Virus record (IMG/VR): IMGVR_UViG_3300045961_000112
Span: 1-42,125 of that record
Reading direction: 5' to 3' (one strand)
Length of the DNA: 42,125 bases
Origin: a virus
Numbering within the stretch: position 1 is the stretch's first letter; every line of letters starts with the position of its first letter. Of this stretch, positions 1-42,125 are shown piece by piece. The notes under the pieces are model-generated. The model made no database searches and had not been told where the DNA came from. It was given only the letters and a program-made list of their open reading frames with translations. Both the position numbers and the translations under genes were made by a program.

Positions 1-1394
1 CTGACCTCGTTCATCTTGTCGTCGGGCACCCCGAAACCCGCGCCCGCGCCCGCGTGCGATGCGCGCCCCGGATCCGGCTGCCCGTCCCGCTCATAGGAGC
101 AGACCCAGATCTTGCCCGTCTGGTCCACCAGCAAAGCGCACAACGGCGCATCGTCGTTGCCGACGCGGCACCACCTCGCGACCGCAGACGCTGGTGAGGC
201 CGCAGGAGACCCTGAGTGGTGGACCATCAGGAACTGCACGCCAGACCACGTCGATGCCCGACCGATGGAGACGTTGGTGTCGTCCACGTCGTAGCCCTTG
301 TCCGTCAGCCACTTGCCCAGCGTGGTGCCGGTCTTGGGCTGAAAGTCATACGCGGGAGGCGGAGGCGTCCCTCCGCTGGCGATGGCAGGCAGCCCGACGT
401 CGTGGATCGTGTACGGAGGAGTGGGGAACATCCGCGCCCGCTGAGATGGTCCCAGATAGGACTTGCCCACCGGGTCTGGCGTGTTACCGATGGACGACTG
501 CCACTCCCGTACCGCTGAGTCCGTGGCGTCGTCGTACTTGCCCGTCAGTGACACCCGGAGAAGTCGCTGCAACTCCTTCACCGTGTCAGAGGAATCGTCC
601 CCATTGGTGGGCTCTCCGTACCCCAACTTGTTGGAGTAGATGTTGGTGGTGACCGCCGAGACTGGAGGCTCTGGGGTTGGGTCCACGTCGTTGATGATGT
701 TGACGTCCAGCCCGGCGAACAAGTGCTCTGCCTGTTTCGGACCGACGTTGGATGTCTGCGGTGCGTCATTGCCGAAGCCATGCTGCTTCTGGCACTTGAT
801 CACCTCCGCGTCTGTCATGTCGGCGTAGTTGCCCGTGATCGGCAGGTTGGCCCCGCCAGTCAGCGGGTGCCGGTTCAGAGCCTCCTGAAGACGCTTGACC
901 GAGTCGCTGTCCTTCTGGCCGTAGACCAACTTGCTCAGGTACACGTCACCACCCAAGGGGACCTCTCCTGCCGACTCGTCACTGTCGATGGACGCCTTCG
1001 GGTCCACGTGGTTGGAGCAGTTCCACGCTCCTGCCTTCTTGTGACGCTCGAAGTGGAGGTGTGGGCCAGTCACATTGCCCTCCGCTCCGACAGAAGCCAC
1101 TCTCTGGTTCTGCTTCACCTTCGCGCCGTTGGCCGGGCGACTGGTGGTGTGGGCGTAGAAGTCAGTCGTGCCGTCCGCACAGACGATCTCGAACTGCTTG
1201 GACCCGAACGCTGAGCCGAACGACGTGTGGCGAACCGTGCCTGATCGGGCTGCCACCACGGGCGTTCCCTTGGGAGCGGCGTAGTCCACCCCCGTGTGAA
1301 CGCCGTTGCCCGCCGAGTCTCGGTCGCAGGACCAGTAGCGGCCCCGCCGACGATACCCGGTGGTGATCTTGTAGCCGGGAACAGGACTGGTCAT
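1..1394 (-). CDS. Modular endolysin: M23 peptidase, two PG-binding-like repeats, amidase (3' end cut)
   Basis: Peptidoglycan hydrolase for lysis, read from an ATG at 1394; the C-terminus runs off the window. Residues about 30-120 carry the zinc-endopeptidase (LytM/M23) signature: H33xxxD37, YAH82 and GPH112LH114FE. Two related segments follow (about 145-215 and 235-300), with patterns KLVYGQKDSDSVKRLQEAL and KLGYGEPT..SDTVKELQRLL, typical of peptidoglycan-binding repeats. A Pro-rich linker leads to a C-terminal block beginning FLMVHHSG, with later HAGAGAG, resembling N-acetylmuramoyl-L-alanine amidase type 2. It would cut both peptide cross-bridges and the glycan-peptide bond. The start overlaps the stop of the upstream membrane protein (ATGA), placing it last in the lysis cassette. 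There is no signal peptide, so release probably needs a holin. The M23 call is strong; the amidase call is weaker because the domain is incomplete. Confidence 0.93.
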   Translation of the reverse strand, partial: MTSPVPGYKITTGYRRRGRYWSCDRDSAGNGVHTGVDYAAPKGTPVVAARSGTVRHTSFGSAFGSKQFEIVCADGTTDFYAHTTSRPANGAKVKQNQRVASVGAEGNVTGPHLHFERHKKAGAWNCSNHVDPKASIDSDESAGEVPLGGDVYLSKLVYGQKDSDSVKRLQEALNRHPLTGGANLPITGNYADMTDAEVIKCQKQHGFGNDAPQTSNVGPKQAEHLFAGLDVNIINDVDPTPEPPVSAVTTNIYSNKLGYGEPTNGDDSSDTVKELQRLLRVSLTGKYDDATDSAVREWQSSIGNTPDPVGKSYLGPSQRARMFPTPPYTIHDVGLPAIASGGTPPPPAYDFQPKTGTTLGKWLTDKGYDVDDTNVSIGRASTWSGVQFLMVHHSGSPAASPASAVARWCRVGNDDAPLCALLVDQTGKIWVCSYERDGQPDPGRASHAGAGAGFGVPDDKMNEV

Positions 1395-1894
1395 GATCGG
1401 TCATCCTTATGTGAGATTCCGAGATATGCGCCCAACGCTCCGATGATGCCAGACAGGAGCACCACCATGATGTTCAGCGCGTTCTCGCTCAGAGGCGTCT
1501 GATTGCCGTGGAACACGACCTCACCGAAGTGCGCCAGCGCCATGATCAACAGCATCCCGCCTAAGGTCGCCGCCAGTACCGTCCCCACTCGCGTCTGCAA
1601 CTCGTGACGGGCACCCGGAGGAGCGAACAGGTTGCGTGACAGGTAGCCCGAGGTCAGTCCAACCAACAACGAGCCGACAGTGAGCATCAGAGTGGTCGTG
1701 GTCTCTGATACCGCGAGTCCGTACCACGTCGCTCGGAGCATCTCTGCGGCCACCACCAGAAGGAAGGCTGCCGCGAACAGCCACGCGAGAATCAGAGCGG
1801 CTCGGTGTCGAGGAGAGTCAGGATCGGGGGGAGGTACGGGTTCCTCGTCCGCGTTCACGTAGACCATCTCGCTGGGCTCGTCGGAGTCGGTCAT
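1391..1894 (-). CDS. Four-helix membrane protein, probable holin
   Basis: A 167-residue protein with a short acidic, Pro-rich cytoplasmic-looking N-terminus (residues 1-30) and four hydrophobic segments. These begin near AALILAWLFAAAFLLVVAA, TLMLTVGSLLVGLTSGYL, VGTVLAATLGGMLLIMAL and LNIMVVLLSGIIGALGAY. The C-terminus is short and charged (HKDDRS). Placement directly ahead of the endolysin with a 4-base ATGA overlap, and just behind another small membrane protein, supports a role in membrane permeabilisation. The start is the ATG at 1894, which overlaps the stop of the preceding gene; the open frame continues upstream but would overlap that gene deeply. Holin function is inferred from topology and position only. 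An antiholin or spanin-like accessory is possible. Confidence 0.85.
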   Translation of the reverse strand: MTDSDEPSEMVYVNADEEPVPPPDPDSPRHRAALILAWLFAAAFLLVVAAEMLRATWYGLAVSETTTTLMLTVGSLLVGLTSGYLSRNLFAPPGARHELQTRVGTVLAATLGGMLLIMALAHFGEVVFHGNQTPLSENALNIMVVLLSGIIGALGAYLGISHKDDRS

Positions 1895-2316
1895 GAACCT
1901 TCGTCCGACAGTCGCTGGTCCGGAAGGGTTTCCTCCTCTGTCGGTGGACCTTCCTCTTCTTCGTACTTCTCGTACACTCCGCGCTGGTACACGGCGGTCA
2001 GCGACCCGGCCATCGCCCCGATACCGGTCGCTCCGACCGTCCACGCGCTCTCGTCCCCGGTCAGGAGTGCCCCGATGATGGCGACCAGCGTCAGCAGGCT
2101 CAGCGCGACGATGAGCGCGCTTGGTGCAGGAAGCCGTGCCGCATCGGAGATGGTGGCCGACAGAGATCGCACCAGCAGCACGCCGAAGCCGACACCGACG
2201 GCAATGGCAATGGCGAGGACGGCAGCGTCCCGAAGGTTGGGGCTGGCCTGACTTGTTGATTCCTCAAGGGCGAGGATCTCCCAATAACCCATGGATCCAA
2301 GTATCTGGCCAACCAT
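1891..2316 (-). CDS. Three-helix membrane protein, holin or antiholin candidate
   Basis: A 141-residue protein with an N-terminal segment of about 28 residues, three hydrophobic stretches (AAVLAIAIAVGVGFGVLLV, ALIVALSLLTLVAIIGALL, AWTVGATGIGAMAGSLTAV) and a very acidic C-terminal tail (EKYEEEEGPPTEEETLPDQ). Its stop overlaps the next gene's start (ATGA), so the two membrane proteins and the endolysin are translationally coupled. No clear ribosome site precedes the ATG at 2316; an ATG at 2292 (MGYWEIL) is an alternative start. Paired small membrane proteins beside a lysin are common in actinophages, where one often restrains the other. Which of the two is the holin cannot be told from sequence. 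Confidence 0.82.
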   Translation of the reverse strand: MVGQILGSMGYWEILALEESTSQASPNLRDAAVLAIAIAVGVGFGVLLVRSLSATISDAARLPAPSALIVALSLLTLVAIIGALLTGDESAWTVGATGIGAMAGSLTAVYQRGVYEKYEEEEGPPTEEETLPDQRLSDEGS

Positions 2317-2332
2317 CTGAGTAGGACAGCGC

Positions 2333-2617
2333 TTACGAGGTCTGCTGCTTCCAAAGATCCGGAGGCTCCTCGCCTACCTTGAAGCCCTCCGGATCGTCGG
2401 TGAAGTCGATGTCCACGTCCTCCCATTCACCGGGCCCGAACACCGCGACGACGGTTCCCTCCTTGTCGGAGAACACGATCTGCGCGCCTCCCTCTGGCGT
2501 GGGGGAGATGGCGTAGCCATTGGCCTCCACTACGGCGATGTCAGTGGCCTCCCGCGTCTTGGGGTCCTTCTTCATGACCAGACCGAAGACGTGGTCTCCG
2601 TTCCTCCTGAGTCCCAT
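2333..2617 (-). CDS. Small protein related to the C-terminal domain of the adjacent collagen fibre
   Basis: A 94-residue protein with no membrane segment. The start is the ATG at 2617, preceded by AGGGAG in the 13-base gap after the fibre gene. The frame is open further upstream, but that extension overlaps the fibre gene. The stretch IVFSDKEGTVVAVFGPGEWEDV resembles the end of the preceding fibre protein (LFNRQGAEIDQYGPGEYVSV): both have a beta hairpin ending in a Phe/Tyr-Gly-Pro-Gly-Glu-aromatic turn. I infer a detached or duplicated fibre-tip domain or a fibre-associated protein. No enzymatic motif is visible. Confidence 0.8.
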   Translation of the reverse strand: MGLRRNGDHVFGLVMKKDPKTREATDIAVVEANGYAISPTPEGGAQIVFSDKEGTVVAVFGPGEWEDVDIDFTDDPEGFKVGEEPPDLWKQQTS

Positions 2618-2630
2618 CACCAATCTCCCT

Positions 2631-3464
2631 TCATGACAGCCGTCCGTCGGTGAGCACCTCAGACGCCACGGACACGTACTCCCCCGGACCGTACTGGTCG
2701 ATCTCCGCCCCCTGTCGGTTGAACAGGCGCAGGACTCCGTCCACCTCAAGGATCCGGTGGGAGAACGCGGCGACAGTCTTGAACCCACCGTCAGGAAGTT
2801 GAACCATCTGGACCGGACCGGAATAGCCGTCGAATCCCTCAATCGGCATGGGCGCGGAGAACATCCGAGCCACTGATCTAATGCCGACGGCCAAGTACGC
2901 CACGATGCAGTTGATGGTGTTCGTCCGCCACACCACGGGGGTGAACCCAGCGGCATCCAGACCGGTGTGGGTCACCGACCTCCACGTCCCGCCCGCCGCG
3001 TCGGAGTACATCGACACGACCAACTGCGGGGTGGAGGAGTAGGCCGCTGTGAAGTTCACTCTTGCGCCTGTGGTGTTGGTGTCCGCAGTCGGTGTCACCG
3101 TGGTGGTCCCCACCCGGAACTGGTACGGGCTGTCTGCTCCCGCTGGTCCAACAGATCCCTGAGGCCCCTGAAGTCCTTGGATTCCGGTATCCCCGACAGG
3201 CCCCTTGGCACCGGGGTCCCCCACAGGGCCAGTGGGGCCGATTGACCCGGTGGATCCGGCGGGACCTGTGGGCCCTACCCCGCCCGCCGGTCCCGTAGGT
3301 CCGGTCACAGTTCCCGATGGGCCCAGAAGGCCAGTCGGTCCGGTCACGCCAAGGAACCCCTCAGGGCCAGCGGCACCTGTGGGACCCGTCGGTCCAAGGG
3401 GCGGAAGCATCGGAAGAGGGACCCACAACTGAGTGAACGGATCCCGGTAATGGAGAAGACCCAT
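2631..3464 (-). CDS. Collagen-like fibre protein 1 (277 aa)
   Basis: A virion fibre candidate. Residues 1-20 (MGLLHYRDPFTQLWVPLPML) form an N-terminal module shared with the next collagen proteins and probably used for attachment. Residues about 24-108 are near-continuous Gly-X-Y triplets rich in GPT and GPA, with one small insertion (GTVTGPTG), predicting a collagen triple helix. The C-terminal 165 residues form a beta-rich globular part with alternating Thr/Val strands (VGTTTVTPTADTNTTGARV), likely the receptor-facing trimer head. The final domain resembles the 94-residue protein that follows. The start is the ATG at 3464, 2 bases after the previous stop. Confidence 0.9.
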   Translation of the reverse strand: MGLLHYRDPFTQLWVPLPMLPPLGPTGPTGAAGPEGFLGVTGPTGLLGPSGTVTGPTGPAGGVGPTGPAGSTGSIGPTGPVGDPGAKGPVGDTGIQGLQGPQGSVGPAGADSPYQFRVGTTTVTPTADTNTTGARVNFTAAYSSTPQLVVSMYSDAAGGTWRSVTHTGLDAAGFTPVVWRTNTINCIVAYLAVGIRSVARMFSAPMPIEGFDGYSGPVQMVQLPDGGFKTVAAFSHRILEVDGVLRLFNRQGAEIDQYGPGEYVSVASEVLTDGRLS

Positions 3465-3466
3465 CG

Positions 3467-4063
3467 TCAGGCTCCAATCGCGATCCAGTGAAGGCCCGTA
3501 GCCGTGGTGTTCGTTCGGTAGAGCATCAGGTCGAACGTAGCCGTTCCGACATTGTCGGTCCCCACAGACTGGACCGTCTTGGGCACCGTGGAGTTGGCTG
3601 CCACCAACACGACCGGGACGTTCGCGAACCCGCCATACCCGGACCCACCGGAGTACGCGACAGTGAGCGGCGTCGGAGTGTTTGCTGCGGGAGTGACCAC
3701 GGTGTACCCGAACCGGACGTTGACCCCCACTGGTTGCCCCGTGAGACCGGCGGGTCCCTGTTGGCCCTGCGGACCCTGCGGACCCTGCGGGCCTTGCAGA
3801 CCCTTTGTTCCCGTCGTCCCGGCTGCGCCCTTGGGTCCCGTAGGTCCAACAGCGCCCTGAGCCCCCGTGGGCCCTGTGGGGCCTGCCCGTCCTGTAGGGC
3901 CCGTGGGACCCACCGAGGGGCCTGTGGGACCCCGAGGACCGGTCGGACCAATCGGCCCTGCGTCCCCTCGATCTCCCTGAGCCCCGGTGGGACCCGTCGG
4001 TCCGGGTGCTACGAGAGGAACCCACTGACGCAGTTTCCGGTCCCGGTAGTAGAGGACGGCCAT
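3467..4063 (-). CDS. Collagen-like fibre protein 2 (198 aa)
   Basis: It shares the N-terminal module ([17 protein letters not shown]) with fibre 1, then has about 90 residues of Gly-X-Y repeats (GPTGPTG, GPKGAAG, and a [13 protein letters not shown] run) and a C-terminal beta-rich head of about 85 residues ([20 protein letters not shown]). The head is alignable by eye with that of fibre 1 through the V-T-P-x-A/T-N/D-T pattern after a GYT/GTT strand, suggesting paralogy with divergence of the tip. The start ATG overlaps the preceding stop by one base (TGATG), so it is translated in series with fibre 3. A role in host attachment is inferred. Confidence 0.9.
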
Positions 4064-4674
4064 CAGTACGTCACCCCCCACGTCACCCAGTCCACGTACG
4101 TCCCGTACTGGGAGGCAGTCCGGTAGACGACGACGCACATCCTCCAATGGCCGTTCACGCTGAAGTCGTTGTCCCCGATCCCGGACCCGATGACCTCGCT
4201 TCCGATCTTCGAGGACGTCGCTGTGCTGACGCGACCGGCGGGGAGGCCGGAGTAGGTGATCCCGTACGAGGTGTACCCGTAGTCTCCGTTCGGGTTGTTG
4301 GCGACGTAGGTCCGCCCACGAACCATCCGCCATCGATCATGGGCGTCGCCATACGCTCCTTGAGGTCCTTGGATGCCCTGCGCGCCGGTAGGACCGGTCG
4401 GTCCCTGCGACCCCTGAGCACCGGCAGAGCCCTGTGGACCTGTGGGTCCCGTAGCCCCTCTGGCCCCCGACGAGCCAGTAGGGCCCGTCACCGTTCCTGT
4501 GGGACCGGTGGGACCGGTCGGTCCAGCGGGACCAGTCGGACCGGTAGGCCCTGTCGGGCCAGTGGGACCAGTCGGACCCGTATCTCCCGTGACCCCCGGA
4601 GGACCGGGGAGACCGGAAGCGCTCATCGGTCTCCACTGTCCATCCTCAGGATCTCGGTAGAAGAGGATCGCCAT
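4063..4674 (-). CDS. Collagen-like fibre protein 3 (203 aa)
   Basis: The N-terminal module [17 protein letters not shown] matches fibres 1 and 2. A Gly-X-Y region at about residues 22-105 includes a pure GPT run ([17 protein letters not shown]), followed by [13 protein letters not shown]. The 95-residue head starts near [25 protein letters not shown] and ends in [10 protein letters not shown]; it differs from the heads of fibres 1 and 2. It lies immediately downstream of the glycosyltransferase gene (2-base gap), which makes the Thr-rich triplets plausible modification targets. The start is the ATG at 4674. Confidence 0.9.
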
Positions 4675-4676
4675 GG

Positions 4677-5618
4677 TTACCCAGTCCCGGTCGCGGTCTT
4701 TCGCAGTGCGAAATCGTCCCAAGCATGGGCTTCGCTCATGTAGTCGCCCGTCCGTCCACGGATGGCCAACGCCCGCGCGGCGTACCCCGCCGCCTGTACG
4801 GGGTCGTTCCGCCCCAACCACAGGTCCACCAGATCGACCCACGGCTCCCGGCGGTCCGGTGCCTCCGCGACCGCCTTGAGCAGCCACCGCTCCGGGTAGT
4901 CGTCCATCTTGGCCAGATACCGGTAGGACTGCGCCCGCTCCGCTGGCCACACCGCCGACGGCAGCGACAGGTGTCGCATGAACTCCGCCCGTGCCGAGGT
5001 CCAGTCGCCACGGAAGAACAACTCGCGGGCGTAGTAGTGCGCCATCCGGTCGTCGTCCGGGGCCTCCTTGGTGGCCTGTTCCAGCAGCGGAAGGTACTGC
5101 GAGCGGGGCTTCGTCTCGTCGGCCAGATGCTCGATGGTGAACGGCAGATGCACCGTCAGCGGATCGCCCTTGCCTGTGAAGTGCAGGGCCTCGTGGACCG
5201 GGTGCCGCCACTGCCAGTTGAACCGGGTGTGCGTGTGGTCGGCGGAGAACACCACGTCTGGCTTGCCATCCGGGGTGTGGTTCCAGATGTACTCGTAGGA
5301 GTACCGGTCCGCCGGGGGCGCGCTCTCGATCACGTCCCGCCAGCCGGACAGCAGAACCTCGTCCACGTCCACCTTGACCACGAGGTCGGCGTCGGCGGGC
5401 AACAGTGCCAGCGCGGTGTTGCGGGCCACGTCGAACCGCCACGGGCGCACTGCAATCTCGTGGACCATCACGCCAAGGTCGCGGGCGCACGTCACAGCAT
5501 CGTTGGTGGATCCTGTGTCCACGAGGACCATCTCGTCGGCGTCGAGCGAAGACTTCGCCCAGCGTTCGACGAACTCCGGTGGTTCGTCCTTCATGATCGA
5601 ACTGACGACGATCTTCAT
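4677..5618 (-). CDS. GT2-like glycosyltransferase inside the fibre locus
   Basis: A 313-residue cytoplasmic enzyme likely to move a sugar from a nucleotide-sugar donor. The N-terminal half is a GT-A fold: a first strand [20 protein letters not shown], the [10 protein letters not shown] motif (residues 31-40) typical of GT2 enzymes acting on acceptors with a short loop, and a metal-binding DxD at D84-D86 (VKVDVDEVL). The C-terminal part, from about residue 190, is helical with Trp/Ala-rich repeats, plausibly TPR-like and used for acceptor binding. It overlaps the methyltransferase upstream (ATGA) and precedes fibre 3. The 13-bp dyad TTCGCAGTGCGAA lies in its last codons and encodes FALR. The acceptor is inferred to be a fibre protein; host cell-wall sugar is the main alternative. 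Confidence 0.88.
4700..4712. repeat. Dyad site 1, TTCGCAGTGCGAA, inside a gene
   Basis: Exact copy of the dispersed 13-bp dyad, extended to 15 bp by an outer T/A pair. It lies in the 3' end of the glycosyltransferase gene, about 23 bases before its stop codon. Confidence 0.85.
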
Positions 5619-6193
5619 CGCACCTTCCTCATCCAGACCTGCAAGTCCGCCTCCAGCACCTCGTAGCGATTCTCGAAGCACCGCGCGAACGCGTCGATGG
5701 AAGGCTGGGGGATATCCCGGTACCCGCGCCCCCACTGGTAGTCATCGAACGCGAGCAAGCCCCCGACCTTGAGGTACCGGTCGGCGTTCACCGCGTCACG
5801 GAGCACCTGCTCCGAGGTGTGTGCTCCATCGACGTAGATGAAGTCGAACGGGGTGGGCTTGAGATCGAAGTACTCGTCAGAGGTCATCTTGCATCGACCC
5901 ACGTTCCGACCGTTGGTCCGGTGGAGGTAGAAGTTCTCCACCTCCTCGAAGTCGATCAGTCCGTGCTCTTCTTCCTGCGACCCCTTCCACGTGTCCACGT
6001 CCACCAGCCACGAAGAGGGATCGGTCAGCACGTTGTCCAGCATCCACACGCTCGCGTCGCCGCAGTACGCGCCGATCTGGAGGAACTGACGTCGAGGCAT
6101 CCCAGCATGGGGAAGGAGATGCCGAGAGAACGCCGCCTCCGCGTACCCACCTGTGAACCAATCCGGGCCGGGGCGAGTCTCTGTCACGATCAC
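5615..6193 (-). CDS. Class I SAM-dependent methyltransferase
   Basis: A 192-residue protein with the Rossmann methyltransferase pattern. Motif I is [15 protein letters not shown] (residues 37-51). An acidic strand end follows (WLVDVDTW), then [19 protein letters not shown] and [15 protein letters not shown]. The VDGAH and FDD motifs match the family of small-molecule and sugar O-methyltransferases often found beside glycosyltransferases. The start is a GTG at 6193 that overlaps the preceding stop (GTGA). Coupled with the glycosyltransferase by a 4-base overlap, it may cap or decorate the transferred sugar. The substrate is unknown. Confidence 0.87.
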
Positions 6194-6846
6194 AGAGTCT
6201 CCGGGGGGATCGGACGAGGCGCTCCGGGCATGGTCGCCGGGTCCGGTTGAGGCGTCTCGGGAGCGGTCAGCATCCACTCCGGAACCTCCTCCATCGGGAC
6301 ATCCACCGTCATGGGAGCCGCCATCGGATCCGGAGTGCTAATCGGAGCGGTCGCCACGTCAGCAGGAGCATGCATCCCATCCACAGTGGGCTGAGCAGTC
6401 CGTGCCTGCGCCGCTCGCATCGAGTTGAGTTCCTGCCGCATCCGCGCCATCTCGTCCATCTGCAACTTCCAGATCGGGTCGGAGGTCGGGCGGTCGGTCA
6501 TCTTCTCGAACGGCACGTAGGACGCCCGGACCCGGACGGCCTGCGCCGGGGCGTCAGTGACCTCCTCGTAGAGGACCGGCTCAGGCTCCCCGCTCCGGGT
6601 CATCCGCATCTTCGTCTGGCCGTTCTCCTTGACCGGCTTCAGATCGACAACCCCAGCCTGCGCCAGCCGGACGATGCCCTCGTTGTAGTGGCTCAGGCAG
6701 CGCGAGTCCAGATGCCAGCCGTACTCCTCGTTGTACGCCCGGCAGTTCGCGTCGATCAGGCGGGCGATGATCGTCAGATCGTCCGGCATCTCAGGCATGT
6801 CGTGCGGGATCGGGATGTCCGGTCCTTGGAAGGGCATCTCGGTCAT
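6190..6846 (-). CDS. Hypothetical protein in fibre locus (218 aa), Pro/Met-rich tail
   Basis: Not recognised. It starts with a strong ribosome site (CAGGAGGAG) ahead of the ATG at 6846. Residues 1-140 look folded, with a helical section (LIDANCRAYNEEYGWHLDS, then WKLQMDEMARMRQELNSMRAA, which could form a short coiled coil). The last 70 residues are disordered and rich in Pro, Met and Ala. Its stop overlaps the methyltransferase start (GTGA). Position between fibre genes and the modifying enzymes suggests a fibre assembly or adaptor role, which is inference only. Confidence 0.85.
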   Translation of the reverse strand: MTEMPFQGPDIPIPHDMPEMPDDLTIIARLIDANCRAYNEEYGWHLDSRCLSHYNEGIVRLAQAGVVDLKPVKENGQTKMRMTRSGEPEPVLYEEVTDAPAQAVRVRASYVPFEKMTDRPTSDPIWKLQMDEMARMRQELNSMRAAQARTAQPTVDGMHAPADVATAPISTPDPMAAPMTVDVPMEEVPEWMLTAPETPQPDPATMPGAPRPIPPETL

Positions 6847-6863
6847 TCAGTTCTCCTCCTGTG

Positions 6864-7487
6864 TTATCCCCACGCGATGAATCCCATCGCACAGGCTTCG
6901 GCTTCAGCGCCGACGTTTCGTCCGCAGACGACGACGTTCGTAGCATCCCAGAGAACGCCGATGCTGGCGACGATGGAGTGCGTGTTGTCATCGTAGGTGC
7001 CGGTCGGGATGACGGTGCGAGGGTTCATCCCCAGACCGTGACCCCACGTCCACGGGCCGTACGCGGTTCCCGCCGCCATGGTCCCGACATCGACGTGGTT
7101 GGAGCCCCACTGCGTCCCGTAGACGCTGTCGTGGTTGTGGGAGGCGCGGGAGAAGGTGGACTCGGCGATGACGTAGTTGTTCGCGTTGTCGTCGGACTGG
7201 AAGATGTAGGTCTTGGCCCCTTGGTCAGCCCAGTGGAGGTGGAAGCCGTAGGTCGGACCGCCCCGCTGGTGGTCCCATGCGTAGTCCACGTTGCCGGTGT
7301 TCGTCGCGTCCCCCGCCGTGGTCGCCGACCCGGCGCTGCCGGTGATGTTGATCGGCCACGTCCCCGTTGCCCCCGTCCCGTTCTTGCGGGGGTACCGAGC
7401 ATCGGCTCGTGCGTCGGTGTGGTACTGGGTGTGATCGTCAGCAGTCCGGCTCCCCAGATTGGTGTGACTGTTCGGCAGATAGGACAC
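6864..7487 (-). CDS. Tail-fibre-type protein, tandem paralogue A (207 aa)
   Basis: First in position of three adjacent paralogues. The start is a GTG at 7487 after GGAGGAGAC. The N-terminus (SYLPNSHTNLGSRTADDHTQYHTDARADARYP) holds the DDHTQYHTDAR motif widespread in phage fibre proteins, followed by GTGATGTWPINITGSA. The C-terminal half carries a His/Asn-rich ASHNHDSVYGTQW segment and ends with GTYDDNTHSIVASIGVLWDATNVVV. It is beta-rich, without collagen triplets. Likely role: a host-recognition appendage or an exchangeable fibre tip. Confidence 0.87.
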   Translation of the reverse strand: MSYLPNSHTNLGSRTADDHTQYHTDARADARYPRKNGTGATGTWPINITGSAGSATTAGDATNTGNVDYAWDHQRGGPTYGFHLHWADQGAKTYIFQSDDNANNYVIAESTFSRASHNHDSVYGTQWGSNHVDVGTMAAGTAYGPWTWGHGLGMNPRTVIPTGTYDDNTHSIVASIGVLWDATNVVVCGRNVGAEAEACAMGFIAWG

Positions 7488-7495
7488 GTCTCCTC

Positions 7496-8098
7496 CTAGG
7501 CCCAAGCGATCATGCAGAGCGCGCATGCCTCGTTGGCTGTGCCCGAGTTCCGGGCGGTGACCTTCACGTTCACGGTGTCCCACAGGTTCCCGATGCTGGC
7601 CACGATGGAATGCGTACCGTCGTCGTAGGTTCCTGTGGTCACGGCCATCCTTGGTGAGTTCCCGCCAAGACTGTGCCCGAACGTCCACGGGCCATGAGTG
7701 GTTCCAGCATTGAGCGTACCCACGTCATAGTGCATGTACCCGAAGATGATCCCGTACTTGGCGTTGTGGTTGTGGTTGGAGCGGGCCCAGTTCCCCTCCC
7801 ACATGACGTAGACGTTGTTGCCGTCGGACGATCCCCAGAAGTACGTCTGGAGCCCGATGTCCGACCAGTTCCACGTCTGGTTGTCCACCTTCGACGCATA
7901 CGTGGCGTACGTGGACGAACCGGCTGTGCTCGCGCTCCCCGCGCTTCCGGTGATGTTGATGGACCATGTCCCGCTGGATCCCGCACCCCCCGCCTTGGGT
8001 GGGTACAGGGCGTCGCCGTCGGCGTCAGTCTGGTACTGGGTGTGATCGTCGGCGGCGAGGTTCGTGTGGGCACCGTGATCGGCTGGTAGATGGGCCAT
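7496..8098 (-). CDS. Tail-fibre-type protein, tandem paralogue B (200 aa)
   Basis: It repeats the architecture of its neighbours: HLPADHGAHTNLAADDHTQYQTDADGDALYP, then SGTWSINITGSAGSA, the ARSNHNHNAKYG histidine segment and the conserved tail GTYDDGTHSIVASIGNLW. The ATG at 8098 has the ribosome site GGAGGTGACAT. The middle section (about residues 65-110), which differs most from the paralogues, probably forms the variable surface. No chaperone or inversion system is visible nearby. Confidence 0.87.
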   Translation of the reverse strand: MAHLPADHGAHTNLAADDHTQYQTDADGDALYPPKAGGAGSSGTWSINITGSAGSASTAGSSTYATYASKVDNQTWNWSDIGLQTYFWGSSDGNNVYVMWEGNWARSNHNHNAKYGIIFGYMHYDVGTLNAGTTHGPWTFGHSLGGNSPRMAVTTGTYDDGTHSIVASIGNLWDTVNVKVTARNSGTANEACALCMIAWA

Positions 8099-8101
8099 AT
8101 G

Positions 8102-8704
8102 TCACCTCCACGCAAGCAGTGTCATCCAACAGGCTTCGCCCGTGCTCACGTTGTAGTTCCGACCTGTGATGACGATGTTCGTCCCGTCCCACAGGTTGCC
8201 GATGCTGGCGACAACCGAGTGTCCACCATCGTCGTAGGTCGCGGCTGCCGCCGCTGCCCTTGGAGTTCCTCCCGCGCCATGACCGACTGTCCACGGCCCG
8301 TACGCGGTGCTCCCCGCCAGCGTCCCCACGTCGAAGTGGTTGGACCCGAACTGCCACCCGTAGTTGCCCGAGTGGTTATGGTCGGACCGGGAGTAGTTGG
8401 CCTGATTGATCACCCGACCATCGCCGTTGTTGGACGCACCCCACAGGTACGTCTTGACCCCGACGCTTCCGTTCCACCAGAACCTGCGGTTGTTCATGTA
8501 CCGACCGCTGGTGGCGCTGGTGGATGACGTCGCGGTACCCGCGCTCGCCGCGCTTCCCGTGATGTTGATCGGATAGGTGCCCGATGCACCCGTGCCCGCC
8601 TTGAGCGGATAGCGGGCATCGCCCCGAGCATCGGTGTGATAGTGCGGGTGGTCATCGTCAGCACGGCCACCCTGATTGACATGAGCGTTCGGGATGTAGG
8701 ACAT
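8102..8704 (-). CDS. Tail-fibre-type protein, tandem paralogue C (200 aa)
   Basis: Third paralogue: [71 protein letters not shown] and ATYDDGGHSVVASIGNLWDGTN. Its GSNHFDVGT segment matches GSNHVDVGT in paralogue A more closely than B, so duplication was probably sequential. The start ATG overlaps the stop of the upstream collagen fibre by one base (TGATG), which couples it to that shaft protein. Confidence 0.87.
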   Translation of the reverse strand: MSYIPNAHVNQGGRADDDHPHYHTDARGDARYPLKAGTGASGTYPINITGSAASAGTATSSTSATSGRYMNNRRFWWNGSVGVKTYLWGASNNGDGRVINQANYSRSDHNHSGNYGWQFGSNHFDVGTLAGSTAYGPWTVGHGAGGTPRAAAAAATYDDGGHSVVASIGNLWDGTNIVITGRNYNVSTGEACWMTLLAWR

Positions 8705-9834
8705 CAGATCACCGACCAGTTCGCGCCGTCGCTGATGAGGTCCACGGATTGGTACTGAACGCCGATGGCGAAGGTGGTCGCGCCATCGATGGTCTGGCTC
8801 GACGTCGTATCGATGGTCACGGTACCGGTGCCAGTGCGCTTCACCGTGTACCGGTTCGTGTTGCCCACCGCCGTCGGCAAAGTCGCGGTCAGCGCCGCAG
8901 AACACAGGTACACGTAGTCGGTGGAGGCCACCGCACCGAGAGTGGTATTCGCGCTGATCGTCTGGATCACTCGCGAGGTCATCGGCGGCAACTGGGACGC
9001 AGGCACCTTGCCGGTGGCGTCCAGCGAGGCGTACCCGTTGGCGGCAGCCTTCTCCGATTCCTTCTGGTAGCCGGTGTGTGGGTCAGCCGCACCCTCGTGT
9101 CCGCTCAACTGGCCGTCGGTGTACGAGTACGCGTCGTTCAGCGCCGCAGTGGCCGAGCCCGCCGGGTCCGCACCGATCTCCACCGCAGTCGGGTAGGGGT
9201 GGACGTGATCGGCACGTGCGACCTGATCCGACGTACCGGCGACGATGACCGGGCCCAGCGCCACCGGGGTGCCGGTGTCCACCCGGTGCGTATGGTCGTG
9301 CTTGGCCACGTTCGCCGACGTGCCCGATGCTCCCGCCGCCGCGCTGACCGCGTTCGGGGCATTCGCCGTGGTGGACAGCGCGTGGGTGTGGTCGTTGCGG
9401 GCGAAGGAGGACCCGGTGCCTTCCGCGTTCGTGGTGGCCGTCGTCAGCGTGGTCGTTGGCGCTGCCGTCGGGACGTTGTGGACGTGATCCGCCCGAGAGG
9501 CCGTCGTTCCTATGCCTGCCGCTCCGACGATGTCCGGGGTCAGGGAAGGCGGAACGGTGGAGGCCAGCGCGGGGGCCGGACCCGTCGCGCCGGTAGGTCC
9601 AGTAGGACCGGTGGGTCCTGTCGGGCCGATTGGGCCTTGAGGACCAGTCGGTCCCTGAATGCCTTGGATCCCCTGCGGACCCGTAGGACCGGTTGGACCC
9701 GTAGGACCGATGACGCCTTGGATGCCCTGAATGCCTTGCGGCCCGGTGGGTCCTGTGGGACCTGTCGGACCCTGAGATCCGATGACCGGCACGTACTGCT
9801 GGGACACCTCATCCCACACCTTGAGAACGCCCAC
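8704..9834 (-). CDS. Collagen-like fibre protein 4 (376 aa)
   Basis: A GTG start at 9834 follows GGAGG. The N-terminal segment [18 protein letters not shown] is a diverged version of the YRD..QWVPL module of fibres 1-3. Residues about 20-90 are Gly-X-Y triplets (GPTGPTGP and GPQGIQGI). A long region of His/Asp-rich repeats follows: [39 protein letters not shown] and [12 protein letters not shown]. These are phage-fibre DHxH repeats that usually bind metal along a trimer axis. The last 100 residues ([27 protein letters not shown]...) resemble the common beta-sandwich fibre tip. A probable receptor-binding fibre. Confidence 0.92.
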
Positions 9835-9845
9835 GACTCACCTCC

Positions 9846-10643
9846 TCATCCGAAGTTCCGCCAGAACTGCCCGTCGAACACCTGAGCATCCGAGCGCCAT
9901 TCTGTCCCGTTCCACGCCAGCGCACCGGTCACCCACCGCGTCCCATTCCACACCTGAACCAACGGCAGGCCGCTGATGTCCACCGTCTGACTGGCCTGAT
10001 CCGACCCGATCAGACCCGTGATCGTCAGCGTGACCGTCTTGATCCCCGCTGCCGCGTAGGTGACCGCGTGCGGACCCTGTGTGTTCGCCGTCGCCGGGCT
10101 CGCATCGGCACCGAAGTCCCACGCCCACGCGTCGATCCCGTGTGAGCCGGGGTCGGACGTGTCGGTGAACGTGATTGGCTGGCCGACCTGCACTGCTGCC
10201 GGGACGGCGGTGAAGGCTGCCGTCGGTGCGACGGGCTCGTCGTAGTTCACGATCACGTCGAGCCAGTCCACGTAGCAGGTGGTCGAGCGGGTGTTGTTCC
10301 CGCGAGTGTGGACGACCTCTACGGTGGACGGGATGGAGGTTCCTTGATCGACCGAATCGACCCGAACAGCAGTCGCCAGCGTGACCGCCGTTCCAGCCAC
10401 GGTCACCGACCCCATGTCGCCGGTCGAGGACTCGTAGTGCCGCAACTCGATACGCACCGAAGTGATCGTGGAGTTCGCCGGAATGGATGAGTAGTCGAAC
10501 CCACCGAACGTCGAGGTCGTCGCACCGCGTCGGGAGGCGTTCGTCCACGTCGCGAACGTGCCGTCGCCAGCATCCACCGCGTTGCCGGTGTCGGCGAAGT
10601 TGGGCGCGGTGAACGAGGAGGCGCGGGCGCGGAGTGTGGGCAT
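9846..10643 (-). CDS. Structural protein with PKD-like domain (265 aa)
   Basis: Residues 1-135 form a beta-rich domain (ANSTITSVRIELRHYESSTGDMG) resembling jelly-roll or carbohydrate-binding modules. Residues about 136-215 match a PKD (polycystic kidney disease) Ig-like domain: AFTAVPAAVQVGQPITFTD, then DAWAWDFG and HAVTYAAAGIKTVTLTITG. The end contains three Trp-rich near-repeats (VWNGTRWV, AWNGTEWR, FDGQFWRN), typical of surface-binding tips. It sits between two collagen fibres and probably forms a decoration or fibre tip that contacts the host envelope. Confidence 0.87.
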   Translation of the reverse strand: MPTLRARASSFTAPNFADTGNAVDAGDGTFATWTNASRRGATTSTFGGFDYSSIPANSTITSVRIELRHYESSTGDMGSVTVAGTAVTLATAVRVDSVDQGTSIPSTVEVVHTRGNNTRSTTCYVDWLDVIVNYDEPVAPTAAFTAVPAAVQVGQPITFTDTSDPGSHGIDAWAWDFGADASPATANTQGPHAVTYAAAGIKTVTLTITGLIGSDQASQTVDISGLPLVQVWNGTRWVTGALAWNGTEWRSDAQVFDGQFWRNFG

Positions 10644-10644
10644 G

Positions 10645-13488
10645 TCAGCCTGTAGGAACCCAGATCATGCCTGCGACTGGGCTCACAGGCTGCGTCGCAC
10701 TGATGACCACGTTCGCGTTGCCGGTCGGCCCTGTCGGGCCAAGGTCGCCCGTGCTACCAGTCGGTCCGGTCGGGCCAGTGGGACCGGTCGGGCCTTGGAT
10801 GCCCTGCGGGCCGGTGGGACCAATGAGTCCCTGCGGGCCGGTTGGCCCGGTCGGGCCTTGGATCCCCTGAGGACCCGTTGGTCCTGTGGGCCCGATGACC
10901 CCTTGGATGCCCTGAGGTCCGGTTGGACCCATAGGCCCTGTCGGACCCGCTGGGCCAGTACCCACCGGGTTGTCATCGGTGTCCCACCACAGCGCGGTGC
11001 GCTCCGACGTGGGAACCGGCAACGGCGGTGCATCCGGCTGAGCGAACATCAGCGGGTACTGGGCGTGATCGTCATCCGTGAGACCAGTCAGATCTCCGTG
11101 ATCACCTACACCCTGCGCCGTCGAATCGACATAGATCAGACCGTCTCCGCCAAGCGTTGCCGCGTTGTTCGGGTCCGTCGAGACCGCAGTCGGTCCCGGA
11201 GGCCCCGTCGGACCGGAGGCTCCTGTGGGTCCGGTCGGCCCGGCAGCGCCAGCGGTCCCAGAGGGGCCCGTGGGTCCCGACGCTCCGGTAGGACCGGTTG
11301 GTCCTGCTGCACCTGTGTCTCCCTTCGGACCAGAGGCTCCAGTCGGGCCAGTTGGGCCCGCGACTCCCTGCGGACCAGTCGGCCCGGACGCGCCGGTAGG
11401 TCCAGTCGGACCCTGAACGCCCGCCGTGCCCGATGCCCCCGTCGGGCCAGTCGGTCCCTGTATCCCTTGCGGACCAGTGGGACCGATCTCCCCCTGAATC
11501 CCCTGCGGTCCGGTGGGACCGGTATCTCCTGAGGCTCCTGTCGGACCAGTCGGGCCGACAGATCCGGCGGTTCCAGTAGGTCCGGTCGGACCGATGTCGC
11601 CCTGAGGTCCGGTTGGCCCAGTCGGTCCGGGGACGGTGGAATCAGCACCCGTCGCGCCCGTGGGGCCGACGTCTCCCTGTGACCCAGTAGGTCCGGTCGG
11701 GCCAACGAGACCCTGAGGTCCGGTCGGACCGGTCGCTCCCACGGGTCCAGTGGGACCGATCTCTCCTTGGATGCCCTGTGGACCTGTCGGGCCGGTGGCC
11801 CCGGTGGACCCGGCAGTTCCCTGAGGACCAGTCGGTCCGATGACCCCCTGAGGACCGGTCGGGCCTTGGGTCCCCTGAGGACCCGTAGGGCCAGTGGCCC
11901 CCGTAGCGCCTGCGGAACCTGAGGGACCGGTAGGTCCGATCTCTCCCTGAATGCCCTGCGGACCGGTCGGACCAGTAGCGCCCGTGTCTCCAGTGGGACC
12001 AGTGGGTCCGGCCACTCCTTGAATGCCCTGCGAACCAGTGGCTCCGGTGGGTCCCGTGGGACCGGTGGGACCGGTCGAACCCGCCGTCCCGGACGGTCCT
12101 GTTGGACCAGTGGGACCGGGAACGGTGGAATCCTCTCCCGCAGCACCAGTCGGACCAGTAGCGCCCTGAGGGCCGGTCGGTCCAATGGACCCAGCCGTTC
12201 CCTGAGGCCCAGTGGGTCCCTGAATGCCCTGCGGTCCGGTGGGACCTTGAGTGCCCTGAATGCCTTGGGGACCAGTGGCTCCCGTCGGGCCGGTCGGACC
12301 AGTGTCTCCCGCCGTGCCTGTGGCACCCGTGGCACCCGTCGGACCCGTGGCCCCGGCGGGTCCAGTCGGACCCACGATGGGGCCCGCATCGACCCACGAG
12401 TCACCGTCCCACGTCCACAGATGGCCGGTGTCCGTGGTGATGTACCCATCACCCGTGGCGTTACCCGACGACGGAAGATTCGCAGAGGTCGCCACCGACC
12501 CCTTGATCGTGACGCCCGTGCCCGGCTGCCCCTGCAAGCCAGTGGGCCCAGTGGGCCCAGTCGGTCCGATACCGCCAGCGGAGCCCGTGGCCCCCGTAGG
12601 ACCCGTGGGGCCCGGAACGGTCGAGGTTGGTCCCGTCGGTCCTGTACTGCCTGTGGGTCCCGCAGGGCCCTGCTCTCCGGCAGCACCCGCTGGTCCCTGA
12701 CTTCCGGTCGGACCTGTGGGTCCCTCAGACCCTGTGGAGCCCGTGGCACCCGTCGGACCAGTAGGCCCAGCGATCCCCTGCACGCCAGACGGACCGGTCG
12801 GGCCAGTGGCCCCCTGAATGCCCTGCGGACCTGTCGGGCCGACGATGCCTTGGACCCCGGAAGGTCCCGTCGGTCCGGTAGCGCCCGGAGTGCCCTGAGG
12901 ACCAGACGCCCCGGTCGCTCCGGTTGGTCCCGTGGGGCCAGCAACGCCTTGGATGCCCTGCGGACCGGTCGGTCCCGTCGGGCCCGGAACGGTTGAGTCT
13001 TCTCCAGTCGGTCCTGTAGCGCCGGTAGGACCCACAGATCCCTGAGAACCCGCTACGCCCTGCGGACCTTGCGGACCCGTCGGTCCAGTCGGACCCACCG
13101 GACCGGCGGATCCGGTAGGTCCCTGTGACCCTGTCGGGCCCGTTGGCCCCGCGACGCCTTGCGGACCGGTTGGTCCGACACCGCCCGTGGGTCCTGCCAC
13201 GGTAGAGGCCGCTCCTGTAGCCCCCGTGGGCCCAGTCGCTCCGACGTTGCCCGTGGGTCCGGTAGGACCGGGGACGCTGGAGGCTGCACCCGTGGCACCC
13301 GTAGGTCCGGTCGGACCGGGAGGTCCGGTTCCCCCCGGACCCTGTGGTCCCTGCGGACCGGTGGGGCCCGGAGGCCCCGTGTCTCCCGGAATGACCACAA
13401 CGTGGGAATCCTCGACCGAAGGGACCACCACGACGCTGGTGGGATCCTCCGACGGGATGACGACGACCTGACCGTCTTCTGCCGCCAT
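10645..13488 (-). CDS. Giant collagen-like fibre protein 5 (947 aa)
   Basis: The largest gene in the window. The N-terminus (residues 1-34) has three Val-rich repeats ([30 protein letters not shown]). Three Gly-X-Y blocks follow at about 35-320, 371-763 and 838-920, dominated by GPTGPTG, GPQGIQG and GATGPTG. Spacers are a [12 protein letters not shown] domain at about 321-370 and a [17 protein letters not shown] segment at about 764-837. It ends in a short [20 protein letters not shown] cap. Such blocks predict long, hinged trimeric rods. The start is the ATG at 13488, which overlaps the previous stop by one base; the open frame runs slightly further upstream but into the 370-residue gene. 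The repetitive DNA invites recombination and length change. Confidence 0.93.
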
Positions 13489-14600
13489 CAGAGAATCCTC
13501 CGGGACACCCCGTACTCCCGACGGACCTCTCCCGTCATCCGAGTGTTCCACGCCTCGTCAGGGGCCTTGGTGCGGAGTTCCCAGAAGCACCAGTTCGGGA
13601 TCTTCCGAACCTGATCGGAATCCAGTGACAGCCGGACCAGCCCGGTGGTGGGATCAACGATCTGCACGGTCAACTGAGTGATGGGAGGTCCGTACGACCC
13701 CTTCACCCGGACGATGGGAGCGTAGAACTCCCAGTCGGTCATGTCGTAGGCGTCGTTCTCCGGAGTCACCGGAACATCCGCCGCGTTGGTCTGGAAGTTC
13801 ATCAGCACCCCGAACGGCTCGTCGGAGTACAGGTAGATGTCGTAGCGCCCCTTGCTGATGGGCACGGGGGAGGTGCCCTGCAAGGAGACCGGGGGGTAGA
13901 GACGCCTTGGGGGAGTCCGGTCATCGAACTCCTGCGGCAGGAACACGGGCACGAGGCGATTGGTGAGTTTGGCCGTCCGACGGACCGTCAGAACCTCCAG
14001 CCGTCGGACACCGATGTTGAGGGCTGCGGCCAGTTCGTCGTACTGCTGCTGACGGGCCCCGATCATGTCCATCAACTGGCGGTAGCGCTCGGAGCGGGGG
14101 ATGTTCACCCCGTCCGGGGCGAGGATGTCGATGTCGAACGCGGAGTCCGTAGCCAGCGCCCACAGGGCCTGAATCACGGCGTACAGCGCGACCGGGTACT
14201 CCTCGACAGGAGGGATGTCGTTCGCGTCGTACGGGCCACCGGTGGAGTCCGCGCGGTTGTGGCTGTGCTGGGCCACGGCGGTGTCGATGAAGATCTGCAA
14301 GTCGGCGTCCGAGAAGTACCGCCACTTGGTGCCTTGGATCTCCCACAGGATGCCGGGGGGAGGAGCGTCGGCGAAGATCACCGACCCGGTCAGCCCGTCG
14401 AAGACGACGCCTTCGGCGGCGGGATCCACGACGTACCCATCCTTGATCAGGACGAGGCTGACCGGGTCGAAGGGGCGATGCTCGACGTTGAAGTGGTCGC
14501 GAAGGCCATCCCCGACGAACTGGAAGTCGAACGGCTGGGGCAGATCTCCCAGATCCATCCGCACCCGTTCGAGCAGTCGCTGCGAGACAGCAGTAGGCAT
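13488..14600 (-). CDS. Virion structural protein upstream of the fibre locus (370 aa)
   Basis: Not assigned to a named family with certainty. The N-terminus ([41 protein letters not shown]) and the strand [10 protein letters not shown] resemble proteins encoded just after capsid genes in actinophages, where they join head to tail. Middle residues about 120-220 are helical ([38 protein letters not shown]). The C-terminal third is beta-rich ([20 protein letters not shown]). A head-tail connector or tail-base protein is likely. A dyad site and gap lie upstream of its start. Confidence 0.85.
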
Positions 14601-14618
14601 GGGATCAGTCTGCCCCGA

Positions 14619-14631
14619 TTCGCAGTGCGAA
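14619..14631. repeat. Dyad site 2, TTCGCAGTGCGAA, intergenic
   Basis: Exact copy, extended to the 17-bp palindrome GATTCGCAGTGCGAATC. It lies in the 44-base gap between the 125-residue gene and the 370-residue structural gene. Confidence 0.9.
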
Positions 14632-14644
14632 TCAGGTCAAGCGG

Positions 14645-15022
14645 TCAGTGCCAAAGTAACCCTAGGGACTCCAGACGATCCGCCACGGCCTTGGGGACCT
14701 GATACTTGCCGCCCGCCTTGAACGTGTAGGTGTTCTTGTACCCGACGGTCATGTTGTCGATGTTCTCGGCGACCCGCACGACGACGGTGTCGTTGGCCAT
14801 CTCGACGCCCACCTCGACAACCTCATCCACAACGACGGGATGCGCGGGATTGGTGACGTCGAAGACACTCTCCTCGAACTCCTGAACCTCCTGAGCCGTG
14901 ATCATGGCGATCTGTTCCTCGCGCGCCGCCTTGTCCGCTGCGGCCTTCGCCGCTACCTCGGCTGCCTGCCGCCCGGTGAAGTCGTTCTGACGCTTGGTCT
15001 GTCGTCCGGTCTGTGTCGTCAT
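14645..15022 (-). CDS. Hypothetical protein (125 aa) with helical N-terminus
   Basis: Not recognised by family. Residues 1-60 are Lys/Ala/Glu-rich and helical (QAAEVAAKAAADKAAREEQIAMITAQEVQEFEE). Residues 60-125 are beta-rich and end in GGKYQVPKAVADRLESLGLLWH, a pattern common in small head or head-tail accessory proteins encoded behind the capsid gene. The start is the ATG at 15022. The frame is open to 15133, but that longer form would overlap the preceding gene by 40 bases. Confidence 0.8.
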   Translation of the reverse strand: MTTQTGRQTKRQNDFTGRQAAEVAAKAAADKAAREEQIAMITAQEVQEFEESVFDVTNPAHPVVVDEVVEVGVEMANDTVVVRVAENIDNMTVGYKNTYTFKAGGKYQVPKAVADRLESLGLLWH

Positions 15023-15093
15023 TCCTGTGGTTCCCCTTCTGAAGGTGCAGGATGCGTTGTCATCCGCTGCTAGAGCGTAGATGATCGAGGTGG

Positions 15094-15582
15094 TCAGGCG
15101 CGACCCTGATACTCCCGGCGGGTCCGTCGCCATCCGTTTGTTCCCACGGGGTGGTGGACCGCCATGACCCGAATGGGTGCGCCCGGTCGAATGGGTACTT
15201 CCGCCGGGACCATGTCGTGGGCGTTGTCCTTGTCGAACCCCGTGGTGTCCTTCAGAGTCTTGGCGTCCTTCGGATCGTCATAGGTCATGACGTGCTCATG
15301 GCCGGGGTGAGCCGCCTCGTAGACGACCGGACGGTGCATCTGGTCGCTCAGCCACTTCACGGCGTCAATGTCGTGCGTCCAGTGGATCCCCACGCCTCCG
15401 GTCTCGGGGGATGCCTTGGATCCCTCGTGGGTGTCCACGACACGGTAGAGACGGGCCTGTGGGTGCCCCTGCGAGTAGCCGGAGTAGCCGTCGTTCGGCA
15501 TGTCGAACTTCCGACCCTTGTCCCAGTCCCCCTTGGGGAAGGGCAGTTCCATCTGTCCGAACTGCTCCTTGGAGAGGCTCAT
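15094..15582 (-). CDS. Hypothetical protein (162 aa), possible ADP-ribosyltransferase-like fold
   Basis: First gene behind the capsid terminator. The pattern RLYRVVDTHEGSK, then GGVGIHWTHDIDAVKWL, then MVPAEVPIRPGAPIRVMAV recalls the Arg / Ser-Thr / Glu spacing of small ADP-ribosyltransferase folds found in phage structural regions, but the catalytic Glu context is not convincing. It could equally be a head accessory protein. The ATG at 15582 lies 17 bases downstream of a dyad site, so that site may control its transcription. Confidence 0.78.
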   Translation of the reverse strand: MSLSKEQFGQMELPFPKGDWDKGRKFDMPNDGYSGYSQGHPQARLYRVVDTHEGSKASPETGGVGIHWTHDIDAVKWLSDQMHRPVVYEAAHPGHEHVMTYDDPKDAKTLKDTTGFDKDNAHDMVPAEVPIRPGAPIRVMAVHHPVGTNGWRRTRREYQGRA

Positions 15583-15598
15583 GGAGCCAGCGTAGCGA

Positions 15599-15611
15599 TT
15601 CGCACTGCGAA
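15599..15611. repeat. Dyad site 3, TTCGCACTGCGAA, intergenic
   Basis: Exact copy in the gap between the capsid terminator and the start of the 162-residue gene; the ATG lies 17 bases away on the minus strand. Confidence 0.9.
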
Positions 15612-15629
15612 CCGTCCGGACATGCCGAA

Positions 15630-15660
15630 GGGGGCCAGACCTTCACCGGGCCTGACCCCC
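15630..15660 (-). terminator. Strong terminator hairpin behind the capsid gene
   Basis: Arms of 12 bases (15630-15641 and 15649-15660) pair fully on the minus-strand RNA with two G-U pairs and a 7-base loop. It starts 13 bases after the capsid stop. A strong attenuating terminator behind the major capsid gene is a common way to boost capsid expression over downstream genes. Confidence 0.8.
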
Positions 15661-15672
15661 TCCGGAGTCGGG

Positions 15673-16683
15673 CTAGTTGGTGGTGATGGTGACGATGGCG
15701 TCGTCGGTGATCTTGCCGAGACCCCAGATGCTGTACCACGCGAGGGCATGCTCTCGACCGAAGTCGATGATCCCGCCGTCTCGCAGTTCGACCGGGAGGC
15801 TGATCGCGTGCCCGAAGGCGTTGTCGCCGATCATCAGGGCGTCGTACGCCTTCTTGTCGGTGTTGACGGTGCGCTGACGGACCTGAGTGGTCTCGATGAA
15901 CACGGCGTCGTAGAGACGACCGATCTCGCCGAGCATGAAGTTGCCGGGGGCGGCGTACTTCGTGACCTCGATGAACTCGGGGGTGTCGCGCAGACGACGG
16001 CTCTGGTGCGGATGCACGAAGCAGACGTAGGTCTCACCCAGCCGGGGGACGTTCTTGCTGGCGAGGGTCTCGACCGCGTCCTTGACGGCAGCCGGGTTGA
16101 GGAAGAACGCGCCCGTGAGAGCGGCCTCGTTCGCAGCAACCGTGCCTGCGTCGTAGGGGCTGATCGCGGTGCGAGTGGCCTCCGCCTCGTAGCCGAAGAT
16201 CTGCGACGTGCCGGTGAGCAGCGTGTCGCGAGCCTGACCGTCGAGGTACAGGGCCATGTTGCGGCCCAGCAGGCGCGAGGCCGAAGCCATCACGTCATCG
16301 AAGGAGGCGTTCAGGAGCAGTTCCGAGACGGCGACGGCGTAGCCGTGCTCCGCGACGGTGATGCTGTACTGCTCAGCAGTGATCGCGTGGGTCGTCATGC
16401 GGACGCCCTCCACGAGCGGAGCCTGATCCGCCGGAAGGTTGATGTAGCGCATGAAGTTCACGGTGAGGCCGGGGGCCACGCCGAGTTCGGTCTTCTTCAC
16501 GGCGAACTGCTCGAACCTGAGGATCGGCATCGCTTGGAAGAGGATCTCCTTCGACCAGATGGTCTGGATCGCTGGGGCGAGGCCCTGACCGGAGTCGTAG
16601 CCGGTGGGGGACCCGGCGAGGTTGGGGGTGCCGGTGATGCCGGTGGCGGGGGAGCCGCCGACTGAGAACGGATAGACAGCCAT
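15673..16683 (-). CDS. Major capsid protein (N4 gp56-like)
   Basis: A 336-residue capsid subunit of the HK97 fold. Evidence is its position directly after a scaffold-type protein and portal, the size, and sequence such as MTTHAITAEQYSITVAEHGYAVAVSELLL, VCFVHPHQSRRLRDTPEF and DALMIGDNAFGHAISLPVELRDGG, which match the N4-gp56 family of major capsid proteins. A short N-terminal arm is rich in Gly/Ser/Pro. There is no obvious protease gene, consistent with a scaffold that leaves without processing. A good ribosome site (TAGGAGATACGCCTG) precedes the ATG at 16683, and a strong terminator follows. The capsid call is firm; the family is by memory of motifs. Confidence 0.92.
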   Translation of the reverse strand: MAVYPFSVGGSPATGITGTPNLAGSPTGYDSGQGLAPAIQTIWSKEILFQAMPILRFEQFAVKKTELGVAPGLTVNFMRYINLPADQAPLVEGVRMTTHAITAEQYSITVAEHGYAVAVSELLLNASFDDVMASASRLLGRNMALYLDGQARDTLLTGTSQIFGYEAEATRTAISPYDAGTVAANEAALTGAFFLNPAAVKDAVETLASKNVPRLGETYVCFVHPHQSRRLRDTPEFIEVTKYAAPGNFMLGEIGRLYDAVFIETTQVRQRTVNTDKKAYDALMIGDNAFGHAISLPVELRDGGIIDFGREHALAWYSIWGLGKITDDAIVTITTN

Positions 16684-16727
16684 CAGGCGTATCTCCTATG
16701 GGTCAGATGGATCGAACGTGGGGTAAG

Positions 16728-17498
16728 TCACCCGAAAAGTCCCCGGCTCTTGGTTCCATCAGCACCCTTGCCCAGAAGGCTGGCGCGATGCTTCGCGTAG
16801 TCCGCCATTGACATGCCCCGGATCTCATCCGGACTGTACTGCCTGTTCGCCCCTGAGTTGTCCCCAGATGCCGGAGCGGTGACTCGTGCGGTCGGCATCT
16901 GCTGCCTTGCATTCTGCATGGCTTCTGCCGTTTGAGCAAGGATTCGCTCGGTTCGGGCAGCCATGTCCTCCGCAGACTGCTGGATCTGCTCGGGAGTCTC
17001 GCCTGCGATCAGGTCGATCAGTTCTGGAGCGACTCGGTCGGAGTACTGTGAGATGATCTGGTTTCGCGCCTCCATGAGTTCCGCGAACTGGGACTCGCGC
17101 TCACGAAGAGCGCGCTCCGCCTCGATCTGCTGACGCAGTTCCTCCTGCTCGCGTCGCCACTGGGCTTCCTTCTCGGCGAGCAGGTCCTTGACGGACAACT
17201 GCTCCTGCCGCTCCTTCTCGGCTGCTTCCTCAGCAGCCTTGCGCGCGGCCTCTTCGGTCTTCAGCCGATCCTCGCGCTCCGCCTCCAGACGGGCGACGGT
17301 CTCCTGCATGGTCTCCAGCCGCTTGTAGACCTTGGACTTCTCCTGCTCGCGAGCCTTCTCCAGATCCTCCTTCGTGTACAACTTGGGATCGGAGTTCGAG
17401 GACACCTGAACCGGGGGAACGGTCGGCTCTTCCTGAATGCGGTGGAGGTGACCCTCGGCCTGAGGGTCCGGAATGGTTGTCACGGTCTGCTCGGACAT
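16728..17498 (-). CDS. Scaffold protein (256 aa)
   Basis: Position between portal and capsid and composition fit a capsid assembly scaffold. The N-terminal 40 residues are Pro/Ser-rich. A long charged coiled coil of Glu/Lys/Arg/Ala heptads spans about residues 42-150 (EKEAQWRREQEELRQQIEAE). A second helical part (PELIDLIAGETPEQIQQSAEDMAARTERIL) follows, and then a basic C-terminal capsid-binding tail (YAKHRASLLGKGADGTKSRG). Such tails hold the scaffold to the inner shell in P22- and phi29-like systems. No protease motif is present. Confidence 0.9.
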   Translation of the reverse strand: MSEQTVTTIPDPQAEGHLHRIQEEPTVPPVQVSSNSDPKLYTKEDLEKAREQEKSKVYKRLETMQETVARLEAEREDRLKTEEAARKAAEEAAEKERQEQLSVKDLLAEKEAQWRREQEELRQQIEAERALRERESQFAELMEARNQIISQYSDRVAPELIDLIAGETPEQIQQSAEDMAARTERILAQTAEAMQNARQQMPTARVTAPASGDNSGANRQYSPDEIRGMSMADYAKHRASLLGKGADGTKSRGLFG

Positions 17499-17576
17499 GT
17501 GCGCCTTTCATGTTCTACGGGTGGTCAGCCCAAAGATAGCCCGACATGGCGCATCCTTGTACAGCGACGGGGTGAA

Positions 17577-19292
17577 TCAGGCGTCAGGCTTGGCGATGGA
17601 CTGCTGCGGCAACTTCGTGCCGTACGCCTTGGTGACCAGCATGTTCCGGATCTCTTCCTCGGCCATGGCGGCTTCCGGGAAGGTGGACGGCTGCCCCAGA
17701 CCGCTCATGACGTCGGGGACTGAGTCTCCGGTGATGTCCGTCGGCTCGGGCGGCGGGGCCGGGATCGGCTCCCCGTCGGGCCCGGTCATCATCCCGGTCA
17801 TGGCCACGATGGCGGACTGGATCTGGGTCTTGATCAGGGCCAGCGCACCATCGGCGATGGCGTCGTCCTTCAACTCGTCCCTGATCTCGATCAACTTGTC
17901 CTTCGGGAACTCCTCGCCCAACAGACGCAGCGCACCCTCGCGGGACTCCAGACCCAACTGGAACTTGGCCTGAATCTCGTTCAGGACGATCAACTTGTCC
18001 AGTGGCAGCGGTGGAGGGAACTCCGCCTCGGTGTAGTACGTGAGGGGATCGCGCGGATCGAGTACCGGGAGGTTGTCGGACTCGATGGGGGAGTGGACTC
18101 CCTCGGTCCACACCAGCATCTTCGGCTCTTTGACCGCGATGGTCCGCAGGATCAGTTCGTTGATCCGCTCCAGACCACGCCCGTACTGGGTGGTCTTCTG
18201 GGACCAGACGTTCATCAGAGGCTGGAACTGGATGGACAGCGCCACGCCGGAGGTGTTGGAGATCGGCTGGACCTGACCCAGCGCAGTCTCCGGGATGCCG
18301 ACCATCTCGTGCATGGTCCGCTTCATCAGTTCGAGGTACTCCAGCCCCTGCTTGAGGCCCTGATACCCGCCTTCGAGATTCTCGACCTTGGCGTCCTTGG
18401 GCAGGCCCGCCCAGATCTTCTTGGCCCCCCGCTCCAACTGCGACGCCTTCGCACCCGTGATGATCGTGATCGGCTCGGCGTGGTAGTTGATGATGTCCGC
18501 GACGCTGGTCGCAACCTCGTTGTACTGACGGTTCAGGCTGATGATGTCCTGACAGTCCGGCAGCCCCCACGGAGATCCAGCCACAGGCCGGTTCGCGATG
18601 TGGACGACGGGCACGATCCCGATTGGATTCGGGCGAGAGTCGATCAGTTCGTCGTTCAGGTACTCCTCGATCATGTCGTCCGTGAGGATCTCGGTGTACG
18701 TGAAGACCTGCCGCGTGCCCTCCAGCGACGTGCCCCAGAACCGGTACTTGACCTTCATCCGCAGCAAACGCGACCGGTCATGCGGATGCCACTCGGGGAA
18801 GCAGTGGGCTGCGTTCAGCGGGAGGATCCGGACCCGTCCGGGGTTGTAGACCCCAGCGGGATCGACGTACTCCTCCTCGTAGGCGACCTTGACGAAGGCA
18901 TCCCCAGACACCCCGCCCTGCTGACCCATCTCCATGAGGACGGATTCGCGGTGGTTGTCCCGCTCCCAGACCCGGTGCAGGATCTCGGGGATGATCGCGT
19001 TGGTCGCCTCCGGTACCTCGAACCGCACACCCTTGCCGAAGGTGAACCGGATCATATAGTCCGTGAAGGCCCGGTAGAAGTTCGAGGTGTGCTGGTGCTC
19101 CCCGACCTCGCGACGATGGCTCCAGTGGTGCCCAAGGTAGAGGGCCCAGTTCAGCGCGTACCGATTCAGGCGCGGACCATGGACCTCGAACTCCTCATCC
19201 GCCAGTTCCACCAACCCCAGAGGGGAGATGTTCATGACTAGGTCGGTACCAGCAGACCTGTACGTCGGGGAGAGGAAGTCGATGCCGGACAC
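17577..19292 (-). CDS. Portal protein (571 aa)
   Basis: The dodecameric DNA-entry channel and tail-joining vertex. It resembles the SPP1 gp6-like portals: an N-terminal winged part (NWALYLGHHWSHRREVGE; DYMIRFTFGKGVRFEVPE), a central GIVPVVHIANRPVAGSPWGLPD and DCQDIISLNRQYNEVATSVADIINY stretch, and the MVGIPETALGQVQPISNTSGVAL motif typical of portal clip/stem regions. The C-terminal 80 residues are Pro/Asp-rich. The start is a GTG at 19292 with a weak ribosome site. The ATG encoding MNISPLGL, 19 codons in, is an alternative. Confidence 0.93.
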   Translation of the reverse strand: MSGIDFLSPTYRSAGTDLVMNISPLGLVELADEEFEVHGPRLNRYALNWALYLGHHWSHRREVGEHQHTSNFYRAFTDYMIRFTFGKGVRFEVPEATNAIIPEILHRVWERDNHRESVLMEMGQQGGVSGDAFVKVAYEEEYVDPAGVYNPGRVRILPLNAAHCFPEWHPHDRSRLLRMKVKYRFWGTSLEGTRQVFTYTEILTDDMIEEYLNDELIDSRPNPIGIVPVVHIANRPVAGSPWGLPDCQDIISLNRQYNEVATSVADIINYHAEPITIITGAKASQLERGAKKIWAGLPKDAKVENLEGGYQGLKQGLEYLELMKRTMHEMVGIPETALGQVQPISNTSGVALSIQFQPLMNVWSQKTTQYGRGLERINELILRTIAVKEPKMLVWTEGVHSPIESDNLPVLDPRDPLTYYTEAEFPPPLPLDKLIVLNEIQAKFQLGLESREGALRLLGEEFPKDKLIEIRDELKDDAIADGALALIKTQIQSAIVAMTGMMTGPDGEPIPAPPPEPTDITGDSVPDVMSGLGQPSTFPEAAMAEEEIRNMLVTKAYGTKLPQQSIAKPDA

Positions 19293-19301
19293 GTCGTCAG
19301 A

Positions 19302-19448
19302 CTACTTCGTCTTCTCGTTCGCGTACCGTGCTCGGACCGACGCCTTCGCCTTCTCCTTGCTCGTGGAGGATCCAACCGTCTTGCCAGTGTCCTTGCGGAC
19401 GATCTTGTAGGGCTTCGATCCGCTGCCCTTCTTCACGGCGTACGGCAT
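19302..19448 (-). CDS. Small basic protein of portal region (48 aa)
   Basis: MPYAVKKGSGSKPYKIVRKD, then TGKTVGSSTSKEKAKASVRA and RYANEKTK. It belongs to a recurrent type of tiny phage protein that starts MPYxVKK, carries a TGKxxGSSxSKEKAxA motif and ends with a helix, usually encoded next to portal or terminase. Its function is unknown; possibly a DNA- or portal-associated factor. It is preceded by AGGGGTGAC and starts 1 base after the previous stop, 9 bases before the portal start. Confidence 0.85.
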   Translation of the reverse strand: MPYAVKKGSGSKPYKIVRKDTGKTVGSSTSKEKAKASVRARYANEKTK

Positions 19449-19449
19449 G

Positions 19450-19731
19450 TCACCCCTTCGACTTCTTCTTGGCGTCGTCTTCCTTCTTCGCGTCGTGGGT
19501 CAGTTGGCCCCGACGGTCATGCCGGGTGTCCTTCTTCTTCGAGTCCACGAAGATGCCGCCGCGCTTCACGTACTCGTCATGGACCCACTTGGAGGCAGGT
19601 AGGGACGGGTACGTCGGGAACTTCTGCTTCGCCTGCTGGACCAGCATCTCCCAGAGGCGCGGGTTCTGGGGAGTCGCAGTCCCAGTTCCACGCGCCTCTG
19701 TCGCCCGTCGCCCGCGAGGGTCAACGGCCAT
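19450..19731 (-). CDS. Small conserved portal-region protein (93 aa)
   Basis: A two-part protein: residues 1-62 carry a compact motif (LWEMLVQQAKQKFPTYPSLP, then SKWVHDEYVKRGGIFVDSKK), and residues 63-93 form a Lys/Asp-rich tail. The PSLPASKWVHDEYVKRGG pattern is familiar from short phage proteins beside portal genes (DUF6321-like, recalled rather than searched). A connector accessory role is possible. The gene is tightly packed between neighbours with 1-2 base gaps. Confidence 0.83.
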   Translation of the reverse strand: MAVDPRGRRATEARGTGTATPQNPRLWEMLVQQAKQKFPTYPSLPASKWVHDEYVKRGGIFVDSKKKDTRHDRRGQLTHDAKKEDDAKKKSKG

Positions 19732-19733
19732 GA

Positions 19734-20132
19734 TCAGTCGTTGACGACAGCAGGGTTCGGTCGCGCCATCCGGCCACCGGAGCGGTAGACCTCCTCGTAA
19801 CGAACCTCAGCCGCATCGGAGAAGGAGCCCGCCGCGAAGTCCTGAAGCATGCCCGGAGCCTCGACCCACGCAGCAGAGCCGACGTGAGCGCGCTCGGACA
19901 TGGTCTCCTGCGCGGACTTCACGTAGACGTTCTGGTTGTGGTTGCCCCGACCGGGAGGGGTGACGTACCCCTGCATCGCGCCGGTCTGGAAGTTCGAGGG
20001 GAGATCGGTGTCGGTACCGAGACCCTCCTCGAAGTACAGGGGGCCGGGACCACTGGGGGCTCCGGACACCTGCTTGACCTCGTAGTTGGTGCCGGGACGC
20101 TCGGGGAATCCCGGAGCCGGTGCGAGAGCCAT
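19734..20132 (-). CDS. Hypothetical protein between terminase and portal (132 aa)
   Basis: Not recognised. It has a Pro/Gly-rich N-terminus (MALAPAPGFPERPGTNYEVK), a middle with PGRGNHNQNVYVKSAQETM, and a C-terminus with AAEVRYEEVYRSGGRMARPNPAVVND. It is likely a minor virion or head assembly protein by location. The ATG at 20132 has GAAGGAGAGACC upstream. The preceding 76-base gap holds a 14-bp palindrome and a dyad site, so this may be the first gene of a separately controlled head operon. Confidence 0.82.
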   Translation of the reverse strand: MALAPAPGFPERPGTNYEVKQVSGAPSGPGPLYFEEGLGTDTDLPSNFQTGAMQGYVTPPGRGNHNQNVYVKSAQETMSERAHVGSAAWVEAPGMLQDFAAGSFSDAAEVRYEEVYRSGGRMARPNPAVVND

Positions 20133-20157
20133 GGTCTCTCCTTCATCGATGGAACTG

Positions 20158-20171
20158 CTGAACATGTTCAG
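20158..20171. promoter_or_regulatory. Perfect 14-bp palindrome CTGAACATGTTCAG
   Basis: Lies 26 bases upstream of the 132-residue gene, next to dyad site 4. Perfect symmetry with no loop argues for a dimeric protein operator rather than a terminator. I found no second copy. Confidence 0.5.
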
Positions 20172-20187
20172 TGTCGAGTCTGCCTGA

Positions 20188-20200
20188 TTCGCAGTGCGAA
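20188..20200. repeat. Dyad site 4, TTCGCAGTGCGAA, intergenic
   Basis: Exact copy in the gap directly behind the terminase stop codon and ahead of the head genes; 16 bases from the 14-bp palindrome. Confidence 0.9.
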
Positions 20201-20208
20201 AGTCACGG

Positions 20209-21786
20209 CTAACGGTCTGAGAAGAACGGATTCGTGGACACCTCGACTGTAGGCATCGACAGATCAGATGTCAGAACCGCCGCCAGAGCGAGGCTGTCCA
20301 CGAAGTCGTCGTGCGCCCACGCCTCGTCTGGGGCTGCCACGGTGAAGTTCACGCCCTTGTACTGTTTCTCCGCGTCAAGCATCTGCTGCTGGAACTTCCG
20401 CCAGATCCGGGTGCGCCGCGCGTTGGCATGGGCGGGCCATCCGATCAGGCGACGGTCCATCAGCGTCATCAGATGCTTGAACCGCTTCGACTGCTCCACC
20501 GCGCTGCTGGTGATGCTGTGGACCTCGGACCGGGGGAGGAGAAGGCGCAGGCGCTGGGCCACTGCATCCCCGACACCGTTGGCGTCCACGGCCACGGAGA
20601 GCACGTTGTAGTTGGAGAGGAAGTCCACGATCTTGGCGTACTGCTCCTCCCAGTCGTCCCCCTGCAACTCCAGCCAGTTCAGGACGCGGTGGTCGTAGTA
20701 CCCGAACTCGTCGGGACGATCCCAGTCCACCCACAGGACAGTGACCACCGTAGAGTCTGTCTTGCGGGCTGGGTCGATGCCCACCACGACAGGGGTCTTG
20801 GTCCAGTTGCGGACGAAGTTCATCGAGGTGTCACCCAGTTCGTCCATCATCGCTTGGCTGGTGAACATGCCTCGTTCGAGGATCCAGCGACAGTTGTAGG
20901 AGATCTGGAACTCGTCGGAGTCCTCGCCGATGCGAAGCATCTCCTTGCGGATGAACCGCTCGTAGTTCCGGTTGACCTTGGCGACGTCCTTCCAGTCCCA
21001 CTGGAAGTGGTTCTGCCGTGCGCCCTTCTTGGCTGTCTGACGGCGCTTGTTCAACTGGACCGACCGGTAGAAGTTGTTCTTCTTGGTGGTCGGCGTCCCG
21101 GTCTTGATCATCGTCCCGGCGTGGTACGCGAGCATGGGGGCGATGGACTTGGAGACGACGTAGTCGTCCGCCTCCTGACACTCATCGATGACGATCAGGT
21201 GGAAGGTGCGGGACTCGATCTTCGCGCGGGGGTTGGCGGTCATCATCGAGACGAACGACCCGGAGTTGGCCAGCACGATGGACTTGACCACCCCGCCCTT
21301 ACGAGAGGGCTTGTCGTCAATCTCCGGGTCGAGCAGGATCTCCTTCGCCCGGTCAGAGGTCAATCGGGAGACAGTCCGAGAGAACATGGTCTCTACCTGA
21401 CCCTCGACCGGTGCGAACATGCCGACCCACAGACCCTCCTTGAACCTCCCCAGCAGATCGGGGTAGATGCGAGCCAGCCGGGGCAGGATCACCATCAGGG
21501 ATGCCACGATGTCCGCGACGGTCTCGGTCTTGCCGCTCTGGCGAGCAGCGAGGGCTGTGACCTCCTCTCCGTCGTTGATCAGGACGCTCTCGATGATCCG
21601 GCGGGCGAACGGGGTCTGGTACGGGTGCAGGTCGTGGCCGACGAAGACCGAGTTGAACTGCATGATCTTGTCCACGAGGTTCTTGACGAAGTCCGGACTG
21701 AGTTCGTCCTCCTCCGGCTCCTCGGGGGCAAGGGTGTCGAACTCGTCCATCTCCTCCCGGAGGTCGTCGTCCAGAATCGCTGTCAT
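20209..21786 (-). CDS. Terminase large subunit (ATPase and nuclease)
   Basis: A 525-residue DNA packaging motor. The ATPase has Walker A LAARQSGKT (residues 79-87), Walker B FHLIVIDECQ (acidic D201/E202) and the coupling motif KTGTPTTKKN (about 228-237). The RNase H-like nuclease has VVGIDPARKTDST (D338), LSVAVDANGVGDA (D401) and AHDDFVDSLALAA (D493/D494/D497). The N-terminal 30 residues are acidic. Full length with all key residues present. It is followed by head genes on the same strand. No partner small terminase is recognisable, although small proteins upstream are candidates. Confidence 0.95.
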   Translation of the reverse strand: MTAILDDDLREEMDEFDTLAPEEPEEDELSPDFVKNLVDKIMQFNSVFVGHDLHPYQTPFARRIIESVLINDGEEVTALAARQSGKTETVADIVASLMVILPRLARIYPDLLGRFKEGLWVGMFAPVEGQVETMFSRTVSRLTSDRAKEILLDPEIDDKPSRKGGVVKSIVLANSGSFVSMMTANPRAKIESRTFHLIVIDECQEADDYVVSKSIAPMLAYHAGTMIKTGTPTTKKNNFYRSVQLNKRRQTAKKGARQNHFQWDWKDVAKVNRNYERFIRKEMLRIGEDSDEFQISYNCRWILERGMFTSQAMMDELGDTSMNFVRNWTKTPVVVGIDPARKTDSTVVTVLWVDWDRPDEFGYYDHRVLNWLELQGDDWEEQYAKIVDFLSNYNVLSVAVDANGVGDAVAQRLRLLLPRSEVHSITSSAVEQSKRFKHLMTLMDRRLIGWPAHANARRTRIWRKFQQQMLDAEKQYKGVNFTVAAPDEAWAHDDFVDSLALAAVLTSDLSMPTVEVSTNPFFSDR

Positions 21787-22028
21787 CGCTCTCTCCGCTT
21801 CATCTCATGAAGAAGGGCCAGAACGGCCTCCGCACCCATGATGGCTTCATCGAGCATCGGATCTCCAGCCCTGTGGTGGACCACGGCGCTGCCGATCTGG
21901 GCCATCGTCCCCTCGATCCACGCAACCTCAGTGCCGGACGGGACTTGGCGGGCACGACGGATCACGCGGTCGGAGACCTCGATCCGGTCAGAAGGTGGGC
22001 CGCTCGTTCGTCCGTTCGTCCAGAACAT
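21783..22028 (-). CDS. Hypothetical protein coupled to terminase (81 aa)
   Basis: Not recognised. A helical C-terminus (DEAIMGAEAVLALLHEMKRRER) overlaps the terminase start by 4 bases (ATGA). The ATG at 22028 has GGAGG nine bases upstream but overlaps the preceding gene by 41 bases; an internal GTG (VIRRARQ) is the alternative start. Position is where a small terminase subunit could lie, but no DNA-binding helix-turn-helix is evident. Confidence 0.75.
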   Translation of the reverse strand: MFWTNGRTSGPPSDRIEVSDRVIRRARQVPSGTEVAWIEGTMAQIGSAVVHHRAGDPMLDEAIMGAEAVLALLHEMKRRER

Positions 22029-22290
22029 GGAAGTAGTCCTCCGGGTGGTCCAAGGGACGGAAGTTCAGAAGGGGAATCCCGTCCACAATCTCATGGGGCT
22101 GCTCGCCCGTCCATCTGCCAACGGCCATCGCCTTGCGCGTGAACGGAATCCGGATGATCCGGGCCCTGCCCACGCGCCACGGGAACTCGTCCTCCTGAGT
22201 CTCGACGGACTCAGTCAGAGGAGCGGGCAGACGCCGGTAGGCAGTCCCTTCCCACCAGAGCGGAGTGAGCCAGATCGAGCGAGTCGCCAC
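21988..22290 (-). CDS. Hypothetical protein (100 aa), Trp/Arg-rich
   Basis: Not recognised. The likely start is the GTG at 22290 (VATRSIWLTPLWWEGTAYRR); the frame is open further upstream but into the preceding gene. Content is beta-like with many aromatic residues: RIIRIPFTRKAMAVGRWTG and HPEDYFHVLDERTNERPTF. No motif is visible. It is part of the tightly packed set between the KTSC-like gene and terminase. Confidence 0.7.
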   Translation of the reverse strand: MATRSIWLTPLWWEGTAYRRLPAPLTESVETQEDEFPWRVGRARIIRIPFTRKAMAVGRWTGEQPHEIVDGIPLLNFRPLDHPEDYFHVLDERTNERPTF

Positions 22291-22300
22291 GAGCGAAAGA

Positions 22301-23206
22301 CTACGTCGTCTTGGTCGCCCGATACCGTCCAGTGCTGCGACCGTAGACGCGACCGCCGGAGGTCGATGATCCGGACTTGCCGTATGCGTACTTGCCCGTA
22401 CCCGAGCCACGCTTGGATCCGACCTTCTGACCGGCCTGATACCCGCCGCGCATCACCTGTGTCGTCCGGGCGACCTTGTACAGCAACTCCTGATGCGCCT
22501 CCGGGACCGCCCCCATCGATGCAGCCCCGCGCGTCTTGCCGTCGAGGTACAGCCGGATGAACCGCCCCTTGGACCGAGCGCGCTTGAAGTTGCCCCACTC
22601 CAGTCCGGAGACGCCGTAGTAGTTGTAGAAGGTGCCATCGCGGAAGATCGTGGTCAGAACCTTCCGTGAACTGTCATAGCCTGCTGCGACCGTCCGTGGC
22701 CGCGCGGGATTGGTCGTGGACGTGGGCGACTGGGTGATGTCCGCAGGGCCCGTGCCGACGGAGGAGACCAGCGTGGTGTCCGGCGCACGCCCCATGTTGG
22801 AGTAGGTGTAGCCGATCCCGTCGTAGAAGCCCTCGTCTTCGAGGTACTTGGTGGCGTACTCCCGGAAGAACTCCGACGAGGTCATCGACGTGGTCGTGCC
22901 TGTGGGGTCCTCGAAGATCGGGATGGCCTCGTAGGGCCCCGCTCGCAGTAAACCCTCGGCTGCGGCGTCCCCGCCCGCGAGGTCGATCATCCCCATCACG
23001 TCCGTGGGGGAGGTGCCCGTACCGCTGGAATCTTGGAACTGCTCCCACTGGGGATCAGCGGCCTGCTCGTACCGGCGATAGACAGCAGCAGGATCGCCAT
23101 GGGCCATGGCAGCGCGAGACCCCGGAGCCACCCGAGCACCGCCCTTGGCGCGGGCGATGATCTCGGAGGCGTCCGGGGGTCGCGAACTTCCCGCCGACGA
23201 GGGCAT
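22301..23206 (-). CDS. KTSC-like domain protein (301 aa)
   Basis: Residues about 165-225 match the pattern of the KTSC domain (named for similarity to a lysyl-tRNA-synthetase C-terminal region): VAAGYDSSRKVLTTIFRDG, then FYNYYGVSGLEWGNFKRARS and KGRFIRLYLDG. The N-terminal part has low-complexity Ala/Gly and a possible alpha-helical block. The last 45 residues are Gly/Ser/Arg-rich (GSKRGSGTGKYAYGKSGSS), suggesting nucleic-acid contact. It may be a virion or packaging-associated protein. Its stop is 10 bases from the next start. Confidence 0.83.
   Translation of the reverse strand: MPSSAGSSRPPDASEIIARAKGGARVAPGSRAAMAHGDPAAVYRRYEQAADPQWEQFQDSSGTGTSPTDVMGMIDLAGGDAAAEGLLRAGPYEAIPIFEDPTGTTTSMTSSEFFREYATKYLEDEGFYDGIGYTYSNMGRAPDTTLVSSVGTGPADITQSPTSTTNPARPRTVAAGYDSSRKVLTTIFRDGTFYNYYGVSGLEWGNFKRARSKGRFIRLYLDGKTRGAASMGAVPEAHQELLYKVARTTQVMRGGYQAGQKVGSKRGSGTGKYAYGKSGSSTSGGRVYGRSTGRYRATKTT
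22945..22953 (+). repeat. GCAGTAAAC motif copy in the left arm
   Basis: The 9-base core of the right-arm motif occurs here inside the KTSC-like gene, antisense to it. It lacks the downstream (G/T)C(C/T)GC half and may be chance. Confidence 0.35.
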
Positions 23207-23559
23207 CAGCCAGCCAGATCAGCAACCAGCGAGAGCAGTTCGTCCTTGGTCAGGTTGAGGTCGTCCGGGTCGATCCCATGCACATGCGTCAGGTAGGTCT
23301 TGATCTCCGCCTTCGTGTCGGAGGAGGTGGGGACCGGGATGGGCATCACCAGAGCGTCCGGATCAGCCTCCTCGACGGGAGACTCCTCCTCTGGGGCCAC
23401 AGCCTCGGCGGTGCCCTCCTCGACCTCCTCGGTGACCTCGATCTCCTCGACCTCGATCTCCTCGACTGGCTCCGGAGACTCGCCCTCAAAGGGGGCTTCC
23501 TCGGGAACGCTCTCCTCTGTGGCACGCATCTTCGCGAGCCAGTAGTCGTTGATGCTCAT
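23206..23559 (-). CDS. Acidic protein with C-terminal helical domain (117 aa)
   Basis: Residues 1-65 are extremely Glu/Val-rich with direct repeats (EEIEVEEIEVTEEVEEG) and probably disordered. Residues 78-117 form a compact helical unit (AEIKTYLTHVHGIDPDDLNL, then TKDELLSLVADLAG) similar in style to SAP/HeH-type end-binding modules that bind DNA or cap phage structural proteins. Its stop overlaps the KTSC gene start by one base (TGATG). Function unknown. Confidence 0.83.
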   Translation of the reverse strand: MSINDYWLAKMRATEESVPEEAPFEGESPEPVEEIEVEEIEVTEEVEEGTAEAVAPEEESPVEEADPDALVMPIPVPTSSDTKAEIKTYLTHVHGIDPDDLNLTKDELLSLVADLAG

Positions 23560-23566
23560 TCAGGCC

Positions 23567-24100
23567 TCACTTCAGGTGTGCGATGTCGGGGTTGCGGACG
23601 GTTATCGACGCAGTTCCGGCAGGGACCCTACCTCCGCCGGGAAGGTACGCCGCGATCTCGAAAGTCTGCTCCTCGGCGTCTGTGACCCCCCACGCCATCG
23701 TGGTCGGGATCTCCACGACAACCTGCGGACCGTTGGCACGCAGCGCCGACACCCACGGGGTACCCGTCTCGGAGTAGTACGGAGCGCCATCGTCCGCCGC
23801 CTTCTCATTGCGAACCCAGATGGTGTTGGTGGCGCGGTTGTTCAGGAACGCGGGATCGTCGGCGTCGGTATAGGTGCCATTCGTCGCCTGCACCGTCACA
23901 GTCGCAGCGTTTTCCACGAACGGGATGGTGGAGGAGTCGAAGATCTCCCAGTTCACGACAGATCCGACCTCCCCCGCGCTTCCGGAGCACTTCAGGGCGA
24001 ACCGCCGGTAGTAGGAGACATCAGGCACCCAGTCCCTGTCGCCCTGAGCGGTCCAGCCGCTTGCATCGTCAATCTGCGTCGCGGTGACGGTGACTGCCAT
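23567..24100 (-). CDS. Hypothetical structural-type protein (177 aa)
   Basis: Not recognised. Beta-rich throughout with many Thr/Val strands (MAVTVTATQIDDASGWTAQ; AATVTVQATNGTYTD; GTASITVRNPDIAHLK), with Gly and Asn turns and one Cys (LKCSGSAG). Composition and size fit a head or tail decoration protein. There is no collagen or catalytic motif. Confidence 0.83.
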   Translation of the reverse strand: MAVTVTATQIDDASGWTAQGDRDWVPDVSYYRRFALKCSGSAGEVGSVVNWEIFDSSTIPFVENAATVTVQATNGTYTDADDPAFLNNRATNTIWVRNEKAADDGAPYYSETGTPWVSALRANGPQVVVEIPTTMAWGVTDAEEQTFEIAAYLPGGGRVPAGTASITVRNPDIAHLK

Positions 24101-24139
24101 GTCGTCAGACCTTCTCTCGTCGTCTCAGGTGCTCAGGGC

Positions 24140-24679
24140 TCAGTGCTGCGCGGTCCAGCCCACGTACGGGGCGTACAGGCTGGTTGCTCGTGGGCTGGAC
24201 GAGTAGACGCCGGGAGCCGGAGTCCGGTTGGCCCCCGCGTGTACCTGTGCCCACGAGGTCACGGCCTCTCCCAGCGAGGAGAGGTTCGTGGTCTCTGCGT
24301 TCACCGCAGCAGCGACCGTGGTCGGAGTTCCGTTGGCCGCGAGCGGCTGGCCCTTGGCATTCACGAAGCAGCGCTTGGCACCGAACGCCGCCTTGGTGGC
24401 GTCGTAGTTGCCGGTGTGGAAGTACTGGGTGCGGAGGTCGTTCTTGGTCAGACCCCCGCCGCCGTGGGCGACCGTGATCTTGCCCGCGCCATCGGCGACG
24501 TTGGCCGAGTAGGCCGCGACATCGGCAGTCTTCGCGACGTTGAGACCGTGGGTGTCACCCACCTTGCCGAGGGCGGTGGCGGCGAACTCACCGGCACCGT
24601 CCGGATCCTTGGACCCGACGACCGTCCGGTTGTCGTTCTTCAGCCGAGCAGCAAGCGCGGCAGCAGTGGGAGCAGCCAT
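24140..24679 (-). CDS. Hypothetical protein (179 aa)
   Basis: Not recognised. An Ala-rich helical N-terminus (MAAPTAAALAARLKNDNRTV) is followed by alternating Gly/Ala/Asn segments (GAGKITVAHGGGGLTKNDLR), and it ends YSSSPRATSLYAPYVGWTAQH. It may be a virion component. The ATG overlaps the previous stop (TGATG). One Cys (AKRCFVNAKG). Confidence 0.82.
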   Translation of the reverse strand: MAAPTAAALAARLKNDNRTVVGSKDPDGAGEFAATALGKVGDTHGLNVAKTADVAAYSANVADGAGKITVAHGGGGLTKNDLRTQYFHTGNYDATKAAFGAKRCFVNAKGQPLAANGTPTTVAAAVNAETTNLSSLGEAVTSWAQVHAGANRTPAPGVYSSSPRATSLYAPYVGWTAQH

Positions 24680-24927
24680 CAGATGTCTCCTTCGCAGACG
24701 TGGCCTTCGAGTTCAGTTTCCTTGAGGATCGCCATGCAGGACTGGCATTCGTACATCACGATCTCCTGCATCCCGTTCTGGACGGTTGACCCGGCGGGGA
24801 ACTTGTCCGGGTCGTACGGGAGATCAGCGATCTCCGCTGGCTGGTACCGAGCAAACGGGCCGCGAGCCTCATACACGCGGGTAGGCACAGCGTGTGCCTG
24901 CACCGCGTCTTTCTGGATCACTCGCAT
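24679..24927 (-). CDS. Small zinc-finger-like protein (82 aa)
   Basis: A C-terminal YECQSC(18)HVC arrangement suggests a zinc-binding ribbon (CxxC...HxC). The N-terminus (MRVIQKDAVQAHAVPTRVYEARGPFARY) is beta-like. It could be a small virion-arm accessory. It is first in a block after a 118-base gap, but no convincing promoter is seen there. Confidence 0.82.
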   Translation of the reverse strand: MRVIQKDAVQAHAVPTRVYEARGPFARYQPAEIADLPYDPDKFPAGSTVQNGMQEIVMYECQSCMAILKETELEGHVCEGDI

Positions 24928-25045
24928 AGGACAAGACTGGTGGATCTCGGGGACGTCGTCAGCATGAACGTCAGTGTGAATCCATGATCTGCACGCGAGA
25001 TAGCGGGACCGGGTTGCGCGTCCGCGCGTAGTTGTCTGTCCACCT
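24928..25045. other. Intergenic gap, no clear signal
   Basis: A 118-base gap between the 60-residue and 82-residue minus genes. I looked for minus-strand promoter boxes and hairpins and found only weak candidates. Confidence 0.4.
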
Positions 25046-25228
25046 CTAGTTGGTGGTCTCGCCAGAGACTCCCTTGCCCGGATACGGGTACGGGAGGCTG
25101 CCCTTGGTCTCCTGCTGGCTCATCGGAGGCATCGACTCGGAGATCGCCCGCGCATTCGCCTGAACGAAGGGGCGCTCAGTGGGTGAACCCTGAGCGGTCA
25201 ACACAGATTCGAGGAACTCGTCACGCAT
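25046..25228 (-). CDS. Hypothetical small protein (60 aa)
   Basis: MRDEFLESVLTAQGSPTERP followed by a Pro/Gly/Ser-rich tail (LPYPYPGKGVSGETTN). Not recognised. The ATG at 25228 overlaps the stop of the 261-residue gene by one base (TGATG), indicating coupled translation. Confidence 0.72.
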   Translation of the reverse strand: MRDEFLESVLTAQGSPTERPFVQANARAISESMPPMSQQETKGSLPYPYPGKGVSGETTN

Positions 25229-26013
25229 CAGTGGTACCGCCTCGGGCGGAAGAGCACACCCTGATCACCCGGCAACTTGCCCGGCGTCGGGTACGCGCTC
25301 AAAGATGCGATCTGCCGAGACGGGGGAGGGGAGGCAGGAACCGTCGCCTGCCGCTCCTGCCGCGTCGTCTGTGCCGCTGCAAGATTGCCCTCGCCCACGT
25401 GGCGGGGAACATCGAACAGGGCCATCTGCTCGATTGCTCCGCGCCGGATGGAGGGCACTTCGGCGGTGGAGTCATGCGCGTAGGGAGACACCGGCAGGGC
25501 CCGCGTGTCTGACTGACGAGGGAGTTCCTGCGTCCGGGCAGCGTGCGACGGGGGCTCGATGGCGCGAATGCCTCGCGTGCTTGCTGCCTCCTCCACCAGT
25601 TGACCGGTGTGGATCGCCCCAGTGTTGAGGCCCGCCTTGGCCCGCCAGTCCTCCCCGCCCCGGTTACGGCGGTCGGAGTACCCAGCAGGGACTACCTGAC
25701 CGCGCTGCCTCATCACTGACGCGACCAGTTCGGCACGAGCCTGCCGTCCCGCTTCCTCTTCCTCCACAGTCCGGGGACCACGACCGGGCATCGGGATGGG
25801 AGTCCGACCGGGACCGATCTCCTTGCGCTCTGGGGACCTCTCGATCTTCTTGCGGGGCTCAGGGATTCCCGTCTTCTTGGTCGGCTTCTTCTCGACGGGA
25901 GGATTCGCAGTGCGAACTCCGCCCTTCTCCTTCTTCCCCTTCTCGCCATTCAGCAGGTCAGACGCAGGGAAGCGCCAGCGCGAGTACTCCTTGGGCTGGA
26001 CCCACTCGACCAT
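25228..26013 (-). CDS. Hypothetical basic, low-complexity protein (261 aa)
   Basis: Not recognised. It starts MVEWVQPKEYSRWRFPASD and is then rich in Lys, Arg, Pro, Glu and Gln without hydrophobic core periodicity, so it is probably disordered. Sequence such as PTKKTGIPEPRKKIERSPER suggests nucleic-acid or protein tethering. A dyad site is embedded in it and encodes VRTAN. It ends in LFRPRRYH. By position it could be an internal virion or ejection protein. Confidence 0.78.
   Translation of the reverse strand: MVEWVQPKEYSRWRFPASDLLNGEKGKKEKGGVRTANPPVEKKPTKKTGIPEPRKKIERSPERKEIGPGRTPIPMPGRGPRTVEEEEAGRQARAELVASVMRQRGQVVPAGYSDRRNRGGEDWRAKAGLNTGAIHTGQLVEEAASTRGIRAIEPPSHAARTQELPRQSDTRALPVSPYAHDSTAEVPSIRRGAIEQMALFDVPRHVGEGNLAAAQTTRQERQATVPASPPPSRQIASLSAYPTPGKLPGDQGVLFRPRRYH
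25904..25916. repeat. Dyad site 5, TTCGCAGTGCGAA, inside a gene
   Basis: Exact copy within the 261-residue gene (reads V-R-T-A-N on the minus strand), at roughly codons 33-37. Confidence 0.85.
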
Positions 26014-26015
26014 GG

Positions 26016-26318
26016 CTACTTCTTCCTCGCCCGGTTGCCGTCGCCGATGTTCCGGCTGGCCTTCTGGACCGTGGTGTCGCTGGGGGAGTTGGACTTCCGG
26101 TTGGTGCCCGGCTTGTGGGCGGCGTGCTCGTCCTTGGCCAACTTCCGCCCAGTGGACTGCTCCTTGTTGTGGCGCGCAGCCGTGGTCGAGGTGGTCTTGC
26201 CGCTGGGGCTGCGCTTGACCACGATGTCGCGGTCGTTGCGCTTGCCATCGGTCCCGGTGCGCTTGTACGGGCCATACACCTTCGTGCCGTCCTTGAGGAC
26301 CTTCGGCTTACCGGGCAC
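26016..26318 (-). CDS. Small basic protein (100 aa)
   Basis: A highly basic, Gly/Thr/Asn-rich protein (KPKVLKDGTKVYGPYKRTGTD; SGKTTSTTAARHNKEQSTGRK), probably DNA- or RNA-binding and largely unstructured. It overlaps the upstream 199-residue gene by 11 bases and precedes the 261-residue gene by 2. No named family recognised. Confidence 0.78.
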   Translation of the reverse strand: MPGKPKVLKDGTKVYGPYKRTGTDGKRNDRDIVVKRSPSGKTTSTTAARHNKEQSTGRKLAKDEHAAHKPGTNRKSNSPSDTTVQKASRNIGDGNRARKK

Positions 26319-26907
26319 GGGAACCTCCGCTCAGACGACCACGCTCGATGGTCTGCATCACGTTCTCCAGCGTGTGCGGCTTGCCGTTGAGCAGGCCCTG
26401 ATGCTCCTCCAACTCCGGGGCCCCCGACGGCCCGCGCTCGTACTTGGAGGGGCGGTCAGGGCTGGATGCCCAGTCGGGATCCGACTGCGGGCCCGGCATG
26501 TCGCGGAAGGCCATGTGGGTCTCGTAGGTCTCGCCCAGCGTGGGGAGGTGGAACGCGCCCAGTTGCCCGCGACGCTGGGAGAGTTCCTTGACATCGCCCC
26601 ACGGCATCTCGTGCCGGGTGGACACGTCGAGGAAGGAGGACGGCTCGTTCGTGTCCGGGTGGCCCGCCTGCCAGCCGCCCTGATAGACCTCCTCGCCCGC
26701 CGCCTGACGCTTCTTGGCCTCCGGGGCGCTGGCGCGGAAGTGCTCCCCGACCTGAGCCGCCGAGAGGTTGCCGGGGTGTACTGCCTCGCTGCTGGGCGTG
26801 GACACCATGTAGCCGCGCTTCGGGGGCTCCTCCTTGGTGTCCCAGTGACGGGAGGCCCCGCCGGTCTCGTTGACCGTGTCAGCGAACTGAGCATCCGAGA
26901 GATTCAT
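26308..26907 (-). CDS. Hypothetical protein (199 aa)
   Basis: Not recognised. It begins MNLSDAQFADTVNETGGASR and contains HPGNLSAAQVGEHFRASAPEAKKR, a helical stretch, then SFLDVSTRHEMPWGDVKELSQRRG and FHLPTLGETYETHMAFRDMPG. The H/E-containing segments are not spaced like a known catalytic motif. The C-terminus is basic (ERGRLSGGSRAR). A virion-arm protein by position. Confidence 0.8.
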   Translation of the reverse strand: MNLSDAQFADTVNETGGASRHWDTKEEPPKRGYMVSTPSSEAVHPGNLSAAQVGEHFRASAPEAKKRQAAGEEVYQGGWQAGHPDTNEPSSFLDVSTRHEMPWGDVKELSQRRGQLGAFHLPTLGETYETHMAFRDMPGPQSDPDWASSPDRPSKYERGPSGAPELEEHQGLLNGKPHTLENVMQTIERGRLSGGSRAR

Positions 26908-26939
26908 GTCCCCATACTCCTACGGGGACATGGAGAGAG

Positions 26940-27140
26940 TCAGGACAAGTGGCCTCGCGCGTTGGGGCAGTTGCCGTGCTCGTCCAGCGGGGAGTCGCAG
27001 ACCCCCGTCCCGGTGCCCCGAGTGGCGGTCTCCTCGCAGCGACGAAGTCCGTCTGACCTCTTGGTCCTCGACTTGAAGTCAGCGAAAGCGCTGCCGAAGG
27101 CGCGCTGGGATTCTGTGTACTGGTCTTTGATGTCATTCAT
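26940..27140 (-). CDS. Small Cys-containing protein under a leaderless promoter (66 aa)
   Basis: A helical N-terminus (MNDIKDQYTESQRAFGSAFA) followed by a cysteine unit, RRCEETATRGTGTGVCDSPLDEHGNCPNARGH, of the GVCxxPLDxxGxC(x)nH type that probably binds zinc. The ATG at 27140 lies just 6 bases after a good -10 box with no ribosome site, indicating leaderless translation. It may regulate the leftward genes or simply be the first gene of a separately started segment. Confidence 0.82.
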   Translation of the reverse strand: MNDIKDQYTESQRAFGSAFADFKSRTKRSDGLRRCEETATRGTGTGVCDSPLDEHGNCPNARGHLS

Positions 27141-27174
27141 GTGCTAATAATAGCACTATTAGTAGATATGTCTA
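27141..27174 (-). promoter_or_regulatory. Leaderless promoter TAGACA-16-TATTAT with overlapping dyad
   Basis: On the minus strand: -35 TAGACA (27169-27174), a 16-base spacer, -10 TATTAT (27147-27152), then 6 bases to the ATG at 27140, so transcription should begin at or next to the start codon. The segment is the most AT-rich in this part of the window. A 16-bp inverted repeat GTGCTAATAATAGCAC (27141-27156) covers the -10 box and could be an operator. The -35 overlaps the upstream gene's stop. Confidence 0.7.
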
Positions 27175-27501
27175 CCCTCGTTTCGGAATGACCCGTCGGA
27201 AGGTTCCGGACTTCCCGACCACCCGCAGCCAGTCGTTCTCGTACGCGTCCCAGACGAACAGGATGCTGACCGTGGATCTCCGGCTGCTCCACGGAGAGCA
27301 GACCCGGTAGTCCACCGCCGAGATCATCCAGTTGTCACTCGACCTCTGCCAGAAGACACGACCGGGGTAGCCGATGATCTGGCTGACCTCGCGCCGGGTC
27401 ATCTTCTTCGAGATGGACCGGTACTCCTTCCGCGAGATGCACCGATCACGATTCTCAGTGGACAGGGCCAATGCCACGGTCATGGCGAGGCTGTCGATCA
27501 T
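27172..27501 (-). CDS. Hypothetical protein with SmpA/BamE-like pattern (109 aa)
   Basis: Residues about 30-95 recall a BamE/OmlA-type helix-beta fold: SKKMTRREVSQIIGYPGRVF, then YRVCSPWSSRRSTVSILFVW and DAYENDWLRVVGKSGTFRRV, the xGMTxxEVxxLLG-like start being the clearest part. There is no lipoprotein signal or transmembrane segment, so the fold is likely reused. Function unknown. It lies between a terminator-like hairpin and the leaderless promoter. Confidence 0.75.
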   Translation of the reverse strand: MIDSLAMTVALALSTENRDRCISRKEYRSISKKMTRREVSQIIGYPGRVFWQRSSDNWMISAVDYRVCSPWSSRRSTVSILFVWDAYENDWLRVVGKSGTFRRVIPKRG

Positions 27502-27530
27502 CTTCTCCTGCTGTTCCGCTCGAAACGGGG

Positions 27531-27558
27531 GTTATCCACAAGTTCAGGCCATATCCAA
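27531..27558 (-). promoter_or_regulatory. Possible promoter TTGGAT-16-GATAAC
   Basis: On the minus strand: TTGGAT (27553-27558), a 16-base spacer, GATAAC (27531-27536), 30 bases upstream of the 109-residue gene. Boxes match consensus at 4/6 each. It lies downstream of the hairpin behind the hub gene, where a new start would make sense. Confidence 0.4.
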
Positions 27559-27567
27559 TGGGGTTCA

Positions 27568-27594
27568 CCGGGTTCCGCGCGGCGGGGAAACCGG
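27568..27594 (-). terminator. Hairpin behind the baseplate/hub gene
   Basis: Nine-base arms CCGGTTTCC/GGAACCCGG (one mismatch) around a 9-base loop, 39 bases past the hub gene stop on the minus strand. A likely terminator. Confidence 0.5.
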
Positions 27595-27632
27595 TGGGAT
27601 CCTATCCAACGGGCCTAGGAGCAGTCGATGGG

Positions 27633-29777
27633 TCAGAGCCACGACGGTGCGACGTAGGTGACACTGGTATAACTCCACGACCACTTCAGTCGGAGGTCCC
27701 GCACGTCGAAGTTGGCGTAGTTCGCCGAACTGTTGCGGTAGATCGAGATGGAGTTCGCACCCGCGTCCCCGATCCGCTGTCCGTGCGCCGTGCCGATGTC
27801 GTGGTAGGTGAAGGATCCCGCGTTGGCGCTGGTGGAATCGACGCTCTTGGTGGTGCCGTCGCGAACCGGTCGAGAACCGGTCCCGTCACTGGTGGTCGTG
27901 GTGAAGCCGATACTGACCGGACCGCCGCTCTCGCCGGAACCGGAGGCATTCCCCCGCTTCAGTTCGATCTCAGCGGCGACGCAGGTGCCCTGCTGCTGGC
28001 GGGTCGTCCCGAGAGTCCCGCCTCCGCACGCGGCGATGATGGCGTCACGGACCCGCGTCCCGGTGTACTTGGCGATGCCGACGTATCCCTCGCCGCCGTA
28101 GGAGGAGGAGAAGTAGCCCTGATAGAACTTCGGGGCGCTTGGGTAGCCCCATCCCTGATCGATGCGATGGCTATCGATCAACTGGACGGTCACGTTGATC
28201 CAGCCGGTGGTGCCGGAGTCGAACTGGGCAGGGCGTCCCGTGGTCATCGTGATGTTGCCGCTGTACCCGCCGTACATCACGGTCCCGCCGACGTTGGTGG
28301 CCTTCGGGCGCACCCGCCACCAGAACTGGCCGTTGGAGATGGTGCTGTCGGTGTACGACAGGGCGGAGGTGGTCGCGAGCGTGATCCACGCGCTTCCGTT
28401 CCAGCGCTCGATCTCGTAGGAGGTCGCGCCCGACACGGCAGCCCACGAGAAGGCGGCGCTGGTGTGCGTGACCGCGCCCTTCGTCAGGGAGCCCTGATCG
28501 CGGAGGTTGACCACGCCCGCTGCGACGGCGCTGTTGGCCGGGTCGAAGGAGGTGGTCCCCACGTACCGGACCTGCCACTCCGTGTTGCCCAGAAGGGTCA
28601 GCGAGGGGTGGGTCAACGAGTAGGTGCCCGACGCCACGTTGGCGCTGGCGGAGGACTTCTTCCACGTCTGGTCCCCGCCGATGGTGTACCGCCACCAGAG
28701 TTCGACCACGCCGGAGGTGACCGACGCTCCGGTGGAGGCGACCTTCACCGTTCCGGAGACGTTGAAGCCCGTGCCGTAGTACAGGGCAGGGAGGGACGGT
28801 GTGGAGACAGAGGTGCTCACCGACGTGTTGACCGAGACGACGCTGGACTGGGAGGGCAGGTAGATGCCGAACCCGGCGAAGGAGGCCTGATAGTCCACCG
28901 CTCCCGCGATGTTGATCGTGTACTTCGTGGACCACGCTCCGGTGGTGGGGTCCACCGGGATGCCGGTGGCGACCGTCTGCCACGACCCGCCGCTGGGGCG
29001 CACGGAGAACGTGACGGTGGCGTCCGGCGGGATCGTGTACCCGGTCGGAGCGGTGCTGGCGCTGAGCACGCCCTTGAACTCCACCGACTTGTTGAGCGCG
29101 GGGGAGGGGTCGTTCAGCGACATGGTCAGGGTGGTCGGGAAGGTCACCGTGGGGGTGTTGACCATGGTGATGGGGGAGGACGCGGGTCCGTACACGCCCA
29201 CGCCGTCGAAGGAGGCCCGGTACTCGACGCTGCCGGTGAGTTGCACCCGGTGCCCCAACGACCACTCGCCCGTCGTGGGATTGACCGGGGCGGAGCCCAG
29301 CACCAGCCAACTGCCCCCCGACGCGCGCCCGGTCAGTTGGACGGTCGGGTTCGGGTTGGGCACGCCTCCCTCGTCAGACCCGAGGATGCCTGCGAATCGG
29401 GAGATCTCGTTCCACACCGGGGGGTCGAGGATCTCCAAGGTCAGGGTGGAGTTGAAGTCGGGCTGCTCCACGAACTCCGGCTGGTTGATCAGGTCCAACG
29501 GACCGAAGGCGGCGATCCAGATCATCTTGTCCGGACTGGTGGAGTCGAACATGACCCAGACGCCATCACCGGGCTTGGGCAGCCGGTCCTGTGGCCAGAT
29601 CGTCTTCTGGTGGAAGGACCACGCAGGGAAGGCCCAGCCGGAGGCTGCGGTTCCGAGGATCTGGGGCACCTGAACCCGGATCCGCCCCAAGTTCTTGGGG
29701 TCTCGGTTGTCCACACAGACGCCACGGAACATCCCGTTGACGAGAGGGGCGACAGTCACGGGTCCAGTCTGGCCCAT
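27633..29777 (-). CDS. Baseplate/tail hub protein with gp5-type OB domain and Ig-like repeats (714 aa)
   Basis: Residues 1-95 read like the gp5/VgrG-type OB fold at tail tips: GMFRGVCVDNRDPKNLGRIRV, then WAFPAWSFHQKTIW and LPKPGDGVWVMFDSTSPDKM. Several repeated Ig-like units follow (VTFSVRPSGGSWQTVATGIP with PTTGAWSTKYTINIAGAVDY; PTTGEWSLGHRVQLTGSVEY), then a fibronectin-III-like unit (SFSWAAVSGATSYEIERW, about 440-520) and a C-terminal beta head. A spike or hub that also binds host polymers is likely. No lysozyme domain is visible. No ribosome site: dyad site 6 abuts the ATG at 29777. Confidence 0.88.
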   Translation of the reverse strand: MGQTGPVTVAPLVNGMFRGVCVDNRDPKNLGRIRVQVPQILGTAASGWAFPAWSFHQKTIWPQDRLPKPGDGVWVMFDSTSPDKMIWIAAFGPLDLINQPEFVEQPDFNSTLTLEILDPPVWNEISRFAGILGSDEGGVPNPNPTVQLTGRASGGSWLVLGSAPVNPTTGEWSLGHRVQLTGSVEYRASFDGVGVYGPASSPITMVNTPTVTFPTTLTMSLNDPSPALNKSVEFKGVLSASTAPTGYTIPPDATVTFSVRPSGGSWQTVATGIPVDPTTGAWSTKYTINIAGAVDYQASFAGFGIYLPSQSSVVSVNTSVSTSVSTPSLPALYYGTGFNVSGTVKVASTGASVTSGVVELWWRYTIGGDQTWKKSSASANVASGTYSLTHPSLTLLGNTEWQVRYVGTTSFDPANSAVAAGVVNLRDQGSLTKGAVTHTSAAFSWAAVSGATSYEIERWNGSAWITLATTSALSYTDSTISNGQFWWRVRPKATNVGGTVMYGGYSGNITMTTGRPAQFDSGTTGWINVTVQLIDSHRIDQGWGYPSAPKFYQGYFSSSYGGEGYVGIAKYTGTRVRDAIIAACGGGTLGTTRQQQGTCVAAEIELKRGNASGSGESGGPVSIGFTTTTSDGTGSRPVRDGTTKSVDSTSANAGSFTYHDIGTAHGQRIGDAGANSISIYRNSSANYANFDVRDLRLKWSWSYTSVTYVAPSWL

Positions 29778-29789
29778 TCGCAGTGCGAA
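29777..29789. repeat. Dyad site 6, TTCGCAGTGCGAA, abutting a start codon
   Basis: Exact copy sharing its last base with the A of the hub gene's ATG. Bound protein here would sit on the translation start region of the DNA. Confidence 0.9.
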
Positions 29790-29796
29790 CTCAGGC

Positions 29797-30084
29797 TCAA
29801 CCCAGATGCGGCAGGGAGGCGACCAGCACCAGCGTCCCGGCGGACATCGTGAACCACCGGGCCCCCAGCCGGGACCACAGGATCCGGTCGCCCTTGCTCA
29901 GGTTGCACGGGGCGCACAGCGGCTGGAGGTTGCCCCGACGGTTGGTGCCGCCCTTCGCGAGGGGCCAGCGGTGGTCCACGTGGAAGCCGTGACGACGCAG
30001 CGAGCGCCCGCAGTGCGCGCACCGCCCCAAGCACTGGCGGTACACGCTCCTGCGGACGTCGCTGGGAATGGCCCGACGCCTCAC
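29797..30084 (-). CDS. HNH endonuclease with C-terminal hydrophobic tail (95 aa)
   Basis: A small HNH nuclease: zinc CxxC at C22/C25 (CAHCG), HVDH35-38 with catalytic His, the central Asn in RRGNLQPLC (N52) and CAPC (C57/C60) completing the fold. Such proteins occur beside terminase or as homing elements in phages. The C-terminus (RWFTMSAGTLVLVASLPHLG) is a hydrophobic stretch of about 15 residues, unusual for the family. The GTG start overlaps the preceding stop (GTGA). It may nick cos/pac DNA or be a mobile element. Confidence 0.9.
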   Translation of the reverse strand: MRRRAIPSDVRRSVYRQCLGRCAHCGRSLRRHGFHVDHRWPLAKGGTNRRGNLQPLCAPCNLSKGDRILWSRLGARWFTMSAGTLVLVASLPHLG

Positions 30085-30503
30085 GACTCGGTGCCCCTCG
30101 TCCAGATCGGGGACGTCTCGTCCATCCAGAGGTAGTTGTACGAGGCCCCGTTGAGGGTCTTGGTCTCCGGAGGCGCGGGCGACTTCTTGAACTGGGTGAA
30201 CTTGTTCGTCGTCAGTGGTGGCTCCGGGTCCGGAGTCGGGATCATCTTGTACAGGCTCTCCAGCATCGACCGGTCCACCTCCGCCATCTTCTTGGAGTAG
30301 ATCGTCTTGAGCGCGTCAGGGATCGCGTACTCGGTCGAGTCGGTCGTCCGGGTGATGTAGGAGGGCACCTCGCGAAGGGCGGGAGCCTCCAGCGCCTTCT
30401 GGAGGCGTTCCAGTGTCGCCCAGTCGCGCTTGCTGAGCAGCCGGTCGGCGATGTCGGCGAGCAACTGAGCAGCGAGGTCGTCGTAGGACGTGGGCTCAGT
30501 CAT
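30081..30503 (-). CDS. Hypothetical protein upstream of HNH gene (140 aa)
   Basis: Not recognised. A helical N-terminus (SYDDLAAQLLADIADRLLSK) and middle (DALKTIYSKKMAEVDRSMLE) are followed by a Pro/Thr-rich tail (PTPDPEPPLTTNKFTQFKKS). The start is the ATG at 30503, overlapping the preceding stop (ATGA). It may be an adaptor or DNA-metabolism accessory of the adjacent nuclease. Confidence 0.8.
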   Translation of the reverse strand: MTEPTSYDDLAAQLLADIADRLLSKRDWATLERLQKALEAPALREVPSYITRTTDSTEYAIPDALKTIYSKKMAEVDRSMLESLYKMIPTPDPEPPLTTNKFTQFKKSPAPPETKTLNGASYNYLWMDETSPIWTRGTES

Positions 30504-30829
30504 GGCTGCTTCAACTCCAATCGGCGGATGTCGAGGCGCAGGGACTCGATCTTGGCCTCGACGCAGGAGGCGCACAGCACCACCGGGGTCTCGGTGTTGC
30601 CGTTGGAGGCCCACCAGACGGAGGCATCCTCCTCGCACACGTCACAGAGGAACGCGGTGGCACCGGCACGCTGGCTGGCGACCACGTCGAGCAACTCCTT
30701 CTCGATCTGGCGCTGCTGGGCGCGGTAGCGCGCCATGTAGTGCGCGTTGCACAGGCCCCCGGACTTGGCGACGACGTCGCAGTCGGGCAGGGCGCAGGCG
30801 GGGTAGGTGGTGGTGGTGGTGGTGGTCAT
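30500..30829 (-). CDS. Zinc-binding protein (109 aa)
   Basis: Two Cys/His modules: CALPDCDVVAKSGGLCNAHY (residues 12-31, a CCCH arrangement) and FLCDVCEEDAS...PVVLCASCVEA (a CxxC...CxxC ribbon). The N-terminus is a run of seven Thr codons (MTTTTTTT), encoded by a CAC-type repeat visible as gtggtggtg on the plus strand. The C-terminus is a charged helix (EAKIESLRLDIRRLELKQP). Likely a nucleic-acid-binding or transcription-related factor. Coupled by overlap on both sides. Confidence 0.85.
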   Translation of the reverse strand: MTTTTTTTYPACALPDCDVVAKSGGLCNAHYMARYRAQQRQIEKELLDVVASQRAGATAFLCDVCEEDASVWWASNGNTETPVVLCASCVEAKIESLRLDIRRLELKQP

Positions 30830-31509
30830 GAGAAGTGCTCCTCGTTGTAGTCGATGGCGGCTTGCTTGATGTCGCCCCACTTTCCCAGCCGCACGCGCAG
30901 CAGGGGCAGGGACGGCAGGTTGTAGGAGTCCACGAGCGACTCGCGCCACACGGCGTAGTGGTAGGAGCCGAAGCGGCGGCTGCCGCGCTCGGCGTCGCGC
31001 AGGAACTCCGCCACGGCGGCGATCATCTCCTCGTCGGAGAACTCGCGCGTGTAGGACGGGCGGTTGGACTCCAGCGGCTGGAGACCGGCGCGGCGCTTGG
31101 CCTCGTTCCACGAGCCGAAGCGCATCGTGTAGAGCGCGGCGCTGGGCAGTCCCCGCTCCGGGGACATGGAGCGCCAGTCGGTGATCGACAGCGGGCGTCC
31201 GGCGAGGGTGGTCTGCTCCGTGAGGATGCTCAGCAGGTCCTCGTCGGACCACTTCTTGGTCATGCCCCGGTTGCCGGAGGGCTCCACGTGGTCGCGCCAG
31301 TACTGCATGCGCTGGTCGTGCTCCGCGCGCAGCCGGTCCCGGCGCTCGCGGTTGAGTCGGGTGCGAGCCGCTCGCACTGCGAATCCGGGGCAGTCCCGCG
31401 CCACGATCTGGCGCACCCGCTCCCGCGTGATGCCGTACTGCCGGGCCACGTCGGCGAGCGTCCGGTGCTCGACGGTGACCGCGTGGACGATGGTTGCGTC
31501 CCTGTCCAT
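30826..31509 (-). CDS. Sigma-type helix-turn-helix protein with two HNH-associated repeats (227 aa)
   Basis: The first gene of the leftward arm. Residues about 10-45 form a sigma-70 region-4-like helix-turn-helix (RTLADVARQYGITRERVRQI). Two related units follow, near WSDEDLLSILTEQTTLAGRP..LPSAALYTMRFGSWNEAKRRAGL and FSDEEMIAAVAEFLRDAERG..LPSLPLLRVRLGKWGDIKQAAI, matching the HNH-endonuclease-associated repeat (PF18780-type, recalled). No nuclease domain is attached. A DNA-binding regulator is likely, and it is a natural candidate to read the dyad sites. It has a good ribosome site (GGGAGGGAG) before the ATG at 31509. A 12/13 dyad copy lies in its own coding region. Confidence 0.87.
   Translation of the reverse strand: MDRDATIVHAVTVEHRTLADVARQYGITRERVRQIVARDCPGFAVRAARTRLNRERRDRLRAEHDQRMQYWRDHVEPSGNRGMTKKWSDEDLLSILTEQTTLAGRPLSITDWRSMSPERGLPSAALYTMRFGSWNEAKRRAGLQPLESNRPSYTREFSDEEMIAAVAEFLRDAERGSRRFGSYHYAVWRESLVDSYNLPSLPLLRVRLGKWGDIKQAAIDYNEEHFS
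31371..31383. repeat. Degenerate dyad site (CTCGCACTGCGAA), in the HTH gene
   Basis: Differs from the 13-bp dyad at its first base only and lies inside the HTH protein gene, reading FAVR on the minus strand. It could be a weak autoregulatory site or coding chance. Confidence 0.5.
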
Positions 31510-31714
31510 GATGTCTCCCTCCCAAGGGACTTGTACTGTAGCACATAGGGTAACTGCCTTACGACTGCCGTGCCAAGGGGGAGGAGGGCTGGGAGCGGGA
31601 CATGGGGGCTGCATGGCGTGCATGACTGAAACATGGCGGGGCCCATTTCCAACGGGGAAGTCCAACGCGAGTTGCTGGGGGGCTCCAGATCCGCTGTGAG
31701 GCGCTGGGGGTCAT

Positions 31715-31803
31715 TGGATTACAGCCCGGTCGCCGGGAAGCCGCCCCGCTCCAGCCCAGCCCCCGACTTGGGGCAGGCACGAGGGCACCCCCCGTGTAAT
31801 CCA
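31715..31803. ncRNA. Candidate multibranched RNA or regulatory fold
   Basis: Perfect 9-bp outer arms TGGATTACA (31715-31723) and TGTAATCCA (31795-31803) enclose CCCGG-TCG-CCGGG and GCCCC-CGACTT-GGGGC hairpins. Size is close to a class II tRNA, but there is no TPsiC or D-arm signature and no anticodon stem, so it is not a tRNA. The strand cannot be assigned. Confidence 0.4.
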
Positions 31804-31894
31804 CTTCACGCTCAAGGGCCCCCCAACTGGCAGGCACACGATTCCCCCGCGTAGGCGTGTGGACTGTGGCTGGATGCTGGCCACCCCCATGGGT

Positions 31895-31918
31895 CCCCCC
31901 TCGCCTAAGGGTGGGGGG
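31895..31918. terminator. CCCCCC/GGGGGG hairpin
   Basis: Six G-C pairs around TCGCCTAAGGGT in the hub; very stable in RNA on either strand. It could stop stray transcription from either arm. Confidence 0.45.
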
Positions 31919-32000
31919 TCGCGCCCCGCTGGCAGGCCCCCTGTCAGTGGCTTACGCGGGGGTGGAGGCGGGGGGCGTAACGGCGTTACGCGGGGGGCGG

Positions 32001-32049
32001 CATTGCCCCCTAACCCGCGACCCCATGGCCCCACTGGTGTAAGGCAATG
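32001..32049. repeat. Element copy A (CCCCCTAACCCGCGAC..TGTA)
   Basis: First of five copies. Exactly 24 bases separate CCCCCTAA from TGTA. The flanks CATTGCC (32001-32007) and GGCAATG (32043-32049) are perfect inverted repeats, giving an outer stem around the core. Confidence 0.65.
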
Positions 32050-32121
32050 ACAAAGCGAGTGCTTGCCGATGTTGGCCCATGTGGGGCTACGGCCAGCCAA
32101 CCGCGCCCCCTTCCACGGAGT

Positions 32122-32174
32122 GAGCAGATACGTACCGCGCCCCACTGGGGGTGGAGATACGTACCGTGCTGCTC
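32122..32174. repeat. AGATACGTACCG pair within a GAGCAG/CTGCTC inverted repeat
   Basis: The 12-mer AGATACGTACCG occurs at 32126-32137 and 32155-32166, spaced 29 bases, flanked by the inverted repeat GAGCAG (32122-32127)/CTGCTC (32169-32174), with a CCCC-ACT-GGGG hairpin in between. A possible paired binding site. Confidence 0.45.
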
Positions 32175-32296
32175 CCCTGTCCTGCTCTCCCCTCCGGGGG
32201 TGCAGGCGTGTGTGTGTGTATGTGTCTCTGCCTGACAGCCCATGGCCTCCCGCCGATTCTGGTCGGGTGGGATGCTCCCCTGTTGGATACGGGGGG

Positions 32297-32340
32297 CTTC
32301 CCCCTAACCCGCGACTTCGGGGGTCCATGGATGTACGGAC
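32297..32340. repeat. Element copy B (CCCCCTAACCCGCGAC..TGTA)
   Basis: Second copy, same 24-base spacing. The inner hairpin GAC-TTCGGG-GGTC type is present; the outer stem is only 3 bp (TCC/GGA). Confidence 0.65.
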
Positions 32341-32348
32341 GCACCGGG

Positions 32349-32366
32349 CTCCCCCGCGAGGGGGAG
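32349..32366. terminator. CTCCCCC-GCGA-GGGGGAG hairpin
   Basis: A perfect 7-bp hairpin with a 4-base loop, downstream of element copy B. Similar hairpins occur at 32908-32926 and 35402-35424. Confidence 0.5.
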
Positions 32367-32406
32367 TGAGTGGAGCACCCCCGCCCCTTGTGGGTCGTGG
32401 TGCTGC

Positions 32407-32452
32407 GCGTCCCCCTAACCCGCGACCTCTGGGTCGCTGAGGTGTACGACGC
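32407..32452. repeat. Element copy C (CCCCCTAACCCGCGAC..TGTA)
   Basis: Third copy. The outer arms GCGTC (32407-32411)/GACGC (32448-32452) pair perfectly although their sequence differs from copy A, and the inner hairpin is GCGACC-TCTG-GGTCGC. Stem conservation with changed bases hints at a folded RNA. Confidence 0.68.
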
Positions 32453-32466
32453 AGTGCGGAGTGGCA

Positions 32467-32479
32467 TTCGCACTGCGAA
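32467..32479. repeat. Dyad site 7, TTCGCACTGCGAA, in the hub
   Basis: Exact copy 15 bases beyond element copy C. Confidence 0.9.
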
Positions 32480-32827
32480 CCTCACAGGCTGGCTCCCCCA
32501 TGGGGATGACCCGCCAGTACCGCCGCCCTTGTGCAGTCTGGCTAGGCGTGTCCTGCTCCCCACGGGAGTGTGGGCCGCTTCGGATCCGGGCGACATGGGC
32601 GGTAGGGCTGGCGGTGAGTCCCCTTGTCGGGGGTTGTTCAGTCAGCACGTCGGGCCAGCCGGTCCCCCCGCCAATCCAACCGGTCAGATCGGAACCCCGC
32701 CCCTCCGTGGGCGGCTCCTATCGCCACGTTCCCGTGGTCCTCCCGCGATTCGCCCGCTCTGGGCATGCGGCTGTCTGGGCTTCGGTTCGAGCGTGGCGGG
32801 AAGAGCGCGGGTGATCCGGTGACAAGG

Positions 32828-32940
32828 CTTCAACCTCCGGGGTTGGAGTGCTACGTAGGCCGCAATACCAAGGGGCCAGCACTCCGCCCCGGTGGTTGCC
32901 TTGGCTCTCCCCCTCGCGGGGAGGGCTTGGGGAACCACCT
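32828..32940 (+). promoter_or_regulatory. Leader with mutually exclusive stems before the rightward arm
   Basis: CTTCAACC/GGTTGGAG (32828-32835/32841-32848, one G-U) and GGAGTGCT/AGCACTCC (32845-32852/32878-32885) share four bases and cannot both form. A third stem GGTGGTT/AACCACC (32891-32897/32932-32938) encloses a CTCCCC hairpin. The set ends 19 bases before the first rightward gene, in the style of an attenuator or RNA switch. Confidence 0.5.
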
Positions 32941-32958
32941 ACTGATTGGAGACTGACC

Positions 32959-33123
32959 ATGACCACGAAGGACTTCATCCTGATCGCCAATGCGATCCAC
33001 GAGTCCCCCCTGTCTGACTACGACCGGGGTCTGGTGGGCGGCTCACTCGCCGCCGCTATCGCGGAGACCCACCCCCGCTTCGACCCGTCGCGCTTCATCG
33101 ACGCGTGCCGCTTCGGGGCGTGA
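32959..33123 (+). CDS. First rightward gene: small conserved-type protein (54 aa)
   Basis: MTTKDFILIANAIHESPLSD, then YDRGLVGGSLAAAIAETHPR and FDPSRFIDACRFGA. It has the compact helical look of tiny actinophage early proteins with a KDFxxIAxxI...FDxxRFxxAC pattern. Function unknown. GGAGACTGACC precedes the ATG at 32959. The long frame upstream is noise. Confidence 0.85.
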   Translation: MTTKDFILIANAIHESPLSDYDRGLVGGSLAAAIAETHPRFDPSRFIDACRFGA

Positions 33124-33127
33124 TCCC

Positions 33128-33244
33128 ATGGCTGCCCGCGCCTGCCCTGCCTGCAAGTCAACGTGGGACGTTGTCTTCGTCACTGACCCCGATGGGGTCT
33201 GGATGGAGTGCAACGACTGCGGCAACTTCGGCTACGTCAACTGA
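33128..33244 (+). CDS. Tiny zinc ribbon protein (38 aa)
   Basis: MAARACPACKSTWDVVFVTD followed by PDGVWMECNDCGNFGYVN. Two CxxC pairs (CPAC, CNDC) 19 residues apart form a classic zinc ribbon. It sits 4 bases after the previous stop and ends before dyad site 8. It likely binds nucleic acid or a host transcription factor. Confidence 0.75.
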   Translation: MAARACPACKSTWDVVFVTDPDGVWMECNDCGNFGYVN

Positions 33245-33269
33245 CTCCGGATGGATCAAGTGGGGAGCG

Positions 33270-33282
33270 TTCGCACTGCGAA
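33270..33282. repeat. Dyad site 8, TTCGCACTGCGAA, intergenic
   Basis: Exact copy, extended to CGTTCGCACTGCGAACG (17 bp), in the 148-base gap after the zinc ribbon gene. Confidence 0.9.
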
Positions 33283-33328
33283 CGTGTCCCTGCCTTGGGC
33301 ATCCGGCCCTACCGGGGCGATCCCGCCC

Positions 33329-33368
33329 TTCCCCCTAAGCCGCGACCATCGCGGCCCACCAGTACAAC
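33329..33368. repeat. Element copy D (CCCCCTAAGCCGCGAC..), ahead of the 268-residue gene
   Basis: Fourth copy, with a CCGCGA-CCA-TCGCGG inner hairpin, the 24-base spacing kept and TACA in place of TGTA. It is 25 bases upstream of the 268-residue gene's ATG, consistent with a promoter or leader function. Confidence 0.6.
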
Positions 33369-33392
33369 CACCGCCTGAGGAGGCAACCCGCA

Positions 33393-34199
33393 ATGAGCAC
33401 TGAGAGCATCAACACTGAGTTCGACGCCGCTTTCGCCGCACTGGTCGAGAGCACCCAGATCGACCCCACCACCACGCCTGAGGAGGCACCCGTCGTGACC
33501 ACGACGCCCAGCAAGTCCAGCAAGTCCCAGTCCACCCCCGCCCTGATCGCTCGCGTCGTGGCCACCAGCGCCACGCTGTCCAGCACCGAGGAGCAGGCCG
33601 CCGGTCTCGCCGACGGCTTCGAGGCCACCTTCGTGGCCTTCCTGTCGGAGTTCGCCACCGCCATTGAGGCCGGTGCCACGGAGTCCGACGTCCGCAAGGC
33701 GCTTCAGGCTGACCAGAAGGCCAGCGGCACCAAGCACATCGCCGCGTCGGCTGCTGGCTGCTCGCTGATCCACAACGTGGCCAAGGTCGCGGCCCTGTCC
33801 GGCGACCTGCCCACCTCGTGGGTGTGGCGTCCGGACGGCAACGCCGCCGTCGGCCTGCGTGAGGGCGAGTACTCCATCCACGCTCTGGTCCGCAAGGTGA
33901 CCACCGTGGGCGGCGTCGCCGCCGTCCGTGGCTGCTTCGCCGAGGGCACCAAGGAGGGCTTCGTCGTCGCGGCCCAGTCCATCCTCCGCGAGGCGGAGAA
34001 GGCTGAGCGCGAGGCGGCTGCCGCTGCCAAGGGCCCGAAGACGGCGGAGAAGTTCCTCAAGGCCGCGTCCGGTCCCATCGGCAAGGTCAGCGAGGCGCTC
34101 GACGCCGGTCACATCGGCGACCCGGCGGAGGTCCTCGCCCTGATCGCCGCGCTGGAGGCCACCCTCGCGGAGGCCAAGGCGCACACCGCCCTCAAGTAG
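33393..34199 (+). CDS. Hypothetical Ala-rich protein (268 aa)
   Basis: Not recognised. The N-terminal 50 residues are acidic/Thr-rich and disordered. The rest is helical and Ala-rich, with a middle segment around SWVWRPDGNAAVGLREGEYS, then a positively charged helix (REAEKAEREAAAAAKGPKTAE). A strong ribosome site (GAGGAGG) lies before the ATG at 33393. Its position as a main product behind element copy D suggests an abundant early protein, perhaps DNA-associated. Confidence 0.87.
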   Translation: MSTESINTEFDAAFAALVESTQIDPTTTPEEAPVVTTTPSKSSKSQSTPALIARVVATSATLSSTEEQAAGLADGFEATFVAFLSEFATAIEAGATESDVRKALQADQKASGTKHIAASAAGCSLIHNVAKVAALSGDLPTSWVWRPDGNAAVGLREGEYSIHALVRKVTTVGGVAAVRGCFAEGTKEGFVVAAQSILREAEKAEREAAAAAKGPKTAEKFLKAASGPIGKVSEALDAGHIGDPAEVLALIAALEATLAEAKAHTALK

Positions 34200-34209
34200 G
34201 GCACCGCCC

Positions 34210-34242
34210 GCCCCGTCGGTTCGCACTGCGAATCGGCGGGGC
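34210..34242 (+). terminator. Terminator hairpin built on dyad site 9
   Basis: A 15-bp stem with two G-U pairs and the loop ACT, whose apex is the 13-bp dyad at 34220-34232. It starts 11 bases after the stop of the 268-residue gene. The DNA dyad is thus also a terminator stem in RNA. Confidence 0.75.
34220..34232. repeat. Dyad site 9, TTCGCACTGCGAA, in a terminator
   Basis: Exact copy forming the apex of the hairpin at 34210-34242. Confidence 0.9.
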
Positions 34243-34250
34243 ACGGCCAA

Positions 34251-34314
34251 GGATGCAGGGGCAGCAAGTCAGACGCCCTCACCCCCGGCGAGAGACACAC
34301 ACGCCCCTGCATCC
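34251..34314. repeat. Inverted repeat with 12-bp arms and 40-base interior
   Basis: GGATGCAGGGGC (34251-34262) and GCCCCTGCATCC (34303-34314) are perfect complements. The interior can form a smaller stem (GCC..GGC). Located between the terminator and the DUF6891-like gene. Possibly a leader RNA fold or second terminator. Confidence 0.55.
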
Positions 34315-34327
34315 CTAGTCGTGCCCC

Positions 34328-34341
34328 GCAGTAAACGCCGC
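34328..34341 (+). repeat. GCAGTAAACGCCGC motif copy 1
   Basis: The 14-mer GCAGTAAAC(G/T)C(C/T)GC lies in the gap ahead of the 134-residue gene. Flanking GTGC and GCAC can form a small stem with AGTAAAC in the loop. Confidence 0.55.
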
Positions 34342-34380
34342 ACGCACCCCACCCCCTACCGCTCTGAGAGGAGCACCTGC

Positions 34381-34785
34381 ATGTCCGACATCACGAAGCA
34401 GCGCATCGACAAGGCGCTGTCTGAGATCAACACCCCCGCCTACGCGGAGGTGGGCCAGACCCCGCCGTCAATGCCCTACGTCTGCTGCACGTCTTGCGTC
34501 TTCAGCGGCTGGGACAAGGACGACCTCTTCTACGACGACATGACGCTCGTCGCGTACCACGAGCAGGACGCGGACTCGTCCTTCTCCAGCGTCCCCGGCC
34601 CCGATGAGTTTGGGGGTCCGATCTTCCCCGAGGACTCGATCCTGATCGCTGACCTCTTCCTCGCATGGAACGGGGATCCGGACCGGATCGCCCAAGTCCT
34701 GCGGGCCCACGGTCTGACCGTCACGGTGCCACCGTCGGGTGAGGAGAAGTTCATCATCCGCGTCCCGCATCTCCGGGCGGTCTGA
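34381..34785 (+). CDS. DUF6891-like protein (134 aa)
   Basis: The pattern of residues 20-130 (YVCCTSCVFSGWDKDDLFYD; MTLVAYHEQDADSSF; RIAQVLRAHGLTVTVPPSG; EKFIIRVPHLRAV) matches the DUF6891 family of bacterial proteins with a YHxQD motif and a terminal (I)RV strand (recalled family). Role unknown. The start is the ATG at 34381 after GAGAGGAGCACCTGC; the frame is open earlier but lacks a ribosome site. Confidence 0.8.
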   Translation: MSDITKQRIDKALSEINTPAYAEVGQTPPSMPYVCCTSCVFSGWDKDDLFYDDMTLVAYHEQDADSSFSSVPGPDEFGGPIFPEDSILIADLFLAWNGDPDRIAQVLRAHGLTVTVPPSGEEKFIIRVPHLRAV

Positions 34786-34788
34786 TCC

Positions 34789-35043
34789 ATGCCTGACGGC
34801 ACCGTCTACACCGTCAACCTCGCCGGGCCCATGGCTCCGGTCGAGGTCCAGTACGGCAGCCTGACCGACGCAATCGCTGCGTGGGATCGGGTCACCGCGA
34901 CCACCGCCGGAGTCATCGGCGGCATTCAGGTCCAGACGTTCAAGAACGGGCTCATGGTCCGGGACGGCTGGATCCTCCACGTCCGCAAGGACAGCACGTA
35001 CCTCAACCCCAGCATCATGCTGGACCTCGCAGGAAGGCGATAG
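34789..35043 (+). CDS. Hypothetical protein (84 aa)
   Basis: Not recognised. A beta-rich protein: VYTVNLAGPMAPVEVQYGSL, DAIAAWDRVTATTAGVIGGI, FKNGLMVRDGWILHVRKDST. It follows 3 bases after the previous stop and ends 3 bases before the next start, so it is part of the same small-gene operon. Confidence 0.75.
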   Translation: MPDGTVYTVNLAGPMAPVEVQYGSLTDAIAAWDRVTATTAGVIGGIQVQTFKNGLMVRDGWILHVRKDSTYLNPSIMLDLAGRR

Positions 35044-35046
35044 TTC

Positions 35047-35190
35047 ATGGTCATCTGCCCTGTCTGCCACGCGTCCGCCCCCGTCGCCCAAGTCGGCGCG
35101 GTCACCGTGCAGATCCGCACCCACTTCAGCGCGCGCCAGAACGGCTCGACGTGCGCTGGTAGTGGGCTCACCGTCAACGTCTACCGCTAG
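35047..35190 (+). CDS. Tiny Cys-containing protein (47 aa)
   Basis: MVICPVCHASAPVAQVGAVT, then VQIRTHFSARQNGSTCAGSG and LTVNVYR. It begins with CPVCH and has a later H/C pair (THFSARQNGSTC), a probable CxxC...HxxxxxxxxxC zinc unit common in small actinophage proteins. The ATG at 35047 follows the previous stop at 35043. Confidence 0.72.
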   Translation: MVICPVCHASAPVAQVGAVTVQIRTHFSARQNGSTCAGSGLTVNVYR

Positions 35191-35202
35191 GAGGATGTCG
35201 CG

Positions 35203-35385
35203 ATGTTCAACCGACTCGCTGCATTCTCCGAGTCCACCGAGGGTCTGACCCTCGACCAGTTCCGCGCGTTCGAGTCGTTCTTCATCGGGTACGTGGCTCA
35301 CGCCGTGCCGGAGAAGGACTGGACCGAGGGACTCACCGCTGCTCGTGAGCACGCCGCCGCAGTAAACTCCGCGCCGCCCGGCTGA
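35203..35385 (+). CDS. Hypothetical small helical protein (60 aa)
   Basis: MFNRLAAFSESTEGLTLDQF, then RAFESFFIGYVAHAVPEKDW and TEGLTAAREHAAAVNSAPPG. The ribosome site TAGGAGG precedes the ATG at 35203. Its last codons contain the GCAGTAAACTCCGC motif in the frame Ala-Val-Asn. Function unknown. Confidence 0.78.
   Translation: MFNRLAAFSESTEGLTLDQFRAFESFFIGYVAHAVPEKDWTEGLTAAREHAAAVNSAPPG
35359..35372 (+). repeat. GCAGTAAACTCCGC motif copy 2
   Basis: Located at the 3' end of the 60-residue gene (reads A-V-N-S-A), 13 bases before its stop codon ends. Confidence 0.55.
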
Positions 35386-35401
35386 GCATCCTGATTCGTG
35401 T

Positions 35402-35424
35402 CCCCTCCCCCTCGTGGGGAGGGG
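35402..35424 (+). terminator. Strong GC-rich terminator hairpin
   Basis: CCCCTCCCC-CTCGT-GGGGAGGGG: nine perfect pairs and a 5-base loop, 17 bases after the 60-residue gene. No U-run follows, as is common in high-GC actinophages. Confidence 0.8.
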
Positions 35425-35455
35425 CTACGGGCCAGCCTGCTCAGGCTGATCCCCG

Positions 35456-35500
35456 CTTGCCCCCATAACCGCGACCCTCGCGGTCCATGGATGTAGGCAT
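35456..35500. repeat. Element copy E (CCCCCATAACCGCGAC..TGTA), before the AAA+ gene
   Basis: Fifth copy; inner hairpin CCGCGA-CCC-TCGCGG, outer TGCC/GGCA, ending GGATGTAGGCATT. The total length is kept despite an inserted A. It lies 28 bases before the start of the MoxR-type gene, supporting a promoter/leader role. Confidence 0.65.
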
Positions 35501-35527
35501 TCCCACCACAGAAGGAGGATGGTCAAC

Positions 35528-36937
35528 GTGGCCACCCGCACCCCCGCACTGTTCGCAGTGCGAATCAGCAACGACGACTCCACCGCGCAGTTGGCGGTGT
35601 GGGTCGAGGATGCGACCACCAAGATGTGGCTCCGCACCCAGCCCGACGCTTCCACGCCCAAGCCCCGCTGGATGGACGCGGTCCTGCCCCCCACGCTGTG
35701 GCCGGGCAAGTCGGCGTCCGCCGCACGCGGTGCTATCGGCACGGTGCAGGGCTACCTGTCCCGCAAGATGTCGTCCTCGTCGCCGATCAAGATCGACGGC
35801 GTCTGGATGCTGGAGTTCACCGACGAGGATCACAAGACCCTCGACGCGCTGATCTCCGATCCGGCCAACGCGGACACCAACTCGCTGAAGACCCGCATCG
35901 CGCGCGTCTTCGACGGTCCTGCTCCGCGCTCCATCTCGCTCGACTCGCTGGGTGAGGCGGCTGAGTGGATCGTCAACGGTCCGGTCATCGCCCTGCGCGA
36001 CGGCTCCATGGAGTCCTACACGGAGTCGGTGCTCAAGGGCCCGTCCGCGTCGGCCATTCCCGTGCTGGACGCTGACGAGGTCGGCGGCATCCCGCTGACC
36101 GACGGCAAGACCGTGTTCGTCCCGCGCGCATGGTGGGGAGGGCTGACTGACGTCACCTTCCTGCGTCAGGCTCGCGAGGCGGGCGTGTACGTCCTGCTGG
36201 CTGGCCCTCCGGGGACCGGCAAGTCGGCGCTGGTCGAGGCCGCGTTCATCAACGAGTACCGCGACGCGGGGCTCGTGTTCAAGGAGGACGCGCTGCTCGT
36301 CGGCACTGAGGACACCACCGTCGCTGACATCGTCGGCGGCATGGCTCAGGACGAGGACGGGATCTTCCGGTTCAAGCCCGGCAAGGCGATCAAGTGCGCG
36401 CTGGCTGGCGTTCCGTTCTTCGTGGACGAGGCGCTGCTGATCGACCCGCGCGTGCTGTCGGTCCTCTACTCGCTCATCGACGGTCGCGGCATCCTGCCGC
36501 TGCCGGAGGAGTACCGGTACGAGGCACCGGACGGCACCAAGAACGCCGTCCATGCCAAGGAGGGCTTCTACATCGTGTTCGCCGGTAACCCCGACGTGCC
36601 CGGTGCGGTCATCAGCGAGGCGCTCGCCTCGCGGTGCGTGCTCAAGCCGGAGTACCTCACCGACTACGACACCGCCTCCACGCTGATGGGTCCGGCGCAC
36701 GACGAAATCGTGACCGTCGCCCGCAACATGGAGACGAAGCGTCAGGAGGGCGAGGTCATCTGGGCTCCCCAGATGCGCGACCTGCTGGGCTACCGCGATG
36801 TCGCGACTGCCTTCGGCACGGAGGTCGCCTTGAGCAACCTCCTCGCCAACTGCACCAGCGACAGCGACCGCGAGGTCCTGTCCGACGTGATCGCCCGCAC
36901 CATGGGCGTCAGCAACGTGCGGCCCTTCCGCATGTAG
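35528..36937 (+). CDS. MoxR-type AAA+ ATPase (469 aa)
   Basis: Walker A is LLAGPPGTGKSALVEAAF (about residues 224-241), Walker B is VPFFVDEALL (about 296-305), sensor 1 is FAGNPDVP and there is an Arg-finger-type SRC segment. The MoxR family pairs with VWA proteins and acts as a chaperone-like motor; the two next genes fit that pairing. Residues 1-170 are a non-catalytic N-domain with no familiar motif. The start is taken as the GTG at 35528 because AGGAGG sits immediately before the in-frame ATG at 35519 (zero spacing) and 9 bases before this GTG. A dyad site lies in codons 9-13. Confidence 0.92.
   Translation: MATRTPALFAVRISNDDSTAQLAVWVEDATTKMWLRTQPDASTPKPRWMDAVLPPTLWPGKSASAARGAIGTVQGYLSRKMSSSSPIKIDGVWMLEFTDEDHKTLDALISDPANADTNSLKTRIARVFDGPAPRSISLDSLGEAAEWIVNGPVIALRDGSMESYTESVLKGPSASAIPVLDADEVGGIPLTDGKTVFVPRAWWGGLTDVTFLRQAREAGVYVLLAGPPGTGKSALVEAAFINEYRDAGLVFKEDALLVGTEDTTVADIVGGMAQDEDGIFRFKPGKAIKCALAGVPFFVDEALLIDPRVLSVLYSLIDGRGILPLPEEYRYEAPDGTKNAVHAKEGFYIVFAGNPDVPGAVISEALASRCVLKPEYLTDYDTASTLMGPAHDEIVTVARNMETKRQEGEVIWAPQMRDLLGYRDVATAFGTEVALSNLLANCTSDSDREVLSDVIARTMGVSNVRPFRM
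35552..35564. repeat. Dyad site 10, TTCGCAGTGCGAA, at the 5' end of the AAA+ gene
   Basis: Exact copy about 24 bases inside the AAA+ coding region, encoding F-A-V-R. A bound protein would block early elongation of transcription. Confidence 0.9.
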
Positions 36938-36966
36938 CACCCCCTCCGTGGTGGGAGGTGATGGAG

Positions 36967-36999
36967 GGCCGGGCCGCAGTAAACGCTGCGCGCCCGGCC
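36967..36999 (+). terminator. Terminator hairpin with GCAGTAAACG loop region
   Basis: GGCCGGGCCGCAG/CTGCGCGCCCGGCC pairs with one bulge around a TAAACG loop. It lies 29 bases behind the AAA+ stop, and GCAGTAAACGCTGC motif copy 3 forms the inner stem and loop. Confidence 0.75.
36976..36989 (+). repeat. GCAGTAAACGCTGC motif copy 3
   Basis: Inside the terminator at 36967-36999; CGCAG-TAAACG-CTGCG form stem and loop. Confidence 0.6.
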
Positions 37000-37019
37000 T
37001 TCCTGCTCTCCCCCACGCT

Positions 37020-37032
37020 TTCGCACTGCGAA
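37020..37032. repeat. Dyad site 11, TTCGCACTGCGAA, intergenic
   Basis: Exact copy in the gap between the AAA+ terminator and the HExxH gene, 21 bases before its ATG. Confidence 0.9.
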
Positions 37033-37053
37033 TCACTGACCTAGGAGGTCACC

Positions 37054-38349
37054 ATGTCCACCCGTTCACTCAACGAGCGCGAGTCCAAGGTCCCCCCGAC
37101 GGATCCGCGCTGGTACCCCACCACGCAGGGTCTCAACCGCTGGCTCAACCGCATGGCTGACCGCAACGACCTTGCTGTCCGCGTGCTCAAGCACACCTCC
37201 GGTGCTCCGGCCCGGTTCGTGCCCACGGCTGCGGAAATCGACATCAACGAGGGCCTGATCTCGCGGATCGACCCGGTCATCGCGGGCTCCCCGGAGTTCG
37301 TGGTGAAGCACCGCGCGGTGGCTGGTGCCTGTGTCCACGAGGCGGCGCACGCTCGCCACTCGACCCGGATCAACCTGCCCAAGATCGCCAAGCAGTACGG
37401 GCATCGTCACACCGCCACCTTCGCGATGCTGGAGGAGGGTCGCTGCGAGACACAGCAGTGGCCCAACCTCAACGACGTCGAGAAGTTGGCGCTCCAGTCC
37501 ATGGTCCTCGAAATCGTCCTGCGCGACATGCAGAACGACGAGGGCGAGACCGTGCCGCTCGACATGCACGGCGTCATCCGCCTGTGCGGCCTGCTGTCCG
37601 CCCGGATCAACACCGGGATCGTGGACATCAGCCAGCCGCTGGGTGGTCGCATGCACCAAGCGCTGATGGACGCGCTGGGTGCTGACTTCGCCTCGCTGTA
37701 CGACATCGCTGTCCGGTTCAGCATGGAGCGCCTCGACTGGTACTCCTCGTCTGAGGACACGCTCCACGAACTGGTCAAGCAGTGGATGGAAATCGAGGAT
37801 CGCCTGCTCCCACCGTCCGACGAGGACGGCGAGGGTGAGGGCGACGGCGAGGGTGAAGGCGAGGGCGAGGGCACCGGCAAGTCCAAGTCCAAGTCCAAGG
37901 GCGAGTCCAAGGACAAGGGCGAGTCCGACGGCGAGGCGGGCGACGAGTCCGATGACGACGCGTCTGACGAGTCCGACGGCAAGGGCGAGGGCGAGGGCGA
38001 GGGTGACGACAAGGGCACCGCGTCCGACCCCGGTGACCCCAGTGACGGCGATGAGGCTGACGACGATGTCGTCGGTGACGACGACGAGGGCGAGGTCGGC
38101 GATGGGTCCAACACCCTGACCCCGACGGATGCCGACGGCGAGGCTTCGCTGGGTGACTACGCGTCCTCCAACGTGGACGCTGGCACCTTCGCCGACATCT
38201 TCGAGGCCGTGCGCGATGCAGCCGAAGAGGCTGAGCACGTGTCCGGCTCCCGCCTGCGCGAGCAGGTCGTGGCCATTCACAAGGCGACCGCCGCATCCCA
38301 CGCGGAGCGTCGCCGCAAGAACGCCGAAGCGCTCAAGCGCTGGCGCTGA
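37054..38349 (+). CDS. HExxH protein with long acidic linker (431 aa), CobT/DUF2201_N-like
   Basis: Residues 90-130 contain GACVHEAAHARHS (H95E..H99) and a downstream FAMLEEGRCE (E127/E128), a gluzincin-like zinc site. From about 265 to 350 is an Asp/Glu/Ser/Gly linker with repeats such as EGEGDGEGEGEGEG and KSKSKSKGESKDKGES. A helical tail (HKATAASHAERRRKNAEALK) ends it. Putative metallopeptidase plus acidic linker plus separate VWA protein resembles a split CobT-like or DUF2201-type partner of MoxR ATPases. The start is the ATG at 37054, after CTAGGAGG. Confidence 0.87.
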   Translation: MSTRSLNERESKVPPTDPRWYPTTQGLNRWLNRMADRNDLAVRVLKHTSGAPARFVPTAAEIDINEGLISRIDPVIAGSPEFVVKHRAVAGACVHEAAHARHSTRINLPKIAKQYGHRHTATFAMLEEGRCETQQWPNLNDVEKLALQSMVLEIVLRDMQNDEGETVPLDMHGVIRLCGLLSARINTGIVDISQPLGGRMHQALMDALGADFASLYDIAVRFSMERLDWYSSSEDTLHELVKQWMEIEDRLLPPSDEDGEGEGDGEGEGEGEGTGKSKSKSKGESKDKGESDGEAGDESDDDASDESDGKGEGEGEGDDKGTASDPGDPSDGDEADDDVVGDDDEGEVGDGSNTLTPTDADGEASLGDYASSNVDAGTFADIFEAVRDAAEEAEHVSGSRLREQVVAIHKATAASHAERRRKNAEALKRWR

Positions 38350-38353
38350 CCGA

Positions 38354-38366
38354 TTCGCACTGCGAA
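38354..38366. repeat. Dyad site 12, TTCGCACTGCGAA, intergenic
   Basis: Exact copy 4 bases after the HExxH gene stop, extended to GATTCGCACTGCGAATC (17 bp), and 16 bases before the VWA gene start. Confidence 0.9.
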
Positions 38367-38382
38367 TCAGAGAGGGGGCATC

Positions 38383-39183
38383 GTGTCCCAGCACCGACGT
38401 CCTGTTGGACGCAAGCGCAAGCCCACCCCTTCGGAGCGTCAGGCTGCCACCCGGCTGGCCGTGGCGCTCCGCAAGGTGTCCTACCCCACCCGCGCCAAGA
38501 CCAAGGTTGCGGTCGAGGCTCCTCCCGGACGGCTCAAGGTCCGGCAGGCTGCCGCCATGACCGCCCAGCGTCAGGCGCGCGTGACCCAGACGGCCAAGCC
38601 GTTCACCGCAATCCAGCGGGCCAAGACGATCCACACCCAGATGCGGGTCGGGATCGCCTGCGACATCAGTGGCTCCATGCGAGTCGCTGAGGAGCCGCTG
38701 GCCGTGGCCCGGTGGGTGCTGGCCGACGCCCTGCACCAGATCAACGGCGAGGTGGCCACCGTGCTCTTCGGCAACGAGGCGCACGGTGTGCAGGCTCCCC
38801 GCGAGCGGCTCACCGACATCGAGGCCTTCGACCACAACGGTGGGTCGGAGGACTACATCGGTGGCTTCTCCATGCTGGACGCCGCGCTCAACCTCATCGA
38901 CGGTGACGGCGCGCGTCTGCTGGTCATCATCACCGACGGCCACTTCGTCCGCTCCGACGCGGTCGAGTACGCGGAGGTCACCATGGACATGTGCAAGCGT
39001 GCCGGTGTCGCCGTGATCTGGCTGTCCATGGGTGGGTACTTCGCCCGTGACGACGGCTACGGCCACGGCACCGTGGTCGATGCCCACGGCAAGTCCCCCA
39101 TCGAGGTGGCCGATCTTCTGGGCCGCGCAGTGGTGGACGAGTTCAAGCGGCAGGCCAAGCAGCACAGCCTGCTCGCCGCATGA
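38383..39183 (+). CDS. von Willebrand A (VWA) domain protein (266 aa)
   Basis: Residues 1-80 are a basic tail. The VWA domain starts MRVGIACDISGSM with the MIDAS motif D94xS96xS98; the fourth and fifth strand ends are FGNEAHGVQ and LLVIITDGHF (D in TDG). It completes the MoxR-HExxH-VWA set. VWA domains bind metal and a partner, and MoxR remodels it. The GTG start at 38383 follows AGAGGGGG. A separate open reading frame for a domain that CobT-type proteins usually carry as a fusion is notable. Confidence 0.9.
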   Translation: MSQHRRPVGRKRKPTPSERQAATRLAVALRKVSYPTRAKTKVAVEAPPGRLKVRQAAAMTAQRQARVTQTAKPFTAIQRAKTIHTQMRVGIACDISGSMRVAEEPLAVARWVLADALHQINGEVATVLFGNEAHGVQAPRERLTDIEAFDHNGGSEDYIGGFSMLDAALNLIDGDGARLLVIITDGHFVRSDAVEYAEVTMDMCKRAGVAVIWLSMGGYFARDDGYGHGTVVDAHGKSPIEVADLLGRAVVDEFKRQAKQHSLLAA

Positions 39184-39185
39184 CC

Positions 39186-39226
39186 GGGTGGGGTGGGGGT
39201 TCGCAGTGCGAATCCCTGCCCCGCCT
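39186..39226 (+). terminator. Long terminator hairpin built on dyad site 13
   Basis: A 19-bp uninterrupted stem including five G-U pairs and loop AGT, with the 13-bp dyad (39200-39212) at its apex, just behind the VWA stop. Strong intrinsic terminator on the plus strand. Confidence 0.78.
39200..39212. repeat. Dyad site 13, TTCGCAGTGCGAA, in a terminator
   Basis: Exact copy forming the apex of the 39186-39226 hairpin, 17 bases past the VWA stop. Confidence 0.9.
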
Positions 39227-39260
39227 GTCCATCAAGGAGATTCCGTTCCACGCTATGCCC

Positions 39261-39269
39261 GCAGCAAAC
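39261..39269 (+). repeat. GCAGCAAAC motif variant
   Basis: One-base variant of the GCAGTAAAC core in the gap before the 189-residue gene; the second half of the motif is missing. Confidence 0.35.
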
Positions 39270-39292
39270 ACACACAGAAAGGATCCACCCCC

Positions 39293-39862
39293 ATGACCAC
39301 CCGTGAACCGCGTCCCGTGCTCGTGCTGGGCAAGTCCACCCCTGCCTTCGGCGAAGGCAACCCCATCATCAAGGACCTCGCGTCGCCCGCCACGGAGAAG
39401 CAGATCAACTACCTCCGGTCACTGGGGCACGAGCGCGAGGTCGGAATGACCGTCGAGGACTTCGACGTGATGCTCGACGTCTGGATCGAGGCCGGTATCT
39501 GCACCAAGGGCTTCATCAGCGAGCAGATCGGGGCCTACAAGGAGTTCCCCAAGCGCGCCGTCAAGGAGACCGAGCCGGGGTACTACACCAAGGACGGGAA
39601 GTACTACGTCGTGGTGATGAACAAGGCGGGGACCCACACCTACGCCAAGGAACTGACCGCGTTGCCCAACGGCAAGGTCTCGTGGGAGTACCGCCCCGGT
39701 GCCGTCAAGGCGCTGGGTGACCTCACCCCGCTGTCGGTCGAGGAGGCTGCCAAGTGGGGCCACCTCAACGGCAAGTGCATCGTGTGCTGTCGTCCGCTCA
39801 CCGACCCGAAATCCGTCACCGACGGCATCGGGCCCGTGTGCGCCAAGAGGCTGAAGCGATGA
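39293..39862 (+). CDS. DUF6011-like protein (189 aa)
   Basis: The C-terminal 45 residues match the DUF6011 zinc unit: GKCIVCCRPLTDPKSVTDGI followed by GPVCAKRLKR. Upstream are ATEKQINYLRSLGHEREVGM (a tether/helical domain seen in similar phage proteins) and YYTKDGKYYVVVMNKAGTHT (a beta domain). Often met in actinophage early regions; role unknown, likely nucleic-acid-related. The ATG at 39293 follows AGAAAGGATCCACCCCC. Confidence 0.85.
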   Translation: MTTREPRPVLVLGKSTPAFGEGNPIIKDLASPATEKQINYLRSLGHEREVGMTVEDFDVMLDVWIEAGICTKGFISEQIGAYKEFPKRAVKETEPGYYTKDGKYYVVVMNKAGTHTYAKELTALPNGKVSWEYRPGAVKALGDLTPLSVEEAAKWGHLNGKCIVCCRPLTDPKSVTDGIGPVCAKRLKR

Positions 39863-39981
39863 ACGCCAAGGTCGAGCGCGTTCAGGGGCTGCGCCGTAGC
39901 AATGCGGCGCAGCCCCACCGCAACCGCAAGAAGTACACCCGCAAGACCAAGCACCCCAAGAGAGGGGAGAACAATGGCTGA
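39859..39981 (+). CDS. Tiny highly basic protein (40 aa)
   Basis: MNAKVERVQGLRRSNAAQPH, then RNRKKYTRKTKHPKRGENNG. About 40% Arg/Lys/His; likely nucleic-acid binding and unstructured. It overlaps the previous gene by 4 bases (ATGA) and the next by 8, so it is a tightly coupled product. Confidence 0.75.
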   Translation: MNAKVERVQGLRRSNAAQPHRNRKKYTRKTKHPKRGENNG

Positions 39982-40399
39982 CATGAAGCGACTCGTCCGC
40001 AGGGCCGTCAGGACGGCGGTGCTGATCGCCATCGTGTGGTCCGCCACCGACGAAGAGAAGTCCAAGGCCACCAAGAAGGAGAAGCGACGTCCCGACCCGC
40101 AGGACATGGAGCGGGACGCGGCCTACCTCACGACCGGCCTCATCACGGCGGCGCGCGCAGTAAACGCCGCCCACGATCAGGGGGAGAACTGCACGCCCCA
40201 CCACGACGCGCTCGTGGATCTGCTGACGAGCATCGACCACCCGATGATCGCCATCCGCACCATCCAGCACCTCGTGGACATCGTTTCGTCCGCCGTGGAC
40301 GACGAGGACGTCCAGCGCATGGTCCTGTCCATCGTGGCCACCGAACTGGAGGACGACGAGGACATCGACTGGCCTCTGGACGACGACACCGACAACTGA
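39974..40399 (+). CDS. Hypothetical helical protein with membrane-proximal N-terminus (141 aa)
   Basis: It begins MADMKRLVRRAVRTAVLIAIVW, a short hydrophobic stretch behind an Arg-rich stop-transfer-like start, then a helical body (RTIQHLVDIVSSAVDDEDVQ) and a very acidic end (ELEDDEDIDWPLDDDTDN). The motif GCAGTAAACGCCGC lies in its coding sequence (reads A-V-N-A-A). The stop is directly followed by dyad site 14. AGAGGGGAGAACA precedes its ATG at 39974. Function unknown. Confidence 0.8.
   Translation: MADMKRLVRRAVRTAVLIAIVWSATDEEKSKATKKEKRRPDPQDMERDAAYLTTGLITAARAVNAAHDQGENCTPHHDALVDLLTSIDHPMIAIRTIQHLVDIVSSAVDDEDVQRMVLSIVATELEDDEDIDWPLDDDTDN
40157..40170 (+). repeat. GCAGTAAACGCCGC motif copy 4
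   Basis: In-frame inside the 141-residue gene; GGCGGCG and CGCCGCC around it can pair, giving a hairpin with the AGTAAA bases in the loop. Confidence 0.55.
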
Positions 40400-40412
40400 T
40401 TCGCACTGCGAA
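40400..40412. repeat. Dyad site 14, TTCGCACTGCGAA, directly behind a stop
   Basis: Exact copy starting at the base after the TGA of the 141-residue gene and 36 bases before the 384-residue gene's ATG. Confidence 0.9.
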
Positions 40413-40447
40413 CCGCGCAGTGGCTCGACATCCCTTGGGAGGGAAGC

Positions 40448-41602
40448 ATGACCATCACCATCACGCCTGACCCCACGCTCGAAGAAGTCGTGGAGAAGGC
40501 CACCACCCTGTACCACCTCCAGCGCGTCAACTTCGAGGCGGCGGACGAGATCGAGGAGGCCGTCCGCCCCCTCTGGGATCGTCTGCCGAAGAACGCGCGC
40601 CTCCGCGACGTCGTCGTCGGGGAGAGCCGCGACCACTCCTTCAACAGGATCTGGGACAACACTGTCTCAGAGACGTGGTTCACCAAGACCGCCTCGCTGT
40701 CCCCCCTCCTGAAGGAGGGCTGCTGGCCGAACTTCGAGTACGGCAACGAGGACAAGCAGGACCTCATCAACCTGTGGACCGAACTGATCGGTGCCAGCGA
40801 CGAGGCTGGGCGGATCGCTGAAGCCATCAGCGCCACGGGCAGGGGACTGAACTCGCTGCTCTTCGTTGCTGAGCGGGGCCATTCGGCGCAGGAACTGCGC
40901 GGGTGGTACGCCCGCGTCAGCACGGGTCGTCGTGACGCCACCGGGTGGATCGTGTCCGGTCGTGGTCAGACCATCCACGTCCTGCCCGACCCGCTGGCGG
41001 GAGTCCTGCGGATCAGTCCCTCGACCTACCACCACACGCGCCGGATCACCGACGAGCAGGTGGCCAACGTGCTGGCATCGAGCAGCGCGTCGGACTTCAT
41101 CGACGGGAACACGATCCGGTTCACCCTGAAGGCGTCCACCGTGAACCTGCTCCAGCCGCCGGACATGGCGTCCGACCGGAAGGTGTGGACTCGCGGTCTG
41201 GTCAGGGTGCTGCTGGAGAACCGGGCCGAAGGGACCCGCGTCTGGGAGGAGTACGTGCGCTGGAAGATGGAGGCGCGCGAGGCTCTGAACAAGAAGAAGA
41301 ACTTCGAGGACTGGAAGAGCAATCTCCCAGAGGCCTTCGGACCTGAGTGGTTGCACTCGCTGCGCTGGGCGACCGGCGCACAGGAGGCGTTCCTCACCCT
41401 GCGGCGTGTGTCCGGGATCAGTGACGAGGATCTCCTCAAGGGCATGGAGGAGGACTACTTCCTGACCTTCCCCGACCGGGTCCTCACGGAGGCTGATCAG
41501 GCCATCCTCGCCACTCGCCCGGAGCACGGGAGCGACAACCACGCCCGGACCCTTGGCAAGGTGATCGCCTCCAAGGCCAAGGACCTCGCGCCCCTGTTCT
41601 GA
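40448..41602 (+). CDS. Hypothetical protein (384 aa)
   Basis: Not recognised. It starts MTITITPDPTLEEVVEKATT after GGAGGGAAGC. Mixed alpha/beta content: a WDRLPKNARLRDVVVGESRD segment, a Gly/Arg-rich middle (GWYARVSTGRRDATGWIVSG), a C-terminal half with RVWEEYVRWKMEAREALNKK and a helical end. There is no Walker, nuclease or methyltransferase motif. Possibly a host-takeover or replication accessory. The stop at 41602 is followed immediately by dyad site 15. Confidence 0.87.
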   Translation: MTITITPDPTLEEVVEKATTLYHLQRVNFEAADEIEEAVRPLWDRLPKNARLRDVVVGESRDHSFNRIWDNTVSETWFTKTASLSPLLKEGCWPNFEYGNEDKQDLINLWTELIGASDEAGRIAEAISATGRGLNSLLFVAERGHSAQELRGWYARVSTGRRDATGWIVSGRGQTIHVLPDPLAGVLRISPSTYHHTRRITDEQVANVLASSSASDFIDGNTIRFTLKASTVNLLQPPDMASDRKVWTRGLVRVLLENRAEGTRVWEEYVRWKMEAREALNKKKNFEDWKSNLPEAFGPEWLHSLRWATGAQEAFLTLRRVSGISDEDLLKGMEEDYFLTFPDRVLTEADQAILATRPEHGSDNHARTLGKVIASKAKDLAPLF

Positions 41603-41615
41603 TTCGCAGTGCGAA
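41603..41615. repeat. Dyad site 15, TTCGCAGTGCGAA, directly behind a stop
   Basis: Exact copy starting at the base after the TGA of the 384-residue gene, just ahead of a 19-base repeat and terminator hairpin. Confidence 0.9.
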
Positions 41616-41617
41616 CC

Positions 41618-41656
41618 GCTGACCTCAGCGCGCGGTGCAGGGCTCGTCCCTGCACC
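41618..41656 (+). terminator. 19-base repeat plus terminator hairpin (left end of cassette)
   Basis: GCTGACCTCAGCGCGCGGT (41618-41636), then GGTGCAGGG-CTCGT-CCCTGCACC (41634-41656), nine perfect pairs. The same 19 bases recur at 42088-42106 with a different stem sequence. Confidence 0.8.
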
Positions 41657-41675
41657 AAGCGGTGCGATCAGCACC
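41652..41675 (+). promoter_or_regulatory. Competing GGTGC/GCACC stems ahead of the secreted gene
   Basis: GCACC (41652-41656), GGTGC (41661-41665) and GCACC (41671-41675) allow either a stem with the first copy or with the last, mutually exclusive with the 41634-41656 terminator. This is an attenuator-like arrangement; no promoter box is obvious. Confidence 0.45.
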
Positions 41676-41714
41676 ATCCAACCAATCGGAACAACAACAG
41701 GAGAACACGCAACC

Positions 41715-42092
41715 ATGCGTATCAACACCCTCAGCAAGATCGCCGCTGTCGCGGCGCTGTCCACTGTCGCCATCGCCGGTCCCGCTGCCGCTGCCGACGA
41801 CTACGTCAACAGCAACGAGGTGCCCGGCCACGCCCAGCAGGCTAAGCAGGGCAAGGTCGTCACCCACTACACCACCCAGTCGGGCGGCTGCGACTACATC
41901 GTGAACACCCTTGGCGACTTCGGTGGCAACCCGTACCTCAACGACGGTCAGATGCTCAACGTCGTCAAGTGCCCGGACGGGTCCGTCGTGACCTACCACA
42001 TCTTCCACAAGACGCACCCGGCCTTCACCGGGGAGCGCACCCCGATCTGGGGATCGTGGGAGTACTTCGCCACCACCAACAGCAAGGGCTGA
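41715..42092 (+). CDS. Secreted or periplasmic-type protein (125 aa) boxed by terminators
   Basis: A Sec-type signal: basic MRINTLSK, hydrophobic IAAVAALSTVAIAGPAAA and an AxA-like cleavage site near residue 26. The mature part has two Cys (GGCDYIV, VVKCPDG) able to form one disulfide and strands such as KVVTHYTTQSGG and VVTYHIFHKTHPAF. It is the last complete gene, bracketed by two matching terminator repeats like a moron. It could change the infected cell's envelope, for example to exclude other phages. AGGAGAACACGCAACC precedes the ATG at 41715. Confidence 0.85.
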   Translation: MRINTLSKIAAVAALSTVAIAGPAAAADDYVNSNEVPGHAQQAKQGKVVTHYTTQSGGCDYIVNTLGDFGGNPYLNDGQMLNVVKCPDGSVVTYHIFHKTHPAFTGERTPIWGSWEYFATTNSKG

Positions 42093-42125
42093 CCTCAGCG
42101 CGCGGTACCGGGGCTTCGGTCCCGG
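42088..42125 (+). terminator. 19-base repeat plus second terminator hairpin (cut by window end)
   Basis: The same 19 bases as at 41618-41636 are followed by ACCGGGGCTTCGGTCCCGG, whose stem (CCGGGG/TCCCGG) is cut by the window. By analogy with the first copy the next bases should be TACC, completing a GGTACCGGG/CCCGGTACC stem. Confidence 0.7.

Follow-up and report, generated by a model that had tools for sequence, protein, structure and literature searches.

The window analysed here is an entire IMG/VR virus record of 42,125 bases. It represents a tailed phage in which the genes for terminase, portal and major capsid protein run leftward. The last leftward gene starts at 31546 and a block of rightward genes begins near 32959. 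The region between them (~1.4 kb) is divergent, with an HNH-like gene on one side and the rightward genes on the other, and has no preferred reading frame with protein-level conservation. TerL shares 52% identity with its counterpart in Streptomyces phage BRock. As BRock is a phage of 112.5 kb, annotated with a tail sheath, the window is probably a fragment of a larger genome.

Five copies (A–E, Table 1) of a 36-nt two-part unit are found here, all on the plus strand and upstream of rightward genes. Copies A–C are located in the divergent non-coding region, 0.5–0.95 kb ahead of the first gene, and D and E stand at gene heads, 0.9 and 3 kb past C. The spacings from A to E are irregular (294, 111, 920 and 2129). 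A sequence-only reading of this DNA had already reported five copies, and this number is confirmed by CCCCC runs at the first base of each interval in Table 1; its coordinates were 2–5 bases too early. It had also put two copies 25–28 bases ahead of gene starts, which holds for D and not for E. A Shine-Dalgarno sequence is situated between element and start codon for D, E and the D orthologue L4 (23–32 nt). The predicted structure of the protein encoded behind D is of low confidence (pLDDT 57) and was set aside.

Table 1. Positions of the bipartite element, its inverted repeats and neighbouring features in the window and in the related contig L007.
Feature	Position	Strand	Remarks
Copy A, bipartite element	32006..32041	+	Exact 16-mer, 36-nt register; without inner inverted repeat; orthologue L1
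Copy B, bipartite element	32300..32335	+	Exact 16-mer; without strong inner inverted repeat; orthologue L2
Copy C, bipartite element	32411..32446	+	Exact 16-mer; orthologue L3
Copy C inverted repeat, 6 bp	32422-32437		GCGACC-TCTG-GGTCGC
Leader domain	32686..32895	+	Non-coding, structured and conserved; probably a leader RNA; lies between A–C and first rightward gene
Copy D, bipartite element	33331..33366	+	Start codon (33393) 26 nt downstream; orthologue L4
Copy D inverted repeat, perfect	33339-33355		GCCGCGA-CCA-TCGCGGC
Gene behind D, 268 aa	33393..34199	+	Without known family; 47% identical to homologue behind L4
Copy E, bipartite element	35460..35495	+	Upstream of AAA ATPase start by 23 nt (ATG 35519) or 32 nt (GTG 35528)
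Copy E inverted repeat, perfect	35468-35484		ACCGCGA-CCC-TCGCGGT
Gene behind E	35519..36937	+	AAA_5 (MoxR/CobS-like) ATPase
L1	L007 2922	rightward	Orthologue of A, control region
L2	L007 3218	rightward	Orthologue of B, control region
L3	L007 3352	rightward	Orthologue of C, control region
L4	L007 4914	rightward	Orthologue of D, ahead of homologue of gene behind D

Copies A–C share an identical 16-mer, from which D deviates by one mismatch and E by three; a search allowing up to three mismatches returned 7 matches where 1.05 were expected. The core of block 1, CCCCC-N-W-A-N-CCGC, occurs five times on both strands of the window, and these occurrences are copies A–E only. The expectation is 0.10 per dinucleotide-shuffled window, with a maximum of one in 300 shuffles. 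The consensus consists of block 1 (YTT-CCCCC-N-W-A-N-CCGC, spelled CCCCCTAACCCGCGAC in the window) and block 2 (YCATGG-N-TGTA-N-G), which are ~23 bp apart from centre to centre with a free spacer of ~10 bp between them. Spacer positions 17–21 are random, and the flanking blocks and their distance are constant. With four copies from a related phage, the five of the window make a set of nine.

In A, B, C and E, TGTA follows the first eight bases at exactly the 24-base gap reported earlier. For D, the sequence-only reading had noted TACA in place of TGTA. This is better described as the same GTA moved 2 bases upstream, as also in L4, because the distance from block 1 to GTA is fixed (34 in A, B, C and E; 32 in D). 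Altogether, GTA starts at position 34 in seven of the nine copies and at position 32 in D and L4.

A terminase search of IMG/VR yielded the contig IMGVR_UViG_3300005824_000021 (loci L007/L077), the TerL of which is 87% identical to that of the window. L007 contains four syntenic copies, L1–L4, which are orthologues of A–D in the same 36-nt register. The spacings in the control region are 296 + 134 in L007 versus 294 + 111 in the window. Block 1 reads CCCCCGWAACCGCTG in all four L007 copies, and all nine copies point rightward. A matrix derived from the five window copies alone placed L1–L4 at ranks 1–4 on both strands of L007, the top four sites scoring 26.2, 19.8, 18.2 and 17.4 and the next one 11.6. 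The reverse matrix, trained on L007, recovered E, B, A and C at ranks 1–4 in the window and D at rank 6. No clear orthologue of copy E was found ahead of the AAA ATPase gene of L007, where there is a degenerate trace only. The five-copy signal is real, since a related phage holds matching copies at the same places in its own spelling. The element is conserved, and block 1 has changed in concert inside each phage, as expected for the target of a phage-specific factor.

The element is thus known from two genomes, each of which is probably incomplete, with a single relative contributing four of the nine copies. The exact 16-mer had no match in IMG/VR, and the degenerate bipartite pattern matched the L007 contig only. 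L007 was also the sole relative found by alignment of the AAA ATPase and the 33393 protein. Scans of genome contigs for further carriers found nothing, and no copy was present in BRock and in the regions of four large freshwater relatives that were searched. The contig L008, the closest relative by TerL, stops before the position of copy A. As a separate observation, a second palindrome occurs genome-wide in the window and L007 genomes, and it has likewise changed in concert.

The copies had originally been described as a structured element, each with an inner hairpin around GCGA. This does not apply to every copy: among the window copies a 7-bp repeat is found only in D and E, C has a 6-bp repeat in a register different from that of D and E, B has just 4 bp, and the repeat is absent in A as in L1 and L2. 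Anchored to block 1, an inner stem of at least 6 bp is present in four of the nine copies (D, E, L3 and L4) compared with 0.35 expected for random spacers (P = 0.0002, at a threshold chosen after viewing the copies). As single copies, C, D and E form much more stable folds than shuffled sequences (z = −3.1, −3.5 and −4.8, respectively); A, B, L1 and L2 do not. The sequence-only reading had made compensatory changes in relatives its test of structure, and the result is divided. The orthologues D and L4 have different arms, each forming a perfect 7-bp repeat and so retaining self-complementarity, but an inner stem is lacking in the pairs A/L1 and B/L2.

The outer stems proposed for A and C (CATTGCC/GGCAATG and GCGTC/GACGC) exist as strings; as a class, however, outer-stem pairing is at chance level (summed duplex energy, P = 0.70). 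One outer-stem register is common to A and L1 only; of its 10 positions, 7 are paired in the two copies alike, and there are two double changes. RNAalifold returned 0 consensus pairs for the nine copies, and the structure of copy E, when imposed on the other copies, is paired in 52% of cells compared with 50% in shuffles. A common RNA fold, or a structured RNA class, was therefore rejected. Rfam contained no match to the element at the gathering score, and a lax search gave weak matches far below the cut-offs. Given that there is no consensus structure, that outer stems do not exceed chance and that the other copies do not keep the fold of E, what the copies have in common is their sequence and spacing rather than an RNA fold. 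Copies of the C, D and E type carry an inverted repeat in addition, which may be a dyad at the DNA level or a hairpin at the RNA level.

A structured RNA does adjoin the element. The two-sequence consensus fold of the leader domain has 72 predicted pairs, 12 with double changes and none broken (fold z = −3.9 in the window and −1.4 in L007). No Rfam family matched it, and apart from L007 a 16-mer search with the leader gave chance matches only. The leader would be transcribed from A–C. Its presence, together with the folds of C, D and E, the complementarity that persists in the differing arms of D and L4, and the outer-stem register of A/L1 with its double changes, lends something to the idea that the element acts at the RNA level, with a transcript hairpin that would serve in leaders as a signal for processing, for antitermination (put/nut-like) or for the control of translation. 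We consider this rather unlikely: the alignment of nine copies has no consensus pair, the E structure and the outer stems are at the level of shuffles or chance, A, B, L1 and L2 fold no better than shuffles, and the spacing of the blocks is maintained even in copies that have no hairpin.

The same repeats can be viewed as DNA. Block 1 may be a half-site which the inverted repeat of C, D, E, L3 and L4 completes to a dyad for a dimeric phage regulator, the core promoter being elsewhere or unrecognised. The perfect 7-bp dyads of D, E and L4, whose arms vary between the phages as the symmetry stays, fit such an operator, and the ESAS of cluster K phages pair a SigA-like promoter with an inverted repeat through which repression has been proposed (PMC11373665). 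However, A, B, L1 and L2 retain both blocks without a second arm, and an operator leaves block 2 and its fixed distance unexplained. Further, long dyads in the window are found only within the elements and none occurs without the element in L077, so that a free-standing operator was rejected. An operator thus seems possible but unlikely. One unrelated CCGCGA dyad was noticed at L007 7489.

The position of A–C in the divergent non-coding region also brings to mind a replication origin or a DNA-end signal (packaging or terminal repeat), the more so as BRock has its terminal repeat at the corresponding position. Such a role is very improbable for a class that includes D and E at gene heads well past C, whose copies are irregularly spaced, and whose uniform orientation and proximity to Shine-Dalgarno sequences it would not explain.

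We propose that this bipartite DNA element constitutes a class of rightward promoters specific to the phage, and assign this reading a probability of slightly more than one half (about 0.52). The geometry is that of a promoter, as there are two blocks ~23 bp apart with a free spacer, in one orientation, and 23–32 nt, including a Shine-Dalgarno sequence, separate the element from start codons. Constant blocks at a constant distance around a random spacer fit a protein that reads DNA from one face, and a block 1 that is uniform within and different between phages is as for a pair of promoter and specificity factor. The nine copies also have what a promoter dependent on a sigma factor or activator should have: a bipartite motif, fixed spacing and syntenic positions upstream of genes. 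Of the three functions suggested by the sequence-only reading (phage-specific promoter class, leader RNA, processing signal), the promoter class is best supported, by conserved blocks, fixed spacing, orientation, Shine-Dalgarno proximity, synteny and concerted change.

The reader of the blocks would be either the RNA polymerase of the host, redirected by a sigma factor or activator that the phage encodes, or a polymerase of the phage, and transcription would start a few bases past block 2. Copies A, B and C may be tandem promoters feeding the structured leader and the first rightward genes, and D and E internal promoters, each heading a single gene, that for the 268-aa protein and that for the AAA ATPase, respectively. 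The inverted repeat between the blocks in C–E would be a secondary feature, perhaps an operator dyad.

Some observations speak against a promoter. Copies A–C are distant from the first gene, only two phages carry the element, and the inverted repeats of D, E, L3 and L4 are not needed by a simple promoter. No sigma factor, RNA polymerase or activator was recognised by Pfam or PHROGs among the scanned proteins, a subset of the open reading frames of a record that is probably a fragment. A scan for sigma-70 hexamers (−35/−10, 16–18 bp spacing) found 0 promoter-like sites in 31400–35700 at the threshold used, and there is no TANNNT −10 box. With the hexamers absent, a sigma-70/SigA-type promoter was rejected. 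The AAC of block 1 recalls ECF −35 boxes; its distance to TGTA seems several bases too long for an ECF-type promoter.

The element is of a kind already known, the phage-specific bipartite promoter-like element, and this variant is new. The ESAS of cluster K mycobacteriophages are intergenic, oriented and present in several copies upstream of non-structural genes; sites are kept at orthologous genes, and the consensus varies between subclusters (PMC3203893; PMC11373665). They contain SigA-like −35/−10 hexamers 17–18 bp apart and, in every copy, an imperfect 15–17-bp inverted repeat, are proposed to hold promoters, and are adjoined by a 13-bp start-associated sequence, SAS, GGGATAGGAGCCC (PMC3203893; PMC11373665). 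Our element resembles them in being intergenic, oriented and multi-copy, in the retention of orthologous sites under a shifting consensus, and as a putative promoter with an inverted repeat. In contrast to ESAS, it has no SigA hexamers, A, B, L1 and L2 lack the inverted repeat, and on reading the upstream sequences we noticed no repeat at start codons that resembles the SAS. The first two differences led us to reject membership in the ESAS.

In Gordonia phage Vardy (cluster DJ), a 50-bp repeat with five intergenic copies has been suggested to regulate gene expression (PMC9671010). Both phages thus have a long motif in five intergenic copies, but the Vardy motif holds a TATAAT −10 box, which is absent here. 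A precedent for the promoter reading is phage 7-11, whose own sigma factor reads bipartite late promoters, GTAAtg-(16)-aCTA, as proven by primer extension; in its relatives promoter positions are similar and the consensus is different (PMC8948821). Our element shares the bipartite consensus with fixed spacer upstream of genes and the positions kept as the consensus changes. It differs in that its block distance is several bases longer and that no sigma gene was found among the proteins scanned. Finally, the virion RNA polymerase of N4 requires a hairpin in all promoters (PMC4496689). Copies D and E likewise carry an inverted repeat with a 3-base loop between conserved sequences, but A, B, L1 and L2 have no hairpin, and the proteins tested included no recognisable polymerase of the N4 type. 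An N4-type hairpin promoter was rejected, as an extrudable repeat with 3-base loop is present in D and E only.

A bolder version of the promoter reading, which we regard as improbable, is that the element is the promoter of a transcription apparatus so far unrecognised, in which viruses of actinobacteria would use a new sigma factor or polymerase of their own. The hairpin or dyad between the blocks would then set the promoter class, as copies at gene heads have it and the tandem copies A and B ahead of the leader do not, and element and reader would coevolve alongside the second, genome-wide palindromic operator.

Few promoters of actinobacterial phages have been mapped, and even those of mycobacteriophages have been called poorly defined (PMC11373665). 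The element described here is a phage-specific class of cis-elements; two genomes share orthologous copies of it, and its spelling differs clearly between the phages. It thus gives a direct handle for finding the trans-acting reader.

A non-coding domain of about 210 nt, conserved between the window and L007, a locus of the related phage contig IMGVR_UViG_3300005824_000021, precedes the first rightward gene. Its consensus structure, which was fitted to the same two sequences that it describes, comprises 72 pairs, with double changes in 12 and none broken. In the 3' hairpin (GAGTGCT...AGCACTC), three consecutive pairs carry double changes while the loop, TAGGCCGCARTACCAAGGGGCC, is invariant. 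The domain has no match in Rfam and probably represents a new structured leader RNA. In the alignment of the window, L007 and L008 (the closest TerL relative), the sequence ACCCCCCACCCTT is kept towards the leftward genes in the divergent region; it may be the site that controls the leftward operon.

Coordinates of the probable leader domain and of repeated and conserved sequences
Feature	Window	L007	BRock (L099)
Probable leader domain	32686-32895	3640-3843
ACCCCCCACCCTT	31905-31920 region, minus strand
TTCGCASTGCGAA	4700, 14619, 15599, 20188, 25904, 29777, 32467, 33270, 34220, 35552, 37020, 38354, 39200, 40400, 41603
TTCGCASTGCGAA, one-base variant	31371
GCAGTAAAC	34328, 35359, 36976, 40157	4815, 6092
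12/18-base low-complexity repeats	37815-38031
CTTGAC-N17/18-TTGACT			8327, 8695, 9616, 15087

A short repeat, GCAGTAAAC, recurs near gene junctions in the window and L007. Three of the window copies have NCCGC after them, and one copy in the window falls within an ORF. Downstream of the AAA ATPase gene, the ORF at 37054-38349 contains low-complexity repeats. Streptomyces phage BRock has a bipartite repeat of its own in its rightward region, and annotated genes begin 20-40 bp after two of these.

The palindrome TTCGCASTGCGAA occurs in 15 copies throughout the window (34 strand-matches with up to two mismatches, against 0.9 expected), many of them located at gene junctions of both operons. Some copies are enclosed by long hairpins (34220 and 39200 in the window, 5760 in L007) and could act there as terminators. 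At seven syntenic sites, L007 and L077, a second locus of the same contig, carry TTCGAASTTCGAA or a sequence close to it (TTCGAACTCCGAA, TTCGAAGTCCGAA), whereas the palindrome of L008 is of the window type. This concerted change between the window and L007/L077 resembles repressor/stoperator systems (PMC6550527).
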